A stretch of 64,000 nt of DNA from an uncultured Clostridia bacterium (GTDB lineage: Bacteria > Bacillota > Clostridia > Oscillospirales > Ruminococcaceae), in the NCBI GenBank assembly GCA_947627455.1, contig CANQWC010000002.1, positions 1 through 64,000 on the forward strand, in the 5' to 3' direction. The notes below the pieces were generated by a model. It saw only the letters and a program-made list of their open reading frames with translations, did not search any database and was not told the origin of the DNA. Positions within the stretch are counted from its first letter, which is position 1. Each line of letters starts with the position of its first letter. Below, piece after piece: positions 1-64,000 of this stretch. The position numbers and the translations under genes are program-made.

Positions 1-96
1 CGCTTCTCTCAAAGCAATTTACAAGGGTTTGTATTCTCGTTCTGCTGTTCAATTTTCAAGCTGCTGATTTGACGCCCGTTCAAAAGGCGCTCGATT

Positions 97-125
97 ATCA
101 TACCACAAACGGAAGCCTTTGTCAA
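97..125 (-). promoter_or_regulatory. Strong promoter P2, probable rRNA operon
   Basis: On the minus strand a perfect TTGACA (125-120) is followed after 17 bases by TATGAT (102-97). The transcript would run off the left edge through a leader containing CTTGAAAATTGAACAG (about 61-46), which resembles the sequence that precedes 16S rRNA in many Firmicutes. The rRNA gene itself is outside the window, so the assignment is inferred. Confidence 0.7.
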
Positions 126-203
126 GAGGTTTTTTAAAATTTTCTGAAAAAATTTTTATTCCCTTTTTGGTAATGACCGCTCCCCTCGCGGGACAGCTTT
201 TGT

Positions 204-232
204 ATCCTATCACTTTTTGAGGCTTTTGTCAA
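204..232 (-). promoter_or_regulatory. Strong promoter P1, upstream tandem copy
   Basis: A second perfect TTGACA (232-227) with a 17-base spacer and TAGGAT (209-204) on the minus strand, 107 bases upstream of the other promoter. Tandem consensus promoters with AT-rich sequence between them are typical of rRNA operons. No gene lies between this site and the left edge. Confidence 0.65.
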
Positions 233-441
233 GCGGTTTTTTGCGATTCGGACGTTTGCACAATTAACACGGTTAAAATTCCGTCGAAATATGGCTATTT
301 CCATCAATAAGGCATTCGCCGCGAGGAAAACCGACGCCCATTTATCGCCTTTTGAGCCATTAAATTCCATCGCGATAAATGTTTATCCCCGCGGCGCAGG
401 GCCATAATATCAGCAAACACCGTTTTAAAGGAGGATCACCC

Positions 442-1134
442 ATGAATCAAAAAAATTCGACCATATCCAAGCGTCGGTCTTTTTATTATATACTTGCGGC
501 GTTTGTTATATGTATGTCATTGGTTCATTTGATTTGTCAAAATATTGACCGACAGGAAACGCTTTCAAAGCTCGGCTCATCGGGAAGCGAAGTCACCGCG
601 ATTCAGAAGGCTCTGAAAGAGCGGGGGCTTTTCACGGCTGACGTCACGGGCTATTACGGCACTCAGACGCAGGCGGCAGTCCGCAAATTTCAGAAGCAAA
701 AGGGTCTTACGGTCGACGGAATCGCAGGGCCGCAGACCCTCAGCGCTCTCGGCGTAAGCGTTGGTTCGGTGCCGAAGGCGACGGAAGCCAATATAAATCT
801 GCTTGCAAGAATTATCTCGGCGGAATCCCGCGGGGAGCCCTATACGGGCCAAGTGGCGGTCGGCGCGGTCGTTTTGAACCGCGTTGAGCACCCGTCCTTC
901 CCCGACAGCATCGCGGGGGTGATATATCAGAAAGGCGCGTTTACGGCGGTCGACGACGGCCAGTTCTGGCAGCCTGTTTCAGAATCGTCATATAACGCGG
1001 CGAGGGACGCCCTCAACGGCTGGGACCCGACGGGCGGCGCGATTTATTACTATAACCCCGCCAAGACAAGCAACAAGTGGATTCGTTCGCGACCCGTCAT
1101 CACGACAATAGGCGAGCACGTTTTCTGCTCATAA
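442..1134 (+). CDS. SleB-like cell-wall hydrolase with peptidoglycan-binding domain
   Basis: Predicted cell-wall hydrolase of 230 aa, acting outside the membrane on peptidoglycan. The N terminus has a basic stretch and one hydrophobic segment (signal or anchor). It is followed by a PG_binding_1 domain (about residues 30-100, with GSEVTAIQKALKERG and the VDGIAGPQT signature) and a C-terminal Hydrolase_2/SleB domain beginning LARIISAESRGEP and ending near GGAIYYYNP. SleB-family enzymes are lytic transglycosylases used in spore germination or wall turnover; the catalytic Glu is probably that of AESRGE. ATG 442 is chosen over the in-frame ATG at 379 because AAAGGAGG lies just upstream. A clean terminator follows. 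Confidence 0.9.
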   Translation: MNQKNSTISKRRSFYYILAAFVICMSLVHLICQNIDRQETLSKLGSSGSEVTAIQKALKERGLFTADVTGYYGTQTQAAVRKFQKQKGLTVDGIAGPQTLSALGVSVGSVPKATEANINLLARIISAESRGEPYTGQVAVGAVVLNRVEHPSFPDSIAGVIYQKGAFTAVDDGQFWQPVSESSYNAARDALNGWDPTGGAIYYYNPAKTSNKWIRSRPVITTIGEHVFCS

Positions 1135-1140
1135 AAAATC

Positions 1141-1165
1141 GGGGGAGCTCTGCGCTCCCCCTTTT
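1141..1165 (+). terminator. Intrinsic terminator of the SleB-like gene
   Basis: An 8-bp perfect stem GGGGGAGC/GCTCCCCC with a 5-base loop is followed by TTTT, 6 bases after the stop codon. Confidence 0.85.
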
Positions 1166-1170
1166 ACATA

Positions 1171-1293
1171 TCAGTCATCGACCTCGATGTATTTATGCAA
1201 ACAGCTGCCCATGACCTCGGCCGCAAGCTTTAAAAGAAGCGCCGCGCAGGCCGCCGCAACCGCCGCCGCAAGAATTTTCAACAGGTTTTTCAT
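1171..1293 (-). CDS. Small membrane peptide, 40 aa
   Basis: Unrecognised small protein: MKNLLKILA start, an Ala/Leu-rich hydrophobic helix (residues about 5-28) and a short polar tail ending EVDD. The start is supported by AGAAAGGAAG about 8 bases upstream on the minus strand. Predicted to sit in the membrane; function unknown. It is convergent with the SleB-like gene and shares its terminator region. It could be a chance ORF, but the ribosome-binding site and single clean transmembrane helix argue for a gene. Confidence 0.5.
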   Translation of the reverse strand: MKNLLKILAAAVAAACAALLLKLAAEVMGSCLHKYIEVDD

Positions 1294-1631
1294 AGATATC
1301 TTCCTTTCTGAGGGTGTGGGTACGGGGATATTACAGCATAAAGCCGAAAGCTTTGTGCTATAATTAGCCATCTTTTGCGGTTCCCGACGAAGTCGGGGAG
1401 CAAAAGGGCGAATAAAATAAATTATAATAATCGCTTGCGATTATTATAGCACATTTGAAGGGAAGATGCAAGGGGAAAATGATTTTGGGGGCGCGGGGAA
1501 AGGAATGACTATTATAAAGGTATTAGCTGAGCGAGTGCTGCTTTTGCAGCATGGGACAAGTAAGGGAAAGAAAATTAAATGTGCGAGTGAAATGACGAGG
1601 GTGGCCTTTTTATAAGCCGATGCGGCCCCTA

Positions 1632-1898
1632 TTATAAGGTATACCCGCGACCTCGCTGCCGCGAGCTCGGGGTATGCTATTTAAAGCCACCTCTTCCCCC
1701 GTCAAAATATAGCGCAAAAGGATAAATAGCAACGCCCCCTCCCCTGCAAGGGGAGGGGGTTGGGGGAGAGGTGCAAGCGACACCCAAAACTTTGAAATAA
1801 AGGTCACGTTTGTCAGCGTCGCTACGAGCCCGCCTGCGGCGGTCTCCCAAAATGGGCGGAGCGGTAAAGATAGCACGAGCGAAGCGAGTACCTTATAA
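1632..1898. repeat. TTATAAGGTA inverted-repeat element, copy A
   Basis: Full copy of the commonest repeat family in the window. It is bounded by TTATAAGGTA (1632) and TACCTTATAA (ends 1898), each followed inward by a hairpin and a GCTATTT(A)AAGCC-like sequence. The left end carries the long palindrome class (TACCCGCGAC... to GGGGTATGC), the right end the short GA-hairpin class (GCACGAGCGAAGCGAG). The interior has a GC palindrome around CCCCTGCAAGGGG and an AGCGACAC/GCGTCGCT inverted repeat. No coding potential. A degenerate left end lies at about 1511-1550. Confidence 0.8.
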
Positions 1899-1958
1899 AA
1901 GGGGAATCTGCTGCTTTTTCGGGCGGAAAATAATTTTTTATTTTTTTACTTTGCTAAA

Positions 1959-1999
1959 GCGATAAAAACATCATTCGGCTTCGGCCGAATACCTTATAA
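1959..1999. repeat. Solo end of the TTATAAGGTA element
   Basis: A single terminus ending TACCTTATAA, preceded by the perfect hairpin ATTCGGC/GCCGAAT and AAAAACATC. The matching left end may be the degenerate one near 1511, which would make copy A an insertion inside an older copy. The rest of the 1294-2066 gap shows no gene. Confidence 0.6.
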
Positions 2000-2066
2000 A
2001 TTGAAATACCGCCTTTGTCTGGTAAATCGTGGCGGAGCCGTTCGGCGGGCTTCGCCCTCCGCTATG

Positions 2067-2678
2067 TCAGAAAATCCCCAACAGCTCCCGCAGGTTGTAT
2101 ACAATATAGTCCGCGCCCTCGTCAAGGCGCGAAAACCTTGCCTCGGCAAAAATGCCCTGCCGAACCCACACCGTCTTCATGCCGAGGCGCTTCGCGGGCG
2201 CGATGTCGTTGTCGGCGCGGTCGCCGATCATCGCGGCGTTTTCGGCCTTACAGCCCGAAAGTTTCAGCGCGAGCCTGAAAATCTCGGGGTCGGGCTTGGC
2301 GACGCCCGACTCGGCCGAGAGCACGACAGTGTCGAAGAATTTTCTGATGCCGCGCGCCTCCATTCGAGCCTCGGCGCCCGCCGACTGGTTCGCGATCACC
2401 CCGAGCGAATACTTTTTTGAGAGCGCTTCAAGAACCTCTGCCGCGTCGGGATAAACCCGTTCGAGCGATGAATCCCAGTGCGGAACACTCAGCCCGTAAA
2501 AGTCTGCGGCAGCCTTAGTAAACTGCCAACTCGTCATCGCAAGCTCATTGACCTTCTGAATAAAAACCTCGCGAGGCGGCGCACCCGCCTGACTCAGCAC
2601 CCCTTCAATTCTTTTCGCGACGCAGGCGCTTTCGTCGTAGAGCGTCGACCCGAGGTCGAAGAAAATATGTGTTATCAT
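2067..2678 (-). CDS. HAD-family hydrolase
   Basis: Haloacid-dehalogenase superfamily protein of 203 aa, cytoplasmic. Motif I is FFDLGST: the nucleophile Asp8 is present but the usual second Asp (DxD) is Gly, as in some non-phosphatase or atypical members. Motif II is VIANQS, motif III the Lys of GVAKPDPEIF, and motif IV GDRADNDI binds Mg. A helical cap lies between motifs I and II. Start ATG 2678 has GGGGGA upstream; longer in-frame extensions run into the terminator of the upstream gene. The substrate cannot be told from sequence. Confidence 0.85.
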   Translation of the reverse strand: MITHIFFDLGSTLYDESACVAKRIEGVLSQAGAPPREVFIQKVNELAMTSWQFTKAAADFYGLSVPHWDSSLERVYPDAAEVLEALSKKYSLGVIANQSAGAEARMEARGIRKFFDTVVLSAESGVAKPDPEIFRLALKLSGCKAENAAMIGDRADNDIAPAKRLGMKTVWVRQGIFAEARFSRLDEGADYIVYNLRELLGIF

Positions 2679-2688
2679 GACATCCCCC

Positions 2689-2724
2689 AAAAAATTAACG
2701 GGAAGCCTCAACTGAGGTTTCCCG
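2689..2724 (-). terminator. Terminator of the superoxide reductase gene
   Basis: Minus-strand hairpin CGGGAAACCTCA/TGAGGCTTCCCG with a 2-base gap, followed by TTAATTTTTT. It separates the reductase gene from the downstream HAD gene. Confidence 0.75.
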
Positions 2725-2731
2725 TCGCGAT

Positions 2732-3115
2732 TCAAGCCTTGAATTCCTTTACCCAGAGCCCGTGAAGATTGCAGTAGGCGTAGATCTTGCACTCGGGCAT
2801 GTAGGGGAACCTGACCTCGGTCGACTGTTCGGGCGAGAGTATAACCTTGTTTTCGCGATTTCCATAGACCTGAGAAATCCACATAATATAGTGCTCCTTG
2901 GTCATCGGGTGCTCAACCGAGCCGACCTTTACGACAAGCTCGCCGTCGTTGACCTCAACATGAGGAACATGCTTCTCGACCGCCGCGTCGGTGGTGTTCG
3001 CGGTGAGGGGTACGGGCTTCTGGCCGCAGCAGGTGACATTCGCGAGGTTGCCGAGAACGTCCTCAAAAACCGTGCCGCACACGGGGCACTTTGCATAGCT
3101 GATATAATCTTTCAT
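2732..3115 (-). CDS. Desulfoferrodoxin-type superoxide reductase (2Fe-SOR)
   Basis: Reduces superoxide to peroxide using electrons from rubredoxin-like donors, protecting an anaerobe from oxygen. The 127-aa protein has both iron sites. Centre I is a desulforedoxin-like domain with C10-x2-C13-x15-C29-C30, the exact desulforedoxin spacing. Centre II is the catalytic site, with EKHVPHVEV, HPMTKEHYI and CNLHGLW supplying the four His and one Cys ligands; the Glu-Lys of EKHVP is the usual catalytic pair. ATG 3115 follows AAAGGAGAG. It is apparently transcribed alone. Confidence 0.93.
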   Translation of the reverse strand: MKDYISYAKCPVCGTVFEDVLGNLANVTCCGQKPVPLTANTTDAAVEKHVPHVEVNDGELVVKVGSVEHPMTKEHYIMWISQVYGNRENKVILSPEQSTEVRFPYMPECKIYAYCNLHGLWVKEFKA

Positions 3116-3244
3116 CTGAATCTCTCCTTTGATATTTGTCGTGCGGAATGCTTCCGTTGAGGGTTATTATAACATATTTGAGGAGGTTTGTAAAGATGGC
3201 AAACACGGAGAAAATATTATTCAGCTCAAAAGCGCGACTACCTA

Positions 3245-3491
3245 TTATAAGGTACTCGCTGCGCGAGTGCTATCTTTATCGCTCCGCACATGCGTAAGGT
3301 GCGAGAATAACGCCCTAAAAAACATTCCCTTGCCCGCTTATTACCTCAAACGCATGTGCATCGCTATCACCCCACCCCCCTGCCCCCTCCCCTCGAGGGG
3401 AGGGGGCACTGCTGCCTTTCCATTCGCGCTATGTTTCAGCGGGGGAAGGGTGGCTAAAGATAGCATGAGGCGCAAGCCGAATACCTTATAA
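3245..3491. repeat. TTATAAGGTA inverted-repeat element, copy B
   Basis: Complete copy from TTATAAGGTA to TACCTTATAA. The right-end hairpin is ATGA-GGC-gcaa-GCC-GAAT, the left ACTCGC/GCGAGT. The interior has the CGCACATGCG...CGCATGTGC inverted repeat and the CCCCTCGAGGGG palindrome. Confidence 0.8.
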
Positions 3492-3546
3492 CAGGGGGTA
3501 TCAGAGCCGTTTGGGCGGGCAAAATATATCAGCTATGCGAATTTAT

Positions 3547-3760
3547 TAGTGAGCACGCCGCCGAGCTTGCGAGGCGGCCAGTGCGGAAAGGGTGCGGGGA
3601 AACCCTGCAAGGGTGTCCCCGAGTCTAATCAAATTGGCAGCAGTATATTACTTCCCGCAGGGTGCTCCGACTTTAATTAAGTCAATGTGGGAAACCCACT
3701 TGAAATATAAAAGGTCGTTCTTGTCAGCGTCGCTCTGCAAAGGCTCTCGCCTTTGCCCAA
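3547..3760. repeat. GCCGCC-GA hairpin repeat, copy 1
   Basis: Starts with the hairpin GCCGCC-GA-GC-tt-GC-GA-GGCGGC, then a hairpin with arms CGGGG and ACCC closed by TGCA, then CTTTAATTAAGTCAATGTGGG and a GTCAGCGTCGCT tail. The same blocks recur at about 23.9, 27.7, 28.0, 31.4, 51.8 and 55.8 kb. Nothing coding is seen in 3116-3899. Confidence 0.7.
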
Positions 3761-3837
3761 CAACTTTCCCGAAACAACAATGGCTCCCCGCTATATTTAT
3801 TAACTATTGTTACCGTCCCCGAAGTACGATTGCCTAC

Positions 3838-3876
3838 AAAAAAGCGCCCGCCACCTTTACAGGTCGGCAGGCGCCT
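3838..3876 (-). terminator. Terminator of the nucleotidyltransferase gene
   Basis: Minus-strand hairpin GGCGCCTGCCGACC / GGTGGCGGGCGC with a short loop, followed by TTTTTTGT. Confidence 0.8.
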
Positions 3877-3899
3877 TTTCAATCAAACTTTTTTCGGCC

Positions 3900-4781
3900 T
3901 CAAAGAACCCTTTCGGGGTAAGCGCCGCAGGCGTGAAGGTCGCGGAGCTTCTGCTCGGTATCGGCCTTGTCGGCCTTGTAGGTGATGCCGAACCACTTGT
4001 CCTTCGAGGCCTTCGCAAGGACCTCGAGGCTGCCGTCGGCGAGCATATCGTTGACCATCTCGGGGAGGAGGCACTCGGCCTTGATCTGGTCGGGCTTGAG
4101 CGCGCGCAGGAAATCCTCCATATATTTTTCCATCGCGGGAAGAGTTTTCTCGCTGAAGCCCCAGAAATTCATCGAGACCTCGGCCTCGGGGTCGACCTCG
4201 CCGCTGTCAGAGACGATTTTTCCGTCCTTCGGGATAATCCCGCCCGTTTCAGTGACGCTCACGAGCTTGCCGTTTTCGATTTTGCAGATGCCCCTTGTGA
4301 CGCCGCCGTTTTCGCTGACGGTGTTCTTGAGGATATAGGGCACCATCGCGCCCCTGTTTGCGTTGAGCTGATCGAGCATACCGCGCATGATTTCAAAGCA
4401 CTCTGCGCCGTAGTAGTCATCGGCATTGACGGTGACAAAAGGCTCGGTGAGATATTCTTTCGCGCAAAGAACCGCGTGGGTGGTGCCGAAGGGCTTGACC
4501 CGCTCCTCGGGGACTTTATACCAATCGGGAAGTGAAGAGTAATCCTGAACCGCGTAGCAAACCTCAACCTTATCAGAAATTTTATCGCCGACCTCGCGCT
4601 TGACGGTCTCAACCATCTCGTCCTTGAGAATGAATACGACCTTGTTGAAGCCCGCCTTGATGGCGTCGTGAATCGAATATTCCATTAAAAATTCGCCGTT
4701 CGGGCCGACGTGCGATATCTGCTTGTCGCCGCCGAATCGCGAGCCGAGGCCCGCCGCAAGTATCAAAAGGGTGCTTTTCAT
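3900..4781 (-). CDS. Sugar-phosphate nucleotidyltransferase-like protein
   Basis: NTP_transferase-fold protein of 293 aa, expected to activate a sugar phosphate with an NTP in the cytoplasm. The N terminus LAAGLGSRFGGDKQ is the nucleotide-binding loop of this family, and NADDYYG supplies the metal-binding Asp (family motif D-x-D/DDxx). The C-terminal half is not one of the well-known GalU/RfbA layouts, so the sugar is unknown. ATG 4781 has AAGGAGG upstream. It lies just downstream of the Cps/LCP operon but has its own terminator on each side, so a role in exopolysaccharide precursor supply is only suggested by position. Confidence 0.8.
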   Translation of the reverse strand: MKSTLLILAAGLGSRFGGDKQISHVGPNGEFLMEYSIHDAIKAGFNKVVFILKDEMVETVKREVGDKISDKVEVCYAVQDYSSLPDWYKVPEERVKPFGTTHAVLCAKEYLTEPFVTVNADDYYGAECFEIMRGMLDQLNANRGAMVPYILKNTVSENGGVTRGICKIENGKLVSVTETGGIIPKDGKIVSDSGEVDPEAEVSMNFWGFSEKTLPAMEKYMEDFLRALKPDQIKAECLLPEMVNDMLADGSLEVLAKASKDKWFGITYKADKADTEQKLRDLHACGAYPERVL

Positions 4782-4840
4782 AATTAAACCTCCTTAAAAC
4801 TTTCTGTATTGAGTATATCACCGCTTCGGCGTTCTGTCAA

Positions 4841-4871
4841 GAAAAAACAGCGCCGAAAACCGACGCTGTTC
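4841..4871 (-). terminator. Terminator of the Cps/LCP operon
   Basis: Minus-strand hairpin AACAGCGTCGG/CCGAAAACCG region (AACAGCG...CGCTGTT) followed by TTTTTTC, 6 bases past the LCP stop codon. Confidence 0.75.
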
Positions 4872-4876
4872 CTTGA

Positions 4877-6115
4877 TTATTTCTTGTAGTAGAGCTCATG
4901 CACGAGGTCCGCGACCTCTTCGGGGTCATAGTAGGTGCAATGAGAGCCGTGCAGCGACGGGCCGTCAGTCCCCTCGATCTTGTGGAAGCCCGTGAACTTG
5001 TAGTCGTAGCACTGGAGAATCCACTTTGTGATCTCAGACTTGCCCATGTCAGAGACTACCATGTCGAGCATGTCGGCATAGAGGTCGACCGCCTGCTGAG
5101 CGGTGAAATTGGTCTTGACCTTTTCGGCAAACGCCTTGATGAAGGTCATTTCGCGGTCCATTCTCAGAGAGTTGACATTTGAATACTTCATTGTCATTCT
5201 CGACCGCACGAAGTTTTCGGCATGCTGGCCGCGAAGAGTGACCCACTGGCCCTGCTTGAGGGTGTCATCGACGCCCGTGAAGTCGTCTTCAACATAGACA
5301 TCGACGCCGTCGACGGCATCAGCCATCGTTCTGATTATCGGTATCGGCGCGGCGATGTACCCGAGGAACGAGATATCGGGGCCGAGCAGATAGTTAAGCG
5401 ACTTCAAGACGTTTCGTCCGCTCGCGCGGCTTCCGTCACCATATGCATACGCAAGGGCGATCTGCTCGGTGACAAAGCCGTAGGACTCTCCGATCGACGA
5501 GTAGTTTTCAACAGGCACCGCAAGGTCGCGGTTGACCGTGACGATAAAATACTCCTTGGTCTTGAGGTTGAACGAGAGCACGAGTATGACGTCGGACTGG
5601 CCGCCGTCTCTGAAATACATCGATTCGCCGAGCTCCTGGCGGTCGACGCCGATCAGGACAATATTTTTGATATTGTTGTTATAACCCGTGTCGGAGTAGT
5701 TGTCGGCGATCTCCTCAAGCTCAGCATTGATCTTTTCAACGTCCTCGGTCTTGGCCGGTGGCTTGTCCTCTTTGATGTCGATGGTGTTTGCGGGCTCGGG
5801 CGCCTCGGTTTTCGGAGCCTCTGTAGTCGCAACCGTAGTCTCGGAAGTTGTTGCCACGGTGGTAGGCTCGGTTGTGACGGTTGTGGCCGCCGTTGTCGTG
5901 ACAGTCGTCACCTCGGCAGTTGTGGCTTCGGTGGTTGTCGTGACAGGCGCTTCTGTCGTCGCGGGAGTTGTGATTTCCTCATTCCGCGCCGTATGCTTTG
6001 TCGGGAGATGCTCGACCGCAAAAGCCGCAACAACGACGATCAGGAAGACAGCTGCGATTATCGCGCAGAAAATCAGCACGTCGCGTTTTCTGAATTTTTT
6101 GGTATCTCTTGCCAT
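4877..6115 (-). CDS. LytR-CpsA-Psr (LCP) family protein
   Basis: Probable ligase that transfers lipid-linked polysaccharide to peptidoglycan outside the membrane. It has 412 aa: a basic cytoplasmic start, one transmembrane helix (about 12-33), a long Thr-rich linker (about 45-120, runs of TTTE/ATTV), and an LCP domain starting NIVLIGVDRQ. Family arginines are visible in TVNRD and in RSRMTM...RMDRE near the end. It is the last gene of the minus-strand cps-like operon, 21 bases after cpsD, fitting attachment of the polymer whose length is set by CpsC/CpsD. Confidence 0.9.
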   Translation of the reverse strand: MARDTKKFRKRDVLIFCAIIAAVFLIVVVAAFAVEHLPTKHTARNEEITTPATTEAPVTTTTEATTAEVTTVTTTAATTVTTEPTTVATTSETTVATTEAPKTEAPEPANTIDIKEDKPPAKTEDVEKINAELEEIADNYSDTGYNNNIKNIVLIGVDRQELGESMYFRDGGQSDVILVLSFNLKTKEYFIVTVNRDLAVPVENYSSIGESYGFVTEQIALAYAYGDGSRASGRNVLKSLNYLLGPDISFLGYIAAPIPIIRTMADAVDGVDVYVEDDFTGVDDTLKQGQWVTLRGQHAENFVRSRMTMKYSNVNSLRMDREMTFIKAFAEKVKTNFTAQQAVDLYADMLDMVVSDMGKSEITKWILQCYDYKFTGFHKIEGTDGPSLHGSHCTYYDPEEVADLVHELYYKK

Positions 6116-6136
6116 TCAAGAACACCTCAATCGAAT

Positions 6137-6841
6137 TTAATAGCGATATTCCGAACCGTACTTGCTGTAATATTTATACTTGCCGCCGTATCTTGCGCTC
6201 TCCTGGCCGACCTTGTTGAGCACGCAGCCCAGAACGTTTGCGCCGACCCTGATGAGCTGGTTCTTGGCGTCGTTGACCTGCCTGTAATCGACCTCGTTTG
6301 CGCCGACAACGATCATTACGCCGTTGCAGTTCGGCGCGATGATGGCCGCGTCGATAACCCTGCCGAGCGGCGGGGTGTCGATGATTATGAAGTCAAACGC
6401 CTTTTTGAGAACGTCGAGCATCGCGGAAAAGATTTTGCCGCTGAAAAGGGGAGTCGGGTTCAAAACGTAGTTGCCGACGGGAAGAACGTATGCGTTCGGA
6501 ATGTTGGTTTTATATACAGCGTCGTTGATCTCGCCCTTGCCCGAGAGGACATCGGCAAGACCTGTCATCGGAAGATTGTCGTCGGCAGTGGCGCCATGCC
6601 TCGCCGAGAATACCGATTTTCTGAGATCGGCGTCGATGAGAAGGGTCTTAAGCCCCGCGCTTGCGTAGTTGCGCATCATCTCAAACGAAATGACAGACTT
6701 GCCCGCGTTTTCGTCGACGCTGGTGATCGCGACAAGCTTTACGCCCTCGCCCGAATAGGAGACGTTGGTGCGCAAAACGTTCATCGCTTCATTCATTTCA
6801 TATGTCGGGTCCTGAATGTTGTTGATTGTTAAACTTCTCAT
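6137..6841 (-). CDS. CpsD/YwqD-type tyrosine kinase (BY-kinase)
   Basis: Cytoplasmic autophosphorylating tyrosine kinase that controls polysaccharide export with CpsC. The 234-aa protein carries the deviant Walker A SVDENAGKS, Walker A' LLIDADLRKS and Walker B FIIIDTPP. The tail YKYYSKYGSEYRY is a tyrosine cluster, the usual autophosphorylation site. Its start overlaps the end of cpsC by 4 bases, indicating translational coupling. The Walker A Gly usually before GKS is Ala-Gly here (NAGKS), within family range. Confidence 0.93.
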   Translation of the reverse strand: MRSLTINNIQDPTYEMNEAMNVLRTNVSYSGEGVKLVAITSVDENAGKSVISFEMMRNYASAGLKTLLIDADLRKSVFSARHGATADDNLPMTGLADVLSGKGEINDAVYKTNIPNAYVLPVGNYVLNPTPLFSGKIFSAMLDVLKKAFDFIIIDTPPLGRVIDAAIIAPNCNGVMIVVGANEVDYRQVNDAKNQLIRVGANVLGCVLNKVGQESARYGGKYKYYSKYGSEYRY

Positions 6842-7695
6842 TTCTTCGCACCTCCCGACTTGTCGGACTTTTGGCCGTCAGACGACTGCTCACCGTGAGA
6901 GCCGTAGCCATAGCCATAGCCGTAGCCGTAGCCATAGCCGTGTTTCTTCTTCTTTCCGCCTTCGTAGTAAACCTTCGTGAGGGTTACCATTCCGCAGCGG
7001 TTCTCGATATCCTCGGCGGTCTTGACGGTCGTATCCATCACCGCGATGAAGATAATAACACCTGCCGCGACGACTGCGCCAAGGACAAACGCGATGACGA
7101 CAGTTTTCATAAGGCTCGGGAAGGAGGGCTCATCGGCGACAACGGCGACGTCATAGTTGTTCGGCACCGAGACGTCCATGATGTCCGCGATCCTGTCGCA
7201 GGCATAAGCTGTAAGTGTGTTACAGATCTGGCTGCCAAGAACGGGATCGGGATCGGTGACGGTTATCTTGATGATATGTGTGTCGGTAGGGTTTGTGACC
7301 TCGACCTTTTTGTACATTTCCTCATAGTCGTACTCAAGACCCATCTTGTCGATGATATAGGTCAATATCGAGCGGCTCTTGATGATGTCGACATAGTCGG
7401 GCGCGATGCTGCTCGAGAGCTGGATATTGGTTATTTCAAGAAGCGAATCTCCGGCTGATGCGGCAATGTAAGTAGAGGACGTTGCCTCATACTGCGGGGT
7501 GATAAAGAACTGTACGACGATTCCTGCGCCGAGCGCAAACACCAGCGCAACCGCAATGACAATCAGAATATGCTGCTTCAGCGCATTGAAGAGCATCAGA
7601 AGATCTATCTCCTGTGTCTCCTCGGCGGCAGGCCCCGAAGTTGCGGCATTGCGCTTTGAAAGCGCGGCGTCAGTCTGATATTGGTTCTGATCCAT
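6838..7695 (-). CDS. CpsC/YveK chain-length determinant with Gly-Tyr tail
   Basis: Wzz-family membrane adaptor of 285 aa that activates CpsD and sets polymer length. Two transmembrane helices (about 42-64 and 195-216) flank an extracellular domain beginning QYEATSSTYIA. The cytoplasmic C terminus has an unusual HGYGYGYGYGYGYGSHG run encoded by near-identical 6-base repeats (GGCTAC/GGCTAT, about 6896-6943), then a polar Lys/Ser tail. Typical CpsC tails are short and activate the kinase. The tyrosines could be extra CpsD substrates (inference), and the repeat DNA could change length by slippage. Confidence 0.9.
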   Translation of the reverse strand: MDQNQYQTDAALSKRNAATSGPAAEETQEIDLLMLFNALKQHILIVIAVALVFALGAGIVVQFFITPQYEATSSTYIAASAGDSLLEITNIQLSSSIAPDYVDIIKSRSILTYIIDKMGLEYDYEEMYKKVEVTNPTDTHIIKITVTDPDPVLGSQICNTLTAYACDRIADIMDVSVPNNYDVAVVADEPSFPSLMKTVVIAFVLGAVVAAGVIIFIAVMDTTVKTAEDIENRCGMVTLTKVYYEGGKKKKHGYGYGYGYGYGYGSHGEQSSDGQKSDKSGGAKK

Positions 7696-7721
7696 GTTTA
7701 CCTCAAAAATTCCTTACTTAT

Positions 7722-7755
7722 TGAAATCAGCAAACCCACGGGCTTGCTGATTTCA
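7722..7755 (-). promoter_or_regulatory. Perfect 12-bp inverted repeat before cpsC
   Basis: TGAAATCAGCAA (7722-7733) and its exact complement (7744-7755) with a 10-base loop, between the surface-protein gene and cpsC. No T-run follows on the minus strand, so it is more likely an mRNA-stabilising or partial-termination hairpin that makes the surface-protein message more abundant than the cpsCD message. Confidence 0.5.
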
Positions 7756-7791
7756 TAGGTTTGTTATTTTTTGATTTCTTTGAAGATTAAA

Positions 7792-8454
7792 TTATCTCTT
7801 CTTGGAAACGACGACAGCAGCAGCAGCAACCATCATGGGAACAACAGCGAGAGCAACACCGGTGGTCGGGTTGGGCTCGGGCTCAGTGGTCTCAGGAGTG
7901 GTATCGGTGGTCTCAGTGTCGCCAACGTTGACATCGTCGCCTTGACCCTCGCCGCCTTCAGTAGCCTGATCAACGGTTACAGTGTCGAAGGACTCGACAA
8001 GCGCGAAGTAGTGATACTGGTTGATAACAGCAGCATCAGCAGTGAAAGTAGCTCTGTGGCCGTTCACCTTGAGAGAAGCGCCGTCAAGAACTTCCCACTC
8101 ATCACGGACGAGAACCATCTTGGCCTTGCCGGGATCAGCAACATAAACATCAATGGTGATAGGGCCACTGGTCTTGGAGACAGAGATGGCATAAACACCA
8201 GCAACACCAGAAGCACCCTGATCAGCGAGTTCGCTGTCGAAGGAGGTAGTGGTGTCGATGCGAGCTTCAACGGGAACACCGTCAGCGTCGGTAGCAGTGT
8301 AAACATACTTACCGAGAGTGCCGGAGTTGTCACTGACCGAAGGATTGGCCTCAACAACAGGGCTGAGCTGAACGCTGCCTTCAGCTGCGAAAGCAGTTAC
8401 GCTAAGAGCGAGAGCCAGGCAAATTGCCAGAACGGATGAAAGAATTTTCTTCAT
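7792..8454 (-). CDS. Secreted surface protein with NPTTG-type sorting signal
   Basis: Unrecognised 220-aa exported protein. It has a signal peptide (MKKILSSVLAICLALALSVTAFAA), an extracellular domain of about 130 residues with no family I recognise, an acidic Thr/Glu/Pro linker, and a C-terminal NPTTG followed by a hydrophobic helix and KKR. This layout matches sortase-anchored proteins, with NPTTG replacing LPXTG. ATG 8454 follows GTGGGGAA. It sits inside the cps operon between cpsB and cpsC, an uncommon place, so it may be a wall partner of the polysaccharide. Confidence 0.8.
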   Translation of the reverse strand: MKKILSSVLAICLALALSVTAFAAEGSVQLSPVVEANPSVSDNSGTLGKYVYTATDADGVPVEARIDTTTSFDSELADQGASGVAGVYAISVSKTSGPITIDVYVADPGKAKMVLVRDEWEVLDGASLKVNGHRATFTADAAVINQYHYFALVESFDTVTVDQATEGGEGQGDDVNVGDTETTDTTPETTEPEPNPTTGVALAVVPMMVAAAAVVVSKKR

Positions 8455-8649
8455 GAGTAATTCCCCACTTTCATTTACAAAATTTAAAATTCTTCGGACT
8501 TTGTACGGCGCCCGAACCGTTTTTATTCAATTCACGGCGAAACCGCCTCGAAGTGAATCCACGCTTATAATACACCCAAGGAATTTGAATGTCAAGCCTT
8601 TGATGATAAATTTCATCAATTTCGTCAAACCCGACAAAAATTGCAGTGC

Positions 8650-9399
8650 TCATTTTGATGATATGTTCAAAATGCTTAATGGTCTTGTGATGAAAAGCGC
8701 ATCGGCAGCGCGACGGCCGAATTTCTGAGCCACATAGGCGTAGCAGCTCGCAAAGTCGGGATTGCCGCGCTCGCGGTTGTGCCTGTCGTCGGCGACAACG
8801 TCGATTCCGCCCTCTTCAACAAGCCTCGCAATAAGCTTTTTGCGGCGGCTCTCGAAGGCTTCGGTGTTGATCTGAAGCTTCGCGCCAAGACTCTTCAACT
8901 CGTAAATATCGTCAAGGTCGCTGAGATTGTCATACCTCTCAATATGCGCGATAAGGGGCTTGTAGCCGTTCGAGAGAAGCTTCACGACATACATTCTCAT
9001 CTCGTCGAAGGTCGTGGTCGGGTGAAACTCCGTCAAAACCGTCTTCGTTCCGCCGAGGGGCCGACAGCTTCCGTCGCGAAGCCGCTCGACAGTGTCGGGC
9101 CGCATGAAAACCTCGTTGCCGAGGGCGCAGTCCATATCTGGAAAATTTTCAGAGATAAAAAGCTTTGCCTTCGCAAAGGATTCGGCAATCTTGTCGGGCT
9201 TCGGGGTGAACAGCGCGGGGTTATAGTGCGGGGTGAAGCAGATGTGCCTGATTCCGCAGTCGTATTCAAGCCTTATGAGGTCATACATGTGGTCGTCGTC
9301 GGGGGCGCCGTCGTCAACGCCCGCGAGAATGTGACAGTGCAGATCGGTGAAACCGACAGGGACCTCGATCGGTTCCTTTGGTTTTTTTGAAAAGAACAT
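8650..9399 (-). CDS. CpsB/CapC-type PHP tyrosine-protein phosphatase
   Basis: Mn-dependent phosphatase of the PHP fold that dephosphorylates CpsD. The 249-aa protein shows the metal-ligand motifs in order: DLHCHILAGVDDGA (about 19-32), TPHY, ENFPD/GNEV, LIAHIERY and the C-terminal ADDRH. ATG 9399 has AAAGGGG upstream on the minus strand. It is the first gene of the cps-like operon, and the next gene begins 195 bases further on. No glycosyltransferase or flippase follows, so the polymer is made from another locus. Confidence 0.92.
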   Translation of the reverse strand: MFFSKKPKEPIEVPVGFTDLHCHILAGVDDGAPDDDHMYDLIRLEYDCGIRHICFTPHYNPALFTPKPDKIAESFAKAKLFISENFPDMDCALGNEVFMRPDTVERLRDGSCRPLGGTKTVLTEFHPTTTFDEMRMYVVKLLSNGYKPLIAHIERYDNLSDLDDIYELKSLGAKLQINTEAFESRRKKLIARLVEEGGIDVVADDRHNRERGNPDFASCYAYVAQKFGRRAADALFITRPLSILNISSK

Positions 9400-9559
9400 G
9401 TGCGCTCGCCCCTTTCCTTGCGATAATTATAATACCACTTCCCGCCAAAAAATGCAAGTCCTTTTGAAAAATGAGTGTGGGGGAGGGAATTTTGGGGGGT
9501 GAGGGGCGCCCTCATTTAAAATTATATTGTGCTCCTGCCCAACAGCCGCACGCCCACTA

Positions 9560-9905
9560 TTACAAGGTATTCGGCTTACGCCTCATACTATCTTTACCGC
9601 TCCGCACATGCGGAAAGCGCAAGCAAAAGCGCACAAAATATCCATCAGGCCTGCTCTTTATCCCAACCGCATGTGCGTCGCTATCACCCCACCCCCCACC
9701 AAATCTTGCGAAGAAGTAAAACTTTGCTCTGCCCCCGCCCCTCAAGGGGCGGGGGATCGCGGTTTTTGTCCAAGAGGACGAGCCGCCAAACCGAAACGGC
9801 GACGAAGTCCGATTGGCTGCAAAAACCAGCTTTCATTCCCCTCTAGGGGAGGGGGCTGGGGGAGAGGTGTCTAAAAATAGCACGAGCGAAGCGAATACCT
9901 TATAA
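9560..9905. repeat. TTATAAGGTA element, copy C, carrying a nested GA-hairpin element
   Basis: Bounded by TTACAAGGTA and TACCTTATAA. The left hairpin reads (toward the end) ATGA-GGC-gtaa-GCC-GAAT, the right ACGA-GC-gaa-GC-GAAT. The interior contains CGCACATGCG/CGCATGTGCG and the palindrome CCCCTCAAGGGG, directly after which an 80-base GA-hairpin element is inserted. Confidence 0.8.
9757..9836 (+). repeat. GA-hairpin element, nested in copy C
   Basis: Stems CCAA/TTGG, GGAC/GTCC and GCCGCC/GGCGAC (one mismatch) with the GA/GA and GA/GAA internal loops and a 10-base loop. The outer arm CGGTTTTTGT pairs with GCAAAAACC. It ends TTTCAT. Confidence 0.8.
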
Positions 9906-9961
9906 TGCGTAAATCCCCGCTTTTTTATTTATCTCGGGGGAGACCGCCCCAGCGGGCTCCC

Positions 9962-10017
9962 ATGAACGCTGGGCTTTGTCTGCGAGCACGAGTGCCCAAT
10001 CCGAAACGGACACAAGC
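9962..10017 (+). repeat. GA-hairpin element, 3'-truncated
   Basis: Has the complete 5' half (arm ATGAACGCTGGG, stems CTGC, GCAC, GTGCCC) and the first 3' strand GGACAC, then breaks off. It is preceded by an imperfect GGAGACCGC/GCGGGCTCC hairpin, as other copies are. Confidence 0.65.
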
Positions 10018-10070
10018 GCTCCGCTCTCCCAAGTTACCCCGCTCTGCGGAGACCGCGTAAGCGGGCTCCC

Positions 10071-10154
10071 ATGAACGCTGGGCTTTGTCTGCGAGCACGA
10101 GTGCCCAACCCGAAACGGGCACGAAGTGCGAGCAGCAACAAAACCAGCTTTCAT
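10071..10154 (+). repeat. GA-hairpin element, best full copy (84 bp)
   Basis: Outer stem GCTGG..TTTGT/ACAAAACCAGC, a 2-base CA bulge, P2 CTGC/GCAG, GA opposite GA, P3 GCAC/GTGC, GA opposite GAA, P4 GTGCCC/GGGCAC and loop AACCCGAAAC. It begins ATGAA and ends TTCAT. It lies 81 bases upstream of the degV start codon. Confidence 0.85.
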
Positions 10155-10235
10155 TGTATTGACAAACCCGCGCAGATTGTTTATTATAATATTGTATAAA
10201 AATGCCAAGGCGCAAAAAAGAAGGGGGTTCTTATT

Positions 10236-11105
10236 TTGAACGACTATGTGATCATCACCGACTCGGGCGCTGATATCTCGCCCGAAAACCTTGAAAAATG
10301 GGGAGTTTTGCTCTGCCCGCTGACTTTTTCTTTTGATGGCGACAACACCATTCACACGGGCGAGGACATGCCCGCCGCGGAATTTTACCAAAAGATGCGC
10401 GACGGAAGCATCGCGAGAACGTCGGCAATCAATGCCGAGACCCTGAAAAGCGCCCTCAAAGCAGTGCTTGACTCGGGCCGCGACGCAATTTATATCGCGT
10501 TCTCGTCGGGCCTGAGCTCGACCTATTCGACCGCATGTCTGGTCGCCGAATCGCTTAAAGAGGACTATCCCGACCGAAAAATCGAGGTGGTCGATTCGCT
10601 CGCGGCCTCGGCGGGTCAGGGGCTTCTGGTCTGGCTCGCGGTGAAGAAAAAGCGCGAGGGGGCGTCTGTTGAAGAGCTTCGCGATTTTTGCGAGGGCATT
10701 CGCCTCAACATCTGCCACTGGTTCACCGTCGATGACCTCGTCTACCTCAAGAGGGGTGGAAGGGTCAGCGCTACTGCCGCGATCGCGGGTGCGGTCCTCG
10801 GCATAAAACCCGTTTTGCATGTCGACGACGAGGGGCACCTTATAAATATGCAGAAGATCCGCGGAAGAAAGGCATCGATAAAAGCCCTTGCCGACAAGCT
10901 CGGCGAGCTTAAAAAACAGGGCGCGGACAACACCGTTTTCATCTCGAACGGCGACTGTATTGCCGATGCCGAGCTTCTGGCGCAGATGATCAAAGAAAGG
11001 TATGCCGATATGAACGTCGAGCTCATCACCGAAATCGGGCCTGTAATAGGCGCACATTCGGGCCCCGGTACGCTCGCGCTCTTCTTCGTCGGCGAGCATA
11101 GATGA
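10236..11105 (+). CDS. DegV family fatty-acid-binding protein
   Basis: DegV/FakB-type protein of 289 aa. FakB proteins hold a fatty acid for phosphorylation by FakA, feeding phospholipid synthesis. N-terminal signature VIITDSGADIS, then TSAINAE, the SSGLSSTY loop that contacts the carboxylate, VVDSLAASAGQG, and a C-terminal domain ending GPVIGAHSGPGTLAL, all in family order. Start is TTG 10236 with AAGGGGG 8 bases before; no nearer ATG keeps the VIITDSG strand. It probably shares an operon with the membrane protein 15 bases downstream. Confidence 0.9.
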   Translation: MNDYVIITDSGADISPENLEKWGVLLCPLTFSFDGDNTIHTGEDMPAAEFYQKMRDGSIARTSAINAETLKSALKAVLDSGRDAIYIAFSSGLSSTYSTACLVAESLKEDYPDRKIEVVDSLAASAGQGLLVWLAVKKKREGASVEELRDFCEGIRLNICHWFTVDDLVYLKRGGRVSATAAIAGAVLGIKPVLHVDDEGHLINMQKIRGRKASIKALADKLGELKKQGADNTVFISNGDCIADAELLAQMIKERYADMNVELITEIGPVIGAHSGPGTLALFFVGEHR

Positions 11106-11120
11106 CCAAAGGAGGAAACA

Positions 11121-11717
11121 ATGTCGGAAAACGTCACCGAAGCGGCTGAACAGCGCCGCCCGCAGAAAACCGTCACCCCTGAACAGAAACGCAAACAACA
11201 GAATGTTCTGATCGTCCTGATAATCCTGATAGCCGTCGGCGCAGTGATAATACTGTATAACAACGGCGTTATCGGCGGTTCGTCGAGCCGCAAGCCCGTC
11301 GAGCGCTATCTCAACGCCATCGCCGAAAAGAATTTCGACAGCTTTATCGCGACTCAGCCGCCCAAAATTGCCGATGACCACATCGCCGACCGCGAAGAGC
11401 TCGGCCTCAGCGGCGAAGAATATATGTCGAGGCTCTACAGCGACTATTTCGGCGAGTTCGGCGACGACATGACCGTCGAGCTTGAATTCCTCGACCGCTC
11501 GCGAATCGACGGCCTTTACCTCGACAACTTTAAAAATTCCTATCTCGAGCTCTACGGCGAGGCCATAAGGGTATCGTCCTCCTTTGAGATCGACGTCGAC
11601 GCGCGGTTCTCGGGCTCTCTGTCAAGCGACACCGTCGAGCTCGCCTGCTACGTCATCAAGTCCGACGGCAAGTGGTACATCGCAGGGTGCGATTACAGAA
11701 TGGAAGAGGAAGAATAG
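11121..11717 (+). CDS. Membrane-anchored protein of unknown function
   Basis: Not recognised. 198 aa: a polar N-terminal tail rich in Gln/Lys, one transmembrane helix (about 29-46, LIVLIILIAVGAVIILY), then an extracellular domain that opens with PVERYLNAIAEKNFDSFIATQP. That pattern, a short helix pair with 'YL.A...KD.D' spacing, resembles NTF2-like or DUF4878-type domains, but the match is by eye only. ATG 11121 follows AAAGGAGG. It is probably cotranscribed with degV. An imperfect GCGGGGC/GCCCCGC hairpin without a T-run lies at 11756-11782. Confidence 0.75.
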   Translation: MSENVTEAAEQRRPQKTVTPEQKRKQQNVLIVLIILIAVGAVIILYNNGVIGGSSSRKPVERYLNAIAEKNFDSFIATQPPKIADDHIADREELGLSGEEYMSRLYSDYFGEFGDDMTVELEFLDRSRIDGLYLDNFKNSYLELYGEAIRVSSSFEIDVDARFSGSLSSDTVELACYVIKSDGKWYIAGCDYRMEEEE

Positions 11718-11829
11718 GGAGTTATTTCCTGACGATTAAGTATGATATGGCAATCTGCGGGGCTCTAAAAAGGGCCCCGCAAAGTGTTGTAAGGCTTTGG
11801 AAGAAGAGGCGGAGCTTGCGATACCGTAA

Positions 11830-11894
11830 TTAAAACTCTTTGAGCACGAGCAATCAATTGTTCACGATTGCGAAGTGCGAAAAGCAAGTTTTAA
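11830..11894 (+). repeat. GA-hairpin element, TTAAAACT-arm type, copy 1
   Basis: Same inner architecture as the 84-bp element but with outer arms TTAAAACT/AGTTTTAA: P2 CTTT/AAAG, GA/GA, P3 GCAC/GTGC, GA/GAA, P4 GCAATC/GATTGC, loop AATTGTTCAC, CA bulge. Confidence 0.85.
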
Positions 11895-11984
11895 CGCTTC
11901 GTTTAGCGTCTACGCACCAAAAAATCCCGCAGGAAACGGGATAAGACGGGCACAACGGCGCAAGCCGTAGTGCCAACGACGCGA

Positions 11985-12049
11985 TTAAAACTCTTTGAGG
12001 GCGAGCAATCAATACTAAACGATTGCGAAGCCCGAAAAGGAAGTTTTAA
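11985..12049 (+). repeat. GA-hairpin element, TTAAAACT-arm type, copy 2
   Basis: P2 CTTT/AAAG, P3 GGGC/GCCC, P4 GCAATC/GATTGC, loop AATACTAAAC, bulge GA. P3 differs from copy 1 on both strands, so pairing is kept. A decayed tRNA T-arm sequence (GGTGACAGGACTTGTAACC) follows at 12060-12078. Confidence 0.85.
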
Positions 12050-12083
12050 CGCTTCGTTTGGTGACAGGACTTGTAACCTCAAT

Positions 12084-12163
12084 GGAAGCGCTATTTCTTG
12101 CCGCTCGCACTTCGCGGGCGTGAACTATTGCCCGCTCGTGCTTGCGGAGAAATAGCCGCGTCC
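12084..12163 (-). repeat. GA-hairpin element, CTATTTCT-arm type
   Basis: Read on the minus strand: outer arms GGCTATTTCT/AGAAATAGCGC, P2 CCGC/GCGG, AA opposite GA, P3 GCAC/GTGC, GA/GAA, P4 GCGGGC/GCCCGC, loop AATAGTTCAC, bulge CA. A third outer-arm and P2 combination for the same fold. Confidence 0.8.
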
Positions 12164-12199
12164 ATGCAATCCAAAGCGCCCGTACTTTAGCTCTGCTTG

Positions 12200-12436
12200 A
12201 AAAGCAGTCATAATCGCAACTTTCTGCGCTTCAACAATATCTCGGCGCTTTGAGTGCAGCTTTGCGATCTATCACGCAAACCAAAATAAGAGCCCCCTTC
12301 GGGGGGCAAAAAAGGGGCCCCCGCAAAGTCGTAAGACTTTGTGGGGAAGAGGCGGAGCAGCGGAGCGAGTGAAGCGGCGATTTCAAATGCAAGGCATGAA
12401 GAAAGCGCCGCAAGCGATACGAAGCTTGCGGCGCCG
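12200..12436 (-). repeat. tRNA-trailer repeat, copy 1 (tRNA-Leu)
   Basis: Begins at the tRNA-Leu CCA end and runs downstream on the minus strand. It closely matches the sequence after tRNA-Pro (58392-58600): the terminator hairpin, GCATTTGAAATCGCCGCTTC, then hairpins whose arms differ but pair (AAAGTC/GACTTT here, AAACGC/GCGTTT there), then TTATTTTGGTTT. No coding potential is seen. Confidence 0.75.
12400..12434 (-). terminator. Probable terminator after tRNA-Leu
   Basis: Minus-strand hairpin GCGCCGCAAGC/GCTTGCGGCGC with an 8-base loop, followed by the pyrimidine run TTTCTTC. The same hairpin, with a better T-run, follows tRNA-Pro. Confidence 0.65.
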
Positions 12437-12520
12437 TGGTGCGGGTGACAGGACTTGAACCTGCACGGGGGTGCCACCAGAACCTAAATCTGACGCGTCT
12501 GCCAATTCCGCCACACCCGC
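12437..12520 (-). tRNA. tRNA-Leu (anticodon UAG)
   Basis: 84 bases including an encoded CCA. Acceptor GCGGGTG pairs with CACCCGC, the anticodon stem CAGA/TCTG encloses TTTAGGT (anticodon TAG, reads CUA), a long class II variable arm is formed by TGGCACCCCCGTGCA, and the T arm has GGTTCAAGTCC. Discriminator A. Confidence 0.96.
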
Positions 12521-12528
12521 ATAGCGCT

Positions 12529-12557
12529 ATTCTATCACCTTTTTGCCCCCTTGTCAA
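12529..12557 (-). promoter_or_regulatory. Promoter of tRNA-Leu
   Basis: Minus strand TTGACA (12557-12552), 17-base spacer, TAGAAT (12534-12529), 9 bases before the tRNA. Confidence 0.85.
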
Positions 12558-12629
12558 TCATACTTTTCTCCCGTATTCTTCCAAAAATATTAACAAATTG
12601 TAAATTTTTCGGTTTTTTGCGATTTTCGC

Positions 12630-12658
12630 TTGACAAAAAGCGACAAAATATTTACAAT
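12630..12658 (+). promoter_or_regulatory. Promoter of the pilin-like gene
   Basis: TTGACA (12630-12635), 17-base spacer, TACAAT (12653-12658), in AT-rich sequence. It is followed by an intrinsic terminator before the start codon. Confidence 0.8.
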
Positions 12659-12696
12659 TAAGACAATATCTTATATATAAATAATGGTAATTTTAT

Positions 12697-12720
12697 GGGT
12701 GAACGGTTCACCCGTTTTTT
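12697..12720 (+). terminator. Terminator in the leader of the pilin-like gene (possible attenuator)
   Basis: Perfect 7-bp hairpin GGGTGAA/TTCACCC with loop CGG followed by GTTTTTTA. It lies between a consensus promoter and the start codon at 12746, about 30 bases after the expected transcription start, so most transcripts may end here unless a factor intervenes. Confidence 0.65.
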
Positions 12721-12745
12721 ATTTATTTTTTTAGGAGATGATTTT

Positions 12746-14689
12746 ATGCAAAAGTCAAAAAAGCGCGGAAAGCGCGGTTTTACGCTGTTAGAGATGGTTT
12801 TTGCGCTCGCGGTTGTTTCGGTTCTCGCGATGGTCGCGCTGCCCTCTCTTGCGGCGATGAGGAAGAACATGGTGATGTCCCGCCTCGACCAAAAAGCCGA
12901 AGAATTGTACCTATACGCCCAGAACCGAATCTCTTACCTGCGGGCATACGGAAGCCCGACCCCTTCAAATGGCGTAATTACGTCATCTGACAGCGCTGTT
13001 TTTGCCGAGGAAATCGACGGAAAGAGCGCTGTTTTAATAGTCGACCGCGATTCGCAGAACGCCGAATCGCTTTATTTTTCTGAAAAGCTTTCGGTTGAGG
13101 AGCTCGAAAAGCTCTGCGCCGACGGGCTTGACGAAGCCGAGCGCCGCAGGCTTGAAATCGGCTTTTATGGCGGCGACGGCGCGTCGGCGGCCCCTCGCGA
13201 GCTTGTTCTTCGCCCGAAAATCGAGGCGCTCAACGGCGACGACATGACCCTCGAAATCACCTGCGACGGGCTTGAGGGCGCGCTCTCAGACGAAGTGACA
13301 GTGGAGTTAAAAATATCCTCCGATGATGGGCTCTCAATGTCATGTTTTGGCAGTAGTGATTTCAACAGGGATTTTGATAGCATAACTCTTGTAGACGGAA
13401 CTTTAACAGCCACATTAACCGTCGATTCGTTGAACACCGATAAGGCATACATGGAAAACCTCGGCGAATTTTTCGGGGTTCAGGACAGCCTCACCGCGAC
13501 GGCAAAAATAATTTGCTCGGCACCGAATCGCTCTGAGCCAACGTCTGAGCACGCGCAGGAGGTCTGCACGGTGAATTTCTGCCCGCTGTTCGGGGAAAAG
13601 AACGGCCCGAACGTGAGCGTTGCGAACCTGCGGCACCTCAGCAACATCGGGAAAATCGACACGCACGGCGTCGCGGTCAGCCAAACCGAAAACATCAACT
13701 GCACTGAAAAGTTTTCGCCTCTGCCCTGCTTCTTCGGGAGCTATGACGGCGGCGGATTTTTTATTAATGACTTAAATATTTGTGAGGACGAGGGCAACGT
13801 TGGGCTTTTTTCGGAGCTCTCGGGGAGCGTTGAAAACCTCGGGCTTCGGGGCGGAAGCGTTCTCTCAATCTCGAAAGGAAGCGCGGCGGTCGGCGCATTC
13901 TGCGGCAGGGCGCACGCGGGCAGTGAGATAAAAAATTGCTCGGCGGTCGGGCTGACTGTCGGGCATGATTCTTCTTCGACGGATGGTGTCTCGTCTTCTT
14001 CGGCGGATAGTGTCTCGGTCGGCGGGCTTGTCGGCGAGGCGGGCGGGGCGATAGTCTCCTGCCGCTCTGAGGCCGACAGAATTTTTGCCGATGCGGTTTC
14101 GGCCCGCGATGTCTGCCTTGGCGGAATAGGCGGAAAGCTCACGGGCGGCGAAGTTTCTCTCTCGCGATGCTCGGGGCGGCTCGAGACCCGCTCGGAAGCA
14201 GAAAGCATCACCGTCGGCGGGCTTGTTTCGGGCGGCGGAGGGCGGCTTGAAAACTGCTCGACCGAGTGCTCGGCAGGCTATATCGGCGGCGGAGAATATT
14301 TCGGCCTCGGCAGAACCCCGAGCGACGGCTGTAAATTTCTCGCCGAAAACGGCTGGCTGAGCGAGGACCGCCTCGGCGAGACCCCCGCAGAAACCCTCGG
14401 CGGAAAGCTCGCGAACCCGAGAGGCCTTATAGGCGCGGCAAGGACGGAATATTCGGGCGGAAAGTTCAGTTCAACGCTGCTCGCAAGCTTTGACGCCTTT
14501 TCAAACGACTCGAAGATAATTCCCGAGATCGGGTGGGAGAGCCCCTCGGAAGGCGAGGTGCGGTATTATTTTTTCAGCGAGCGAACGGCCTGCCCCGCCG
14601 AGGGCGAGATCGGCGGCTGGTCAATTGAAAACAGTGAGGTGGACATCGGCAGCGACGAGGCTCGCGGCCGTTTTTTCTGCGCCGTTTGA
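12746..14689 (+). CDS. Prepilin-like protein with GLUG-type repeats
   Basis: 647-aa exported protein. The N terminus is a type IV prepilin signal: RGKRGFTLLEMVFALAVVSVLAM, with cleavage expected before Phe and Glu at position +5. Pilin-like assembly or display on the cell surface is inferred. The long C-terminal part contains GLUG-like units (VGLFSELSGSVENL, GGLVGEAGGAIVSC, GGIGGKLTGG, GGLVSGGGGRLENC), a motif of adhesins and IgA-protease-type proteins. No other pilus genes are in the window. ATG 12746 follows TTAGGAGATG. The frame ends in a TGA that overlaps the TTG of the next frame, next to a T6C slippery sequence. Confidence 0.8.
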   Translation: MQKSKKRGKRGFTLLEMVFALAVVSVLAMVALPSLAAMRKNMVMSRLDQKAEELYLYAQNRISYLRAYGSPTPSNGVITSSDSAVFAEEIDGKSAVLIVDRDSQNAESLYFSEKLSVEELEKLCADGLDEAERRRLEIGFYGGDGASAAPRELVLRPKIEALNGDDMTLEITCDGLEGALSDEVTVELKISSDDGLSMSCFGSSDFNRDFDSITLVDGTLTATLTVDSLNTDKAYMENLGEFFGVQDSLTATAKIICSAPNRSEPTSEHAQEVCTVNFCPLFGEKNGPNVSVANLRHLSNIGKIDTHGVAVSQTENINCTEKFSPLPCFFGSYDGGGFFINDLNICEDEGNVGLFSELSGSVENLGLRGGSVLSISKGSAAVGAFCGRAHAGSEIKNCSAVGLTVGHDSSSTDGVSSSSADSVSVGGLVGEAGGAIVSCRSEADRIFADAVSARDVCLGGIGGKLTGGEVSLSRCSGRLETRSEAESITVGGLVSGGGGRLENCSTECSAGYIGGGEYFGLGRTPSDGCKFLAENGWLSEDRLGETPAETLGGKLANPRGLIGAARTEYSGGKFSSTLLASFDAFSNDSKIIPEIGWESPSEGEVRYYFFSERTACPAEGEIGGWSIENSEVDIGSDEARGRFFCAV

Positions 14690-15219
14690 CGGCATCGGCC
14701 GAAACAGAGATAACCCTTCGGTTCGGCGAAGCGGCGCGGACGGTTGAAATTCTTCCGACGCAAAAGACCGCGACTCGGGTCGGGGTGCTCGCGGTGATCT
14801 ATCACGAGGCTTACACCGATTTTGACCCGTGGACTTTTGAGATAGTCGATCTGCCCGCGCACTATGAGTATCAGTACACTTATTGGGACGGCGCGTCGCG
14901 AAAATTCGTCGCCTATAACGAAAGCACGGGCGAGGGGTTCGACGCAGACCTCACAAGCTATGAATTCGGCGGGCTCTATGAGGGCGATATGGCGGTGTTT
15001 ATCTTTGCCGATGAGGCCCTCGGCAGCGGCTGGGGCTTCGACTGCGAATACACCGACAGAGGCGTGGCCGCGGGGTATCACTACTATGAGATATTCAGGG
15101 GAGATTATTTCCGAGAGCTGAGCGTGCCCGCAGAGCTCGGCGGCGAAAAATTTGTTTTTGAGGTTATATATCATAGCGGCTATCTGAGTTGGATTGACAT
15201 TCTTGCGGAGATGACATAA
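14686..15219 (+). CDS. Downstream frame of the pilin-like gene (coupled ORF or frameshifted C terminus)
   Basis: An open frame of 177 codons with gene-like composition and no recognised family, rich in Tyr/Asp (e.g. YEYQYTYWDG). It would start at TTG 14686 inside the TTGA that ends the upstream gene, but there is no ribosome-binding site and no signal peptide, although the upstream protein is exported. A -1 shift at TTTTTTC (14671-14677) would fuse it to the 647-aa protein, giving roughly 820 residues. The three options (coupled start, programmed shift, or a real or sequencing indel) cannot be separated here. A terminator follows directly. Confidence 0.6.
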   Translation: MTASAETEITLRFGEAARTVEILPTQKTATRVGVLAVIYHEAYTDFDPWTFEIVDLPAHYEYQYTYWDGASRKFVAYNESTGEGFDADLTSYEFGGLYEGDMAVFIFADEALGSGWGFDCEYTDRGVAAGYHYYEIFRGDYFRELSVPAELGGEKFVFEVIYHSGYLSWIDILAEMT

Positions 15220-15222
15220 AAA

Positions 15223-15257
15223 GGCTCGGCAGTTTATTCTGCCGAGCCGATTTTTTA
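15223..15257. terminator. Bidirectional terminator
   Basis: 10-bp perfect stem GGCTCGGCAG/CTGCCGAGCC with a 6-base loop, followed by GATTTTTTATT on the plus strand and preceded by A-rich sequence that gives a short T-run on the minus strand. It serves both convergent genes. Confidence 0.85.
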
Positions 15258-17519
15258 TTTGTTGAGAATCTTGACTATCTCGTCGATGTCTCCGTCGGTG
15301 ACGGCGCCGCCGCTGAACTGCATCATTCCGCGCAGGGGCATGTAGTTTTCCATCGCCGAATCCATCTCGTCGGTGATGGCTTCGGAAGCCTCATCGGAAG
15401 CTTTCGGCTTTTCGCCTCGGCGAAGCTTGGCCATCGCCGCTTTGAGCCGCCCCGCAACGTTCGGGTCGGAGAGAATGTCGCCGATAGTGCTGTCGGCGGT
15501 GTAATGCCGCTTTATCTTCGCGGTCGAGTTTACCCTCACCTCGCCCGAGGCCCTGATATCGCGGGAGGAAAGCCCGACCTCGACGGTGAAATCGCCCGTC
15601 TCGACGAGCCAGTCGCCGATCTCGACGCTCCAGAAAGCGAACGCCCTCTTGTCGAGCGTGAACTCGACGGTTTTTTCCTGCGAGGGCTCTAAATATACCT
15701 TTTCAAAGCCCTTGAGCTCGCGAACGGGGCGAATCATGCTGCTCTTCCTGTCACCGACGTAAAGCTGCAAAACCGCCTTGCCCGCCCGCTTGCCGACGTT
15801 TTTCACCTTCGCCGTGACGCAAAGGGTGTCGGTATCGGAAATCTCGCCCGAGCTGAGGCGAAGGTCTGAGACCTCAAACTCGGTATAGCTTAAGCCGTGG
15901 CCGAACGGGAAGAGAACCTCGGCGTCTTTCTTGTCATAGTAGCGGTAGCCGACGAAAATTCCCTCGCGATAGTCGGCCTCGTTGCCCTCGCCGCCGTAGA
16001 AGAGGTATGACGGGTTATCCTCGAGCCGCTTCGGGAATGTCTCGGCAAGATGGCCCGAGGGGTTGGCGTCGCCGAAGAGTATTCTCACCGTCGCGATACC
16101 GACTGCCTGGCCGCCGAGGTATGCCTCTAAAACCGCGGGGACTTTATCAAGCCACGGCATTTCTATCGGCGAGCCGTTGTGAAGCACCACCACGGTGTTC
16201 GGGTTGGCGGCCGCCACGGCCTCGATGAGGCGGTTCTGGCATTCGGGCATCTTCATGTTCCTGCGGTCATAGCCCTCGGATTCATAAGAATCGGGCAGTC
16301 CCGCGAACACCACCGCGACTTTTGCTTTCTTCGCGGCGTTGACGGCCTCGGCGATCATGCTTTCATCGGCCTTGTCTTCCGATACGCTGTAACCCCTTGC
16401 GTAGGTGATTTTAAGGCCCTTTGCGGCCTCAAGCGCGGAGGTGGTCTTGAAGCAGTTTATATGAGACGAGCCGCCGCCTTGGAATCTCGGCTTTTCGGCA
16501 AACTCGCCGATAAACGCGATGTCGTCGCCCTTTGAAAGCGGCAGAAGCCCGTTGTTCTTGAGAAGCACCATGCACTCCTCGGCGACAGAGGCCGAAAGAA
16601 GATGGTCGGCTTCCTTGTCCCACGGGGTCTCGGGCTTGGCGTTTTCAAGATATCTGAAGCTTATGTTGAGAATCCTCTCGGCCGCAAGGTCGACAAGCTT
16701 TTCATCAAGCCTGCCCGAGCGGACCGCCTCGACTATTCTTCTGTCGTTGATGCCGCCCGACGACGGCATCTCAAGGTCGAGGCCCGCTTTTATGCCCTCG
16801 ACCCTGTCCGAGACCGCGCCCCAGTCGCTCATCACATAGCCGTCAAAGCCCCAGCAGTCGCGCAGGACTTCGGTGAGAAGCCACCTGTTTTCCGAGGCAT
16901 ATGTGCCGTTGACGCGGTTATATGAGCACATGACCGTCCATGGGCGGGCTTTTTTCACCGCCGTCTCGAACGCGGGAAAATAAATCTCGCGAAGAGTTCG
17001 CTCATCGACGTTTGAGGAAGAGCTCAGCCGCCTATGCTCCTGGCTGTTCGCGGCGAAGTGCTTTATCGAAGTTCCGACGTTCTGAGACTGCACGCCGTTG
17101 ATGTAGGCCGCCGCGATCTCGCCCGCAAGATAGGGGTCTTCCGAGAAATATTCAAAATTTCTTCCGCAGAGCGGCGAGCGCTTGATGTTCACCGCAGGGC
17201 CGAGCACCACGCAGAGCTTTTCATGCTGACAGCTTTTGCCGATGGCCTCGCCGACAGTTTTCACAAGCTCGCGGTCGAAAGATGCCGCAGTGGCGCATGC
17301 CGCGGGCATACAAACCGCCTTGATGCTCTCGTTGACGCCGAGGTGGTCGGCCTTGTCGTCCTGTTTTCTGAGGCCGTGAGGCCCGTCCGAGACCATCACC
17401 GAAGGAATTCCGAGCCGCTCGACCGCCTTGGTGTGCCAGAAATCCTTTCCCGAGCAGAGTCCCGCCTTTTCTTCAAGAGTCATCTTTGAAACAAGTTCCC
17501 TGATCTTTTCAATCTCCAA
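15255..17519 (-). CDS. Glycoside hydrolase family 3 (beta-glucosidase/beta-xylosidase)
   Basis: Cytoplasmic exo-acting glycosidase of about 754 aa that releases terminal sugars from oligosaccharides. The (beta/alpha)8 domain has DGPHGLR, KHFAANSQEHRR and the nucleophile loop VMSDWGAV; the alpha/beta sandwich follows (KNNGLLPLSK, GGGSSHI), then a fibronectin-III-like domain (GKAVLQLYVGD, ELKGFEKV) and a helical tail of about 80 residues. There is no signal peptide. Start taken as TTG 17519 because GGGGG lies 9 bases before it; an in-frame TTG at 17540 is the alternative. Substrate specificity (glucosides or xylosides) is not decided by sequence, though the GH43/GH10 neighbours favour xylan oligomers. 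Confidence 0.92.
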   Translation of the reverse strand: MEIEKIRELVSKMTLEEKAGLCSGKDFWHTKAVERLGIPSVMVSDGPHGLRKQDDKADHLGVNESIKAVCMPAACATAASFDRELVKTVGEAIGKSCQHEKLCVVLGPAVNIKRSPLCGRNFEYFSEDPYLAGEIAAAYINGVQSQNVGTSIKHFAANSQEHRRLSSSSNVDERTLREIYFPAFETAVKKARPWTVMCSYNRVNGTYASENRWLLTEVLRDCWGFDGYVMSDWGAVSDRVEGIKAGLDLEMPSSGGINDRRIVEAVRSGRLDEKLVDLAAERILNISFRYLENAKPETPWDKEADHLLSASVAEECMVLLKNNGLLPLSKGDDIAFIGEFAEKPRFQGGGSSHINCFKTTSALEAAKGLKITYARGYSVSEDKADESMIAEAVNAAKKAKVAVVFAGLPDSYESEGYDRRNMKMPECQNRLIEAVAAANPNTVVVLHNGSPIEMPWLDKVPAVLEAYLGGQAVGIATVRILFGDANPSGHLAETFPKRLEDNPSYLFYGGEGNEADYREGIFVGYRYYDKKDAEVLFPFGHGLSYTEFEVSDLRLSSGEISDTDTLCVTAKVKNVGKRAGKAVLQLYVGDRKSSMIRPVRELKGFEKVYLEPSQEKTVEFTLDKRAFAFWSVEIGDWLVETGDFTVEVGLSSRDIRASGEVRVNSTAKIKRHYTADSTIGDILSDPNVAGRLKAAMAKLRRGEKPKASDEASEAITDEMDSAMENYMPLRGMMQFSGGAVTDGDIDEIVKILNK

Positions 17520-17634
17520 AAAAATCGCCCCCGATTTCAATATTTTTGTTGATTATACCATCGCGGCGATGTTTTGTCAATGATTGCAGGGAAATTATAA
17601 TATATCAATCATTATCAAAATTAAAGTCATTGTT

Positions 17635-17664
17635 TTGCGGCAAATTTTGGGGTATTCTTATAAT
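17635..17664 (+). promoter_or_regulatory. Promoter of the GH43-esterase operon
   Basis: TTGCGG (17635-17640), 18-base spacer and a perfect TATAAT (17659-17664), about 55 bases before the GH43 start codon. Confidence 0.6.
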
Positions 17665-17718
17665 ATGGAAGAAAACAGTCAAAAGCTTTTGTGATAATTA
17701 TTCAAAAGGAGTCAAGCG

Positions 17719-19119
17719 ATGAAAAAACAAGCCTTTAACCCCTATCTCCCCTCTTGGGAATACATTCCCGACGGCGAGCCCTACGTCTTCGGCGACAGGG
17801 TCTATGTCTACGGCTCGCACGATTTTTACAACGGCTGGGTGTTCTGCCTCGGCGACTATGTCTGCTGGTCGGCGCCGATAAACGACCTCTCGGACTGGCG
17901 TTATGAGGGCGTCATCTACCCCAAGACCGCCGACCCGTTCAACCGCGACGGGCATATGTGCCTCTATGCGCCCGATGTCACCGTCGGCCCCGACGGGCGA
18001 TACTATTTATATTATGTGCTCGATAAGGTCTCGGTGGTCTCGGTCGCGGTATGCGACACCCCCGCGGGGAAATATGAATTCCTCGGATATGTTCACTACC
18101 CCGACGGAACGCTTCTCGGCAACAGAAAGGGCGACGAGCCCCAGTTCGACCCCGCTGTCATCACCGAGGGCGATGTGACATATCTCTACACGGGCTTCTG
18201 CGGCAGGGGCGACAGGTCGCGAAGCGGCGCTCAGGCGACAGTTCTCGATAAGGATATGCTCACCGTCATCGGCGAGCCCGTCATCATCGCCCCGGGGTGC
18301 ATGTATTCCTCGGGCACGGGCTTTGAGGGCCACGCGTTCTTTGAAGCCCCCTCGATAAGAAAGCGCGGGGATACATACTACTTTGTATATTCGTCAGAGG
18401 TCATGCATGAGCTCTGCTATGCGACTTCAAAAGAGCCGAGGAGCGGCTTTGAATACGGCGGGGTGATAGTTTCAAACTGCGATATCGGCATCGGCGGCTA
18501 TAAGCCGAAGGAAAAGCCATCGGCATACGGCGCGAACAACCACGGCTCGATAATTGAGATAAACGGCGATTGGTATATCTTCTATCACCGCCACACCAAC
18601 GGAACATGGTACAGCAGGCAGGGCTGCGCCGAGAAAATCAGCTTCACCGCCGACGGGAAAATTCCGCAGGTTGAAATAACCTCATGCGGGCTTAACGGCG
18701 GGCCGCTTTCGGGCAGCGGGGAATACCCCGCGTATATCGTCTCGAACCTTATGAGCGGGGTCTCGGGGCCTTATGTCGGCGACCCGAGGATTCCCAAGGT
18801 GGTTCAGGACGGCAGCGACGGCGAGGAGTGCGTCGGGTATCTCGCGAACATCTCGGACGGCTGCATCGCGGGGTTCAAATATTTCGACATCAGGGGCGTC
18901 AAAGAGCTCGGCGTGACGGTTCGCGGGTATATGCACGGCGCGTTTGAAGTGAAAACATCGCCCGACGGCGAGGCCCTCGGCGAAATAAAGGTAGAGAGCG
19001 CGAATATCTGGCAGAAATTCACCGCCCCCGTCAGGATTCCCGACGGCGTGAGCGCGCTCTGGCTCTGCTATAAGGGCGGCGGAAACATTCACCTGAAATC
19101 GTTTGAATTTATTTGTTGA
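17719..19119 (+). CDS. Glycoside hydrolase family 43 with C-terminal beta-sandwich
   Basis: Likely beta-xylosidase or alpha-L-arabinofuranosidase acting on imported xylan/arabinoxylan fragments. 466 aa with no signal peptide. The five-bladed propeller starts NPYLPSWEYIPDGEPYVFGDRVYVYGSHD, where the Asp of PDGEP is the likely general base; CLYAPDV holds the family Asp and FFEAPSIRKR the acid Glu. The last 130 residues look like a CBM6-type domain (GYMHGAFEVKTSPDGE). ATG 17719 follows AAAAGGAG. The esterase gene starts 15 bases after the stop, so the two form an operon. Confidence 0.9.
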   Translation: MKKQAFNPYLPSWEYIPDGEPYVFGDRVYVYGSHDFYNGWVFCLGDYVCWSAPINDLSDWRYEGVIYPKTADPFNRDGHMCLYAPDVTVGPDGRYYLYYVLDKVSVVSVAVCDTPAGKYEFLGYVHYPDGTLLGNRKGDEPQFDPAVITEGDVTYLYTGFCGRGDRSRSGAQATVLDKDMLTVIGEPVIIAPGCMYSSGTGFEGHAFFEAPSIRKRGDTYYFVYSSEVMHELCYATSKEPRSGFEYGGVIVSNCDIGIGGYKPKEKPSAYGANNHGSIIEINGDWYIFYHRHTNGTWYSRQGCAEKISFTADGKIPQVEITSCGLNGGPLSGSGEYPAYIVSNLMSGVSGPYVGDPRIPKVVQDGSDGEECVGYLANISDGCIAGFKYFDIRGVKELGVTVRGYMHGAFEVKTSPDGEALGEIKVESANIWQKFTAPVRIPDGVSALWLCYKGGGNIHLKSFEFIC

Positions 19120-19134
19120 TAAAGGAGGATAACT

Positions 19135-20646
19135 ATGTTAAGAATCGCAAAAACCGAAAACGGCACGGTGCGCGGAATCGAATGCGCCGACCCGAGGATC
19201 ACCGCCTTTAAGGGCATACCCTTTGCGGCGCCGCCGATCGGAAAGAACAGGTGGCGCGCCCCTCAGCCCGCCGAAAATTGGGACGGCGTGAAGGACTGCT
19301 TCCGCTTTGCGCCGATCTCCGTTCAGGACACCCCGGGCCTCGGCACCGACGTTTATTGCCGCGAGTGGCATGTCGACCCCGACATCGCGATGGGCGAGGA
19401 CTGCCTTTATCTGAACGTCTGGACGCCCGCAAAGAGCGCCGATGAGAAGCTTCCCGTCTATGTATGGTTCTTCGGCGGCGGGCTTCAGTGGGGCTACCCC
19501 GCTGAGATGGAGTTCGACGGCGAGAGAATCGCGAGGCGCGGAATCGTCGTGGTATCGGTCAATTACAGGCTGAACGTCTTCGGGTTCCTCTGCCACCCCG
19601 AAATCACCAAGGCTCAGCCCGACGCGCCCGCAAACTTCGGAAGCCTTGACCAGCAGGCGGGCCTTAAGTGGGTGAAGAGAAACATCGCGAATTTCGGCGG
19701 CGACCCCGACACCGTTACCGTTTCGGGCCAGTCGGCGGGCGGCGGAAGCGTCATGAGCCAGATAGTCTGCCCCGCGAACAGGGGGCTCTTCAACCGCGCA
19801 ATCGTCATGAGCGGAATGATAAAAAGCCCATACGCCAAGGGCGGCATCGGCACCCCGAACACCATTGAAAACGCCGAAAAGCTCGGCGCAGAGTTCATAA
19901 GCTTCCTCGGCGCAAAGAATATCGGCGAGGCGAGAGAGATCGACGCAAAGACGGTTCTTCACAAATACAACGAGTTCGTTCGGAGCCACCCGAGGTTCTT
20001 CACCGTCGACGACGGCGTTTTCTGCGTCGGCGAGCCTTATAAGATGATTCTTGAGGGCGACTGCGCAGACGTTCAGATCATCGCGGGAAACACCGCCGAC
20101 GAGTTCCCGAATTTCATCTTCGCCGACTCGGAAGAGGAGTACAGGGCCAAGGTCAGAGAGATCTTCGGCGACAGGGCCGATGAGTTCTTAAGCCTGCCCG
20201 AGGCGGAATACCGCGGAAAGGCATCGGCAAAAACTTCGGGAATCGAACAGACCGTCAAGGCGCTCTTCGCGGCGAAAAAGCGCGCGGGCTGCCCGAATAA
20301 AAACTACTACTACCGCTTCGAGCCCGATATCCCCGGGTGGGACAACGCGGGCACTTTCCACTCGGTAGACCTCTGGTTCTTCTTCGAGACCCTCGCGAAA
20401 TGCTGGCGGCCCTTCGTCGGCAGGCATTACGACCTCGCGAGACAGATGACCGACTACCTCTGCAACTTCATCAAGAGCGGCGACCCCAACGGCTTCGACC
20501 TCTGCGGGTATAGGCTTCCGCAGTGGGACGCCTTCTGCGACGAAACGCCCGTCGAGATGAGGTTCACCTCTGACGGCGCCAAGCCCGAACCCGAACAGGT
20601 AACGCGCTTCGCGCAGATGCTCAGGGAGAGGATCCTTAAGGGCTGA
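19135..20646 (+). CDS. Carboxylesterase type B family protein
   Basis: Serine hydrolase of 503 aa with an alpha/beta-hydrolase fold and no signal peptide, so cytoplasmic. The family N terminus is clear (VRGIECADPRITAFKGIPFA, then EDCLYLNVW). The oxyanion region is FFGGGLQWG, the nucleophile Ser is in SGQSAGG, and the catalytic His is in GTFHSVDLWFFFE. Located directly after a GH43 gene with AAAGGAGG before its ATG, it most likely removes acetyl or feruloyl groups from sugar chains, but type B esterases are broad and this is inferred from context. Confidence 0.88.
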   Translation: MLRIAKTENGTVRGIECADPRITAFKGIPFAAPPIGKNRWRAPQPAENWDGVKDCFRFAPISVQDTPGLGTDVYCREWHVDPDIAMGEDCLYLNVWTPAKSADEKLPVYVWFFGGGLQWGYPAEMEFDGERIARRGIVVVSVNYRLNVFGFLCHPEITKAQPDAPANFGSLDQQAGLKWVKRNIANFGGDPDTVTVSGQSAGGGSVMSQIVCPANRGLFNRAIVMSGMIKSPYAKGGIGTPNTIENAEKLGAEFISFLGAKNIGEAREIDAKTVLHKYNEFVRSHPRFFTVDDGVFCVGEPYKMILEGDCADVQIIAGNTADEFPNFIFADSEEEYRAKVREIFGDRADEFLSLPEAEYRGKASAKTSGIEQTVKALFAAKKRAGCPNKNYYYRFEPDIPGWDNAGTFHSVDLWFFFETLAKCWRPFVGRHYDLARQMTDYLCNFIKSGDPNGFDLCGYRLPQWDAFCDETPVEMRFTSDGAKPEPEQVTRFAQMLRERILKG

Positions 20647-20659
20647 TAAATAATCAAAA

Positions 20660-20700
20660 CCCCCGCCGAGCGCGATCCTGCGCAAGGCGGGGGAATTTTT
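20660..20700 (+). terminator. Terminator of the GH43-esterase operon
   Basis: Hairpin CCCCCGCC/GGCGGGGG with an inner GCGC/GCGC step, followed by AATTTTTA, 13 bases after the esterase stop. Confidence 0.85.
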
Positions 20701-20701
20701 A

Positions 20702-20826
20702 GATGTGGCCGAAACGGCCACATCAAGAAGACAGAAATTAGAGGTCAGATGTCAGAATTTCAAGGGGTCGCCTGCGGCGACATATCTGAATATTTCTAAT
20801 AATGCGTGCGGAATGGACACTCCCGA
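20702..20826. repeat. GATGTGGCCG repeat, copy 1
   Basis: Starts with the hairpin GATGTGGCCG-aaa-CGGCCACATC, then AAGAAGACAGAAATTAGAGG, the hairpin GTCGCC-tgc-GGCGAC, ATATCTGAATAT and ends TGCGTGCGGAATGGACACTC. An almost identical copy lies at 54607-54733 in the opposite orientation. Confidence 0.85.
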
Positions 20827-20844
20827 ATTTTTATGGGATTGGGC

Positions 20845-21876
20845 TTAAAAGCACCTCTCTTTTCTTTCTCTTCGGCAGCTCTCAACGTTTCCGCAGCGGT
20901 AGCAGAGCTCGTTTTGGCAGGAGCCGTCGCGGAAGAAGCCGACGAGGTTTTCGGCGGTCGTTTGGGCGATATTTTCAAGCGCCTCTTCAGTGAGAAATGC
21001 CTGGTGCGAGGTCACGATGACGTTCGGCATCGATATCAGCCTTGCGAGGGTGTCGTCGGACATGATATGCCCCGAAAAATCCTTGAAGAAGACGTCCGAT
21101 TCCTCCTCATAGACGTCGAGGCAGGCGCCGCCGATTTTCCTCTCCTTGATGCCCTCAAGAAGCGCCTCGGAATCTATCAGCGCCCCGCGCGATGTGTTGA
21201 TTATCATGACCCCCGTCTTGAGCTTTTCAAGCGAATCCTTGCCGATCATGTGATAGGTCTCCTCGGTTAGCGGGCAGTGCAGCGAGATGATATCGCTTTT
21301 TTCGAGGAGCTCATCAAGATTGACATATTCTATTCCCGAATCGGCAGCGGGGAATTTGTCATAGGCGATGACATTCATTCCGAAGCCTCGGCAGATGTCG
21401 ATGAAGATTCTGCCGATTTTTCCCGTGCCGATGACCCCGACCGTTTTTCCGTGAAGGTCAAACCCCGTCAGCCCGTTCAGCGAAAAGTTGAAATCCTTGG
21501 TGCGGATATAGGCCTTGTGTATCCTGCGAATCGAGGTCAGAAGCATCGCCATGGCGTGTTCGGCAACGGCGTATGGCGAATACGCGGGGACGTGAAAAAC
21601 ATGAAGCCTGCCGAAGCAGTGTTCGATATCTACATTATTATAACCCGCGCAACGAAGAGCTATCGCACTGACCCCCAAATCGCAAAGCCTGTCGATGACC
21701 TCGGCGTTGACGGTATCATTGACGAAAACGCATACGCCTTCGCAGCCAGCGGCGAGCGAGACGGTGTCGGGGTTGAGCTTTGTCTCGAAGTAACGAAAAT
21801 CGATGCCCAGCCGCTCACCCTCGGCCTTGAACGCGGGCAGATCATACGGCTTGGCGTCAAAAAATGCAATCTTCAT
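20845..21876 (-). CDS. ldhA: D-lactate dehydrogenase (NAD)
   Basis: Reduces pyruvate to D-lactate with NADH, a fermentation end step. 343 aa; aligns by eye along its length with E. coli LdhA (ALRCAGYNNVD, VPAYSPYAVAEHA, LNGLTGFDLHGKT). Rossmann GTGKIG, catalytic Arg in NTSRGALID, Glu in DVYEEE and His in SHQAFLTEEAL. The end is unusual: after CQNEL there are about 20 extra residues with five cysteines (CYRCGNVESCRRERKERCF), absent from the E. coli enzyme. ATG 21876 follows AAAGGAG. Confidence 0.92.
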   Translation of the reverse strand: MKIAFFDAKPYDLPAFKAEGERLGIDFRYFETKLNPDTVSLAAGCEGVCVFVNDTVNAEVIDRLCDLGVSAIALRCAGYNNVDIEHCFGRLHVFHVPAYSPYAVAEHAMAMLLTSIRRIHKAYIRTKDFNFSLNGLTGFDLHGKTVGVIGTGKIGRIFIDICRGFGMNVIAYDKFPAADSGIEYVNLDELLEKSDIISLHCPLTEETYHMIGKDSLEKLKTGVMIINTSRGALIDSEALLEGIKERKIGGACLDVYEEESDVFFKDFSGHIMSDDTLARLISMPNVIVTSHQAFLTEEALENIAQTTAENLVGFFRDGSCQNELCYRCGNVESCRRERKERCF

Positions 21877-21941
21877 GGGAATTCTCCTTTCTTTTGCTTA
21901 TTATAGCACATTCTGCGGGAGGAATTCACAATTCTGAAGTC

Positions 21942-22424
21942 CTACCCCACCATCGACTTGAACCCGTAGGACACCGCGGTGACGATGAAGCCCGCGATGA
22001 TGACGCCGATGACGATGCAGGGGAACGCCTTTTTCGGGCTGATTCGCAGAACCGTCGAGACCAGTGCGCCCGTCCAGGCGCCGGTGCCGGGCAGCGGTAT
22101 CGCGACGAGGATAATAAGCCCGAGAGCCTTGTACTTTTCGATCGTCCCGCGGTTTTTATACGCCTTGTTTTCGAGGAAGTTCGCGACCTTGCCCAAAAAG
22201 CCCTTGCGGGCCTTGAGCCACAAAAGAACGCGGTCCAAAAGCAGGAGTATAAAGGGTATCGGCGCAAGGTTGCCGAGCATCGCGACAAAAAAGGCGAGCC
22301 ACGGGTTAAGCCCGAAGCCGACCCCGTAGGGTATCCCCCCGCGTAGCTCGACGACGGGAAGCATCGATATCAGAAAGGTCGCGAAAATTTTGCCGACGGT
22401 GGTTGATGTAAGCCATGAAAGCAT
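21942..22424 (-). CDS. Small multi-drug export family membrane protein
   Basis: Integral membrane protein of 160 aa of the Sm_multidrug_ex/COG2426 family. About four to five hydrophobic helices, with the family signature ELRGGIPYGVGFG in the first loop and LGNLAPIPFILLLLDRV after it. The family name rests on thin evidence and the true substrate is unknown. It starts 6 bases after the Nudix stop, in the tmk operon. Confidence 0.85.
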   Translation of the reverse strand: MLSWLTSTTVGKIFATFLISMLPVVELRGGIPYGVGFGLNPWLAFFVAMLGNLAPIPFILLLLDRVLLWLKARKGFLGKVANFLENKAYKNRGTIEKYKALGLIILVAIPLPGTGAWTGALVSTVLRISPKKAFPCIVIGVIIAGFIVTAVSYGFKSMVG

Positions 22425-22430
22425 TGATGT

Positions 22431-22886
22431 TTACTCCTTATTCCTGATGAATTTGAAATAGTCGCTGAGGGGCTCGATGTTGCTCTCCGAGAGGTTTTGG
22501 GGGAGCTCTGAGAACCACCCGAGTTCGGTGACTTCGCCGTCGCGGAAATCAAACTCGCCCTCATAGCTTATGCAGCGGTAGACGATATCTATGCAGGAGC
22601 ACTCGTCGCCGTTCGGGTAAACGTGGTGCCGAGGCTTTCCCGAATAAATTCCGAAGAGCTCGAATTCTTTAAGCTCGATGCCCAGCTCCTCTTTTAACTC
22701 GCGCCGAAGAGCGTCCTCGACCTTTTCGTCGACCTCGACAGCGCCGCCGTGATAGCCCCATTTGCCGTCGTCGGCCCTCTTCTGAAGAAGCACTCTGCCC
22801 TCGGAATCGCCGATGATAAGGCATGCGCAGGGCATTATCACGACGTCGTGGCCGACCTTTTTTCTTATCTCTGAGATGTATGACAT
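22431..22886 (-). CDS. Nudix hydrolase
   Basis: 151-aa Nudix-fold pyrophosphatase acting on a nucleoside diphosphate derivative in the cytoplasm. The Nudix box GGAVEVDEKVEDALRREL-KEELGI matches Gx5Ex7REUxEExGU, with the metal-binding glutamates in RELKEELG. The N terminus VGHDVVIMPCACLII resembles house-cleaning or MutT-like members. It lies 15 bases after tmk, so nucleotide metabolism fits, but the substrate cannot be named. Confidence 0.9.
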   Translation of the reverse strand: MSYISEIRKKVGHDVVIMPCACLIIGDSEGRVLLQKRADDGKWGYHGGAVEVDEKVEDALRRELKEELGIELKEFELFGIYSGKPRHHVYPNGDECSCIDIVYRCISYEGEFDFRDGEVTELGWFSELPQNLSESNIEPLSDYFKFIRNKE

Positions 22887-22901
22887 ACCGCTGCCCCCGA
22901 T

Positions 22902-23522
22902 TCACAACCCGAGCGTTTTGCTCACTGCCGAGAAGATGTCATCGGCAACCTCATCGGGCGTTCGGGCCGCGTCGATAATCTTTATGTTGTGATCCTTGAG
23001 CCTCGCGAAAATATCCATATAACTTCGGCGAACACGCTCGATGGTCTCGCGCTCCTCAAAAATCTCGCGGGAAGACCGCCCGAGAGAAATTCTTTTGTCG
23101 GCGACGTCGGTCGGAACATCAAGAAAAATGCAGAGATCGGGCTTTAAAATCGCGGGGCAGTCAAGGTTCGCGGGCAGAAGCCAGTCGAGGCCGATGTCCA
23201 TGCCCTGATAGGCGAGCGATGAGTAGTAATATCTGTCGCAGATGACGGTCACGCCTCGCGACAAAAGCGCCGCGATGCCGTCGTTCGGGTTCTCGCAGTG
23301 GCTGATCCTGTCGGCGAGAAAAAGCGCCGCAAGCTCATGTGGCGTGCGGTTCGTGATTTTTCCGAGGGCGTCGCGGATAAGCCCGCCCGTCGCGTGCTGC
23401 GTCGGCTCGGCCGTAAGCTGAACGCTCACGCCAAGCCCCGAAAGCCTCGCCGCCAGCCTCTCCGTCTGAGTGCCCTTGCCGCTACCGTCAAGCCCCTCAA
23501 CGACAATGAATTTACCTTTCAT
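22902..23522 (-). CDS. tmk: Thymidylate kinase
   Basis: Phosphorylates dTMP to dTDP for DNA synthesis. 206 aa with P-loop EGLDGSGKGTQ, the DRY motif in CDRYYYSSLAYQG, and the lid RSSREIFEE. ATG 23522 is chosen because GGCGGGAGAG lies upstream and MKGKFIVVEGLDG is the normal start; the long in-frame extension upstream is repeat DNA. First gene of a minus-strand group tmk, Nudix, membrane protein, with ldhA 65 bases further on. Confidence 0.95.
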   Translation of the reverse strand: MKGKFIVVEGLDGSGKGTQTERLAARLSGLGVSVQLTAEPTQHATGGLIRDALGKITNRTPHELAALFLADRISHCENPNDGIAALLSRGVTVICDRYYYSSLAYQGMDIGLDWLLPANLDCPAILKPDLCIFLDVPTDVADKRISLGRSSREIFEERETIERVRRSYMDIFARLKDHNIKIIDAARTPDEVADDIFSAVSKTLGL

Positions 23523-23584
23523 ACTCTCCCGCCTTTCACTAAAGTCGGTTATATTATATCGCGATAGGGGGAGGAAGTCAATAT

Positions 23585-23664
23585 TGAAAGCTGGTTTTGT
23601 TTCTGCTCGCACTTCGTGCCCGTTTGGGTTTGGGCACTCGTGCTCGCAGACAAAGCCCGATGTC
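23585..23664 (-). repeat. GA-hairpin element
   Basis: Minus strand: P2 CTGC/GCAG, GA/GA, P3 GCAC/GTGC, GA/GAA, P4 GTGCCC/GGGCAC, loop AAACCCAAAC, bulge AA, inner part of the outer arm GCTTTGT/ACAAAAC. It abuts the next copy head to tail. Confidence 0.8.
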
Positions 23665-23666
23665 CA

Positions 23667-23750
23667 ATGAAAGACGGTTTTTGTAGCCAATCGGACTTCG
23701 CGGGCATGAACGCCCGCCCGCTCGTCCTCTTGGACAAAAACCGCGTTCAT
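23667..23750 (-). repeat. GA-hairpin element, full 84 bp
   Basis: Minus strand: ATGAACGCGGTTTTTGT arm, P2 CCAA/TTGG, P3 GGAC/GTCC, P4 GCGGGC/GCCCGC, 10-base loop GGGCGTTCAT, CT bulge. It is followed by the perfect hairpin GGAGCCCGCC/GGCGGGCTCC (23752-23774) that accompanies several copies. Confidence 0.85.
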
Positions 23751-23845
23751 GGGAGCCCGCCTGCGGCGGGCTCCGCGGAGATGGGAAATTTGGGGGTGGC
23801 AAGAGGACTTCGGCACTGCTACGATATGCCAATATAATTCTTGAA

Positions 23846-23942
23846 GCGGGGGGAACCCTGCGGGTCCCCCCGCTCCCCCTCCCGCCGCTTCGCCGCCTCG
23901 CAAGCTCGGCGGCTCGCGCTCTTGGACAAAAACCGCGTTCAT
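23846..23942. repeat. GCCGCC-GA hairpin repeat joined to a half GA-hairpin element
   Basis: Reverse-orientation copy of the GCCGCC-GA-GC...GC-GA-GGCGGC hairpin with the GGGGGGAACCC/GGGTCCCCCC hairpin beside it, ending in the outer arm of a GA-hairpin element (GGACAAAAACCGCGTTCAT). No gene in 23523-24043. Confidence 0.65.
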
Positions 23943-23975
23943 GTCCCCTTTTTCTCAATTCCCCTCCCCTAACCC

Positions 23976-24004
23976 TTGACATTTTGCCCCGTTTGTGATA
24001 ACAT
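23976..24004 (+). promoter_or_regulatory. Promoter of guaB
   Basis: TTGACA (23976-23981), 17-base spacer, TAACAT (23999-24004), 40 bases before the guaB start codon. Confidence 0.75.
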
Positions 24005-24040
24005 AGATAAAATTTACCCCGAATAAATTTAAGGAGGTAG

Positions 24041-25519
<1,479 letters not shown>

Positions 25520-25535
25520 TAACAGAAATGAAATG

Positions 25536-25561
25536 CCCCCTCGGAAAGAGGGGGTATTTTT
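25536..25561 (+). terminator. Terminator of guaB
   Basis: Hairpin CCCCCTC/GAGGGGG with a 5-base loop followed by TATTTTT, 17 bases after the stop. Confidence 0.85.
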
Positions 25562-25610
25562 GTGAAGTTTTCGCAGGGGCGTTCCCTGCCCCGATTTCAA
25601 GGCGGAGCTC

Positions 25611-26663
25611 TCAAAAATCAATGACAGCTTGTAATGCCTCTTTGGGTTTATACTCAGAGTCGAACAAAAGCGGGAAATTCTGACGCTTTTCGGCGTTCTT
25701 GAAGTGGTTAAGCCAGCTGTATTTATCGGAGACGCCCCAGAGCGTGACGTTCTCGATGACGCCCTTGTAGTCGCGGAAGATCGCGAAAAGCTTTGAATAG
25801 GTCTCGGCGACCTTGCGCTGAAGGTCTTCGGGCGGGGCGGCGTCGGGGTTCTTCCAGTCGATCGCGTTGACGTCGAGTTCGGTGATGTGGATCTTCAGGC
25901 CGAGGTCGGCATATTTGTCGAGACCGCGCCGAACGCCGTCGAAGTGCTTCTGTTCCATCATCGCGTTGAGGTGGCACTGGCAGCCAATCACGTCGACAAG
26001 ACCGCGCTCGTTGAGGGCGGTGACGAGCCTCAGAATATTCTCGCTCTTGACGGGGTCGAACTCGTTATAATCGTTGCAGCAGAGCTCGGCGTTCGGGAAA
26101 TATTTTCTCGCGAGGGCATAGATCTCAAAGAGGTAGTCCTCGCCGAATTTTTCCTTGAAAACCGTGTCGCGAAGATATCCGCCGTGCTTGTCGTCGATGG
26201 CCTCGTTGACGACGTCCCAGCAGTAGCAGTCGGGAAAATGCTCTGCGACGAGCCCGAAATGCTCATGAGTATTGGTCATAAGCTCGTCGGCGGTCAGCTG
26301 CTCGAAAATTCCCCATGGGTAACTCGCGTGCCACATCAGGTTATGGCCGCGGATTTTCAGGCCGTGAGACATCGCGAAATTGTAAATCTTATCAGCGGCG
26401 GAAAAATCCGTCTCGAGCGCGGGGTGAACAAACCTTTCGCGGCGGGTTATCTCGGGCGGGGCAGGCTTTTCGCCGTGGCGCATCGCCCAAAAATCAGGGC
26501 GCTGATAGTCGTGAGGGTGAATGCTGTTGTACTTCATCTCGTTTTCACACGTCACCGTGTCGAAGTGCGCAAGAACCGTCTCGGCGGCCTCATCGAGCCA
26601 GTGCGCCGACACCGCCGCGCCGACGGTAAAGTAGTTTTTGTAGGCTTCTTTCAGGGTTTTCAT
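25611..26663 (-). CDS. Glycoside hydrolase family 10 endo-1,4-beta-xylanase
   Basis: Cleaves xylan or xylo-oligosaccharides. The 350-aa protein is a lone GH10 barrel: GAAVSAHWL, ENEMKYNSI, the RGHNLMWH motif, acid/base Glu in DVVNEAIDD and nucleophile Glu in HITELDV. There is no signal peptide and no binding module, so it is an intracellular xylanase acting on imported oligomers. ATG 26663 follows AAAGGAGC. Longer in-frame upstream codons have no ribosome-binding site. It is convergent with guaB; the 1.5 kb upstream is repeat DNA. Confidence 0.95.
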   Translation of the reverse strand: MKTLKEAYKNYFTVGAAVSAHWLDEAAETVLAHFDTVTCENEMKYNSIHPHDYQRPDFWAMRHGEKPAPPEITRRERFVHPALETDFSAADKIYNFAMSHGLKIRGHNLMWHASYPWGIFEQLTADELMTNTHEHFGLVAEHFPDCYCWDVVNEAIDDKHGGYLRDTVFKEKFGEDYLFEIYALARKYFPNAELCCNDYNEFDPVKSENILRLVTALNERGLVDVIGCQCHLNAMMEQKHFDGVRRGLDKYADLGLKIHITELDVNAIDWKNPDAAPPEDLQRKVAETYSKLFAIFRDYKGVIENVTLWGVSDKYSWLNHFKNAEKRQNFPLLFDSEYKPKEALQAVIDF

Positions 26664-26797
26664 GGCGGCTCCTTTCGTGAGTTTGTGGTTGTGTGTTGAT
26701 GTGAATGCGGGTGGGGTGAGGAATTTTCTCTCGCCTTTTGCCATAGTGAGGGGGCTGTAAAATATTGCCTCGGACAAAAGGCGCCTCTGACCGCTTT

Positions 26798-27260
26798 TAA
26801 CAAGGTATTCGGCTTACGCCGAATGCTGTTTAGCCGCATTGGTAGAGTGGAGGGTAGAGACAGTAAGCGCCCGCCCGAAAGGCCCTGTATCCCCCTTTAT
26901 AAGGTATTCGCTGCGCTCATACTATTTTTAGCGCCCTCCCCCTAACCCCCTCCCAAGGGAGGGGAAATGAAAGCTGAAAAGTGTCGGGCCCGCCCATAAT
27001 CCGCCGACGCCCATTATTATAAGGAATTCGCTACGCTCATGCTATTTTTAGTCACCCCACCCCCACCGTACATCGCTATGAAGCAAATTTTATCTCTGTC
27101 CCCCTCCCCTCGAGGGGCGGGGGGTTATAGCATGGGCGCTAAAAATGAAGAAAAACTGCGTGCAATCTACCAATAGAGTGTTTGAGCAGGGGATAAATCC
27201 CCCGCACCCCCTAAAGAGGTATTCACTGCGCTCATGCAGTTTTAGACGCATGGGAAGAGA
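26798..27260. repeat. Cluster of solo and degenerate TTATAAGGTA element ends
   Basis: Four left ends without right ends: about 26798 (hairpin ATTCGGC/GCCGAAT), 26897 (ATGA-GC-gca-GC-GAAT), 27017 (ATGA-GC-gta-GC-GAAT) and a decayed one at about 27211. GC palindromes (CCCCTCGAGGGG type) and AGC-rich interiors lie between them. No gene is visible from 26664 to 28158. Confidence 0.65.
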
Positions 27261-27309
27261 GGGGAGATATAATTAAATGCCCCGCCCGAAAGGCCGCTGT
27301 AGCCACCCT

Positions 27310-27608
27310 TTATAAGGTATACCCGCGACCTCGCTCCGCTCGTTCGGGGTATGCTATTTAAAGCCACCCCCACCCCCGTCGAGCTTTCGCGCAAACTATA
27401 AGTTCCCGTGCGCCCCCGCCCCTTGAGGGGCGGGGGACAGAGCTGAGAATTGATTCATAGCAAAGTTTGATGGGGGTGGGGTGATAGCGACGCCCAAGAC
27501 TTTGAAATATAGGTCACATTTGTCGGCGGCGCTGCGAGCTTGCCTCTGGCAGTCTCCCAAAATGGGCGGAGCGGTAAAAATAGCACGAGCGAAGCGTGTA
27601 CCTTATAA
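27310..27608. repeat. TTATAAGGTA inverted-repeat element, copy D
   Basis: Complete: the left end carries the long TACCCGCGACC...GGGGTATGC palindrome (centre altered to CTCCGCTCG), the right end GCACGAGCGAAGCGTG. The interior includes CCCCTTGAGGGG, a GATTCATAGCAAAG segment shared with copy H, and CAAAATGGGCGGAGCGG. Confidence 0.8.
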
Positions 27609-27666
27609 TAAGGGGTTATAGCGGCTTATGGGCGGGAATAAAATATCAGCTATACGCATTTTTAGT

Positions 27667-28115
27667 GAGCACGCCGCCGAGACTGCGAGGCGGCAGTAGC
27701 GGAGGGGGTTCGGGGGAACCCGCAGGGTGCCCCCGAATCTAATCAATCTGGCAGCAGAATTTTACTTCTCTCAGGGCGCCCCCCGATTTAAAAATTATCG
27801 CGGGGTATTGCCGCAGGCGGCCAAGCACGGAAAGGGCGCGGGGAAATCCTGCAAGGGTGTCCCCGCCAATAAAAATCGTAGCGTCGTTATATTAGTGCTT
27901 GCGGAGGGAGTTCGGGGGAACAAACGACGCCCTATACAAAGCATAAGCGGTTACTTTTGTCAGCGTCGCTCTGCAAAGGCTTACGCCTTTGCCCAAGAGC
28001 GCACGCCGCCGAGCCTGCGAGGCGGCAGTAGCGGAGGGGGTTCGGGGGAACCCGCAGGGTGCCCCCGATTTAAAATTACCGCGGGATATTGTCTCAGGGT
28101 GTCCCCGCCCTTATT
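27667..28115. repeat. Array of GCCGCC-GA hairpin repeats (three copies)
   Basis: Copies at about 27667-27738, 27810-27867 and 28001-28115. The first and third have GCCGCC-GA-G...GC-GA-GGCGGC with different two- or three-base centres, followed by the TTCGGGGGAACCC-gca-GGGTGCCCCCGAA hairpin. The middle one has the CGGGGA...TCCCCG version. Confidence 0.7.
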
Positions 28116-28158
28116 CAGTTAGTCGGTATCACAATGACGCAGCGGACAAAAGTCCCTT

Positions 28159-29442
28159 TCATTCCTTCCCAATAACCTCTTTTCCCCCCATGTACGGCCG
28201 CAGGACCTCGGGGATTCTCACGCTGCCGTCGGCGTTGAGGTTGTTTTCGAGGAACGCGATGAGCATTCTCGGCGGAGCGACGACGGTGTTATTGAGGGTG
28301 TGCGCAAGATATTTTCCGTTCTCGCCGCTGACCCTGATTCTGAGCCGTCTTGCCTGAGCGTCAGAGAGGTTCGAGCAGGAGCCGACCTCAAAGTATTTTT
28401 TCTGCCTCGGGCTCCATGCCTCAACATCAACCGACTTGACCTTAAGGTCGGCGAGGTCGCCCGAGCAGCACTCAAGCGTTCTGACGGGGATATCAAGCGA
28501 GCGGAAAAGGTCGACGGTGTTCTGCAAAAGCTTGCGGAACCATTCGCGGCTCTCCTCGGGCTTGCAGATGACTATCATCTCCTGCTTTTCAAACTGGTGG
28601 ATTCTGTAAACGCCGCGCTCTTCGAGGCCGTGAGCGCCCTTTTCTTTTCTGAAGCAGGGCGAATAGCTCGTGAGGGTGATGGGCAGGCTCTCCTCGGGCA
28701 CGATTCTGTCGATAAAGCGGCCGATCATCGAGTGTTCGCTTGTGCCGATGAGGTAGAGGTCCTCGCCCTCGATCTTATACATCATCGCGTCCATCTCAGC
28801 AAAGCTCATAACGCCCTTTGCGACGTCGGAGCGAATCATAAACGGCGGCACGACATAGGTGAAGCCGCGGCCGATCATGAAATCGCGGGCATAGCTTAAA
28901 ACTGCCGAGTGAAGCCTCGCGATGTCGCCCATAAGATAGTAGAAGCCGTTCCCCGCGACCCTGCGGGCGCTGTCAAGGTCGATGCCCGAAAGGCTCTCCA
29001 TGATGTCGGTGTGATATGGGATCTCAAAGTCGGGCACTTTCGGCTCACCGAAGCGCTCTATCTCGACATTCTCGGTATCGTCCCTGCCGATCGGCACGTC
29101 GGGGTCGATGATGTTCGGTATTATCATCATGATGTCGTTGACCTTTTTCTGAAGCTCTTCCTCAAGTTTTTCGAGCTCTTCAAGCCGCTTCGCCGATTCG
29201 CCGACCTGCTTTTTGACCTTTTCGGCCTCTTCCTTCTCGCCCTTTGCCATAAGCCCGCCAATCTGCTTTGAAAGGCGGTTTCTGTCCGCCCGAAGGCCGT
29301 CGGCCTCGGTTATCGCGGCGCGGTATTGTTTGTCAAGCTCGATAACCTCGTCGACAAGCGGAAGCTTCGACTCCTGAAATTTTTTGCGGATATTCTCCTT
29401 GACCGCGTCGGGGTTCTCGCGAAGAAATTTAATGTCGATCAT
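28159..29442 (-). CDS. serS: Seryl-tRNA synthetase
   Basis: Charges tRNA-Ser. 427 aa: an N-terminal coiled-coil arm (about 30-105, rich in Lys/Glu) and a class II catalytic core. Motif 2 reads PCFRKEKGAHGLEERGVYRIHQFEK and motif 3 lies around LNNTVVAPPRMLIAFLEN. These differ from the commonest bacterial forms (GSAGRDTRG and GSGLAVGRT) and belong to a divergent SerRS subtype. ATG 29442 follows AAAGGAGAG. It starts 18 bases after parB, so it is the distal gene of a parA-parB-serS unit. Confidence 0.96.
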   Translation of the reverse strand: MIDIKFLRENPDAVKENIRKKFQESKLPLVDEVIELDKQYRAAITEADGLRADRNRLSKQIGGLMAKGEKEEAEKVKKQVGESAKRLEELEKLEEELQKKVNDIMMIIPNIIDPDVPIGRDDTENVEIERFGEPKVPDFEIPYHTDIMESLSGIDLDSARRVAGNGFYYLMGDIARLHSAVLSYARDFMIGRGFTYVVPPFMIRSDVAKGVMSFAEMDAMMYKIEGEDLYLIGTSEHSMIGRFIDRIVPEESLPITLTSYSPCFRKEKGAHGLEERGVYRIHQFEKQEMIVICKPEESREWFRKLLQNTVDLFRSLDIPVRTLECCSGDLADLKVKSVDVEAWSPRQKKYFEVGSCSNLSDAQARRLRIRVSGENGKYLAHTLNNTVVAPPRMLIAFLENNLNADGSVRIPEVLRPYMGGKEVIGKE

Positions 29443-29460
29443 TTTTCAATACTCTCCTTT

Positions 29461-30321
29461 TTATTTAACCTGATTATTATTTATTTCCGCGATGGCGTTT
29501 GCAAGCGCTGTAAGGTCGCCTTGGTCGTAAAACTCAACAGTAAGCCTTCCGCCGCCCTTTTTGTTCTCGGTGACTTTACAGACCCTTCCCGCCGTCTCTT
29601 TAAGCGAAAGCTCGACCTCGTGATAGATGGAGACGCGCTTTTTCGGGGCGGGTTTTTTCGGCTCGGGAGCCTTTTTTGCAAGCTCCTCGGTCTCGCGAAC
29701 GGATATGCCGTTTTTGATTATCAGTTTAACTATTTCTGCCCGACGCTCAGGGCTCTCGACGGATAAAAGCGCGCGCGCATGGCCCGAGGATATCTCGCCC
29801 TTTTTGACAAGCTCGGCGGTTTTCGGGTCGAGGTTTAAAAGCCGAAGCGAGTTAGCCACTGCCGAGCGGGATTTCCCCACCGCCTTTGCGACCTCGTCCT
29901 GAGTGGCGCCGCTGCTCTCCATCAGCGACTTATAGCCGAGCGCCTCTTCGATCGGGTTTAAGTCCTCACGCTGAAGATTTTCAACGAGCGCGACCTGAGC
30001 GGCCTCGGCGTCGTCAAGCTCGCGAATATAGACGGGTATCTCATCAAGCCCCGCAAGCCTTGAGGCCCGCCATCTGCGCTCACCCGCGACGATCTGATAG
30101 CCGCCCGACTTGAGCGGGCGCACGAGTATCGGCTGTAAAACGCCGTGACGCTTTATCGAATCGGCGAGCGCCTCTGTCGCCGAGTCGTCAAAGTCGCGCC
30201 TCGGCTGGGTTTTATTCGGAAAAATTTCGGTAAGACGCAGGTTCTGCGCCTGCTGACCTTCGGTTCCGTTCTCTGAAAACAGAGCGTCCATGCCCATTCC
30301 CAAAGCCTTTGGTCTTGCCAT
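29461..30321 (-). CDS. parB: Chromosome-partition protein ParB (Spo0J-like)
   Basis: CTP-dependent DNA clamp that loads at parS and spreads, guiding origin segregation and SMC loading. 286 aa: N-terminal start ALGMGMDALF, CTPase domain with QPILVRP, GERRWRASRLAG and ENLQREDLNPIEEA, a helix-turn-helix (about 120-180) and a C-terminal dimerisation region after a Lys/Pro-rich linker. Two parS sites are in the window (31192 and 34035). It is 11 bases downstream of parA. Confidence 0.95.
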   Translation of the reverse strand: MARPKALGMGMDALFSENGTEGQQAQNLRLTEIFPNKTQPRRDFDDSATEALADSIKRHGVLQPILVRPLKSGGYQIVAGERRWRASRLAGLDEIPVYIRELDDAEAAQVALVENLQREDLNPIEEALGYKSLMESSGATQDEVAKAVGKSRSAVANSLRLLNLDPKTAELVKKGEISSGHARALLSVESPERRAEIVKLIIKNGISVRETEELAKKAPEPKKPAPKKRVSIYHEVELSLKETAGRVCKVTENKKGGGRLTVEFYDQGDLTALANAIAEINNNQVK

Positions 30322-30332
30322 AAAATCACTCC

Positions 30333-31112
30333 TTATTTTTTGTTTCTCGATTTGATCCTCTGCAAAAACTCAACGCAGAAGTCCTCATATGCCTCTGCCC
30401 CGCGAGAGGCGCGGTCATAATACATTATCGGCTTACCGTGGCTCGGCGCCTCGGAAAGCGCGACGTTTCGCGGTATCACGGTCTCATATACCTCGTTGGG
30501 GAAATACTTTCTGACCTCGCTCACGACCTGAGCCGTGAGGTTATATCGCCCGACATACATCGTGAAAAGTATGCCCTCGATATACATTTTTGAGTTGTAG
30601 CCGTCCTTGGTGCGCTTGATGGTATCCATCAGCTGTACAAGGCCCTCGAGCGAATAGAACTCGCACTGAATGGGGATCAGCACCGAATCGCAGGCGGTAA
30701 GCGCGTTGAGGGTTATAAGGCTCAGCGACGGCGGGCAGTCGATCAGGATAAAATCATAGCGCTCCTTGACTGTCAGAAGCTCCATTTTAAGGCGCATCAG
30801 GCGGTTCTCGAAGCTTGCGAGCTCGATTTCTGCGCCCGCGAGTTTTTGCGCCGAGGGTATCAGCGAAACCCCCTTGAACGCGGTCGGAATTATGGCGTTT
30901 TGTGCCCGACACGAGCCGATTATGACCTCGTAAACCGTCTCGGTGATGGTTCTCTTTCTCACCCCGAGACCCGTTGTGGTGTTGCCCTGCGCGTCGATAT
31001 CGACCACGAGGACCTTTTTATTCTTTCCCCCGAGCGCCGCCGCGAGGTTCACGACCGTCGTCGACTTTCCGACGCCGCCCTTCTGGTTTGACACGGCGAT
31101 TATTTTTCCCAT
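30333..31112 (-). CDS. parA: Chromosome-partition ATPase ParA (Soj-like)
   Basis: Walker ATPase that binds DNA non-specifically and works with ParB to move origins, and regulates DnaA in Bacillus. 259 aa with the deviant Walker A KGGVGKST, Walker A' DIDAQGNTT and Walker B ILIDCPPSL. No N-terminal DNA-binding extension, so the chromosomal short type. ATG 31112 has AAGGAGGC upstream. Its promoter region contains a parS palindrome. Confidence 0.96.
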   Translation of the reverse strand: MGKIIAVSNQKGGVGKSTTVVNLAAALGGKNKKVLVVDIDAQGNTTTGLGVRKRTITETVYEVIIGSCRAQNAIIPTAFKGVSLIPSAQKLAGAEIELASFENRLMRLKMELLTVKERYDFILIDCPPSLSLITLNALTACDSVLIPIQCEFYSLEGLVQLMDTIKRTKDGYNSKMYIEGILFTMYVGRYNLTAQVVSEVRKYFPNEVYETVIPRNVALSEAPSHGKPIMYYDRASRGAEAYEDFCVEFLQRIKSRNKK

Positions 31113-31144
31113 GTTCCGCCTCCTTGCCGAAGTTGTTTAGAAAT

Positions 31145-31172
31145 AGTATAACACATTTTCGGCAGATTGCAA
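31145..31172 (-). promoter_or_regulatory. Probable parA promoter
   Basis: Minus strand TTGCAA (31172-31167), 16-base spacer, TATACT (31150-31145). The parS site lies 19 bases upstream of the -35 box, so ParB binding could affect the operon. Confidence 0.5.
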
Positions 31173-31191
31173 GAGGGGCAGGGAAATTTTT

Positions 31192-31207
31192 TGTTTCACG
31201 TGAAACA
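31192..31207. promoter_or_regulatory. parS site 1
   Basis: Exact 16-bp palindrome TGTTTCACGTGAAACA, identical to the Bacillus parS consensus, upstream of parA. Confidence 0.95.
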
Positions 31208-31215
31208 AATGAAAA

Positions 31216-31299
31216 ATGAAAGACGGTTTTTGTAACCAATCGGACTTCGCAATCGTGAACGATTGATTGCTCGTCCTCTTGGGCAAAAACCGCGTTCAT
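31216..31299 (-). repeat. GA-hairpin element next to parS
   Basis: Full 84-bp copy (minus strand): P2 CCAA/TTGG, P3 GGAC/GTCC, P4 GCAATC/GATTGC, loop AATCGTTCAC, TT bulge. It starts 9 bases from the parS palindrome and is followed by the hairpin GGAGCCCGC/GCGGGCTCC. Confidence 0.85.
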
Positions 31300-31389
31300 T
31301 GGAGCCCGCTGGGGCGGGCTCCGTGTAAATTACAACAAAGATTTAAAAAAGCGGGGCGCCTGAGACGATATCCCACCATAATTTTTAAA

Positions 31390-31455
31390 TCGGGGGCACC
31401 CTGCGGGTTCCCCCGAACCCCCTCCGCACTGCCGCCTCGCAGGCTCGGCGGCGTG
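31390..31455. repeat. GCCGCC-GA hairpin repeat, reverse copy
   Basis: CGGGGGCACCC-tgc-GGGTTCCCCCG hairpin and the GCCGCC-TC-GC...GC-TC-GGCGGC hairpin (GA form on the minus strand), with an extra AAAGCCCGATG fragment of a GA-hairpin arm at about 31465-31480. Confidence 0.7.
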
Positions 31456-31569
31456 TGCTCTTTGACAAAGCCCGATGTTTTTAGGAGCCCGCTGAGGCGG
31501 GCTCCGCGATGCGTGTGATAATCATAGAGCAACTGTTAAAAAGTTTCCGCCCTTAGCCACGACCCACTG

Positions 31570-31836
31570 TTATAAGGTACTCGCTTCGCTCGTGCTATCT
31601 TTAGCCACCTCTCCCCCGTCGAGCTTTCGCGCAAACTATAAAATAGCAACCCCCCTCCCCTTCAAGGGGAGGGGGCAGGGGGTGGGGTGCAAGCGACGCC
31701 CAAGACTTTTTGAAATAAAGGTCACATTTGTCAGCGTCGCTGCGAGCCCGCCTGCGGCGGTCTCCCAAAATGGGCGGAGCGGTAAAAACAGCATACCCCG
31801 AACTCGCGGCAGCGAGGTCGCGGGTATACCTTATAA
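31570..31836. repeat. TTATAAGGTA inverted-repeat element, copy E
   Basis: Complete: left hairpin ACTCGC-ttc-GCTCGT class, right end the long TACCCCGAACTCGCGG... palindrome. Same length as copy A (267 bp), with the two end types swapped. Confidence 0.8.
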
Positions 31837-31896
31837 TAGGGGTACGGCGGCCTTTCGGGCGGGCTTAAATTCATTCTTCCTTACTTTGCCGACGCG

Positions 31897-31934
31897 GCTA
31901 AAATAGCATTCGGCGAAGCCGAATACCTTTTTAT
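31897..31934. repeat. Solo end of the TTATAAGGTA element
   Basis: GGCTAAAATAGC then hairpin ATTCGGC-gaa-GCCGAAT and TACCTTTTTATA. The end sequence is decayed, the hairpin is perfect. Confidence 0.55.
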
Positions 31935-32116
31935 ATCCCCGTGCCCCATTTATATTCCCCCACCCTTCTCCCCTATCCGCCAAAATTCGCTGTCAATCCC
32001 TCTCCCATTCGCCCGCAAAAGCCCATAACAGGCCGTTTTATGTCGCATCGCCCCGATATTTTTCTCTGGAAATTTCCGTCGGGGCGTGCTATGATTTAAC
32101 AAAGGAAGTGACAAAA

Positions 32117-32929
32117 ATGGCAGTGATTTTTCAGCAGAAAAAGGACAGGCAGATAGGGCGGGTGCTCGACATACCCTGCGAGCAGATCGCCCCGAACCCC
32201 TACCAACCGCGCCAAGAATTCGCGCAGAACGAGCTTTTAAGCCTCGCGGCGAGCATAAAATCCGACGGCATTTTGCAGCCCCTCACGGTCAGAAAAAAGG
32301 GCGAGCTTTACGAGCTCATCGCGGGCGAGAGGCGGCTTCGAGCGGCCATTATCGCGGGTTTACAGAGCGTGCCCTGCATCGTCACCGAGGTCTCGGATCG
32401 AAATTCGGCGCTGCTTTCTTTGGTCGAGAATATCCAGAGGCAGGACCTCGGGTTTTTTGAGGAGGCCGACGCCATCGCGCGGCTCATCGACTTTTACGGA
32501 ATGACCCAAGAGGACGCGGCGCTGCGGCTTGGTTATGCCCAATCGACGCTCGCGAACAAGCTTCGGCTGAGAAAACTTACGCCCGAGGAGCGCCGACTTA
32601 TCACCGAGTATTCCCTCACCGAGCGCCACGCCCGAGCTCTGCTGCGGCTCGACGACCCCGAAAAGCGCATCGCGGCGATAAACCGCATCGCGCGCGGAAA
32701 ACTCAACGTCGAGGCCTCGGAGCGGCTCATCGATTCGATGATAGAATTCGACCGCTACAAAGCGAGAATCCGCAAGGGAAGCGCGATTTTCGGCGATCTG
32801 CGGCTCTTCATGAACACGGTCAACAAGGCCGTCGAGACGATGCAGATCGCGGGGGTCGACGTCAACGTCGACAAAACCCAGTCGGACGACTACATCGATT
32901 ACCACATAAGAATCCCCCTGAACAAATGA
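32117..32929 (+). CDS. noc: Noc-like ParB-family nucleoid occlusion protein
   Basis: ParB-family DNA-binding protein of 270 aa. In Bacillus, Noc coats the chromosome and blocks septum formation over it. Here the N-terminal segment MAVIFQQKKDRQIGRVLDIP is followed by QPLTVRKKG, GERRLRAAIIAG, ENIQRQDLGFFEEADAI and a helix-turn-helix (LRLGYAQSTLANKLRLRKL), the Noc-type spacing. Start ATG 32117 follows AAAGGAAG; a GTG at 32108 is less likely. In most Firmicutes it lies in line between rsmG and parA; here it is on the opposite strand, with repeats on its left side. A second ParB role cannot be excluded. Confidence 0.82.
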   Translation: MAVIFQQKKDRQIGRVLDIPCEQIAPNPYQPRQEFAQNELLSLAASIKSDGILQPLTVRKKGELYELIAGERRLRAAIIAGLQSVPCIVTEVSDRNSALLSLVENIQRQDLGFFEEADAIARLIDFYGMTQEDAALRLGYAQSTLANKLRLRKLTPEERRLITEYSLTERHARALLRLDDPEKRIAAINRIARGKLNVEASERLIDSMIEFDRYKARIRKGSAIFGDLRLFMNTVNKAVETMQIAGVDVNVDKTQSDDYIDYHIRIPLNK

Positions 32930-32933
32930 AAAA

Positions 32934-32964
32934 CGCTCCCGTCAAAGCGGCGGGAGCGCCTTTT
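32934..32964. terminator. Bidirectional terminator between noc and rsmG
   Basis: 8-bp stem CGCTCCCG/CGGGAGCG with a 9-base loop, CCTTTTAT on the plus side and GTTTTTCA on the minus side. Confidence 0.85.
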
Positions 32965-33658
32965 ATAGCGGTTTTGCCTTGATTTTTCCCTGCGGCCGAG
33001 GGTAAGCTTTCGGCGTCGGCGAGACCTTTTTTATAATCGCGAGGGTTCTCCCGTCGCCGTTCGGGAGAGAGTATTCGGGCGAGCTTTCAAGCCTGCCGCC
33101 GAGGGTTTTTATGGCCGTGTATGCGCTTTTGAGTTCGTCTTTGCAGTCGCCGCCTTTGAGCGCGAGCATCACCCCGCCGACCTTTACCGTCGGAAGACAG
33201 TATTCGCAGAGGCTCGGCAGGCGGCTTACCGCCCTCGCGACAGAGACGTCAAAGCGCTCGCGAAGGGCTTCTCTGCCCGCGTCCTCGGCGCGAATGTGAA
33301 GGCACTCGGCCTCGATTTCAAGCGCCGCGCAGACATCGCGAAGAAAATCAACCCTCTTGCCGAGACTGTCGAGCATCGTGAGCCTTAAATCGGGGCGCAG
33401 AATTTTCATCGGCAGGCTCGGGAAGCCAGCCCCCGCGCCGATATCGACGACGCTCGCCCCCTCGGGTATCTCGCAGAAGCTGAGCGGCAGGGCGCTGTCA
33501 AGAAAATGCTTGACCAAAATTTCGTCGGGGTCGGTGATGGCGGTAAGGTTCATGACCTTGTTTCGCTCGATGAGCATTTCGCGGTAGAGCGAAAATTTTT
33601 GCGCCTGTTCCTCGCCAATAGCGAGGCCGCATGCCCCGAAAACCGCGTCAATCCTCAT
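32963..33658 (-). CDS. rsmG: 16S rRNA (guanine527-N7)-methyltransferase
   Basis: Methylates G527 of 16S rRNA. 231 aa. The SAM-binding loop [17 protein letters not shown], the preceding [24 protein letters not shown] and [10 protein letters not shown] are family signatures. ATG 33658 overlaps the end of mnmG by 11 bases and has AGGGGAGG inside mnmG, so it is translationally coupled. It is the last gene of the rpmH-to-rsmG minus-strand series. Confidence 0.95.
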
Positions 33659-35534
33659 TTTTCTGCCTCCCCTGCTGTTCAAGCCGAATCAGAAGCACCG
33701 AGATATCCGCGGGGTTTACCCCCGATATCCGCGACGCCTGACCGACGCTTCTCGGCCGAATTTTCGCAAGCTTTTCAGCGGCCTCAAGCCTCAGCCCGCG
33801 AATCTGAGAATAGTCGATGTCCTCGGGAATCAGCCTGTTTTCAAGCTTTTTCGTCTTTTCAACCTCGGCGAGCTGGAGCTTTATATACCCCTCGTACTTG
33901 ATTCGCAGCTCCGCCTGTTCCCATACTTCGCGCGGCAGGCTCGGCCGCTCGGGGTCAAAAGGCGCAAGGTCTGAGTAGCCGATTTTCGGCCTTTTTAAGA
34001 GCTTTTCAAGGGAGCACGCCTCGGTTATCGGGGTTGTTTCACGTGAAACAAGCAGCGCCGAAAGCTGATCGCTCGGCGAAATTTTAGTCTCGCAAAGGCG
34101 CTTAATTTCGCGCTCGACAGAACTGAGCTTGTCAAGAAGCCGCTGATACCGCCCGTCTGAGACCAGCCCGACGCGGTGGCCGAACGGCACAAGGCGCTCG
34201 TCGGCGTTATCCTCGCGAAGAAGAAGGCGGTATTCGCTGCGCGAGGTCATCATTCGGTAGGGGTCCTGAACGCCCTTGGTGACGAGGTCGTCGATAAGCG
34301 TGCCGATGTATGAGGTCGTGCGGTCCAAAATGAGCGGCTCTTTGCCCAAAATTTTCATCGCGGCGTTGATGCCCGCGACAAGCCCCTGCGCGGCCGCCTC
34401 TTCATAGCCCGAGGTGCCGTTGAACTGGCCCGCGCCGTAAAGCCCCGAGACCGCTTTGAATTCAAGCGTCGGCAGAAGCTCGAGCGAATCGCAGCAGTCG
34501 TATTCGATGGCGTAGGCGTTGCGCATGATCTCGACGTGTTCGAGGCCCTCGATGGTGCGCAAAAACTTCAGCTGAACCTCTTCGGGCAGCGAGCTCGACA
34601 TGCCCTGAAGGTAAAATTCGTCGGTGTCAAGGCCCATCGGCTCGATGAAGAGCTGGTGGCGGGGCTTGTCCGAGAACCTGACGATTTTGTCCTCGATAGA
34701 CGGACAGTATCTCGGCCCGATGCCCTCGATTCTTCCCGAGTAAAGCGGCGAGCGGTCGAGATTGTCAAGAATAATTTTGTGAGTTTCGGCGTTGGTATAG
34801 CTGATGTAACAGGATACGGTGTTTTTAAGCTCGCCCTCGGTCTCGAAAGAAAAAGGCGATATTACGTCGTCTCCGTCCTGCCGCTCTAACTTTGAAAAGT
34901 CGATGCTCCGCCTATGCACCCTTGCGGGGGTGCCGGTTTTAAACCTGCGAAGTGTGACGCCCAGCTCGCGAAGACTTTGAGAAAGCCCGTTAGACGGCAG
35001 CGTTGCGTCGGGGCCAGATTCGTAAGATGTCTCCCCCACATGGACAACACCTTTGAGATATGTGCCCGTACAGACTATCGCCGCCCTGACCTTATAGGCC
35101 GTCCCGAGGCGGGTCACGACACCGCATACGGCGCCGTTTTCATCGGTCTCGACCCGAACGACCTCGGCCTGTTTGATCTCGAGGTTCGGTTCGGCCTCGA
35201 GAACTTTTTTCATGTAGGTGTGATACTTCACGCGGTCGGCCTGAACGCGGTGGCTATGAACTGCGGGGCCCTTGCCGAGGTTCAGAACGCGGCTCTGCAA
35301 AAACGTCGCATCGGCCGCCTTGGCCATTTCGCCGCCGAGCGCGTCGATCTCGCGAACAAGATGGCCCTTAGCCGTGCCGCCGATCGACGGGTTGCAGGGC
35401 ATGTTCGCGATCGAGTCAAGACTTATCGTGAAGAGCGCCGCCCGAAGCCCGAGTCGGGCGATCGCAAGTGCGGCTTCGACGCCCGCGTGGCCCGCGCCGA
35501 TCACCGCGACGTCGTATTCAGAGAGATATGGCAT
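33648..35534 (-). CDS. mnmG: tRNA uridine-34 carboxymethylaminomethyl modification enzyme, FAD subunit
   Basis: With MnmE it modifies the wobble uridine of several tRNAs. 628 aa with N-terminal FAD motif [31 protein letters not shown] and the C-terminal helical domain ending [12 protein letters not shown]. The gene contains an exact parS palindrome at 34035-34050. Complete. Confidence 0.97.
34035..34050. promoter_or_regulatory. parS site 2, inside mnmG
   Basis: Exact TGTTTCACGTGAAACA within the coding sequence, read as VSRET. Origin-proximal parS sites inside genes of this cluster are common in Firmicutes. Confidence 0.95.
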
Positions 35535-35584
35535 AAAATGGTCCTTTCTGGGGGGTGGAAAATTAAGGGGGAGCTGCTTCCATT

Positions 35585-35636
35585 ATTATAAGGTATACCC
35601 GCGAAGTCCGATTGGCTACAAAAACCAGTATTCATT
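35585..35636. repeat. Hybrid of a TTATAAGGTA end and a GA-hairpin 3' half
   Basis: TTATAAGGTATACCCGCGA (left end of the first family) runs straight into AGTCCGATTGGCTACAAAAACC...ATTCAT (3' half of the second). The two share CGCGA at the join. It ends at the mnmE stop codon. Confidence 0.65.
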
Positions 35637-36999
35637 ATTTCCCCACGCAAAACCTTCCGAACACATCGTTGACCACCGCTTCGGTGGCGCGTTCGCCAGT
35701 GAGCTCTAACAGTGCGCCTGCGGCCGAATCGATGCAGACCGTCACCGCGTCAAGCGTCTCGCCCGAGCGCAGCGCCCCGAGCGCCCCCTCGATATGCCCG
35801 AGCGCCCTGTCGCAGCAAAGCTTTTGCCGCTCGTTCGCGAAAACCGTCGGCACCTCGGCATAGCCCGCCAAATTCCATATTCTGTAAACCGCCTCGCGGA
35901 TTTTCTCCAGCCCGAGGCCCTCTTTTGCCGATACGCTGAGTATATTCTCATCTTTAATATACTCATCGTTTATTTTTTTGGGCAGATCGCACTTGTTCAC
36001 GACGATAATTCGCCGCCGATTTTTGGTGCGCTCCAAGAGTTCAAGGTCGTCGCCCGAAAGCTCGCGAGAGCCGTCGAGCACCAAAAACACAAGCTCAGCG
36101 CGTTCGAGGGCCTTTTCGGCGAGCCGAACCCCGAGCCGTTCGACCTCATCTTCCGATTCTCGAAGCCCCGCCGTGTCGGAGATTCGCAAAACCACATCGC
36201 CGAGCCGCAGGCTCTCCTCGACGACGTCGCGGGTGGTGCCCGCGGTCGGGGTGACAATCGAGCGCTCAAAGCCGAGCAGCGCGTTCATCAGCGTCGATTT
36301 GCCGACGTTCGGGCAGCCGATGATTACGCTGTTTATCCCCTCGCGGAAAATTTTTCCGCTGTCATAGTCTCTTATAATTTTCGCGAGGCTCTCGCGGCAG
36401 TCGCAGAGGGCGGCCTCGATTTCGCCGTCCGAGGTCTCGGGGATATCCTCGTCGGGGTAGTCTGTCCATGCGGCGAGCCCGCCCAGAAGCCCGACAAGCC
36501 GATCACTGACCTTGTGAATGTTTTTGAAGAGCGCGCCTTCCCTCATCATGTTTGCGCTTTCGAGGGCGCTCTCCCCCTCGGCAGAGATTATATCCGCAAC
36601 GGCCTCGGCCTGAGTGAGCGAGAGCTTGCCGTTTAGAAAGGCTCTTTTTGTGAACTCCCCTGCCGATGCGGGTTCCGCGCCCGCAGATATGACCTCGCGA
36701 AGAATTCTTCGGGTGACGAAGATTCCCCCGTGGCATGAGATTTCAACGGTGTCCTCGCCCGTATAGCTCTTCGGGGCGCGAAAAACGGTCAGAAGAACGT
36801 CGTCAAGGGTCTGCCCGCCCGCGACAATTCGCCCATAGGCGCAGGTGTGCCCCGCCATTTCGCTGACGCGGCGCTTCCCGAAGGATACAAAGAGCTTTTC
36901 GGCGACATCTATCGCCTTTTCGCCGCTGATTCTTATGACCGAAATACCCCCTGCGGCGGGCGGGGTTGATATCGCGGCAACTGTTGACAAAAGGCTCAC
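35635..36999 (-). CDS. mnmE: tRNA modification GTPase MnmE
   Basis: GTPase partner of MnmG. 454 aa: N-terminal tetrahydrofolate-binding domain, helical domain, an inserted G domain with GCPNVGKST (G1), TTRD (G2), DTAGLRES (G3) and NKCD (G4), and the C-terminal zinc/methyl-transfer motif CVGK (usual CIGK) as the last four residues. Start is GTG 36999. The stop codon adjoins a repeat element. Confidence 0.96.
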   Translation of the reverse strand: MSLLSTVAAISTPPAAGGISVIRISGEKAIDVAEKLFVSFGKRRVSEMAGHTCAYGRIVAGGQTLDDVLLTVFRAPKSYTGEDTVEISCHGGIFVTRRILREVISAGAEPASAGEFTKRAFLNGKLSLTQAEAVADIISAEGESALESANMMREGALFKNIHKVSDRLVGLLGGLAAWTDYPDEDIPETSDGEIEAALCDCRESLAKIIRDYDSGKIFREGINSVIIGCPNVGKSTLMNALLGFERSIVTPTAGTTRDVVEESLRLGDVVLRISDTAGLRESEDEVERLGVRLAEKALERAELVFLVLDGSRELSGDDLELLERTKNRRRIIVVNKCDLPKKINDEYIKDENILSVSAKEGLGLEKIREAVYRIWNLAGYAEVPTVFANERQKLCCDRALGHIEGALGALRSGETLDAVTVCIDSAAGALLELTGERATEAVVNDVFGRFCVGK

Positions 37000-37046
37000 C
37001 CACTTTTTAAAAAGGCGGCTCCAACGCTGAAACCGCCCTTAAATCA

Positions 37047-37847
37047 TTAAAACTCGATCTTCGAGTAAAGCCCCGCGCCCATTTCGTCCTCGGGCTTGGG
37101 TTTTTTATAGTCCTTCTCGAAGCTTGACGAGATATCAAGGCTTCTGGCCTTGAAGTCCTCGCGGCGGCGGCCGTTGCGTCTTCCTCCCTTGCGGTCGTTT
37201 CTGTCGCCGTTTCTGCGGCCGCGGTATTCCGAATGTTCGGTCGAGCTTATAAGCACCTTTCTGTAGGGCTCTTCGCCGACAGAGCGGCTTGTCGCGTTCT
37301 CGATCTCGGAGACTGCCGCGTGAATGATCCGCCTCTCATAGGGGTTCATGGGTTCAAGCGCGACGGTTCTGCCGATCCTCTTTGACTTCGCGACCATTTT
37401 TTTCGCGAGCTCTTCAAGCTGAACCTTTCTCTTCGCCCTGAAGCCGCAGCAGTCGGTTGCGATTCTGTAATAGTTCTTATCGCTGCGGTTCGCGACGAGC
37501 GACGCAAGATACTGGAGCGAATCAAGGGTCTCGCCTCTTCTTCCGATGATTCCCTCGACGCCCTCGCCCTTTATTTCAAGAAGCGAGCCGCCCTCGATCT
37601 CCGAAATCTCGACATAAGGCGATTCAAAGCCCATCGCGGTCATCACCGAGACGATATAGTCGGCAGCGACCTCGGGTTTTGATTTTTCATACTCCGCCTC
37701 GACCTTTGCCTCGCCCTTAAGCCCGAAGAGGCCCTTTTTCGGCTCTTCCAAGACGGTAAACGCGATTTTTTCAGCGTCGACGTTGAATTCCTTTGCCGCG
37801 AGCGCCTTTGCCTCGTCGACGGTTTTTGCGGTGAAAATCTGTTTCAT
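37047..37847 (-). CDS. jag: Jag/KhpB RNA-binding protein
   Basis: RNA-binding regulator linked to YidC and cell elongation. 266 aa: Jag-N domain (MKQIFTAKTVDEAKALAAKEF), a KH domain with GEGVEGIIGRRGETLDSLQYL, an R3H domain (MNPYERRIIHAAVS), then a basic Arg/Gly/Asn-rich linker and an acidic tail. The tail after R3H is longer than usual. ATG 37847 is preferred over a GTG nine codons upstream because MKQI is the usual start. Confidence 0.93.
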   Translation of the reverse strand: MKQIFTAKTVDEAKALAAKEFNVDAEKIAFTVLEEPKKGLFGLKGEAKVEAEYEKSKPEVAADYIVSVMTAMGFESPYVEISEIEGGSLLEIKGEGVEGIIGRRGETLDSLQYLASLVANRSDKNYYRIATDCCGFRAKRKVQLEELAKKMVAKSKRIGRTVALEPMNPYERRIIHAAVSEIENATSRSVGEEPYRKVLISSTEHSEYRGRRNGDRNDRKGGRRNGRRREDFKARSLDISSSFEKDYKKPKPEDEMGAGLYSKIEF

Positions 37848-37924
37848 GTTACTTTTTGACCTCCTGTTTGACACAACTGTATATTACTCCTGAGCGGAGA
37901 AATTGACAATATTTTTGCTGAGAA

Positions 37925-39253
37925 TCAGTCGCCGTACTTCTCGGCCATTCTCTTTCTTGCCTCAAGAACACGCGGGTCGACCTCTTCATCGTCGTCGACG
38001 AGCTTGGCGCGAGCCTCGTTTATCTTCTGGCGCTCGATCTCCTTCCGCTCGTTCTTTGAAAGCTTTACCTCGGGGGCGTCAAGGTCGTCAAGAAGATTCT
38101 GTCCGCCGCCCTGTTGGGCCTTCTGCTGTTCAAGAGCAAGCTGATAGAGCGAGGGCCGCCTTGCGTTCTTCTTTGATTCCTTCGCGAGAATTTTCTCCAT
38201 TCTTGCGGGGGTGAAGTAAAGGTTCAGCGAAACGGTCTGCACCAGCGCGATTATCGAGCCGTAAATCCAGTAGATACCGATACCCGCGGGGAAGCTGAAA
38301 GCTATCCAGAACGAGATCAGCGGCAGGGCATACATCATTCCCATCATGCCCTTTGCCGAGCCCATATCCTGACCGTTGCGCTTCATCATAAGCTGAGAAA
38401 TCACGGTCAGAAGAACCTGGAAGACCAGCGAGAGAATCGGGATAAGAACATAGATTGACGACCAGCTCGGGTAGGCGCCGAGGTCGAAGCCGAGGAAGGT
38501 ATAGTTGAACCCCGAACAGAATTCGGCGACCTCGGGGTCGAAGAGGCTCGGGTAAGCCCTCGCGACAGAGAGAACGAGTATCTGAACCCTGTCGGTCGCG
38601 CCGCCCGCGGCAAGCCTGCTCGAGAATTTCTTCGGGTCGTTGAAGTATTGGTCGATGGTCGGATAGGCCTCGAACCCCGCCTCAACAGAGGCAAGGCGCT
38701 CGTCGGTGAGCTTCAAATTATCGCTGAGGCCCTCGTTATAGGCCGAGAGAAGCTCGTGAAGATTTGTGCCGTCGGCAAGGCGCTCCTCAAGCGTCGGCGC
38801 GGCGCTCGCGCCCTCGGGAATATCCTTGCTTATTGCCTGAGAGATGCTGTAATAATCCGCGACGGTCTGAACCGACTCGGTGATTTTTTCCTTCGGCAGG
38901 CTCGAGATATAGGTCATCGGGGCATAAACGACCTCGATAACCGCAAAGAGAATGATATATGTCAGAATCATTCCGAAGCAGCCGTTAGTCGGGCTCACGC
39001 CCTCTTGGTTATAGAGCTCCATGGTCGCTTCGTTGAGCTTTTCGCGGTTGTTGGCGTATTTTTTCTGAATCTGTTCAAGCTTCGGGCGAAGCTTTGCCAT
39101 TCTTGCCGACGATTTCTGCTGTTTGATGCTTGAGGGAAGCATCACAAGCCTTGTGATTATCGCGAAGAGAAAAAGCGCGATGCCGTAGTTTTTGACAAGA
39201 AGGTAGCAGCCCTTCATTATCCACCCGAACGGGATAGCTATTATTTTAAACAT
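37925..39253 (-). CDS. yidC: Membrane protein insertase YidC/Oxa1
   Basis: Inserts membrane proteins. 442 aa with no lipobox: the first helix starts MFKIIAIPFGWIMKGCYLLV. The Oxa1 core is present (SSIKQQKSSARMAKLRPKLEQIQKKY, GCFGMILTYIILFAVIEVVYAPM, a distal GIGIYWIYGSIIALVQ helix). An extracellular insert of about 130 residues separates the helices, longer than in Bacillus SpoIIIJ, and a Lys/Glu-rich tail of about 90 residues could bind ribosomes. ATG 39253 follows GAAAGG. Confidence 0.94.
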   Translation of the reverse strand: MFKIIAIPFGWIMKGCYLLVKNYGIALFLFAIITRLVMLPSSIKQQKSSARMAKLRPKLEQIQKKYANNREKLNEATMELYNQEGVSPTNGCFGMILTYIILFAVIEVVYAPMTYISSLPKEKITESVQTVADYYSISQAISKDIPEGASAAPTLEERLADGTNLHELLSAYNEGLSDNLKLTDERLASVEAGFEAYPTIDQYFNDPKKFSSRLAAGGATDRVQILVLSVARAYPSLFDPEVAEFCSGFNYTFLGFDLGAYPSWSSIYVLIPILSLVFQVLLTVISQLMMKRNGQDMGSAKGMMGMMYALPLISFWIAFSFPAGIGIYWIYGSIIALVQTVSLNLYFTPARMEKILAKESKKNARRPSLYQLALEQQKAQQGGGQNLLDDLDAPEVKLSKNERKEIERQKINEARAKLVDDDEEVDPRVLEARKRMAEKYGD

Positions 39254-39291
39254 TGATTTCAACCTTTCCGAGGCCCGAAGCCCCGCTCTCT

Positions 39292-39546
39292 TCATTCGGT
39301 TTTTGACCTGCTTTTCAGGGTATAGAGCATGAATTTTTCGGGAACATGATCGACCCCGCCGTTTGACCACGGGTTGCAGCGAAGAATCCGCCAGCCCGCA
39401 AGGATCATGCCCTTTAAGGCGCCGAACCTCTCGATCGCGGTGACGGCGTATTCCGAGCAGGTGGGATAGTATTTGCAGCAAGGCCTTTTCAGCGGAGAAA
39501 TATACCGCCGATATATCCCGATGAGCTTAATGAGAATTTTTTTCAC
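39292..39546 (-). CDS. yidD: Membrane protein insertion efficiency factor YidD
   Basis: Small membrane-associated protein of 84 aa that aids YidC. Family core [20 protein letters not shown], then [19 protein letters not shown] with its conserved cysteines. Start is GTG 39546, overlapping rnpA by 20 bases; this gives [14 protein letters not shown], the usual beginning. Confidence 0.93.
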
Positions 39547-39877
39547 TTGATCTTTCAATTTCCCTCGCGAGCTTTTTAAAGAACGGGTCAAGCCCGAAGG
39601 ATTTCATTCCGACGGTGTCGCCCCTTGCGACGATCACGATATCATAGCCGATCGGAAGCAGGAGTTCATTTTTTCTGTATGCCGCGCGGATAATTCTTTT
39701 TGCGCGATTTCTTTCGACCGCCCCGCCGACCTTTTTCCCGACGGTTATGCCGAAGCGGTTATAGGGCCTGTTATTTTTAAGAAAATAGCCGACTGCGCCG
39801 CCTGCCGATGCCCTTCCGCCCCGCTTATAGACCCTTGTAAAAACAGCGGAGTCCTTTAAAATTTCAGTGTAAAGCAA
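39527..39877 (-). CDS. rnpA: Ribonuclease P protein component
   Basis: Protein subunit of RNase P that helps the RNA subunit cleave pre-tRNA leaders. 116 aa, with the RNR signature [16 protein letters not shown] and [13 protein letters not shown]. Located between rpmH and yidD as in almost all Firmicutes. Confidence 0.96.
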
Positions 39878-40000
39878 ATTGAACCCTCCGCCGATTTAAA
39901 AGAAAAGACCACATTGAATATGTGGCCGAACAGAAACCGAAAACGGGAAGTCAGAAGCCGAAATTCCCTCCGACCTCCGACTTTCGATATCATGTTTTCT

Positions 40001-40144
40001 TCAATAGGTGAGCTTTGCTCTTCCCTTTGCGCGTCTTCTGGCCAAAACCTTACGACCGTTTTTGGTTGCCATTCTCTTAAAGAAGCCGTGCTCTTTCTTG
40101 CGATGGATTTTTTTAGGCTGATAAGTTCTTTTGATCTGAGCCAT
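40001..40144 (-). CDS. rpmH: 50S ribosomal protein L34
   Basis: 47-aa basic ribosomal protein, [19 protein letters not shown] then [18 protein letters not shown], a standard L34. ATG 40144 follows AAAGGGGG. First gene of the leftward origin-proximal series. The 122-base gap to rnpA has a small hairpin CCACATTGAATATGTGG (39909-39925). Confidence 0.97.
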
Positions 40145-40197
40145 ATTCCTGACCCCCTTTGACGATTATTTGAATACAGATAGCCTTACAAGGTAGT

Positions 40198-40227
40198 ATT
40201 ATATAACAAACGGCAGGCTCTTGTCAA
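40198..40227 (-). promoter_or_regulatory. Promoter of rpmH
   Basis: Minus strand TTGACA (40227-40222), 18-base spacer, perfect TATAAT (40203-40198), 54 bases before the start codon. Confidence 0.8.
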
Positions 40228-40413
40228 TAGTTAATTCTGAGATTTTTTAATTTTTGGACAGAGAATAGGACATATCTACACCATTTTAATAGCTTCACTT
40301 ATATTGAACATCAGTCCACAAACTCTTCTTTCTTTTTCAATTAAATTTTTCTTTTGTGTAATTATACCATAAATCGAGTCCGAAAGTCTGTACTATTATA
40401 AATATATTTGGTC
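40228..40413. other. AT-rich rpmH-dnaA intergenic region
   Basis: Between the divergent rpmH and dnaA promoters. AT-rich with no ORF. Only degenerate DnaA-box-like sequences are seen (ATATCTACA near 40272 and AGTCCACA near 40313). It may be part of a bipartite origin, but nothing in it is diagnostic. Confidence 0.4.
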
Positions 40414-40442
40414 TTGAAAAATTCTCGGGTTTGTGTTATAAT
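40414..40442 (+). promoter_or_regulatory. Promoter of dnaA
   Basis: TTGAAA (40414-40419), 17-base spacer, perfect TATAAT (40437-40442), about 110 bases before the start codon. Confidence 0.75.
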
Positions 40443-40552
40443 AAAATTAGGAAAACATATTGTGGGCGATCTCGTTTATTTGACACCGCCCGCTTTAATA
40501 TTCTTAATATTACACCGTTTTTTAATAAAAATCAAGAGAAAGGAATTTTAAA

Positions 40553-41920
40553 ATGGATTCATTCAGCGAAATGTTTGAAACCGTCAAGCAGGTCTGCCAC
40601 AACGACCCGACAGTAAGTGAAATCGGCTATAACAAATGGATCAAGGTACTCGAAGCGCACAAATTTGAAAACGGCGTCGCGATTTTGTCGACGACCAACG
40701 AATTCATGAGAAGAACCACCCTCGATATCTACGAAAAACCCCTCAAGAACGCCTTTGAACAGGTTTTCGGTTTTCCTGTCGATATTGAACTTATCGTGAG
40801 CGGCAACCCCGCGCCAGCGTCGCCTTCGGATCAGGACGGCTTTTCCGAGATCGAGCAGCGCATGGCCGACCTTCTTTCAAGCCATCAGCGCAGCGACTAT
40901 GAGCTCACCTTTGAAAACTTCATAAAGGGCAAGTCAAACGAGCTTGCCTATGCATACTGCATCGCGGTATCGCGGAAAAAGAGCGTTCAGAACGGCCGAA
41001 GCGTTTTTAACCCGCTGTTTATTTACGGCGATTCGGGCCTCGGCAAAACCCACCTCTTAAAGGCCATCGAGCACGAGGTGAGAAAAAATTACCCCGATAT
41101 CAACATCATCTACACCACGGGCGAAAGCTTCACAAACGAGCTCGTCAAGGCGGTATCTGACAAGGACACCTATTCTTTCCATGAGAAATACCGCAACGTC
41201 GATTATCTTCTGATGGACGACATTCAGTTCATCGCGGGTAAGGAAATGACTCAGGAAGAATTCTTCCACACCTTCAACGAGCTCTACAATCAGGGCAAAC
41301 AAATCGTCATCACTTCGGATATCTCGCCGAACAGGATAAAGAAGCTTGAAGAGCGAATCAAGACCCGCTTTGCCCTCGGCGTTCAGGCCGACATTCAGCC
41401 GCCCGATTTTGAAACCAGAATGGCGATAGTCAAGCGCAAGGCCGAGCTTTTGGACCTCAACCTGCCCGACCCCGTCGCGAGGATTATTTCCGAGAAAATA
41501 AAGAATAATATCCGCCAGCTCGAGGGCGCCGTCAATAAAATCAAGGGCCTGACTATGTTCTCGAACGAGTCGCCGTCGATATCGATGGCTCAGCGCGTAA
41601 TCAAAGAGACGCTCATCGACGCCCAGCCCGCAGAAATCACCGTCGAGAGGATTTTAAACGACGTCTCGCTCGTTTTCGGGGTTCAGCCCGAGGATTTAAG
41701 GTCTGCAAACCGCAACGCCCAGATCTCGCTCGCAAGAAAGGTTGCTATATACATAATCAGAGAGGTCAAGGGCATGTCCTTCACGGCAATCGGCGAGGAA
41801 TTCCACCGCAACCACTCGACGATGACGATAAGCTATGCCGACATCAAGGACGTCATGAAGACGAACGGCGACCTCAAGGACACCGTCGACGAGATCATAA
41901 ACAACCTCAAGACGATTTAA
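40553..41920 (+). CDS. dnaA: Chromosomal replication initiator DnaA
   Basis: AAA+ ATPase that opens oriC. 455 aa: domain I (about 1-80), a short linker, domain III with Walker A GDSGLGKTHLL and Walker B LLMDDIQFI, and C-terminal domain IV with the DNA-binding signature EFHRNHSTMTISYADI. In most DnaA this reads GRDHTTV or GRDHSTV. Here Asn420 replaces the Asp that in E. coli (Asp433) contacts DnaA-box bases, so the box preference may differ. ATG 40553 follows GAAAGGA. Confidence 0.97.
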   Translation: MDSFSEMFETVKQVCHNDPTVSEIGYNKWIKVLEAHKFENGVAILSTTNEFMRRTTLDIYEKPLKNAFEQVFGFPVDIELIVSGNPAPASPSDQDGFSEIEQRMADLLSSHQRSDYELTFENFIKGKSNELAYAYCIAVSRKKSVQNGRSVFNPLFIYGDSGLGKTHLLKAIEHEVRKNYPDINIIYTTGESFTNELVKAVSDKDTYSFHEKYRNVDYLLMDDIQFIAGKEMTQEEFFHTFNELYNQGKQIVITSDISPNRIKKLEERIKTRFALGVQADIQPPDFETRMAIVKRKAELLDLNLPDPVARIISEKIKNNIRQLEGAVNKIKGLTMFSNESPSISMAQRVIKETLIDAQPAEITVERILNDVSLVFGVQPEDLRSANRNAQISLARKVAIYIIREVKGMSFTAIGEEFHRNHSTMTISYADIKDVMKTNGDLKDTVDEIINNLKTI

Positions 41921-42250
41921 CCGAACTTTCAACCCGACTCATCGCGAAAACACGCGCCGCAAAGATGTTTTCAAAGCTTTCAACCGCAGAGTTTTCAAAA
42001 GTTGCACGTTTTTTCAATCAAAAGACAACATTCAACGAACAGTCTTTGCGATTTCAAACGGTTGAAAAAGTTTCCGACATTTTCCGAGATTCGGGTTGAA
42101 AATCTGTTGAGCCGATTTTCGGCGATCTTTTGGGCTTTGCCCAAGCTTTTCAACTTTCCCGCCGCCTCTAATACTAATACTAAAAATATATATATCCATT
42201 CATTCATAATCGGAGATTTTCCGAGACGCTCAAGTGAAATTTTAAACCGA
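41921..42250. other. Candidate origin of replication (oriC), dnaA-dnaN gap
   Basis: Contains three exact TTTTCAAC octamers (42061-42068 and 42095-42102 reversed, 42147-42154) and at least six one-mismatch versions (for example 41927, 41968, 41977, 41992, 42011, 42029). Next comes an AT-rich stretch with three TACTAA-type units and an AT run (42168-42197), a plausible unwinding element. No TTATCCACA box is present. The position between dnaA and dnaN and the strand switch support origin function. Confidence 0.6.
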
Positions 42251-42265
42251 GCGGTTTCAAGGGGC

Positions 42266-42420
42266 ATAAACCCCCTCCCCGTGGGAGGGGGCAAGCGACG
42301 CCCACGGCTTTGAAACAGCGGTCACACTTTTAAGTTTTGCCGAAAGTTTGTTTCAGAAAATATCCCGAAATGGCGGAGCGATTTTATAAACAGCACGAGG
42401 CGAAGCCGAGTACCTTATAA
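42266..42420. repeat. TTATAAGGTA element, partial copy, between dnaA and dnaN
   Basis: Right part only: CCCCGTGGG palindrome, AAGCGACGCC, GGCGGAGCG and the end hairpin ACGA-GGC-gaa-GCC-GAGT before TACCTTATAA. Further GC-rich palindromes and a CATCGTGCGCAGCACGATAC hairpin continue to about 42650. No gene is seen before dnaN. Confidence 0.65.
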
Positions 42421-42725
42421 CCTCTGAGCCGCAGGCATTCACCGTGGTCTCGCACACCTAACCTAAGAAACGGACAGCCTTCCCCTTTTAGGGGAAGGAC
42501 AGATAGGGAAGCTTTAACAGCATCGTGCGCAGCACGATACCTCGCAAGTCTTCCCCCGCCCCCTCTGAGGGGGCAAAGGGGGAACTTAAAAAGGGGTACG
42601 GGGGTGGAGCCCCCTGTCCCTTGCAGGGATAGGGGGTCGGGGGGTTGGGTTTTCAAAGCTCAAAAAAATAAATTCACATCGCAAAAATATCAGAAAAATT
42701 TTCCCTTTCCAAAGGAGGCATTTTT

Positions 42726-43829
42726 ATGAAAATAATCTGCAACAAACAGGCGCTCTATGAGGCCCTCGTGAACGTTTCAAAGGCCGCGGCCGATAAGTCT
42801 ACCATCCCCGCGCTTGAGGGCGTAAAGCTTCGCCTTTTCGATTCAACGCTGATGCTCACGGGCTATGACCTCGAGATCGGGATAAACACCACAATCCCCG
42901 TCGTGTCGGCGGACAGCGGCGAGATAGTCGTTAATTCCCGCCTGTTCTCCGATATTGTCAAGAGAATGCCTACCGATGAAATTGAAATCGACATCGCCGA
43001 GAATATGGCCGTCACCATCATCGGCGGCGTGACCGAGTATTCAATAACCGCGCTTTCGGCGGCGGAATACCCCGCGATCCCCGAGCTCGGCGAGGGCGAA
43101 GAGATAACGCTTTCTCAGGGCGTTCTGAAAAGCCTTATTTCCGAGACGGTCTTTGCGGTCTCGACCAACGACACCAAACCTATTTTAAAGGGCGAGCTCT
43201 TTGAGATAGTTTCGCATAAGCTCAACGTCGTCGCGATTGACGGCTTCAGGCTCGCCGTCCGCACCGAAACGGTAAAATATGACAACGACATCAAGTTCAT
43301 CGTCCCGTCGAAAACTCTTCTTGAGGTCTCGCGCCTCTTAAAAGATGAGGACATCGAGTGCGCTATCCGCGTCACCAAAAAACAGGTAGTCTTCGACTTC
43401 TCGGGTTATACCGTTTTTTCGAGGCTCTTAGAGGGCGAGTTCCACAACTATCGCGGCTCGATTCCGCAGAACAGCGTCACCGAGGTAATTATCAGCAAGC
43501 GCGAGCTCACCGACTGCCTTGAAAGGGCGTCGCTGCTCATCAACGAGAGGATTAAAAGCCCCGTCAAGTGCCTGTTCGACAACGGCGCGCTGAAAGTCAC
43601 CTGTTCGACCTCTATCGGCAAAATCAACGATGAGAATCCCGCCGACATCACCGGCCCGAAAATCGAGATCGGCTTCAACTGCAAGTTCCTGCTCGACCCG
43701 TTAAAGGTCATCAAGGACGACAAGATAAAGCTTCTGATGAACGGCGGCAACCTGCCGATGAAGATAGTGCCGCTTAAGGGCGACGAGTATACATACCTTG
43801 TCCTGCCCGTGCGCCTGCGGAGCGAGTGA
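42726..43829 (+). CDS. dnaN: DNA polymerase III sliding clamp (beta subunit)
   Basis: Ring clamp that tethers the replicative polymerase. 367 aa, normal length, three repeated domains. Start [21 protein letters not shown] and end YLVLPVRL are typical. ATG 42726 follows AAAGGAGG. Confidence 0.97.
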
Positions 43830-43830
43830 T

Positions 43831-44049
43831 ATGGAGAGATTCGAGACCGAAATTTCGGGCGAGTTCATAAAGCTTGATTCTCTGCTGAAATTCTCGGGGC
43901 TGACCGAGACGGGCGGCATCGCGAAGGAAATCATTCAGGAAGGCAGAGTTAAGCTCAACGGCGAGGTATGCACCATGAGGGGTAAAAAAATCCGCAGGGG
44001 CGACGTCGTCACGATCGATGAAATAGGCGCCGAAATAGTGGTAGTCTGA
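43831..44049 (+). CDS. yaaA: S4-domain RNA-binding protein YaaA
   Basis: 72-aa S4-like protein found between dnaN and recF in Firmicutes, thought to act in ribosome biogenesis. Core [17 protein letters not shown], then [22 protein letters not shown], the standard S4 pattern. It starts one base after the dnaN stop and recF follows 4 bases after its own stop. Confidence 0.92.
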
Positions 44050-44053
44050 ACAC

Positions 44054-45184
44054 ATGAAGATAACTTCTTTTTCTGCCGACGGCTTTAAGAACCTCAGAAA
44101 CGTGAGCGTTGAGCCGTCTGATGGCGTGAACATAATTCACGGCGAGAATGCGCAGGGCAAGACAAATTTTATCGAGGCGATATGGATACTTTCGGGGGCG
44201 CGGTCTTTTCGCGGCTCGAAAGAGAGGGATATGGTCGCTTTCGACGGCGACTTTGCGAGGCTTTCGCTGACACTTCGCGATTCTGAGCGCGAGCAGAGCA
44301 TAGAGGCGGTTTTATCAAAAAACCCGAGGGAGAGAAAAATCACCCTCAACGGCGTTAAACAGCGCTATCTTTCGGGGCTTTTCGGGGTCCTGAAGTGCGT
44401 AGTTTTCACCCCCGAGGACTTGGAACTCTCGAAGGGCTCGCCCGACAACAGAAGAAGCTTTGCAGACCTCTGCATCTCGCAGATAAAGCCCGCGTATTCT
44501 CGGACGATTTTGAAATATGAGAATGTCCTCTTGCAGCGCAACACGCTTTTAAAGAACATCGCCGCGGGGGTTTCAGACCCCGACGATTTGGACGTCTGGG
44601 ACGAGCAGATGGCTCGGCTCGGGGCGTATATCTCGGTGATAAAGTATCAGTACACTAAAAAGCTTGCGGTGTTCGCGGGGCGGCTTTATGAGGAAATATC
44701 AAAGGGCAGGGAGAGCTTCGGGCTTAAATACTGCTCGACGGTCTACTCGGAATTAGAGGGCCGCGCCGATTGGCAGGGCGAGCTTTCGCGGGAATATTTA
44801 GTTGTTTTGAAACGCGGCAGGGCTGAGGACATACGCCTCGGGTTCACGGCCGCGGGGGTGCATCGCGACGACATCGCGGTACTCATCAACGGAATATCGG
44901 CAAAAGAATTCGGCTCACAGGGGCAGAACCGCTCGGCGGCGCTCTCGATGAAGCTTGCGCAGGCCTATATCCTCTTTGAGGAGACCTCGGAGATGCCGAT
45001 AATACTTTTAGACGACGTCCTCTCGGAGCTTGACAAATCGCGAAGAGAGTTTATAATCTCGAAGCTTAAGGGTATGCAGATTTTCATAACCTGCTGCGAA
45101 CCCGCGGCGAGGCTTCGCGGAAAGCGCTTTGAAATGATGGGCGGAGAAATTATCAACAGAAGCAAAAAGGGTGTTGAAAGATGA
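44054..45184 (+). CDS. recF: DNA repair ATPase RecF
   Basis: SMC-like ATPase that loads RecA at gaps. 376 aa with Walker A GENAQGKTNFIEA, signature region FGSQGQNRSAALSMKLAQA and Walker B PIILLDDVLSELD. Its end overlaps remB by 4 bases (ATGA). Confidence 0.96.
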   Translation: MKITSFSADGFKNLRNVSVEPSDGVNIIHGENAQGKTNFIEAIWILSGARSFRGSKERDMVAFDGDFARLSLTLRDSEREQSIEAVLSKNPRERKITLNGVKQRYLSGLFGVLKCVVFTPEDLELSKGSPDNRRSFADLCISQIKPAYSRTILKYENVLLQRNTLLKNIAAGVSDPDDLDVWDEQMARLGAYISVIKYQYTKKLAVFAGRLYEEISKGRESFGLKYCSTVYSELEGRADWQGELSREYLVVLKRGRAEDIRLGFTAAGVHRDDIAVLINGISAKEFGSQGQNRSAALSMKLAQAYILFEETSEMPIILLDDVLSELDKSRREFIISKLKGMQIFITCCEPAARLRGKRFEMMGGEIINRSKKGVER

Positions 45185-45438
45185 CGCTTCACCTTGGCGG
45201 AGGGTTTTCGGTCTCGAAGAAAAACGTCGTCGCGATTATGGACATCGAGAAGGCCTCGACCTCGAAGATCACGAGGGAATATCTCGCCTCGGCGGGCAAG
45301 GCGGGGCGGGTTGTGAGCTGTACGCTCGACCTGCCGAAGAGTTTTGTCGTGAGCCTTGACGAGGACCTGACCGAGAGGGTGTATATTTGCGGCGTAGCGG
45401 CGGAGACATTAAGAAAGAGAGCTAATGCGAAGATATAA
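45181..45438 (+). CDS. remB: RemB-like regulator (DUF370)
   Basis: 85-aa protein of the RemA/RemB family (DUF370), located between recF and gyrB as in Bacillus (yaaB). RemA-type proteins are DNA-binding activators of matrix genes; RemB is less characterised. Begins MTLHLGGGFSVSKKNVVAIMD. Coupled to recF by ATGA overlap. Confidence 0.88.
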   Translation: MTLHLGGGFSVSKKNVVAIMDIEKASTSKITREYLASAGKAGRVVSCTLDLPKSFVVSLDEDLTERVYICGVAAETLRKRANAKI

Positions 45439-45452
45439 AGCCGGAGCGCTTG

Positions 45453-45630
45453 TTATAAGGTACTCGCTTCGCTCGTGCTATTTAAAATCACCTCTCCCCC
45501 CAGCCCCCGCCCCTTGAGGGGCGGGGGACAGAGCTGAGAATTGATTCATAGCAAAGTTTGATGGGGGTGGGGTGGCTAAAAATAGCATACCCCGAGCTCG
45601 CGGCAGCGAGGTCGCGGGTATACCTTATAA
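45453..45630. repeat. TTATAAGGTA inverted-repeat element, copy H (shortest complete, 178 bp)
   Basis: Occupies the remB-gyrB gap. Left end the ACTCGC-ttc-GCTCGT class, right end the long TACCCCGAGCTCGCGG palindrome. Interior has CCCCTTGAGGGG and GATTCATAGCAAAG but lacks the AGCGACGCC/GCGTCGCT block, so it may be a minimal form. Confidence 0.8.
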
Positions 45631-47661
<2,031 letters not shown>

Positions 47662-47754
47662 GGGGGATATATTGTCGGGGACACCTTGATATCGGTCGAA
47701 AACACCTTGATACTGTCGGGGACACCTTCGGTTTCCCCGAACCCCTTCCGACTT

Positions 47755-47997
47755 GCAAGCCGCCTCGCAAGCTCGGCGGCATCGGGGAGACCCCCGACGA
47801 GGGTCTCCCCGCGCGAAAACAATTCACCGGATTGTTTTCGCTCCCCTTCCTGCGTTTCGCTTACGCTTTTTTAAAAGAGCACTCCTGACGTCGCGCTCTT
47901 TTATGGGGGTTTCGCGACTGCGGTCGCGACGATGGGGCGCCGCCCCCTCGACCCCCGCAAGCCTTTTGAGAAAGGCTTGAGCGAAAACTTTATAGCT
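47755..47997. repeat. Hairpin-chain repeat, copy 1
   Basis: A row of hairpins: GCCGCCTCGC...GGCGGC, GGGGAGACC/GGTCTCCCC around CCCGACGAG, GAAAACAAT/ATTGTTTTC around TCACCGG, AAAAGAGC/GCTCTTTT, TCGCGAC/GTCGCGA, GGGGC/GCCCC and CAAGCCTTT/AAAGGCTTG. A second copy is at 58903-59166. Upstream (47675-47735) are three short repeats of GTCGGGGACACCTTGATA. Confidence 0.75.
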
Positions 47998-48053
47998 TAT
48001 TACTCTTCTACGAAGAGTATAAAACATACTACTTATTACAATCAGGTGACACC

Positions 48054-48560
48054 ATGGAGAAGCTGAACCTTGTTTACAGCATCAAAAAAGACGATTGGCT
48101 CGAGGGCTATGACCTCGGCTATAAGCTCTTCAGAAAAAAATTTACGGTCCTGAAAGCCGCAATTTTCCTCATTCCTATCGCCCTCTTCATCGATTCCCTC
48201 GTCCGCGACCCTTACTTCACCGTCGGCTATGTCTGCATCGCCGTATGCCTCGGCGCAATGTTCTGCATCTTCGCGACCCCGAAAATGCAGCGCCGAACCG
48301 CTGAACACGCACTCGACGAGCTTGAGGGCGACACCTATAACCTCAAAGTTTTCGACGATAAACTCACCGTCGAAACCGTCCTGCCCGAGGGCGAGACCCC
48401 TCCCCCGCCGACCGTGATTTCCCTCGATGACAAAAGCCTCAGAGCTGTCGAGACCGAAAATATCATCGGCGTTTTCACAAAAGAAATCAGCCTCGTTCTG
48501 CCGAAGTCGGCGATGAATCAAAATGACCTTGACATTCTGAGAAAAACATTGAAGATATAA
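48054..48560 (+). CDS. YcxB-like membrane protein
   Basis: 168-aa inner-membrane protein with two adjacent hydrophobic helices (about 35-75) followed by a soluble C-terminal domain with VISLDDKSLRAVETENIIGVF and SLVLPKSAMNQNDLDILR, the pattern of YcxB-like C-terminal domains. Function unknown. ATG 48054 has CAGGTG upstream. It lies between gyrB and gyrA, 30 bases before gyrA, and may be cotranscribed with it. Confidence 0.75.
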   Translation: MEKLNLVYSIKKDDWLEGYDLGYKLFRKKFTVLKAAIFLIPIALFIDSLVRDPYFTVGYVCIAVCLGAMFCIFATPKMQRRTAEHALDELEGDTYNLKVFDDKLTVETVLPEGETPPPPTVISLDDKSLRAVETENIIGVFTKEISLVLPKSAMNQNDLDILRKTLKI

Positions 48561-48590
48561 CAGAGAGTATAAAAGAAAGAAGATGATTGT

Positions 48591-51143
48591 TTGTTTGCCG
48601 AAGACAAGAAGATAGTTCTTAAGGAGCTCAACGACGAGATGAGGCAGAGTTTTCTGGCTTACTCGATGTCGGTAATAATCCAGCGCGCGCTGCCCGACGT
48701 TCGCGACGGCTTAAAGCCTGTTCACCGCCGAATTCTCTATACGATGTATGAGGACGGCCTCACCCCCGACAAGAAATACCTTAAGTGTGCGACCACCGTC
48801 GGCGACACCCTCGGCCGATATCACCCCCACGGCGACGCTTCGGTCTATGACGCGATGGTCAGGCTTGCGCAGAAATTCTCGATGAGATATCCGCTGGTCG
48901 ACGGCCACGGCAACTTCGGTTCTGTCGATGGCGACCCGCCCGCGGCCTACCGTTATACCGAATCGAAGATGGCGAAGATGGCGATGAACATGCTCACCGA
49001 CATCGACAAGGACACCGTCGACTGGATGCCGAACTATGACGACCGACTTCAGGAGCCGAAGGTTCTGCCCTCGCGCTATCCGAATATTCTGGTGAACGGC
49101 TCAATAGGCATCGCGGTCGGAATGGCGACCAACATTCCGCCCCATAATCTTGGCGAGGTCGTCGACGGCCTTAAGCTTGTCGCCCAAAACCCCGACTGCA
49201 CCCTTGAAGAGCTCATGGAGCACATAAAGGGCCCCGATTTTCCGACGGGCGGAATAATCATGGGCAGGGCGGGTATCCGCGCGGCCTATGCAACGGGCAG
49301 GGCAAAGATCACCCTGCGCTCAAAGACGAATATCGAGGAGATCCACGGCAGAAACTGCATCATCGTGACCGAGATACCCTATATGGTCAACAAGGCGAGG
49401 CTGATTGAGTCCATCGCCCAGCTTGTCAAGGACAAGCGCATCGACGGTATTCACTTTATCCGCGACGAATCTGACCGCTCGGGCATGAGAATAGTTATCG
49501 AGCTTAAGAAAGAGGCCAACCCCCGGATAGTTTTAAACAAGCTGTTCAGTTATACCCAGCTTCAGGACACCGTCGGCGTAATCATGCTTGCCCTTGTCGA
49601 CGGCGTGCCGAAGGTCTTAAGCCTCAAACAGATTCTTGAGGAGTACCTGAAATTCCAGATCGAGGTCATCACGCGAAGAACGAAATACGACCTCAAAAAG
49701 GCCAGAGAGCGCGAGCATATCCTTCAGGGCCTTGTCATCGCCCTCGACTACATCGACGAGGTCATCAAGATTATTCGCGCATCGGCAGGGCCCGCCGAGG
49801 CAAAGGCCGCTTTGGTCGAGCGCTTCGGAATCACCGAGATTCAGGCCGAATACATCGCGAACATGAGGCTTATTCAGCTCTCGGGCCTTGAACGCCAGAA
49901 GATCTATGACGAGTTGGCCGCCCTCGAGGAGAAGATCAGGGACTTTGAGGACATTCTCGCGAACCGCCAGCGGGTCATCGACATTGTTATCTCAGAGAGC
50001 GAGGAGATCGCCGCGAAGTTTTCGGACGAGCGCCGCACCGAGATTCAGTCTGTTTCGGGCGAGGTCGATATCGAGGACCTTATCCCCGAGGACATGAACG
50101 TAATCGCGCTGACCGACAACGGCTATATCAAGCGCACGAGCTCATCTGAGTATGCGGTTCAGAAGCGCGGCGGCAAGGGCGTTTCGGGCATGAAACAGCG
50201 CGAAGAGGACTTTGTTTCGTCGATGCATGTCTGCTCGACCCACGACAACGTTCTGTTCGTCACCGACCGCGGAATCATGTATAAACTCAAATGCTTCGAG
50301 ATACCCGAGGGCTCAAAGGCTTCGAGGGGCACCAATGTTGTGAACCTGCTGCCGCTCCAGAACGGCGAGAAGATCGCCGCGATGCTCTACTGCCGAGAAT
50401 TCGGCGACGACAGCTTTGTCACGATGGTGACGCGCTCGGGCAAGATAAAGCGCACGCCGCTTTCGGCCTATCAGAACGTCAGAAAGAACGGGCTTATCGC
50501 CGTAGGGCTTGACGAGGGCGACGAGATCAGGGGCGCGCTGATAACCTCGGGCAGCGACGAGATTTTGGTCGCTACCAAAAACGGCAGAATAATTCGCTTT
50601 GCCGAGGAAGAGCTTCGGGCGATGAGCCGCTCGGCCCACGGCGTTCGGGCGATAAAGCTTCGCGATGACGACGAGGTCGTTTCGCTCGAGACCCTCAGAG
50701 ATGGCGCGAAGATCCTCACCGTGACAAATATGGGCTTCGGCAGAAGGGTCGAGCCCGAGCTCTATCGCCGACAGAAGAGGGGCGGCTACGGCATTCTCAA
50801 CTATAAGGTCGGCGCAAAGGGCGAGGTCTGCGGCATCAAGGTCGTCGACGACGATGAAGATATCATTCTTATCTCGAACGACGGTATTATAATCCGCGTC
50901 CGCGCGGCCGATATAAGCGTCATGGGGCGCTATTCGGGCGGCGTGACCATCATGAAGACCAAGGGCACGCCCGACCGCAGGGTTGCGGCGTTCACCTCAG
51001 CCGAGCACGACGACGAGGCTCAGATCGAAGAGGTCGAGCAGCTCTCGGAAGAGGAGCTCAGGGCCATCGCCGAGGCCGAGGCCGCCGAAGAAGCGGCAGA
51101 GGTCGCCGAGGTCGACGAACCCGAGGAGAATGAGGAAGAATAA
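48591..51143 (+). CDS. gyrA: DNA gyrase subunit A
   Basis: DNA-cleaving subunit of gyrase. 850 aa; catalytic Tyr122 in AAYRYTE, the quinolone region [13 protein letters not shown], and a C-terminal beta-pinwheel with the GyrA box QKRGGKG (residues about 524-530), which marks gyrase rather than topoisomerase IV. Numbering matches E. coli through residue 87; position 83 is Ala rather than Ser. A long acidic tail ends the protein. Start TTG 48591 follows AGAAAGAAG. Confidence 0.96.
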
Positions 51144-51158
51144 GGCAATTTTTGCAAA

Positions 51159-51186
51159 AGAGCTCGCAGCCGCGGGCTCTTTTTTC
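51159..51186 (+). terminator. Terminator of gyrA
   Basis: Hairpin AGAGCTCG/CGGGCTCT with a 6-base loop followed by TTTTTC, 16 bases after the stop. Confidence 0.85.
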
Positions 51187-51222
51187 GTGGAGAAGCGGCT
51201 ATAAAAATGCGGCGAGGACCTA

Positions 51223-51716
51223 TTATAAGGTACTCGCTCCGCTCGTGCTATCTTTACCGCTCCGCACATGCGATATGTGCGCTCAGCGGCTTTAAAAAAG
51301 TATCCCCTGACACGCTGCTCTATATATTAAACGCATGTGCTCCGCTATCACCCCACCCCCAGCATACATCGCTATGAAGTAAATCTTATCTCTATCCCCC
51401 GCCCCTCGAGGGGAATGAAAGCTGGTTTTTGCAGCCAATCGGACTTCGCCGCCGTCACGAATTGGCGGCTCGTCCTCTTGGGCAAAAACCGCGTTCATGC
51501 CCCCGCCCCATGAGGGGCGGGGGACAGAGCAAAGATTTAATTCAGAGCTAAGGTTTGGCGGGGGCGGGGTGCAAGCGACGCCAAAAACATTGAAATATAG
51601 GCCACATTTGCCAGCGTCGCTGCGAGCCCGCCTACGGCGGTCTCCCAAAATGGGCGGAGCGGTAAAAATAGCATACCCCGAGCTCGCGGCAGCGAGGTCG
51701 CGGGTATACCTTATAA
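51223..51716. repeat. TTATAAGGTA element, copy I (494 bp, composite)
   Basis: The longest copy, with both the CGCACATGCG/CGCATGTGC block and the AGCGACGCC/GCGTCGCT block. Left hairpin ACTCGC-tcc-GCTCGT, right end the long TACCCCGAGCTC palindrome. A GA-hairpin element sits between two GC palindromes in the middle. Confidence 0.8.
51415..51498 (-). repeat. GA-hairpin element nested in copy I
   Basis: Full 84 bp, minus strand: P2 CCAA/TTGG, P3 GGAC/GTCC, P4 GCCGCC/GGCGGC, loop AATTCGTGAC, CT bulge, outer arm GGTTTTTGC/GCAAAAACC. Flanked by CCCCTCGAGGGG and CCCCATGAGGGG. Confidence 0.85.
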
Positions 51717-51774
51717 AAGGGGCTATGGCGGCATTTTCGGGCGGGCTTTATTTACTTTCGATTGCGCCATTGTC

Positions 51775-51842
51775 CCGCCGCCGAGCTTGCGAGGCGGCCA
51801 GTGCGGGAAAGGGTGCGGGGAAACCCTGCAAGGGTGTCCCCG
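51775..51842. repeat. GCCGCC-GA hairpin repeat
   Basis: GCCGCC-GA-GC-tt-GC-GA-GGCGGC then the CGGGGA-ACCC-tgca-GGGT-TCCCCG type hairpin, nearly identical to the copy at 3547. The rest of the gap to 52030 shows no gene. Confidence 0.7.
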
Positions 51843-51980
51843 CTAATAAAAAGTGGTGTCGTTATATTTTTGCGCAGTGATTGCGGAGGGGGTTCGGGTA
51901 AACAAACGACGCCCATTTCTGCGCTAAAAAAGCACTTCCGTCAGCGTCGCCCTGAACCTCCTTATCCTTATTTCCCCCCC

Positions 51981-52009
51981 AAAAACTCGGAGCACCTTTT
52001 GGTGCTCCG
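51981..52009 (-). terminator. Terminator of the rpmG-rplA operon
   Basis: Minus-strand 9-bp stem CGGAGCACC/GGTGCTCCG with loop AAAA followed by AGTTTTTG. It ends the operon directly after rplA. Confidence 0.85.
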
Positions 52010-52030
52010 CATTTTATATTTATTTACCCA

Positions 52031-52726
52031 TCAAACCCCGTACTTGGCGGTGTTGCACTTGATGCCGACGCCCATCGTCGAGGAAACGACGATCGACTTG
52101 AGGTACTGGCCCTTTGCGGCGGCAGGCTTGGCCTTCACGACCGCCTCGACGAGGGTCTCATAGTTTTCGGCGAGCTTTTCCTTGCCGAACGAGGCCTTGC
52201 CGATCGGGCAGTGAATGATGTTTGTTTTGTCGAGCCTGTACTCGATCTTACCTGCTTTTGCTTCGGTGACTGCCTTTGCGACATCTGCGGCAACGGTGCC
52301 CGCCTTCGGGTTAGGCATCAAGCCGCGGGGACCGAGGACCTTACCGAGGCGGCCGACGACGCCCATCATATCGGGCGAGGCGATGACAACGTCAAAGTCC
52401 ATCCAGTTTTCCTTCATGATCTTGTCGACATAGTCGAGCCCGCCGACATAGTCGGCGCCCGCCTCTTTCGCAGCCTCATACTTGTCCTCTTTGCAGAAGA
52501 CGAGGGTGCGGACGGTTTTACCCGTGCCGTTCGGCAAAACGACAGCGCCGCGAACCTGCTGATCGGCGTGGCGCGAGTCAACGCCGAGGCGGATGTGAAC
52601 CTCGATAGTCTCATCGAACTTGGCCTTTGCGTTTGTGGCGGCAAGCTCGCAAGCCTCAAGCGAGTCATAGAATTTGGTCTTGTCGACAGTTTTAAGGCTG
52701 TCAGTATATTTCTTACCGTGTTTCAT
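52031..52726 (-). CDS. rplA: 50S ribosomal protein L1
   Basis: 231-aa rRNA-binding protein and autoregulator. Typical start [19 protein letters not shown], core [17 protein letters not shown] and signature [20 protein letters not shown]. It follows rplK by 91 bases. In most Firmicutes rplJ and rplL come next; here a terminator and repeats follow. Confidence 0.96.
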
Positions 52727-52817
52727 TTAATATAATCTCCTTTGTAAAATCAATGTGGTAAGCGGAAAAGGAAGATCCTCCCACTAAAATGCCGAAGAAT
52801 CGGCCCGTTCTTTTTTA

Positions 52818-53243
52818 TCAGTCGACGACGGTAACGCCCATCGAGCGCGCGGTGCCAGCGATCATAGACATAGCCGCTTCAACCGAGCCCGCGTTGAGGT
52901 CGGGAAGCTTCTGTTCTGCGATAGCCCTGACCTGATCTTTTGTGATGGTTGCGACCTTGTTCTTATTCGGAACACCCGAGCCCGACTCGATTCCGCAAGC
53001 CTTTTTGATGAGGACTGCTGCGGGCGGGGTCTTTGTGATGAAGGTGAACGAGCGATCGGCATAAACGGTGATGACAACGGGGATTATGAGGCCGATATCG
53101 TTTTTGGTTCTTTCGTTGAAGTCCTTGGTGAATGCCACGATATTAACGCCGTGCTGACCGAGAGCAGGGCCGACAGGCGGTGCGGGGGTGGCTTTGCCCG
53201 CGGGGATCTGTAACTTGATGATTCCTGTTACTTTTTGTGCCAT
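52818..53243 (-). CDS. rplK: 50S ribosomal protein L11
   Basis: 141-aa protein of the GTPase-associated centre. Start [34 protein letters not shown] and the C-terminal [16 protein letters not shown] are canonical. ATG 53243 has GGAGGAAAG upstream. Confidence 0.97.
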
Positions 53244-53329
53244 AATTCTTTCCTCCAAATTTTGTGGTCAAGGCGAGCCGTTTAAAGAATTCCGACTCTC
53301 CCACTTTCGCGCAAAACCCTGCGCGAATC

Positions 53330-53869
53330 TCACTCCTCAACGCGCTTAACCTGAGCAACAGGGAGCGTCGCGGGAGTTTCCCTGCCGAACATCGAGACGA
53401 CGATATCGACAGTCTGCTCCTCAAGATTTACCGCCTTAACGGTGCCCACCCAGCCGTCGAACGGGCCGCCGAGGACCGAGACCTCATCGCCGACCTTGAA
53501 GTTGACGCTTGTCTGGACCTTTCTGACGTCGACCCCGAGGGCCGCAACCTCTTTATCAGAGAGGGGGACGGGTTTTGAACCCGGGCCGACAAAGCCCGTT
53601 ACTCCGCGTGTATTGCGGACGATATACCAGCTTTCGTCGGTCATCACCATTTTGACGAGAACATAGCTTGGGAAGAGCTTTGACTCAGCTTCTTTCTTAT
53701 TGCCGTTCGAGTCGGTCGTTTCGACCATCTCAACGGGAACGCGGACCTGCTGAATCGTGTCCTGAAGCTTGCGGTTTTCAACAACCTTTTCGATATTCTG
53801 CGCCACCTTATTTTCGTAGCCCGAATATGTGTGGACGACATACCACTTTGCGGTCAGTTCCGTATCCAT
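53330..53869 (-). CDS. nusG: Transcription termination/antitermination factor NusG
   Basis: Binds RNA polymerase and links it to Rho or the ribosome. 179 aa: NGN domain starting KWYVVHTYSGYENKVAQNI, and a C-terminal KOW domain GDEVSVLGGPFDGWVGTV. Complete and canonical, between secE and rplK. Confidence 0.96.
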   Translation of the reverse strand: MDTELTAKWYVVHTYSGYENKVAQNIEKVVENRKLQDTIQQVRVPVEMVETTDSNGNKKEAESKLFPSYVLVKMVMTDESWYIVRNTRGVTGFVGPGSKPVPLSDKEVAALGVDVRKVQTSVNFKVGDEVSVLGGPFDGWVGTVKAVNLEEQTVDIVVSMFGRETPATLPVAQVKRVEE

Positions 53870-53916
53870 TGTTAAATCTTCCTTTCAAGTCGGGAATACA
53901 ATCGGCGCAGGGGTAC

Positions 53917-54144
53917 TTATGCCCCGATGAGAAGCCTCATCAGCAGGGCGAAGACGGTATCGACCGCGAAGAGCGCGGCGCCGCTGAGAATACAGACGAC
54001 CAAGACGACGGCTGTATTGTTGATAACCTGCTTTTTGCTGGGCCAAACGACCTTTTTGACCTCGGCGACGGTATCTTTAAAGAATTTACCTATCGCGCCG
54101 AAGATTCTTTTAAAGATGTTCGGCTTTTTCTTTTCGTTTGCCAT
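53917..54144 (-). CDS. secE: Preprotein translocase subunit SecE
   Basis: 75-aa single-helix subunit of the SecYEG channel. FFKDTVAEVKKVVWPSKKQV is the family signature before the transmembrane segment VVLVVCILSGAALFAVD. It is 47 bases upstream of nusG. Confidence 0.95.
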   Translation of the reverse strand: MANEKKKPNIFKRIFGAIGKFFKDTVAEVKKVVWPSKKQVINNTAVVLVVCILSGAALFAVDTVFALLMRLLIGA

Positions 54145-54159
54145 TCTGCTCCCTCCCGA

Positions 54160-54309
54160 TCACTTTGTCTCACGGTGGAGAGTGTGCTTGCGGCAGAACT
54201 TGCAGTACTTATTCATCTCAAGCCTGTCGGGGTCGTTTTTCTTGTTCTTTTTTGTACAGTAGTTTCTTTGCTTGCATTCGGTGCAAGCGAGTGTGATTTT
54301 AACCCTCAT
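54160..54309 (-). CDS. rpmG: 50S ribosomal protein L33
   Basis: 49-aa ribosomal protein, [17 protein letters not shown] start with paired CxxC motifs (C9/C12 and C36/C39), the zinc-binding form. ATG 54309 follows TAGGAGG. First gene of the rpmG-secE-nusG-rplK-rplA operon. Confidence 0.95.
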
Positions 54310-54606
54310 TATTCGGCACCTCCTAAAGATATTTCGCCCGCACGGTTAAGTTTGCGGACGTGAAATTGCCTCCCTCCGCGAAAAGCGCCGCCGAAAAAGC
54401 GGGTTTGCGGGGCAATGCGCAAAGGCGCACCAAAAAAACACCCCCGCAAAGAGGTAAAGCTATTTTATCACGGATAAATGCGCTTGTCAAGTGTTTTTGC
54501 TTTATTTTTCAGGTTTTTTCCGTTCGAGAGGTTATTTTCGGGCGAGGGGCGGGGGTTTGCCCTGCTAAGGGTAGGCTGTTTTGCCGCTGGGCGGGCATAA
54601 TTCGGC

Positions 54607-54733
54607 TGAGGGAGTGTCCATTCCGCACGCATTATTAGAGATATTCAGATATGTCGCCGCAGGCGACACCTTGAAATTCTGACCTCTGACTTCTAATTTC
54701 TGTCTTCTTGATGTGGCCGCTTCGGCCACATCA
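54607..54733. repeat. GATGTGGCCG repeat, copy 2 (inverted relative to copy 1)
   Basis: GAGTGTCCATTCCGCACGCA, ATATTCAGATAT, GTCGCC-gca-GGCGAC, AATTTCTGTCTTCTT and the end hairpin GATGTGGCCG-ctt-CGGCCACATC. Same order as 20702-20826 on the other strand, with few differences. Confidence 0.85.
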
Positions 54734-54749
54734 TTCGGCCGAGAATTTA

Positions 54750-54778
54750 TTGACGCCGAAAGGAAAATGTGGTAGAAT
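54750..54778 (+). promoter_or_regulatory. Promoter of the metallophosphoesterase gene
   Basis: TTGACG (54750-54755), 17-base spacer, TAGAAT (54773-54778). Confidence 0.7.
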
Positions 54779-54802
54779 CAGGGGGAAAGAGTGCGAACGG
54801 GC

Positions 54803-54900
54803 GCCCCTTCTTTTGCGCGCGAAGCGCGCAAAAGGCCCCGCCCGCCCCGCGGGCGGGGCGGGGGCCGCCGAAGGCGGCCCCCAAGGGGGCACCCCCTGTA
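54803..54900 (+). promoter_or_regulatory. Hairpin-rich leader of the metallophosphoesterase gene
   Basis: Very GC-rich leader made of consecutive perfect hairpins: CTTTTGCGCGC-gaa-GCGCGCAAAAG, GCCCGCCCC/GGGGCGGGC around GCGG, GGGGGCCGCC-gaa-GGCGGCCCCC and GGGGGCACCCCC. Two of them close with a GAA triloop. It lies between the promoter and the ribosome-binding site; no riboswitch class is recognised. Confidence 0.55.
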
Positions 54901-54926
54901 ATTCAGCTCAGGCGGGAGGAAAGAAT

Positions 54927-55748
54927 GTGAACCAAAAAAAGATACGCGCCGCTTGCATTTGCGGCATCTGCGCGGCAGCCGCAGCGGCATACCTGACATT
55001 TGAAAATACCGCGCTTACCGTCACCGACTACGAATTTGCCTCGCCGAAGATTTCGGCCGAGCTTGACGGCTTCAAAATCTGCCACCTGTCGGATATCCAC
55101 GTCAAATCCGCCCCGCGCGGTTATTCATCGCTGATTAAAAAAGTCGCGGCGATCTCGCCCGACATCATCGCGATAACGGGCGACCTCATCGACTCGGAAA
55201 ACACCGACCTCGCGACGGCAGAAGCCCTTGTTTCGCGCCTTTGCGATATCGCCCCCGTTTATTTCGTGACTGGCAACCACGAGGAGCGCCTCTCTCCCGA
55301 GGAGTACATCTCGGCCATCAGCACGATATCGTCGGCGGGCGCGAAAATTCTCAACGGCGAGGGCGTTAGTGTTGAAAAAAACGGCGCAGTCGTCAACGTC
55401 GTCGGCCTCTCCGACGCCCCCGAGTTCTATCCCTCTCGGGTCGAGGGGCTTTTCTCAGACAGCGAGTTTAACCTGCTGCTCTCACACCGCCCCCAGTTCG
55501 CTGAGGCCTACGCGAATGCGGGCGCCGACCTTACGCTCTGCGGCCACGCCCACGGCGGCCAGATGAGAGTGCCGTTTGTCGGCGGGCTGATAGCTCCCGA
55601 TCAGTATTTCTTCCCCGAATTTTTCGAGGGGCTGCACCCCTACGGCGAGCGCGCCACCGTGATCAGCAGGGGCATCGGCAACAGCCTGATACCTTTCCGA
55701 ATCAACAACCGCCCCGAAGTTGTCGCGGTAACGCTGAGGGCGGAATGA
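54927..55748 (+). CDS. Membrane-anchored metallophosphoesterase
   Basis: Calcineurin-like phosphoesterase of 273 aa (YkuE/UDP-diacylglucosamine hydrolase-like group). One N-terminal hydrophobic segment (about 5-25), then the metal motifs in order: LSDIHV, GDLIDS, GNHEER, LLSHRP and GHAHGGQ. It acts at the outer membrane face or is membrane bound; substrate unknown. Start GTG 54927 follows GGGAGG; upstream in-frame sequence is the GC-rich leader. Confidence 0.88.
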   Translation: MNQKKIRAACICGICAAAAAAYLTFENTALTVTDYEFASPKISAELDGFKICHLSDIHVKSAPRGYSSLIKKVAAISPDIIAITGDLIDSENTDLATAEALVSRLCDIAPVYFVTGNHEERLSPEEYISAISTISSAGAKILNGEGVSVEKNGAVVNVVGLSDAPEFYPSRVEGLFSDSEFNLLLSHRPQFAEAYANAGADLTLCGHAHGGQMRVPFVGGLIAPDQYFFPEFFEGLHPYGERATVISRGIGNSLIPFRINNRPEVVAVTLRAE

Positions 55749-55848
55749 GATAGGGGGCAAGTAGTTTTAAATGAGCCCTTGCAGAATGACGGTGACAAAT
55801 GGGACCTTTTAAATTTCAAATAGTTTCCCCACATTGACTTAATTAAAG

Positions 55849-55873
55849 TCGGGGGAACCCGCAGGGTGCCCCC
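55849..55873. repeat. GCCGCC-GA family fragment
   Basis: Only the CGGGGG-AACCC-gca-GGGTG-CCCCCG hairpin remains, with CCCACATTGACTTAATTAAAG (55830-55848) shared with the copy at 3547. Confidence 0.6.
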
Positions 55874-55927
55874 GATTTTTAAACTCTTTGTTGCTTAGTT
55901 ATAAGGAGACCGCGTAAGCGGGCTCCC

Positions 55928-56079
55928 ATGAACGCGGTTTTTGTCCAAGAGGACGAGCGAGACACGCGGGATTTTGCCCAAGAGACCGTCCGGTGGACGG
56001 TCGATTGGCAGCAAAATCAGCTTGTCTTATGGGCGTTTATGCCCGCGAAGTCCGATTGGTAACAAAAACCGTCTTTCAT
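55928..56079 (+). repeat. GA-hairpin element with a second one nested in its loop
   Basis: Outer copy: arm ATGAACGCGGTTTTTGT, P2 CCAA/TTGG, P3 GGAC/GTCC, start of P4 GCG/CGC, bulge TA, end TTTCAT. In place of the 10-base loop is a related hairpin: GATTTTGC/GCAAAATC, CCAA/TTGG, GA/GA, GACC/GGTC, GTCC/GGAC, CA bulge. It ends 5 bases from the stop codon of the anti-sigma gene. Confidence 0.75.
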
Positions 56080-56084
56080 TCCAT

Positions 56085-57605
56085 TCATTCCATCTCCGCC
56101 TTCCACTCTCCGAACAGCTCGATCTTCCTTCCCCCGACCTCGGGGCTGATCTCTATCCCCTCGACCGAAATGGTCAGCGGCTCGGGGTCGTCGAGCGAAA
56201 TATACCCGTCCTCGGTGGTGGCGCTCCCCTGCTCCTCCTCGGCGGTGATTTCCTCGCCTATCGGAACGGTCGGGTCAAGTGAGGTACCCGTGGCGTTCAC
56301 GGGGGTGCCCCAAGGCGCAAGGTCCTTCGCCTCATAGGTCTCCGAATCGGTCAAAAAGCTTATCTCGTCGCCCGTTTCGCTGTCGACATATTTGACCTGC
56401 CGCGAGATAGTTATCTCCTCGATACCCCCGTCCGAGCTTCGGCAGGAGTGGGACGAGAAGCCCACGTTTTCGCTGACGAATTCGAGGGTGTCGAAGTTGA
56501 AGCCTAAATCCTCTGCTGTTTTCCTGAGCTCCTCGTCGCTCATTTTGCGGCTGTCGATAAGGCTTCCTATCGCGATGAGCGGGTGCATATTGTCAAAGTA
56601 GATGCCGTTTTTATCCGTGCCGTTTTCGGCCAGCCACTGTAAGAGGAGCTCGCCCGCGCCCGTGACTTCATAGGCAATAGGCCTGACGCTGAAATTTCCG
56701 TCGGCGATGCTTGAATAGGGTTCTTCTGTCGGTTTGTTGAGGGTCAGGCCGAGCTGCGGCTCGCCGTTTTCAAAGCCCAAAAAGCTTATCTCAACGTCGT
56801 CGGTCGAATCCTCGGGCTCGTCGGTGATTTCAAACTCGGTAGTCCATTTTCCGACGACCTCAAGGTTTTGGTCGCCCTTGCGATAGATGTTAAAGCTATC
56901 GAGGTAAAGCGTGTAAACGCCGCTGTCCAAAATTTCGTCCGATTCGGGGAAGAACATCTCGCGAAAATCTTCGCGTTCGGCGTTCGGGTTGACGTATTTG
57001 CGATGGTGCACAATCAGGACCGTGAAGTTAAGCTTGCCGTCGGGCGTTGACGAATAGCACCGCTCGATGCTGTCGATGCACTCGTCTGTCGGGGTATACC
57101 CCTCGGGTATGTTCTTTTTGAGCTCCTCGGGGCTGCTGAGCAGCTCATCGGGCTCAAGGGGTCTGCTCGACCACCAAGAGATCGCGTCAATCGTTTCGGC
57201 CGCCTCGGCGGAATCGTTTGACATAACGGTGTTGCCCGCCGAATCGCAGACGCGATAGCTCAGCGGCGTGATAACGCAGCCGTTAAGGTCGAGCTTCGAG
57301 TCGGGGTCGGTCTTTTCCACCTGAAGCTCAATGCCGCCGTTGCTTATCCCCCGAACGCTTACGTTGAAATCGTCGGTCGCGTCGCCGACATACTCCTGAC
57401 CGATTATCGCGCCGAAGCGGTTCTTGATGTTCACAAGGCCGCCGCCCGCGGCAACCGCCGTGCCCGAGACCAAAACCACCGCAGCCGCCGCTGCCGCCGC
57501 GAAAATTCCGCGGTGCGATTTCTTCGGGCGCTTGTAATTCTCGGCCTCAGCGAGAAATTTTTCGTCTATCATTCCCAAGGCCCTGCTGATGTCCTTTTCA
57601 TTCAT
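56085..57605 (-). CDS. Putative anti-sigma factor, membrane protein
   Basis: 506 aa with a cytoplasmic N terminus (MNEKDISRALGMIDEKFLAEA), one transmembrane helix (about 33-55, Ala/Val-rich) and a large extracellular part of about 450 residues with no domain I recognise beyond DUF4179-like beginnings. It overlaps the ECF sigma gene by 4 bases, so it is probably the sigma's membrane-bound inhibitor and sensor. The large outer domain suggests sensing of an envelope or extracellular signal. Function by context. Confidence 0.75.
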   Translation of the reverse strand: MNEKDISRALGMIDEKFLAEAENYKRPKKSHRGIFAAAAAAAVVLVSGTAVAAGGGLVNIKNRFGAIIGQEYVGDATDDFNVSVRGISNGGIELQVEKTDPDSKLDLNGCVITPLSYRVCDSAGNTVMSNDSAEAAETIDAISWWSSRPLEPDELLSSPEELKKNIPEGYTPTDECIDSIERCYSSTPDGKLNFTVLIVHHRKYVNPNAEREDFREMFFPESDEILDSGVYTLYLDSFNIYRKGDQNLEVVGKWTTEFEITDEPEDSTDDVEISFLGFENGEPQLGLTLNKPTEEPYSSIADGNFSVRPIAYEVTGAGELLLQWLAENGTDKNGIYFDNMHPLIAIGSLIDSRKMSDEELRKTAEDLGFNFDTLEFVSENVGFSSHSCRSSDGGIEEITISRQVKYVDSETGDEISFLTDSETYEAKDLAPWGTPVNATGTSLDPTVPIGEEITAEEEQGSATTEDGYISLDDPEPLTISVEGIEISPEVGGRKIELFGEWKAEME

Positions 57606-58162
57606 ATAAACTCCTCCTTTTCAAGCCTGCTCCTGAGGCTCTCGCGAAGCCGAAAGAGCATACTTTTTGTCTTCTCCTTGCCGAAGCCGAGCTTTTTTGA
57701 TATTTCCGCGATCGGCTCGGCGTAAAAATATCTCAGGATAAAAACAGTGCGCTGCTGTTCGTTGAGGCCAGAAAGCCAGCTCTCGATGACCTCGCAAAGA
57801 AGCCGAAGGTCGCATTCGTTCTCGGGGGTCGCGCTATCGGGCAGACAGTCGCAGAGCTCGCCGAGCGAAACGGTAAATTCCGATGCGCGTTTTTTGCGCT
57901 CGCGCCTTCTAAGGGCGTCGATCGAGACCCGCCGCGCAAGCTTTGAGAGATAGCTTTTGAGGTCTTTGGGCGCGTTCGGCGGAATTGAATTCCATGCGCC
58001 GAGGCACACGTCGCTGAGCGCCTCCTCGCAATCGCGGACATCGCCCAAAATATTATAAGAGATCTTCTGAAGATATCTGCCGTATTTCTTTTTCGTCTCG
58101 GCGAGGGCCGCCTCATCGCGAAGAAAATAAAGCTCGACAATCCGCGCGTCCTCCATCGGCAT
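57602..58162 (-). CDS. ECF-type RNA polymerase sigma factor
   Basis: 186-aa sigma-70 family protein with region 2 (YGRYLQKISYNILGDVRDCEEALSD, then YLSKLARRVSIDALRRRERK) and region 4 (LNEQQRTVFILRYFYAEPIAEISKKLGFGKEKTKSMLFRLRESLR). Directs RNA polymerase to a small regulon, controlled by the coupled membrane protein. ATG 58162 follows AAAGGAGCG. An ECF-like promoter may lie upstream, suggesting autoregulation. Confidence 0.92.
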   Translation of the reverse strand: MPMEDARIVELYFLRDEAALAETKKKYGRYLQKISYNILGDVRDCEEALSDVCLGAWNSIPPNAPKDLKSYLSKLARRVSIDALRRRERKKRASEFTVSLGELCDCLPDSATPENECDLRLLCEVIESWLSGLNEQQRTVFILRYFYAEPIAEISKKLGFGKEKTKSMLFRLRESLRSRLEKEEFI

Positions 58163-58196
58163 CACGCTCCTTTCGTTTTATCGGCGCCTACAATAT

Positions 58197-58224
58197 AACT
58201 CGTCAAATCTTGGGAAGGGTTGCA
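58197..58224 (-). promoter_or_regulatory. Possible ECF-type promoter of the sigma operon
   Basis: Minus strand TGCAACC (58224-58218), 15-base spacer, CGAGTT (58202-58197). AAC-containing -35 and CG-containing -10 boxes are typical of ECF promoters. Weak evidence from one site. Confidence 0.35.
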
Positions 58225-58256
58225 TGAATAAAAGAAGAAAAAACTTTGAGAAAGCG

Positions 58257-58285
58257 TTGACATTTTCAAAATTATGTGATATTAT
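58257..58285 (+). promoter_or_regulatory. Promoter of tRNA-Pro
   Basis: Perfect TTGACA (58257-58262), 17-base spacer, TATTAT (58280-58285), 29 bases before the tRNA. Confidence 0.85.
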
Positions 58286-58314
58286 AGTCGAGCGGCACAA
58301 TGCCGCAGAAATAT

Positions 58315-58391
58315 CGAGGTGTGGCTCAGTTTGGTAGAGCGCCACGTTCGGGACGTGGAGGCCGCAGGTTCAAGTCCTGTCACCTCGACCA
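58315..58391 (+). tRNA. tRNA-Pro (anticodon CGG)
   Basis: 77 bases including encoded CCA. Acceptor CGAGGTG/CACCTCG, D arm GCTCAGTTTGGTAGAGC, anticodon stem CCACG/CGTGG enclosing TTCGGGA (anticodon CGG, reads CCG), T arm GGTTCAAGTCC. Discriminator A. Confidence 0.96.
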
Positions 58392-58600
58392 CGGCGTCGC
58401 AAGCTTCGTATCGCTTGCGGCGCTTTTTTCATGCTTTGCATTCAAAATCGCCGCTTCACTCGCTCCGCTGCTCCGCCTTTTCCCCAAAACGCTTCGCGTT
58501 TCGGGGGCCCCTTATTTGCCGCCTATACGGCGCTCATTTATTTTGGTTTAGCGCGATAGTCTGAGAAATTGCGTCAAAGCGCAGGTAATGTTGTTAAGTT
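58392..58600 (+). repeat. tRNA-trailer repeat, copy 2 (tRNA-Pro)
   Basis: Starts right at the CCA end. Terminator hairpin, then GCATTCAAAATCGCCGCTTC, AAACGC-ttc-GCGTTT, GGGGGCCCC, GCCGCC-tatac-GGCGC and TTATTTTGGTTT. Matches the trailer of tRNA-Leu (12200-12436) with compensating stem changes. Confidence 0.75.
58394..58429 (+). terminator. Terminator of tRNA-Pro
   Basis: Hairpin GCGTCGCAAGC/GCTTGCGGCGC with an 8-base loop, followed by TTTTTT. Confidence 0.85.
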
Positions 58601-58627
58601 AAACGAAGCGTCGACTGCGTTGACAGT

Positions 58628-58667
58628 TTAAATAGCGCTTCCATTGAGGTTACAAGTCCTGTCACCA
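58628..58667 (+). repeat. Fragments of a GA-hairpin arm and a tRNA T arm
   Basis: AAATAGCGCTTCCATTGAGG followed by TTACAAGTCCTGTCACC: the first part equals the outer arm of the element at 12084, the second is a T arm with one added A. The same pair, inverted, is at 12060-12100. Confidence 0.6.
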
Positions 58668-58676
58668 AGCGAAGCG

Positions 58677-58741
58677 TTAAAACTTGCTTTTCGGGCTTCG
58701 CAATCGTTTGGGCTTGATTGCTCGCCCTCAAAGAGTTTTAA
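58677..58741 (-). repeat. GA-hairpin element, TTAAAACT-arm type, copy 3
   Basis: Minus strand: P2 CTTT/AAAG, P3 GGGC/GCCC, P4 GCAATC/GATTGC, loop AAGCCCAAAC, CA bulge. Confidence 0.85.
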
Positions 58742-58748
58742 TCGCGCC

Positions 58749-58850
58749 GCTCGACCACGGCGTCGCAAGCTTCGTATCGCTTGCGGCGCTTTTTTCATGC
58801 TTTGCATTCAAAATCGCCGCTTCACTCGCTCCGCTGCTCCGCTATCGGCC
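58749..58850 (+). repeat. tRNA-trailer repeat, copy 3, with tRNA 3' end
   Basis: CTCGACCACGGCGTCGCAAG: the last bases of tRNA-Pro including CCA, then the terminator hairpin and about 80 bases of the trailer, identical to 58384-58480. No tRNA body precedes it. Confidence 0.75.
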
Positions 58851-58902
58851 GCCTCGCTTCGCTCGGCGGGCAGGGGGAAGTCTCCCCCTGCGACCCTCTC
58901 TT

Positions 58903-59166
58903 TGCAAGCCGCCTCGCAAGCTCGGCGGGGGAAATTTTCTCGCTTGCGCTCGAAAATCGGGGGAACCCCCGACGAGGGTTCCCCCGCGTCGCAACAGCCC
59001 ACCGGGCTGATTGCTCCTTCCCCTTCCTGCGTTTCGCTTACGCTTTTTAAAAGAGCACGCTTATCCGCGTGCTCTTTTTGAGTTTTCGCGACTGCGGTCG
59101 CGACGAGGGGCTCTGCCCCCTCGACCCCCGTGAGCCTTTTAGAAAAGGCTCAAGCGAAAACTTTTT
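58903..59166. repeat. Hairpin-chain repeat, copy 2
   Basis: Same order of hairpins as at 47755-47997. Arms differ but still pair: GGGGGAACC/GGTTCCCCC around CCCGACGAG, CAGCC/GGCTG around CACCG, AAAAGAGCACGC/GCGTGCTCTTTT, TCGCGAC/GTCGCGA, GAGCCTTTT/AAAAGGCTC. Located just past the end of the GH43 gene. Confidence 0.75.
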
Positions 59167-59206
59167 AATTTTGACAGGAAAGGCTTGACCTAAAACTTTT
59201 ATAGTT

Positions 59207-60937
59207 TCACTCCACCTTAACTTCTATCTCCCTCATCTCCTCGGGAAGGTCGCGCTCCTCGATAAGGTCGAGGACGGGTTCGCCGTCGAAGCCGAAGTGC
59301 ACGCGCCTGATGCCCGATGAGCGCGGGCCGTCGAGCCCGGGGCGGGCATGATAGGTGTTCCACGTGTCGCCGAATTCGTCGGTCACATAGGCGTTGTGCC
59401 CGGGGCCGAACTCGCCCGCCTTAGAAAGCGAGTGCAAAATCGGGTAATTGCCCTTTGTCCAGCTCTTCGGGTCTAAAAGGTCTGCGCCGCAGTCGGCGCT
59501 CAGAAGCCCGACGCAATAAGTTGTGTCGACCAGCGCCGAGCTGAATGTCAGAAAGACCTTGCCGCCGCGAATCAGCGCGAAAGGCCCCTCGTCGACGAGG
59601 GTGTGATTGTTCTGCCAGCCGTACTCGGGCAGGGTCAGCAGAACGGGGTCGCTGATAAGCCGCCACGGCTCGTTTTTGTCGATTTCCGCGATGTACACCC
59701 AAGCGCCGAGGTCTATCGGGTTGAACTGCCGCTGGCTCCATGCGACGTACTGTCGCCCGCCGTCCTCGAAGGTGGTCATGTCGAGGGTGATGCCCTTGTC
59801 ATAGAGCGGTGAGCCGTCCTTTTTGAGGACGCGTTTCGGCGCTTCCCATGAGTTTTTGTCGTCAAGCTCGCCGCCGTCTTTGAGAACCATCACATGCGAC
59901 TGCTCATCGCCGAATTCTTTCGGGGTGCAGGCGTGGAAGATATACTCCTTCCCCGCGACGTTGTGAAACTCGGGCGCCCAGAGAAGCCCGCCGACATGCG
60001 GATATGTCACGGCATCAAGAATAAGCTTTTCGGGGGCGTTCACAAGCTCGGGAATCGTCTTTGCGCGGCGGACAAATATCGAGCGGTTGCCGTCGGCGTC
60101 GTTTGTCGCGATGAAGTAAAACTCGCCGTTATAGCGGTAAACGCAGGGGTCTGCGCGGTTTTCGGCGATCGGGAAGTCATAGTGTTCGACGTGAATTTTT
60201 CCTTTCGCGATGCCGTTTTTCGGCTCTTCCCAGTCGACCCGCTTATAGTGCGCCGACCCGTCGGAGTAATTCACCTTTACGCGATAGCCGCCGAGACGCT
60301 CTTTTTTGCAGGTCTTGTCAAACTCAACGCTTACGGCGTGAACAGGCGTCAGCTTTTTGAGGGCATATTCGGCCCTCTGCCCCTCGACCTCGAATTCAGT
60401 CGCGCCGACAGCCCCCTCAATATTAACCGCGATATCCTCTCTTCCGATGTTCCCGCACTGCTTAACGTCGTCAGAGGGCAGCGTCAGGGCGATGAGCTTT
60501 CTGCGGTAAACCCTGCCGCCGACGGCATACTTTGCGACAAACCCGCCGCAGCCGTCGCAGATTTTCAGCGATACGTCGTCAAGAAAATCATCGGCAAGCT
60601 TTAAAAGCCCGAGCTCGGTATAGTGCACAAGGTCGGGGCTCTGAAAAACAATCGCGCACCCGCGAGAGCTTTCGTCGGGCTCGCCGTTTGCCTCGGTTCT
60701 TATCGCGATGACGACGAACCCGCCCTCAACGGGCAGAACAAACGGCCTTTTGAGGCTTTTCGGGCAGAGGGCAAGGCTCTCGGGGTCCTGCGTCGCCTTT
60801 GCGAACAGAACGCCGTAGTTGTGGTTGAGCGGCTCAAAAACGCCGCCTTTTTCAACGCCGAGGTGCATACTCAGCCCGAGGCGGGGCGCATATTCGGCCT
60901 CAGAAACGGGCCTGCGGGTATAGCATACGAATTTCAT
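59207..60937 (-). CDS. Glycoside hydrolase family 43-like protein with N-terminal extension
   Basis: 576-aa cytoplasmic protein. Residues 1-250 form a propeller-like or beta region without a named family (PVSEAEYAPRLGLSMHLGV). Residues 260-570 are a GH43 domain: general base Asp in ENRADPCVYRYNGEFYFIA, LWAPEFHNV, LDMTTFEDGGRQYVAWS and the acid Glu in LVDEGPFALIR. Likely an arabinofuranosidase or xylosidase for imported oligomers. ATG 60937 follows AAAGGAG. It follows two sugar-binding lipoproteins on the same strand, separated by a terminator that may allow partial read-through. Confidence 0.85.
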   Translation of the reverse strand: MKFVCYTRRPVSEAEYAPRLGLSMHLGVEKGGVFEPLNHNYGVLFAKATQDPESLALCPKSLKRPFVLPVEGGFVVIAIRTEANGEPDESSRGCAIVFQSPDLVHYTELGLLKLADDFLDDVSLKICDGCGGFVAKYAVGGRVYRRKLIALTLPSDDVKQCGNIGREDIAVNIEGAVGATEFEVEGQRAEYALKKLTPVHAVSVEFDKTCKKERLGGYRVKVNYSDGSAHYKRVDWEEPKNGIAKGKIHVEHYDFPIAENRADPCVYRYNGEFYFIATNDADGNRSIFVRRAKTIPELVNAPEKLILDAVTYPHVGGLLWAPEFHNVAGKEYIFHACTPKEFGDEQSHVMVLKDGGELDDKNSWEAPKRVLKKDGSPLYDKGITLDMTTFEDGGRQYVAWSQRQFNPIDLGAWVYIAEIDKNEPWRLISDPVLLTLPEYGWQNNHTLVDEGPFALIRGGKVFLTFSSALVDTTYCVGLLSADCGADLLDPKSWTKGNYPILHSLSKAGEFGPGHNAYVTDEFGDTWNTYHARPGLDGPRSSGIRRVHFGFDGEPVLDLIEERDLPEEMREIEVKVE

Positions 60938-60952
60938 GTCAGGTCTCCTTTC

Positions 60953-60983
60953 AAAAAACCGCCCCCGCGCTTTGCGGAGGCGG
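60953..60983 (-). terminator. Terminator after the solute-binding protein
   Basis: Minus-strand hairpin CCGCCTCCGC/GCGGGGGCGG (one mismatch) with loop AAAGC, followed by TTTTTTG, between the binding protein and GH43 genes. Confidence 0.8.
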
Positions 60984-60996
60984 CATGGCAGAGCTA

Positions 60997-62463
60997 TCAG
61001 CCCTTGCTTTCAAGTTCTTCAAGATAGAGAGCGATCTCGTTGTTAAGCTCGTCGATGTTGAACGCCATCGCATCGGCGTTGGATTCCTTGATCTGAGCCC
61101 AAGATACGTCCTCGGCGGTGCGGATAATGCCGTCGCCCATGAATTGACGGACGGTGTCGTCAAGGTTCGGGCCGAGGTTGAAGGTCGGGTCGATAAGTAT
61201 GTGCTCCTCGGCTACCCTTCTGGTCTCCTTGCTCATTTCGAGCATCTCGTCGGTCCAGTGATAGACGTTGCGGAGCTGGTTCTCATCGATCTGCTGAACG
61301 ACAGGGTCGATGAACTTAAATCTCATGCAAGAGGCAAGAAGCGCCGCACCCTCGGGGTTCTTTGCGCCCTGAACGATTCCGAGCGCGCTGTCGAGGCCGT
61401 CGAAGGTGGTCCAGCTGTAGTAGTTGCCGTCGCCCTGCTCGTCTCTCGGAAGAGGAACGAACATGAACTCAGAGGTGTCGCCCCATTCCTGAGCCATTTC
61501 TTCGGGAGGAATTCTGAAGAAGCTCTCACCGATTACATAGAAGAGGCACTGGCCGTCCTTGATGCCTGCGCCCCAAGCGCCGTCGTTGCGAAGCGCCCAG
61601 CGCGAGCCGTCCTTGCCGCGATAGTTGAGGTCGTTTTTCTTGATATCATAGAGGTACTGCATACCGCGCTCGATGGCGGGGCTGTCGAGGTTGAGCCAGT
61701 AGCCGTCCTCAGCGGTGTGCATTACGAAGTGCTCGCCCGAGGATTCGAGGAACATCGAGGTATAGGCATAGCCGTCGAGGGCGAATCGGTCCTCGTCGAT
61801 GTCCGAGAATTCCTCGCACATTTCATAGAAGACTTCCCAAGTCCAGTCGTCGTTGTAGTAGAGCTCAACGGGGTCGTCGAATCCCCAGTCGTTGATAACC
61901 CGCCTGTTGTAAGGAACAACGTTGGAAGGGGCGGTCTTGATGCAGATCTGATAGTGGTGATCGCCGAAAGCAAAGAGCTCGGCGAGGTCCTTCATCGGCG
62001 CCCAGAGCGGGTCGTCATAGTCGATCCACTTGTCGCAGGGCTGAATCATGTCCTTAAGGCAGTTTCTCGGGAAGAATGCGCAGGAGTTGGTGCCGCCGGG
62101 CATGACGTCGGGCGCGTCGGAAGAAAGAAGAAGCGCCGCAAGCCTGTCGTTATGCTCTTCATAGGTGGTTTCAACCCATGTCAGAGAGCCGTTGTATTTT
62201 TCTTGGAATGTGTAGAAGCCCGTGTTGACGATTTCATCGTCGTTATAGTTCTGGAACGGGTCGCCCCAAGAGAACCACAAGACGTTAGAGTTTGCGCCTG
62301 CGGCCTCTTCAACGTCGGGCAGTCTGATTCCCGCCGCCGCGAGAATAGCCGCCGAGTCCTCTGTCGAGAGGGTCAGCTGAATGGGCTGACGCTTCCTGCT
62401 TCCGCAGCCGACCAGAGTGACAATTAAAATAAGCGCGAGCGCTATTGCCAAAATTCTTTTCAT
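60997..62463 (-). CDS. Extracellular solute-binding lipoprotein, copy 1
   Basis: ABC-importer sugar-binding lipoprotein of 488 aa. Signal peptide with lipobox LVGC (Cys20), then a family-1-type binding fold starting LWFSWGDPFQNYNDDEIV. VPYNRRVINDWGFDDP and the downstream NPEGAALLASCMRFKFIDP recur in the neighbouring protein. The permease genes are not in the window. With the adjacent GH43 it probably takes up plant oligosaccharides (inference). Confidence 0.88.
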   Translation of the reverse strand: MKRILAIALALILIVTLVGCGSRKRQPIQLTLSTEDSAAILAAAGIRLPDVEEAAGANSNVLWFSWGDPFQNYNDDEIVNTGFYTFQEKYNGSLTWVETTYEEHNDRLAALLLSSDAPDVMPGGTNSCAFFPRNCLKDMIQPCDKWIDYDDPLWAPMKDLAELFAFGDHHYQICIKTAPSNVVPYNRRVINDWGFDDPVELYYNDDWTWEVFYEMCEEFSDIDEDRFALDGYAYTSMFLESSGEHFVMHTAEDGYWLNLDSPAIERGMQYLYDIKKNDLNYRGKDGSRWALRNDGAWGAGIKDGQCLFYVIGESFFRIPPEEMAQEWGDTSEFMFVPLPRDEQGDGNYYSWTTFDGLDSALGIVQGAKNPEGAALLASCMRFKFIDPVVQQIDENQLRNVYHWTDEMLEMSKETRRVAEEHILIDPTFNLGPNLDDTVRQFMGDGIIRTAEDVSWAQIKESNADAMAFNIDELNNEIALYLEELESKG

Positions 62464-62506
62464 AAGGTTGCCTCCCTTAAAAAATCAGCATTCACTGTCT
62501 TAAGCT

Positions 62507-62535
62507 ATTTTAACATATCATCAGCAGGCTTGCAA
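62507..62535 (-). promoter_or_regulatory. Promoter of binding lipoprotein 1
   Basis: Minus strand TTGCAA (62535-62530), 17-base spacer, TAAAAT (62512-62507), 44 bases before the start codon. Confidence 0.6.
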
Positions 62536-62639
62536 GAGTAATTATTGACATTTTTTCAGATACTTTTTTAGTGACACTGTATATTTTGCGGATTTTCAAA
62601 GATTAAAATTGATATATTCTCATCACATCGGCCCTCACG

Positions 62640-62670
62640 AAAAAGAACCCCCCTCGAAAAAACGAGGGGG
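62640..62670 (-). terminator. Terminator after binding protein 2
   Basis: Minus-strand 8-bp stem CCCCCTCG/CGAGGGGG with a T-rich 6-base loop, followed by GGTTCTTTTTC. Confidence 0.8.
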
Positions 62671-62687
62671 TAAACTTTCGCCTTGAT

Positions 62688-64000
62688 TTATTCGATTGTC
62701 GCTTCAACTGCGGCGTCGTTGCCCGGCCATTCATAGTCGGCGATCATCTTGTTGAGGTCGCCGAGGTAGAAGTCAAGCTGGTCGCTGTACTTCTCCTTGA
62801 TCTGGGCCCAAGAGCCTTCGTTTCTTCTGACGATGCCCCAGTCGATGTAGTTGTAGACGTTCTGGAGGTTAGTCGGGAAGTTGCCCGTATAGAACATTCT
62901 GATGTTTGCCTGCGCGATCTCGTTGCAGGTGTCATACATATCGAGCATTTCATCGTTCCAGTAAAGCTTTTCCTGAAGCTGTTTGCGGTCGATGTCGACA
63001 ACGGTCGGGTCGATAAGCTTGAAGCGAACGCAGGTCGCGAGCAGAACCGCACCGTCGACGTTCTTTGCGCCGCGGATAATGGAATAACCGTCGGGGCGCG
63101 AGCTCAGGTAGTATACGCCGTCGCCGTCGTCATATCTCGGATAAGGAACGAACATGATCTCGTTCTCGCGGGGGTCGCCGTAGGTTGCCGCGTATTCATC
63201 GGCAGTGGTTCCCCAGAGGTCGTACTCGGCGGGCCAGAAGAGGCACTTGCCGTCACGGACGCCGTGGCCCTCGTCATAGTTGTTGAGCGCCCAGTAGTCG
63301 CCCTTTTCGTTGAAGAAGCAGTCGTTTCTGTAGAGGTCGTAGATGAGGTTTTCGCCCGCTTCAATGATCGGGTCGTCCATGTTCGAGTAGTAGTTGCCCT
63401 CATCGTCTCTCTCAATTATGTAGTGGCCTGTCGACTGCTCGACGATGCCGTTTACTACATAGAAGCCGTCAACACCGAACTGCTGGTTGTCTGAGTCGGT
63501 GAACTCAAGAGCCATGTCATAGAACTTGCTCCAAGTCCAGTCGTCGTTCGCGAAGAGCTCGGCGGGGTCGTCAAAGCCCCACTCGGTGATAACTCTGCGG
63601 TTATAAGGCACAACGTCCTTGAACTTGACCTGAGTGACTATCGAGAAGAGGTGGCCGTCAAGCTCATAGTACATGGCGGCGTCCTTCATGTCTTTCCAGA
63701 GCGGGTCGTTGTCATAGTCGATGAGGTCCTCTATCGGCTGATACATGTTGTTGAGCGCGTTCAGCGGGAAGTTAGCGGTGTTAGAGGCGCCCGCAGGATA
63801 GAGGTCGGGCGAATCGCTTGAAAGAATGAGGTTTGCAAGGTCGTTGTTTCTTTCCTGATAAGTGGTTTCGTGGTATGTTATCGAGCCTCCGTACTTTTGT
63901 GTAAAGGTGAAGTAACCCGTGTTTACCATTTCGCCCTCGTCATAGTTCTGGAAGGGATCGTACCAGCAGAACCATTCAACGACGGAATTCGCGCCCTTTG
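62688..64000 (-). CDS. Extracellular solute-binding protein, copy 2 (N terminus beyond the window)
   Basis: Paralogue of the neighbouring lipoprotein, open to the right edge. The visible 437 residues begin KGANSVVEWFCWYDPFQNYD, aligning with AGANSNVLWFSWGDPFQNYN of copy 1, and share VPYNRRVITEWGFDDP and NVDGAVLLATCVRFKLIDP. The signal peptide and start are outside. The two copies differ in the middle, where ligand contacts are expected, so they may bind different oligosaccharides. Confidence 0.85.
   Translation of the reverse strand, partial: KGANSVVEWFCWYDPFQNYDEGEMVNTGYFTFTQKYGGSITYHETTYQERNNDLANLILSSDSPDLYPAGASNTANFPLNALNNMYQPIEDLIDYDNDPLWKDMKDAAMYYELDGHLFSIVTQVKFKDVVPYNRRVITEWGFDDPAELFANDDWTWSKFYDMALEFTDSDNQQFGVDGFYVVNGIVEQSTGHYIIERDDEGNYYSNMDDPIIEAGENLIYDLYRNDCFFNEKGDYWALNNYDEGHGVRDGKCLFWPAEYDLWGTTADEYAATYGDPRENEIMFVPYPRYDDGDGVYYLSSRPDGYSIIRGAKNVDGAVLLATCVRFKLIDPTVVDIDRKQLQEKLYWNDEMLDMYDTCNEIAQANIRMFYTGNFPTNLQNVYNYIDWGIVRRNEGSWAQIKEKYSDQLDFYLGDLNKMIADYEWPGNDAAVEATIE

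Follow-up and report, generated by a model that had tools for sequence, protein, structure and literature searches.

Rickettsia palindromic elements (RPE) and the CGTC REPs are short dispersed palindromes without a transposase of their own, some of which lie in frame within genes or in RNA genes (PMC2229807, PMC3733652). RPE are described as 105-146 bp in length (PMC2229807), and how CGTC REPs move is a question left open (PMC3733652). The ERIC, RUP, NEMIS/Correia and YPAL repeats are MITEs, short non-autonomous elements of which some have open frames fused to genes, and all four are described with target duplications (PMC2229807). The REP enzymes recognize single strands via mismatches in the stem (PMC8266576). 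Our literature search, with most subscription journals outside its reach, found no title or abstract on an 84-nt element, and the probably mobile 84-base DNA element of gut Clostridia analysed here is apparently undescribed.

We examined a 64,000-nt stretch (the window) of the genome of an uncultured Clostridia bacterium (G000), in which the preliminary description had claimed a set of hairpins with one fold and a 10-base loop. A descriptor scan of both strands of the 64-kb window for P2(4)-GA-P3(4)-GA-P4(6)-loop-P4'-GAA-P3'-GA-P2', with one outer GA allowed to vary, recovered exactly ten sites and no others. All ten lay within 10 nt of the positions first described and had a 10-nt loop, and the same descriptor found 0 matches in ten first-order shuffles of the window. 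The uniform fold held in the ten, save that the copy at 12082 has AA for the first GA and that the copy at 9753 has one broken P4 pair.

The ten sites, each found by the descriptor scan and a covariance model, fall into four types. The copy under study is a complete 84-nt B-type copy (10071..10154, + strand; ssDNA fold z -5.21); a second B-type copy (23584..23667, -), with the outer stem TTGG/TCAA, stands back to back with a complete A-type copy (23667..23750, -). The other A-type copies are at 9753..9836 (+, outer left arm lost), 31216..31299 (-, tip GCAATC) and 51415..51498 (-). The C-type is represented by a complete copy (11975..12058, +), one with a degraded outer left arm (11820..11903, +) and one with an imperfect outer stem (58668..58751, -), and the D-type by a complete copy (12082..12165, -). 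The ten scored 85.7-94.8 bits with the covariance model, which was built from them, and G000 matches not used in model building reached up to 96.6 bits. The window also contains the 3' half of an A-type copy (35598..35635, +; by eye), a B-type copy whose 3' half has diverged (9962..10028, +, end approximate; 15.5 bits) and a composite (55923..56084, +; model matches and sequence), in which a second, smaller hairpin lies inside the P4 arm of an A-type copy as a nested insertion. Another palindromic repeat occurs around TATAAGGTATTCGGC..GCCGAATACCTTATA (window positions ~1960, 9560, 9890, 31900 and 42390), and GC-rich palindromes (CCCCGCCCCTCnnGGGGCGGGG; GGAGCCCGC..GCGGGCTCC) lie beside many A- and B-type copies; the genome of the window looks rich in hairpin repeats.

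The fold first described is only the inner part of a longer hairpin that has a covarying outer stem too; the preliminary description missed the full 84-nt mobile unit, its outer stem, the nesting of copies and the apparent link to tRNA genes. The unit consists of N4 and ACGCG, the hairpin, then GCTT and N4'. From the outside, it is laid out as an N4-A/T-N4' stem, a C.T mismatch, GC(G)/(C)GC, a P1 of 8-9 bp, a 2-nt 3' bulge and P2-P4. Our parsing script handled 108 of 132 copies (24 unparsed), of which 98 have a 76-nt core and 10 other core lengths. The outer 4 bp are all Watson-Crick in 91/108 parsed copies, with 14 different N4 among those 91, and the base next to the outer N4 is T in 99% of the same 91. 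P2-P4 are perfect in 68/89 standard-tip copies, in 24 combinations of 7 P2, 5 P3 and 8 P4 types, so the modules assort. The length stays 84 nt in copies with a rebuilt tip, among those listed, all of which have a 76-nt core. Four copies (L142, G000:C8:52690, L275 and L280) are chimeras with a 5' half of one type and a 3' half of another, from which recombination between copies seems to occur.

The compensatory stem variation claimed at the outset was borne out. Among the ten window copies, 17/22 pairs have changed on both sides and 98.2% of cells are paired, against a mean of 68.2% in shuffles (0/500 as good) and 31-42% for slid structures. Among 43 gapless copies, double changes occur in 24/29 pairs, with 302 double-changed, 11 one-sided and 22 unpaired cells, matched by 0/500 shuffles; these cells count sequences rather than independent events, and relatedness remains in the shuffles. 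The 43 are a selection, narrowed from the 98 copies whose core is 76 nt long to 91 distinct sequences, 68 representatives, 49 aligned copies and finally 43. The 19 left out of the alignment are mostly copies with a rebuilt tip, for which poorer pairing would be expected under the tested structure, and six A-type copies, shifted in register by one, were dropped before the 43.

Copies are dispersed within one genus. The covariance model (E 0.1) gave 65 matches in G000, and model R1 found copies in 14/25 genus genomes, 1-101 each, with none in the other 11 and matches in 0/16 genomes of other families; G046, outside the 25 searched with R1, had 16 matches with model R3. A search with model R2 over 295 genomes of the order, scoring at most 14 candidates per genome, returned G000, G010 and one weak match in G062, which turned out to be a relative with a short tip. 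Seven direct pairs of copies abut at 83-85 nt (model matches). At the DegV locus, compared between species with one genome per species, 22 loci from 22 genomes (14 orthologue-like, at least 58% identity) contained clear copies only in G000 (five) and G019 (one). Of the 32 loci detected when named genomes were scanned with a pattern, 31 lie in 'Lapin' MAGs of uncultured Clostridia, to judge from these names rabbit-gut genomes, and all 31 have model matches; the remaining locus, in Burkholderiaceae, has none. Plasmid and phage collections searched with copy L050 gave no match, and the three matches that two patterns gave in viral contigs were unconvincing when scored with the model (best 13.1 bits, E 0.15).

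Filled and empty versions of the same site were found within genes, whose families were named by Pfam. One site in a relaxase gene is filled in three species, the other 20/23 loci being uninterrupted; the insertion is exactly +84 nt in the one pair measured (L200 vs L220), and the frame is open in 3/3 filled copies. For an IS256-like transposase (Transposase_mut), two loci from two species are filled and 12 empty among the loci listed (15 of 16), with 28 added amino acids; both filled genes may be decayed, as they diverge or stop further downstream. For Mob_Pre, two are filled and seven empty among the loci listed (9 of 15). The complete filled one, L051, gains 28 amino acids with an in-frame TGA, and L142, which occupies that site in another MAG, stays open up to the contig end and has halves from different types. 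Elsewhere, the copy in a cysteine-rich protein gene (L065, PF14194) runs into a TGA stop, and that in a resolvase gene (L158) is out of frame, at ~+83 nt relative to an inferred empty site. In-frame insertion in protein genes, a feature of CGTC REPs and RPE, therefore occurs here, with 6/9 gene copies reading open (relaxase three, IS256-like two and the partly seen L142; a hybrid copy in G401 was left out). Since any given frame is open in 20-47 of 68 copies, no special design is required to explain open frames. For the gene copies we also weighed ribosome bypassing or splicing, and dropped the idea because both orientations occur and several frames are simply open. The net gain at the three mobility-gene sites is 84 nt (28 codons) with no repeated flank, the target site duplication of classical MITEs; the joint is not perfectly clean, since at each of the three the base preceding the insertion is not that of the empty copies, and L158 has ~+83 nt.

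Taken together, the dispersal of copies, the difference in occupied sites between species, the net +84 nt at three gene sites and a rod-like fold of constant length, with its 10-nt loop and GA/GA and GA/GAA internal loops, kept by Watson-Crick co-changes make it fairly probable that the ten hairpins represent a non-autonomous 84-nt mobile element that keeps a fixed fold as DNA. We infer that one strand would fold while single-stranded, in replication or conjugation, and that an enzyme acting in trans would recognize the folded rod through the GA motifs and the base formed by ACGCG/GCTT. The rod would then be joined to a target, often beside or inside another hairpin such as its own tip, a palindromic repeat or a tRNA arm, and copies within genes may persist best where no stop occurs among the 28 added codons.

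Several copies do sit within other hairpins. By eye, C-type copies occupy the tips of other copies, of the A-, B- and E-types (C1:103110, C23:33002, C6:85624, C16:38256, C5:27881 and C22:13157), a small form lies inside P4 arms (C11:32161, C17:18866, C11:67869 and window 55923), and E-type copies sit in a palindrome that occurs without them beside C21:7363. Also by eye, A- and B-type copies are mostly outside any other visible hairpin, and the three empty gene sites have only weak stems, both of which count against hairpins as targets. Apparent links to tRNA genes were found in the window itself, where the D-type copy is directly followed by a degraded copy of the 3' end of the tRNA-Leu (tag) encoded upstream on the same strand (12437..12520, -), and where a degraded 3'-end copy, 255-275 nt downstream of its tRNA-Pro (cgg; 58315..58391, +), adjoins a C-type copy. 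At 13/20 hand-picked tRNA-linked loci, the downstream stretch matches the 3' end of its own tRNA above the best of 60 shuffles, by 2 or less in three of the 13 (L165, L303 and L314). Seven 3'-end remnants, of different tRNAs, have GTTAC where the T-loop of the tRNA has GTTC (L161, L176, L183, L189, L056 and window 12060-12080 and 58646-58666). In G062, an 83-nt insert lies in the T-loop of a tandem tRNA-Arg copy adjoining an intact one, and an insert of 82 nt is present in a second remnant; by eye, a similar tRNA-Arg is present in G081 and a tRNA-Pro with the D-loop affected in G294.

Relatives were found more widely in the order. A pattern of P2 = CCAA/TTGG with the fixed GA motifs matched 11/394 order genomes, eight of them outside the genus and two of these eight (G031 and G037) without an earlier match to R1; the reversed-pattern control found none in the same 394. 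In seven of the eight the tips are short (2-4 bp), with loops of 3-5 nt where a tip formed; two G031 copies have a broken P3, and in G053 and G122 P3 begins with A.C. The eighth genome, G401, belongs to another family and has a full-length copy (L270) whose flanks are portions of two distinct mobile genes, which may reflect transfer, recombination or misassembly. A tRNA gene lies within 240 nt of 5/9 short-tip loci. Model R3 matched in 10 of 12 genomes, eight of these 10 having been chosen as already positive. In G031, three short-tip hairpins 145 nt apart (L304, L308 and L312; G031:C3:16248-16602) are arrayed in tandem next to a Gut-1 match that falls below its threshold. In viral contigs, a third pattern returned five loci: L289, which is like G037, L288 and L291, which lack the fold, and L290 and L292. 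The last two are short-tip hairpins that share their left flank and lie on one 23-kb phage contig (IMGVR_UViG_2593339255_000003).

A more tentative proposal, possible rather than probable, is that hairpin parasites form a class spread over the whole order and settle by preference in the loops of other hairpins. They would have occupied tRNA arms first (G062, G081 and G294); an outburst in one gut genus would later have carried them into palindromic repeats, the tips of one another and mobility genes. The folded strand, read by its GA motifs and its fixed length, would serve as both mobile unit and target signal and be moved by an enzyme.

The first alternative to a mobile DNA element is a structured RNA, in which selection acts on a transcript (a leader, small RNA or mRNA stabilizer) and copies spread as a by-product. 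The strong fold and its covariation are as expected for RNA, some short-tip relatives have the TTCG, GCAA or GTAA loops typical of stable RNA hairpins, several copies lie downstream of tRNA genes and, by eye, 14/20 co-directional copies are in the sense of their neighbours. However, selection on a +-strand RNA should give a clear excess of G.T over A.C. In 97 well-paired copies, 2070/2134 cells are Watson-Crick, 20 G.T, 28 A.C and 16 other, although the filter scored G.T but not A.C as paired and so favoured G.T. C.A in P1 makes up 16 of the 28 A.C cells and is probably in part one inherited change that swells the A.C count, so the argument for DNA is only moderate; with P1 excluded, there are 13 G.T and 10 A.C. 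Nearly all change is from Watson-Crick to Watson-Crick, with G.T not clearly above A.C and few one-sided relative to double-changed cells (11 vs 302), and the data therefore lean towards a DNA fold. The gene context points the same way, as no arrangement is preferred (64/65 G000 copies are intergenic by a simple gene caller: 20 divergent, 20 co-directional, 18 convergent and six at contig ends) and genes are split in both orientations. In line with the initial impression that this is no named RNA, no Rfam match covering a copy reached its family threshold over the window and 16 related loci; sub-threshold matches to anti-hemB (22.4 bits, cut-off 49.5) and Gut-1 (46.1 bits, cut-off 50) respectively overlap part of the copy in L152 and lie beside, not over, the short-tip copy in L280. 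We consider a structured RNA unlikely. Of the early suggestion of selection on structure, as RNA or single-stranded DNA, the structure is supported and the choice leans to DNA. The GA motifs are direct, not inverted, repeats in double-stranded DNA, so a folded single strand would be their simplest reader; this we infer, since both strands fold almost equally well in the energy model (ssDNA energies differing by only 0.2-1.1 kcal/mol in four copies).

Alternatively, template switching in replication could copy one arm onto the other, with no selection on the fold. The nearly exclusive Watson-Crick changes are consistent with this, and the half-swapped chimeras (L142, C8:52690 and two G031 copies) look like intermediates. 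Such copying should, however, erase the GA/GA and GA/GAA mismatches, which persist in 81, 84, 85 and 97 of the 97 well-paired copies (four positions, both arms) and recur in other families of the order, where the search pattern required them; the unit also remains 84 nt long even with a rebuilt tip. We regard template switching as an improbable sole source of the fold.

For the mobile-element reading, the profile tests for Y1 transposases and integron integrases in 31 genus genomes indicated no mobilizer. A REP family whose RAYT-type Y1 transposase is either still present or lost would account for short, high-copy and mostly intergenic hairpins, and REP enzymes read single strands through stem mismatches (PMC8266576). 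Y1 matches above 35 bits were found in 6/31 genus genomes, all of them carriers. The preliminary description had called for a co-occurring transposase to be sought, and had recognized no REP class. There is no Y1_Tnp in G000, 7/14 carriers have no Y1 match, and only 2/19 genus Y1 loci have a copy nearby, rather than a Y1 gene flanked by the repeats; by eye, the loci inspected appear to encode ordinary IS200-type tnpA with unrelated ends. The GTAG end tag occurs in 1/68 representatives (first 10 nt) and 0/68 (last 10 nt), in agreement with that first assessment, and a RAYT-driven family is quite unlikely. An attC-like site for an integron-type tyrosine recombinase, suggested by the folded single strand with unpaired motifs, the tRNA-linked copies and the lack of an evident target duplication, is highly improbable, as 0/31 genus genomes have an integron integrase above the TIGR02249 cut-off and generic tyrosine recombinases are present in all 31 as they are in all 14 control genomes. 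The generic recombinases are themselves possible mobilizers.

The 84-nt element offers a natural series of hundreds of copies in more than 12 genomes, with filled and empty sites, for studying how transposase-less palindromic repeats move. It also illustrates that covariation, often taken as a sign of RNA, may here report a DNA fold.

In fungal mitochondria, double-hairpin elements and GC clusters are likewise mobile hairpins found in loops and spacers, but they belong to other genomes and have other sequences. REP/BIME sequences with RAYT (TnpA-REP) are alike in being mostly intergenic hairpins with conserved stem mismatches, but REPs are 20-50 nt long and carry a GTAG tag, whereas the element is 84 nt, untagged and present in carriers of which half lack Y1. 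Bacterial MITEs differ in that the 84-nt unit has no evident target duplication and is, as a whole, one covarying hairpin. RPE and CGTC REPs share the dispersed short palindrome, the lack of a dedicated transposase and in-frame gene copies, and differ from the element in its 84-nt constant length, its GA-loop fold and its occurrence in Clostridia; among 68 representatives, the CGTC tag occurs in one (first 10 nt) and five (last 10 nt), and its complement, GACG, at the 5' end of 17. The 84-nt element resembles REP, RPE and MITE in the way it works, but lacks whichever of their features was tested, be it the tag, the transposase or the target duplication.
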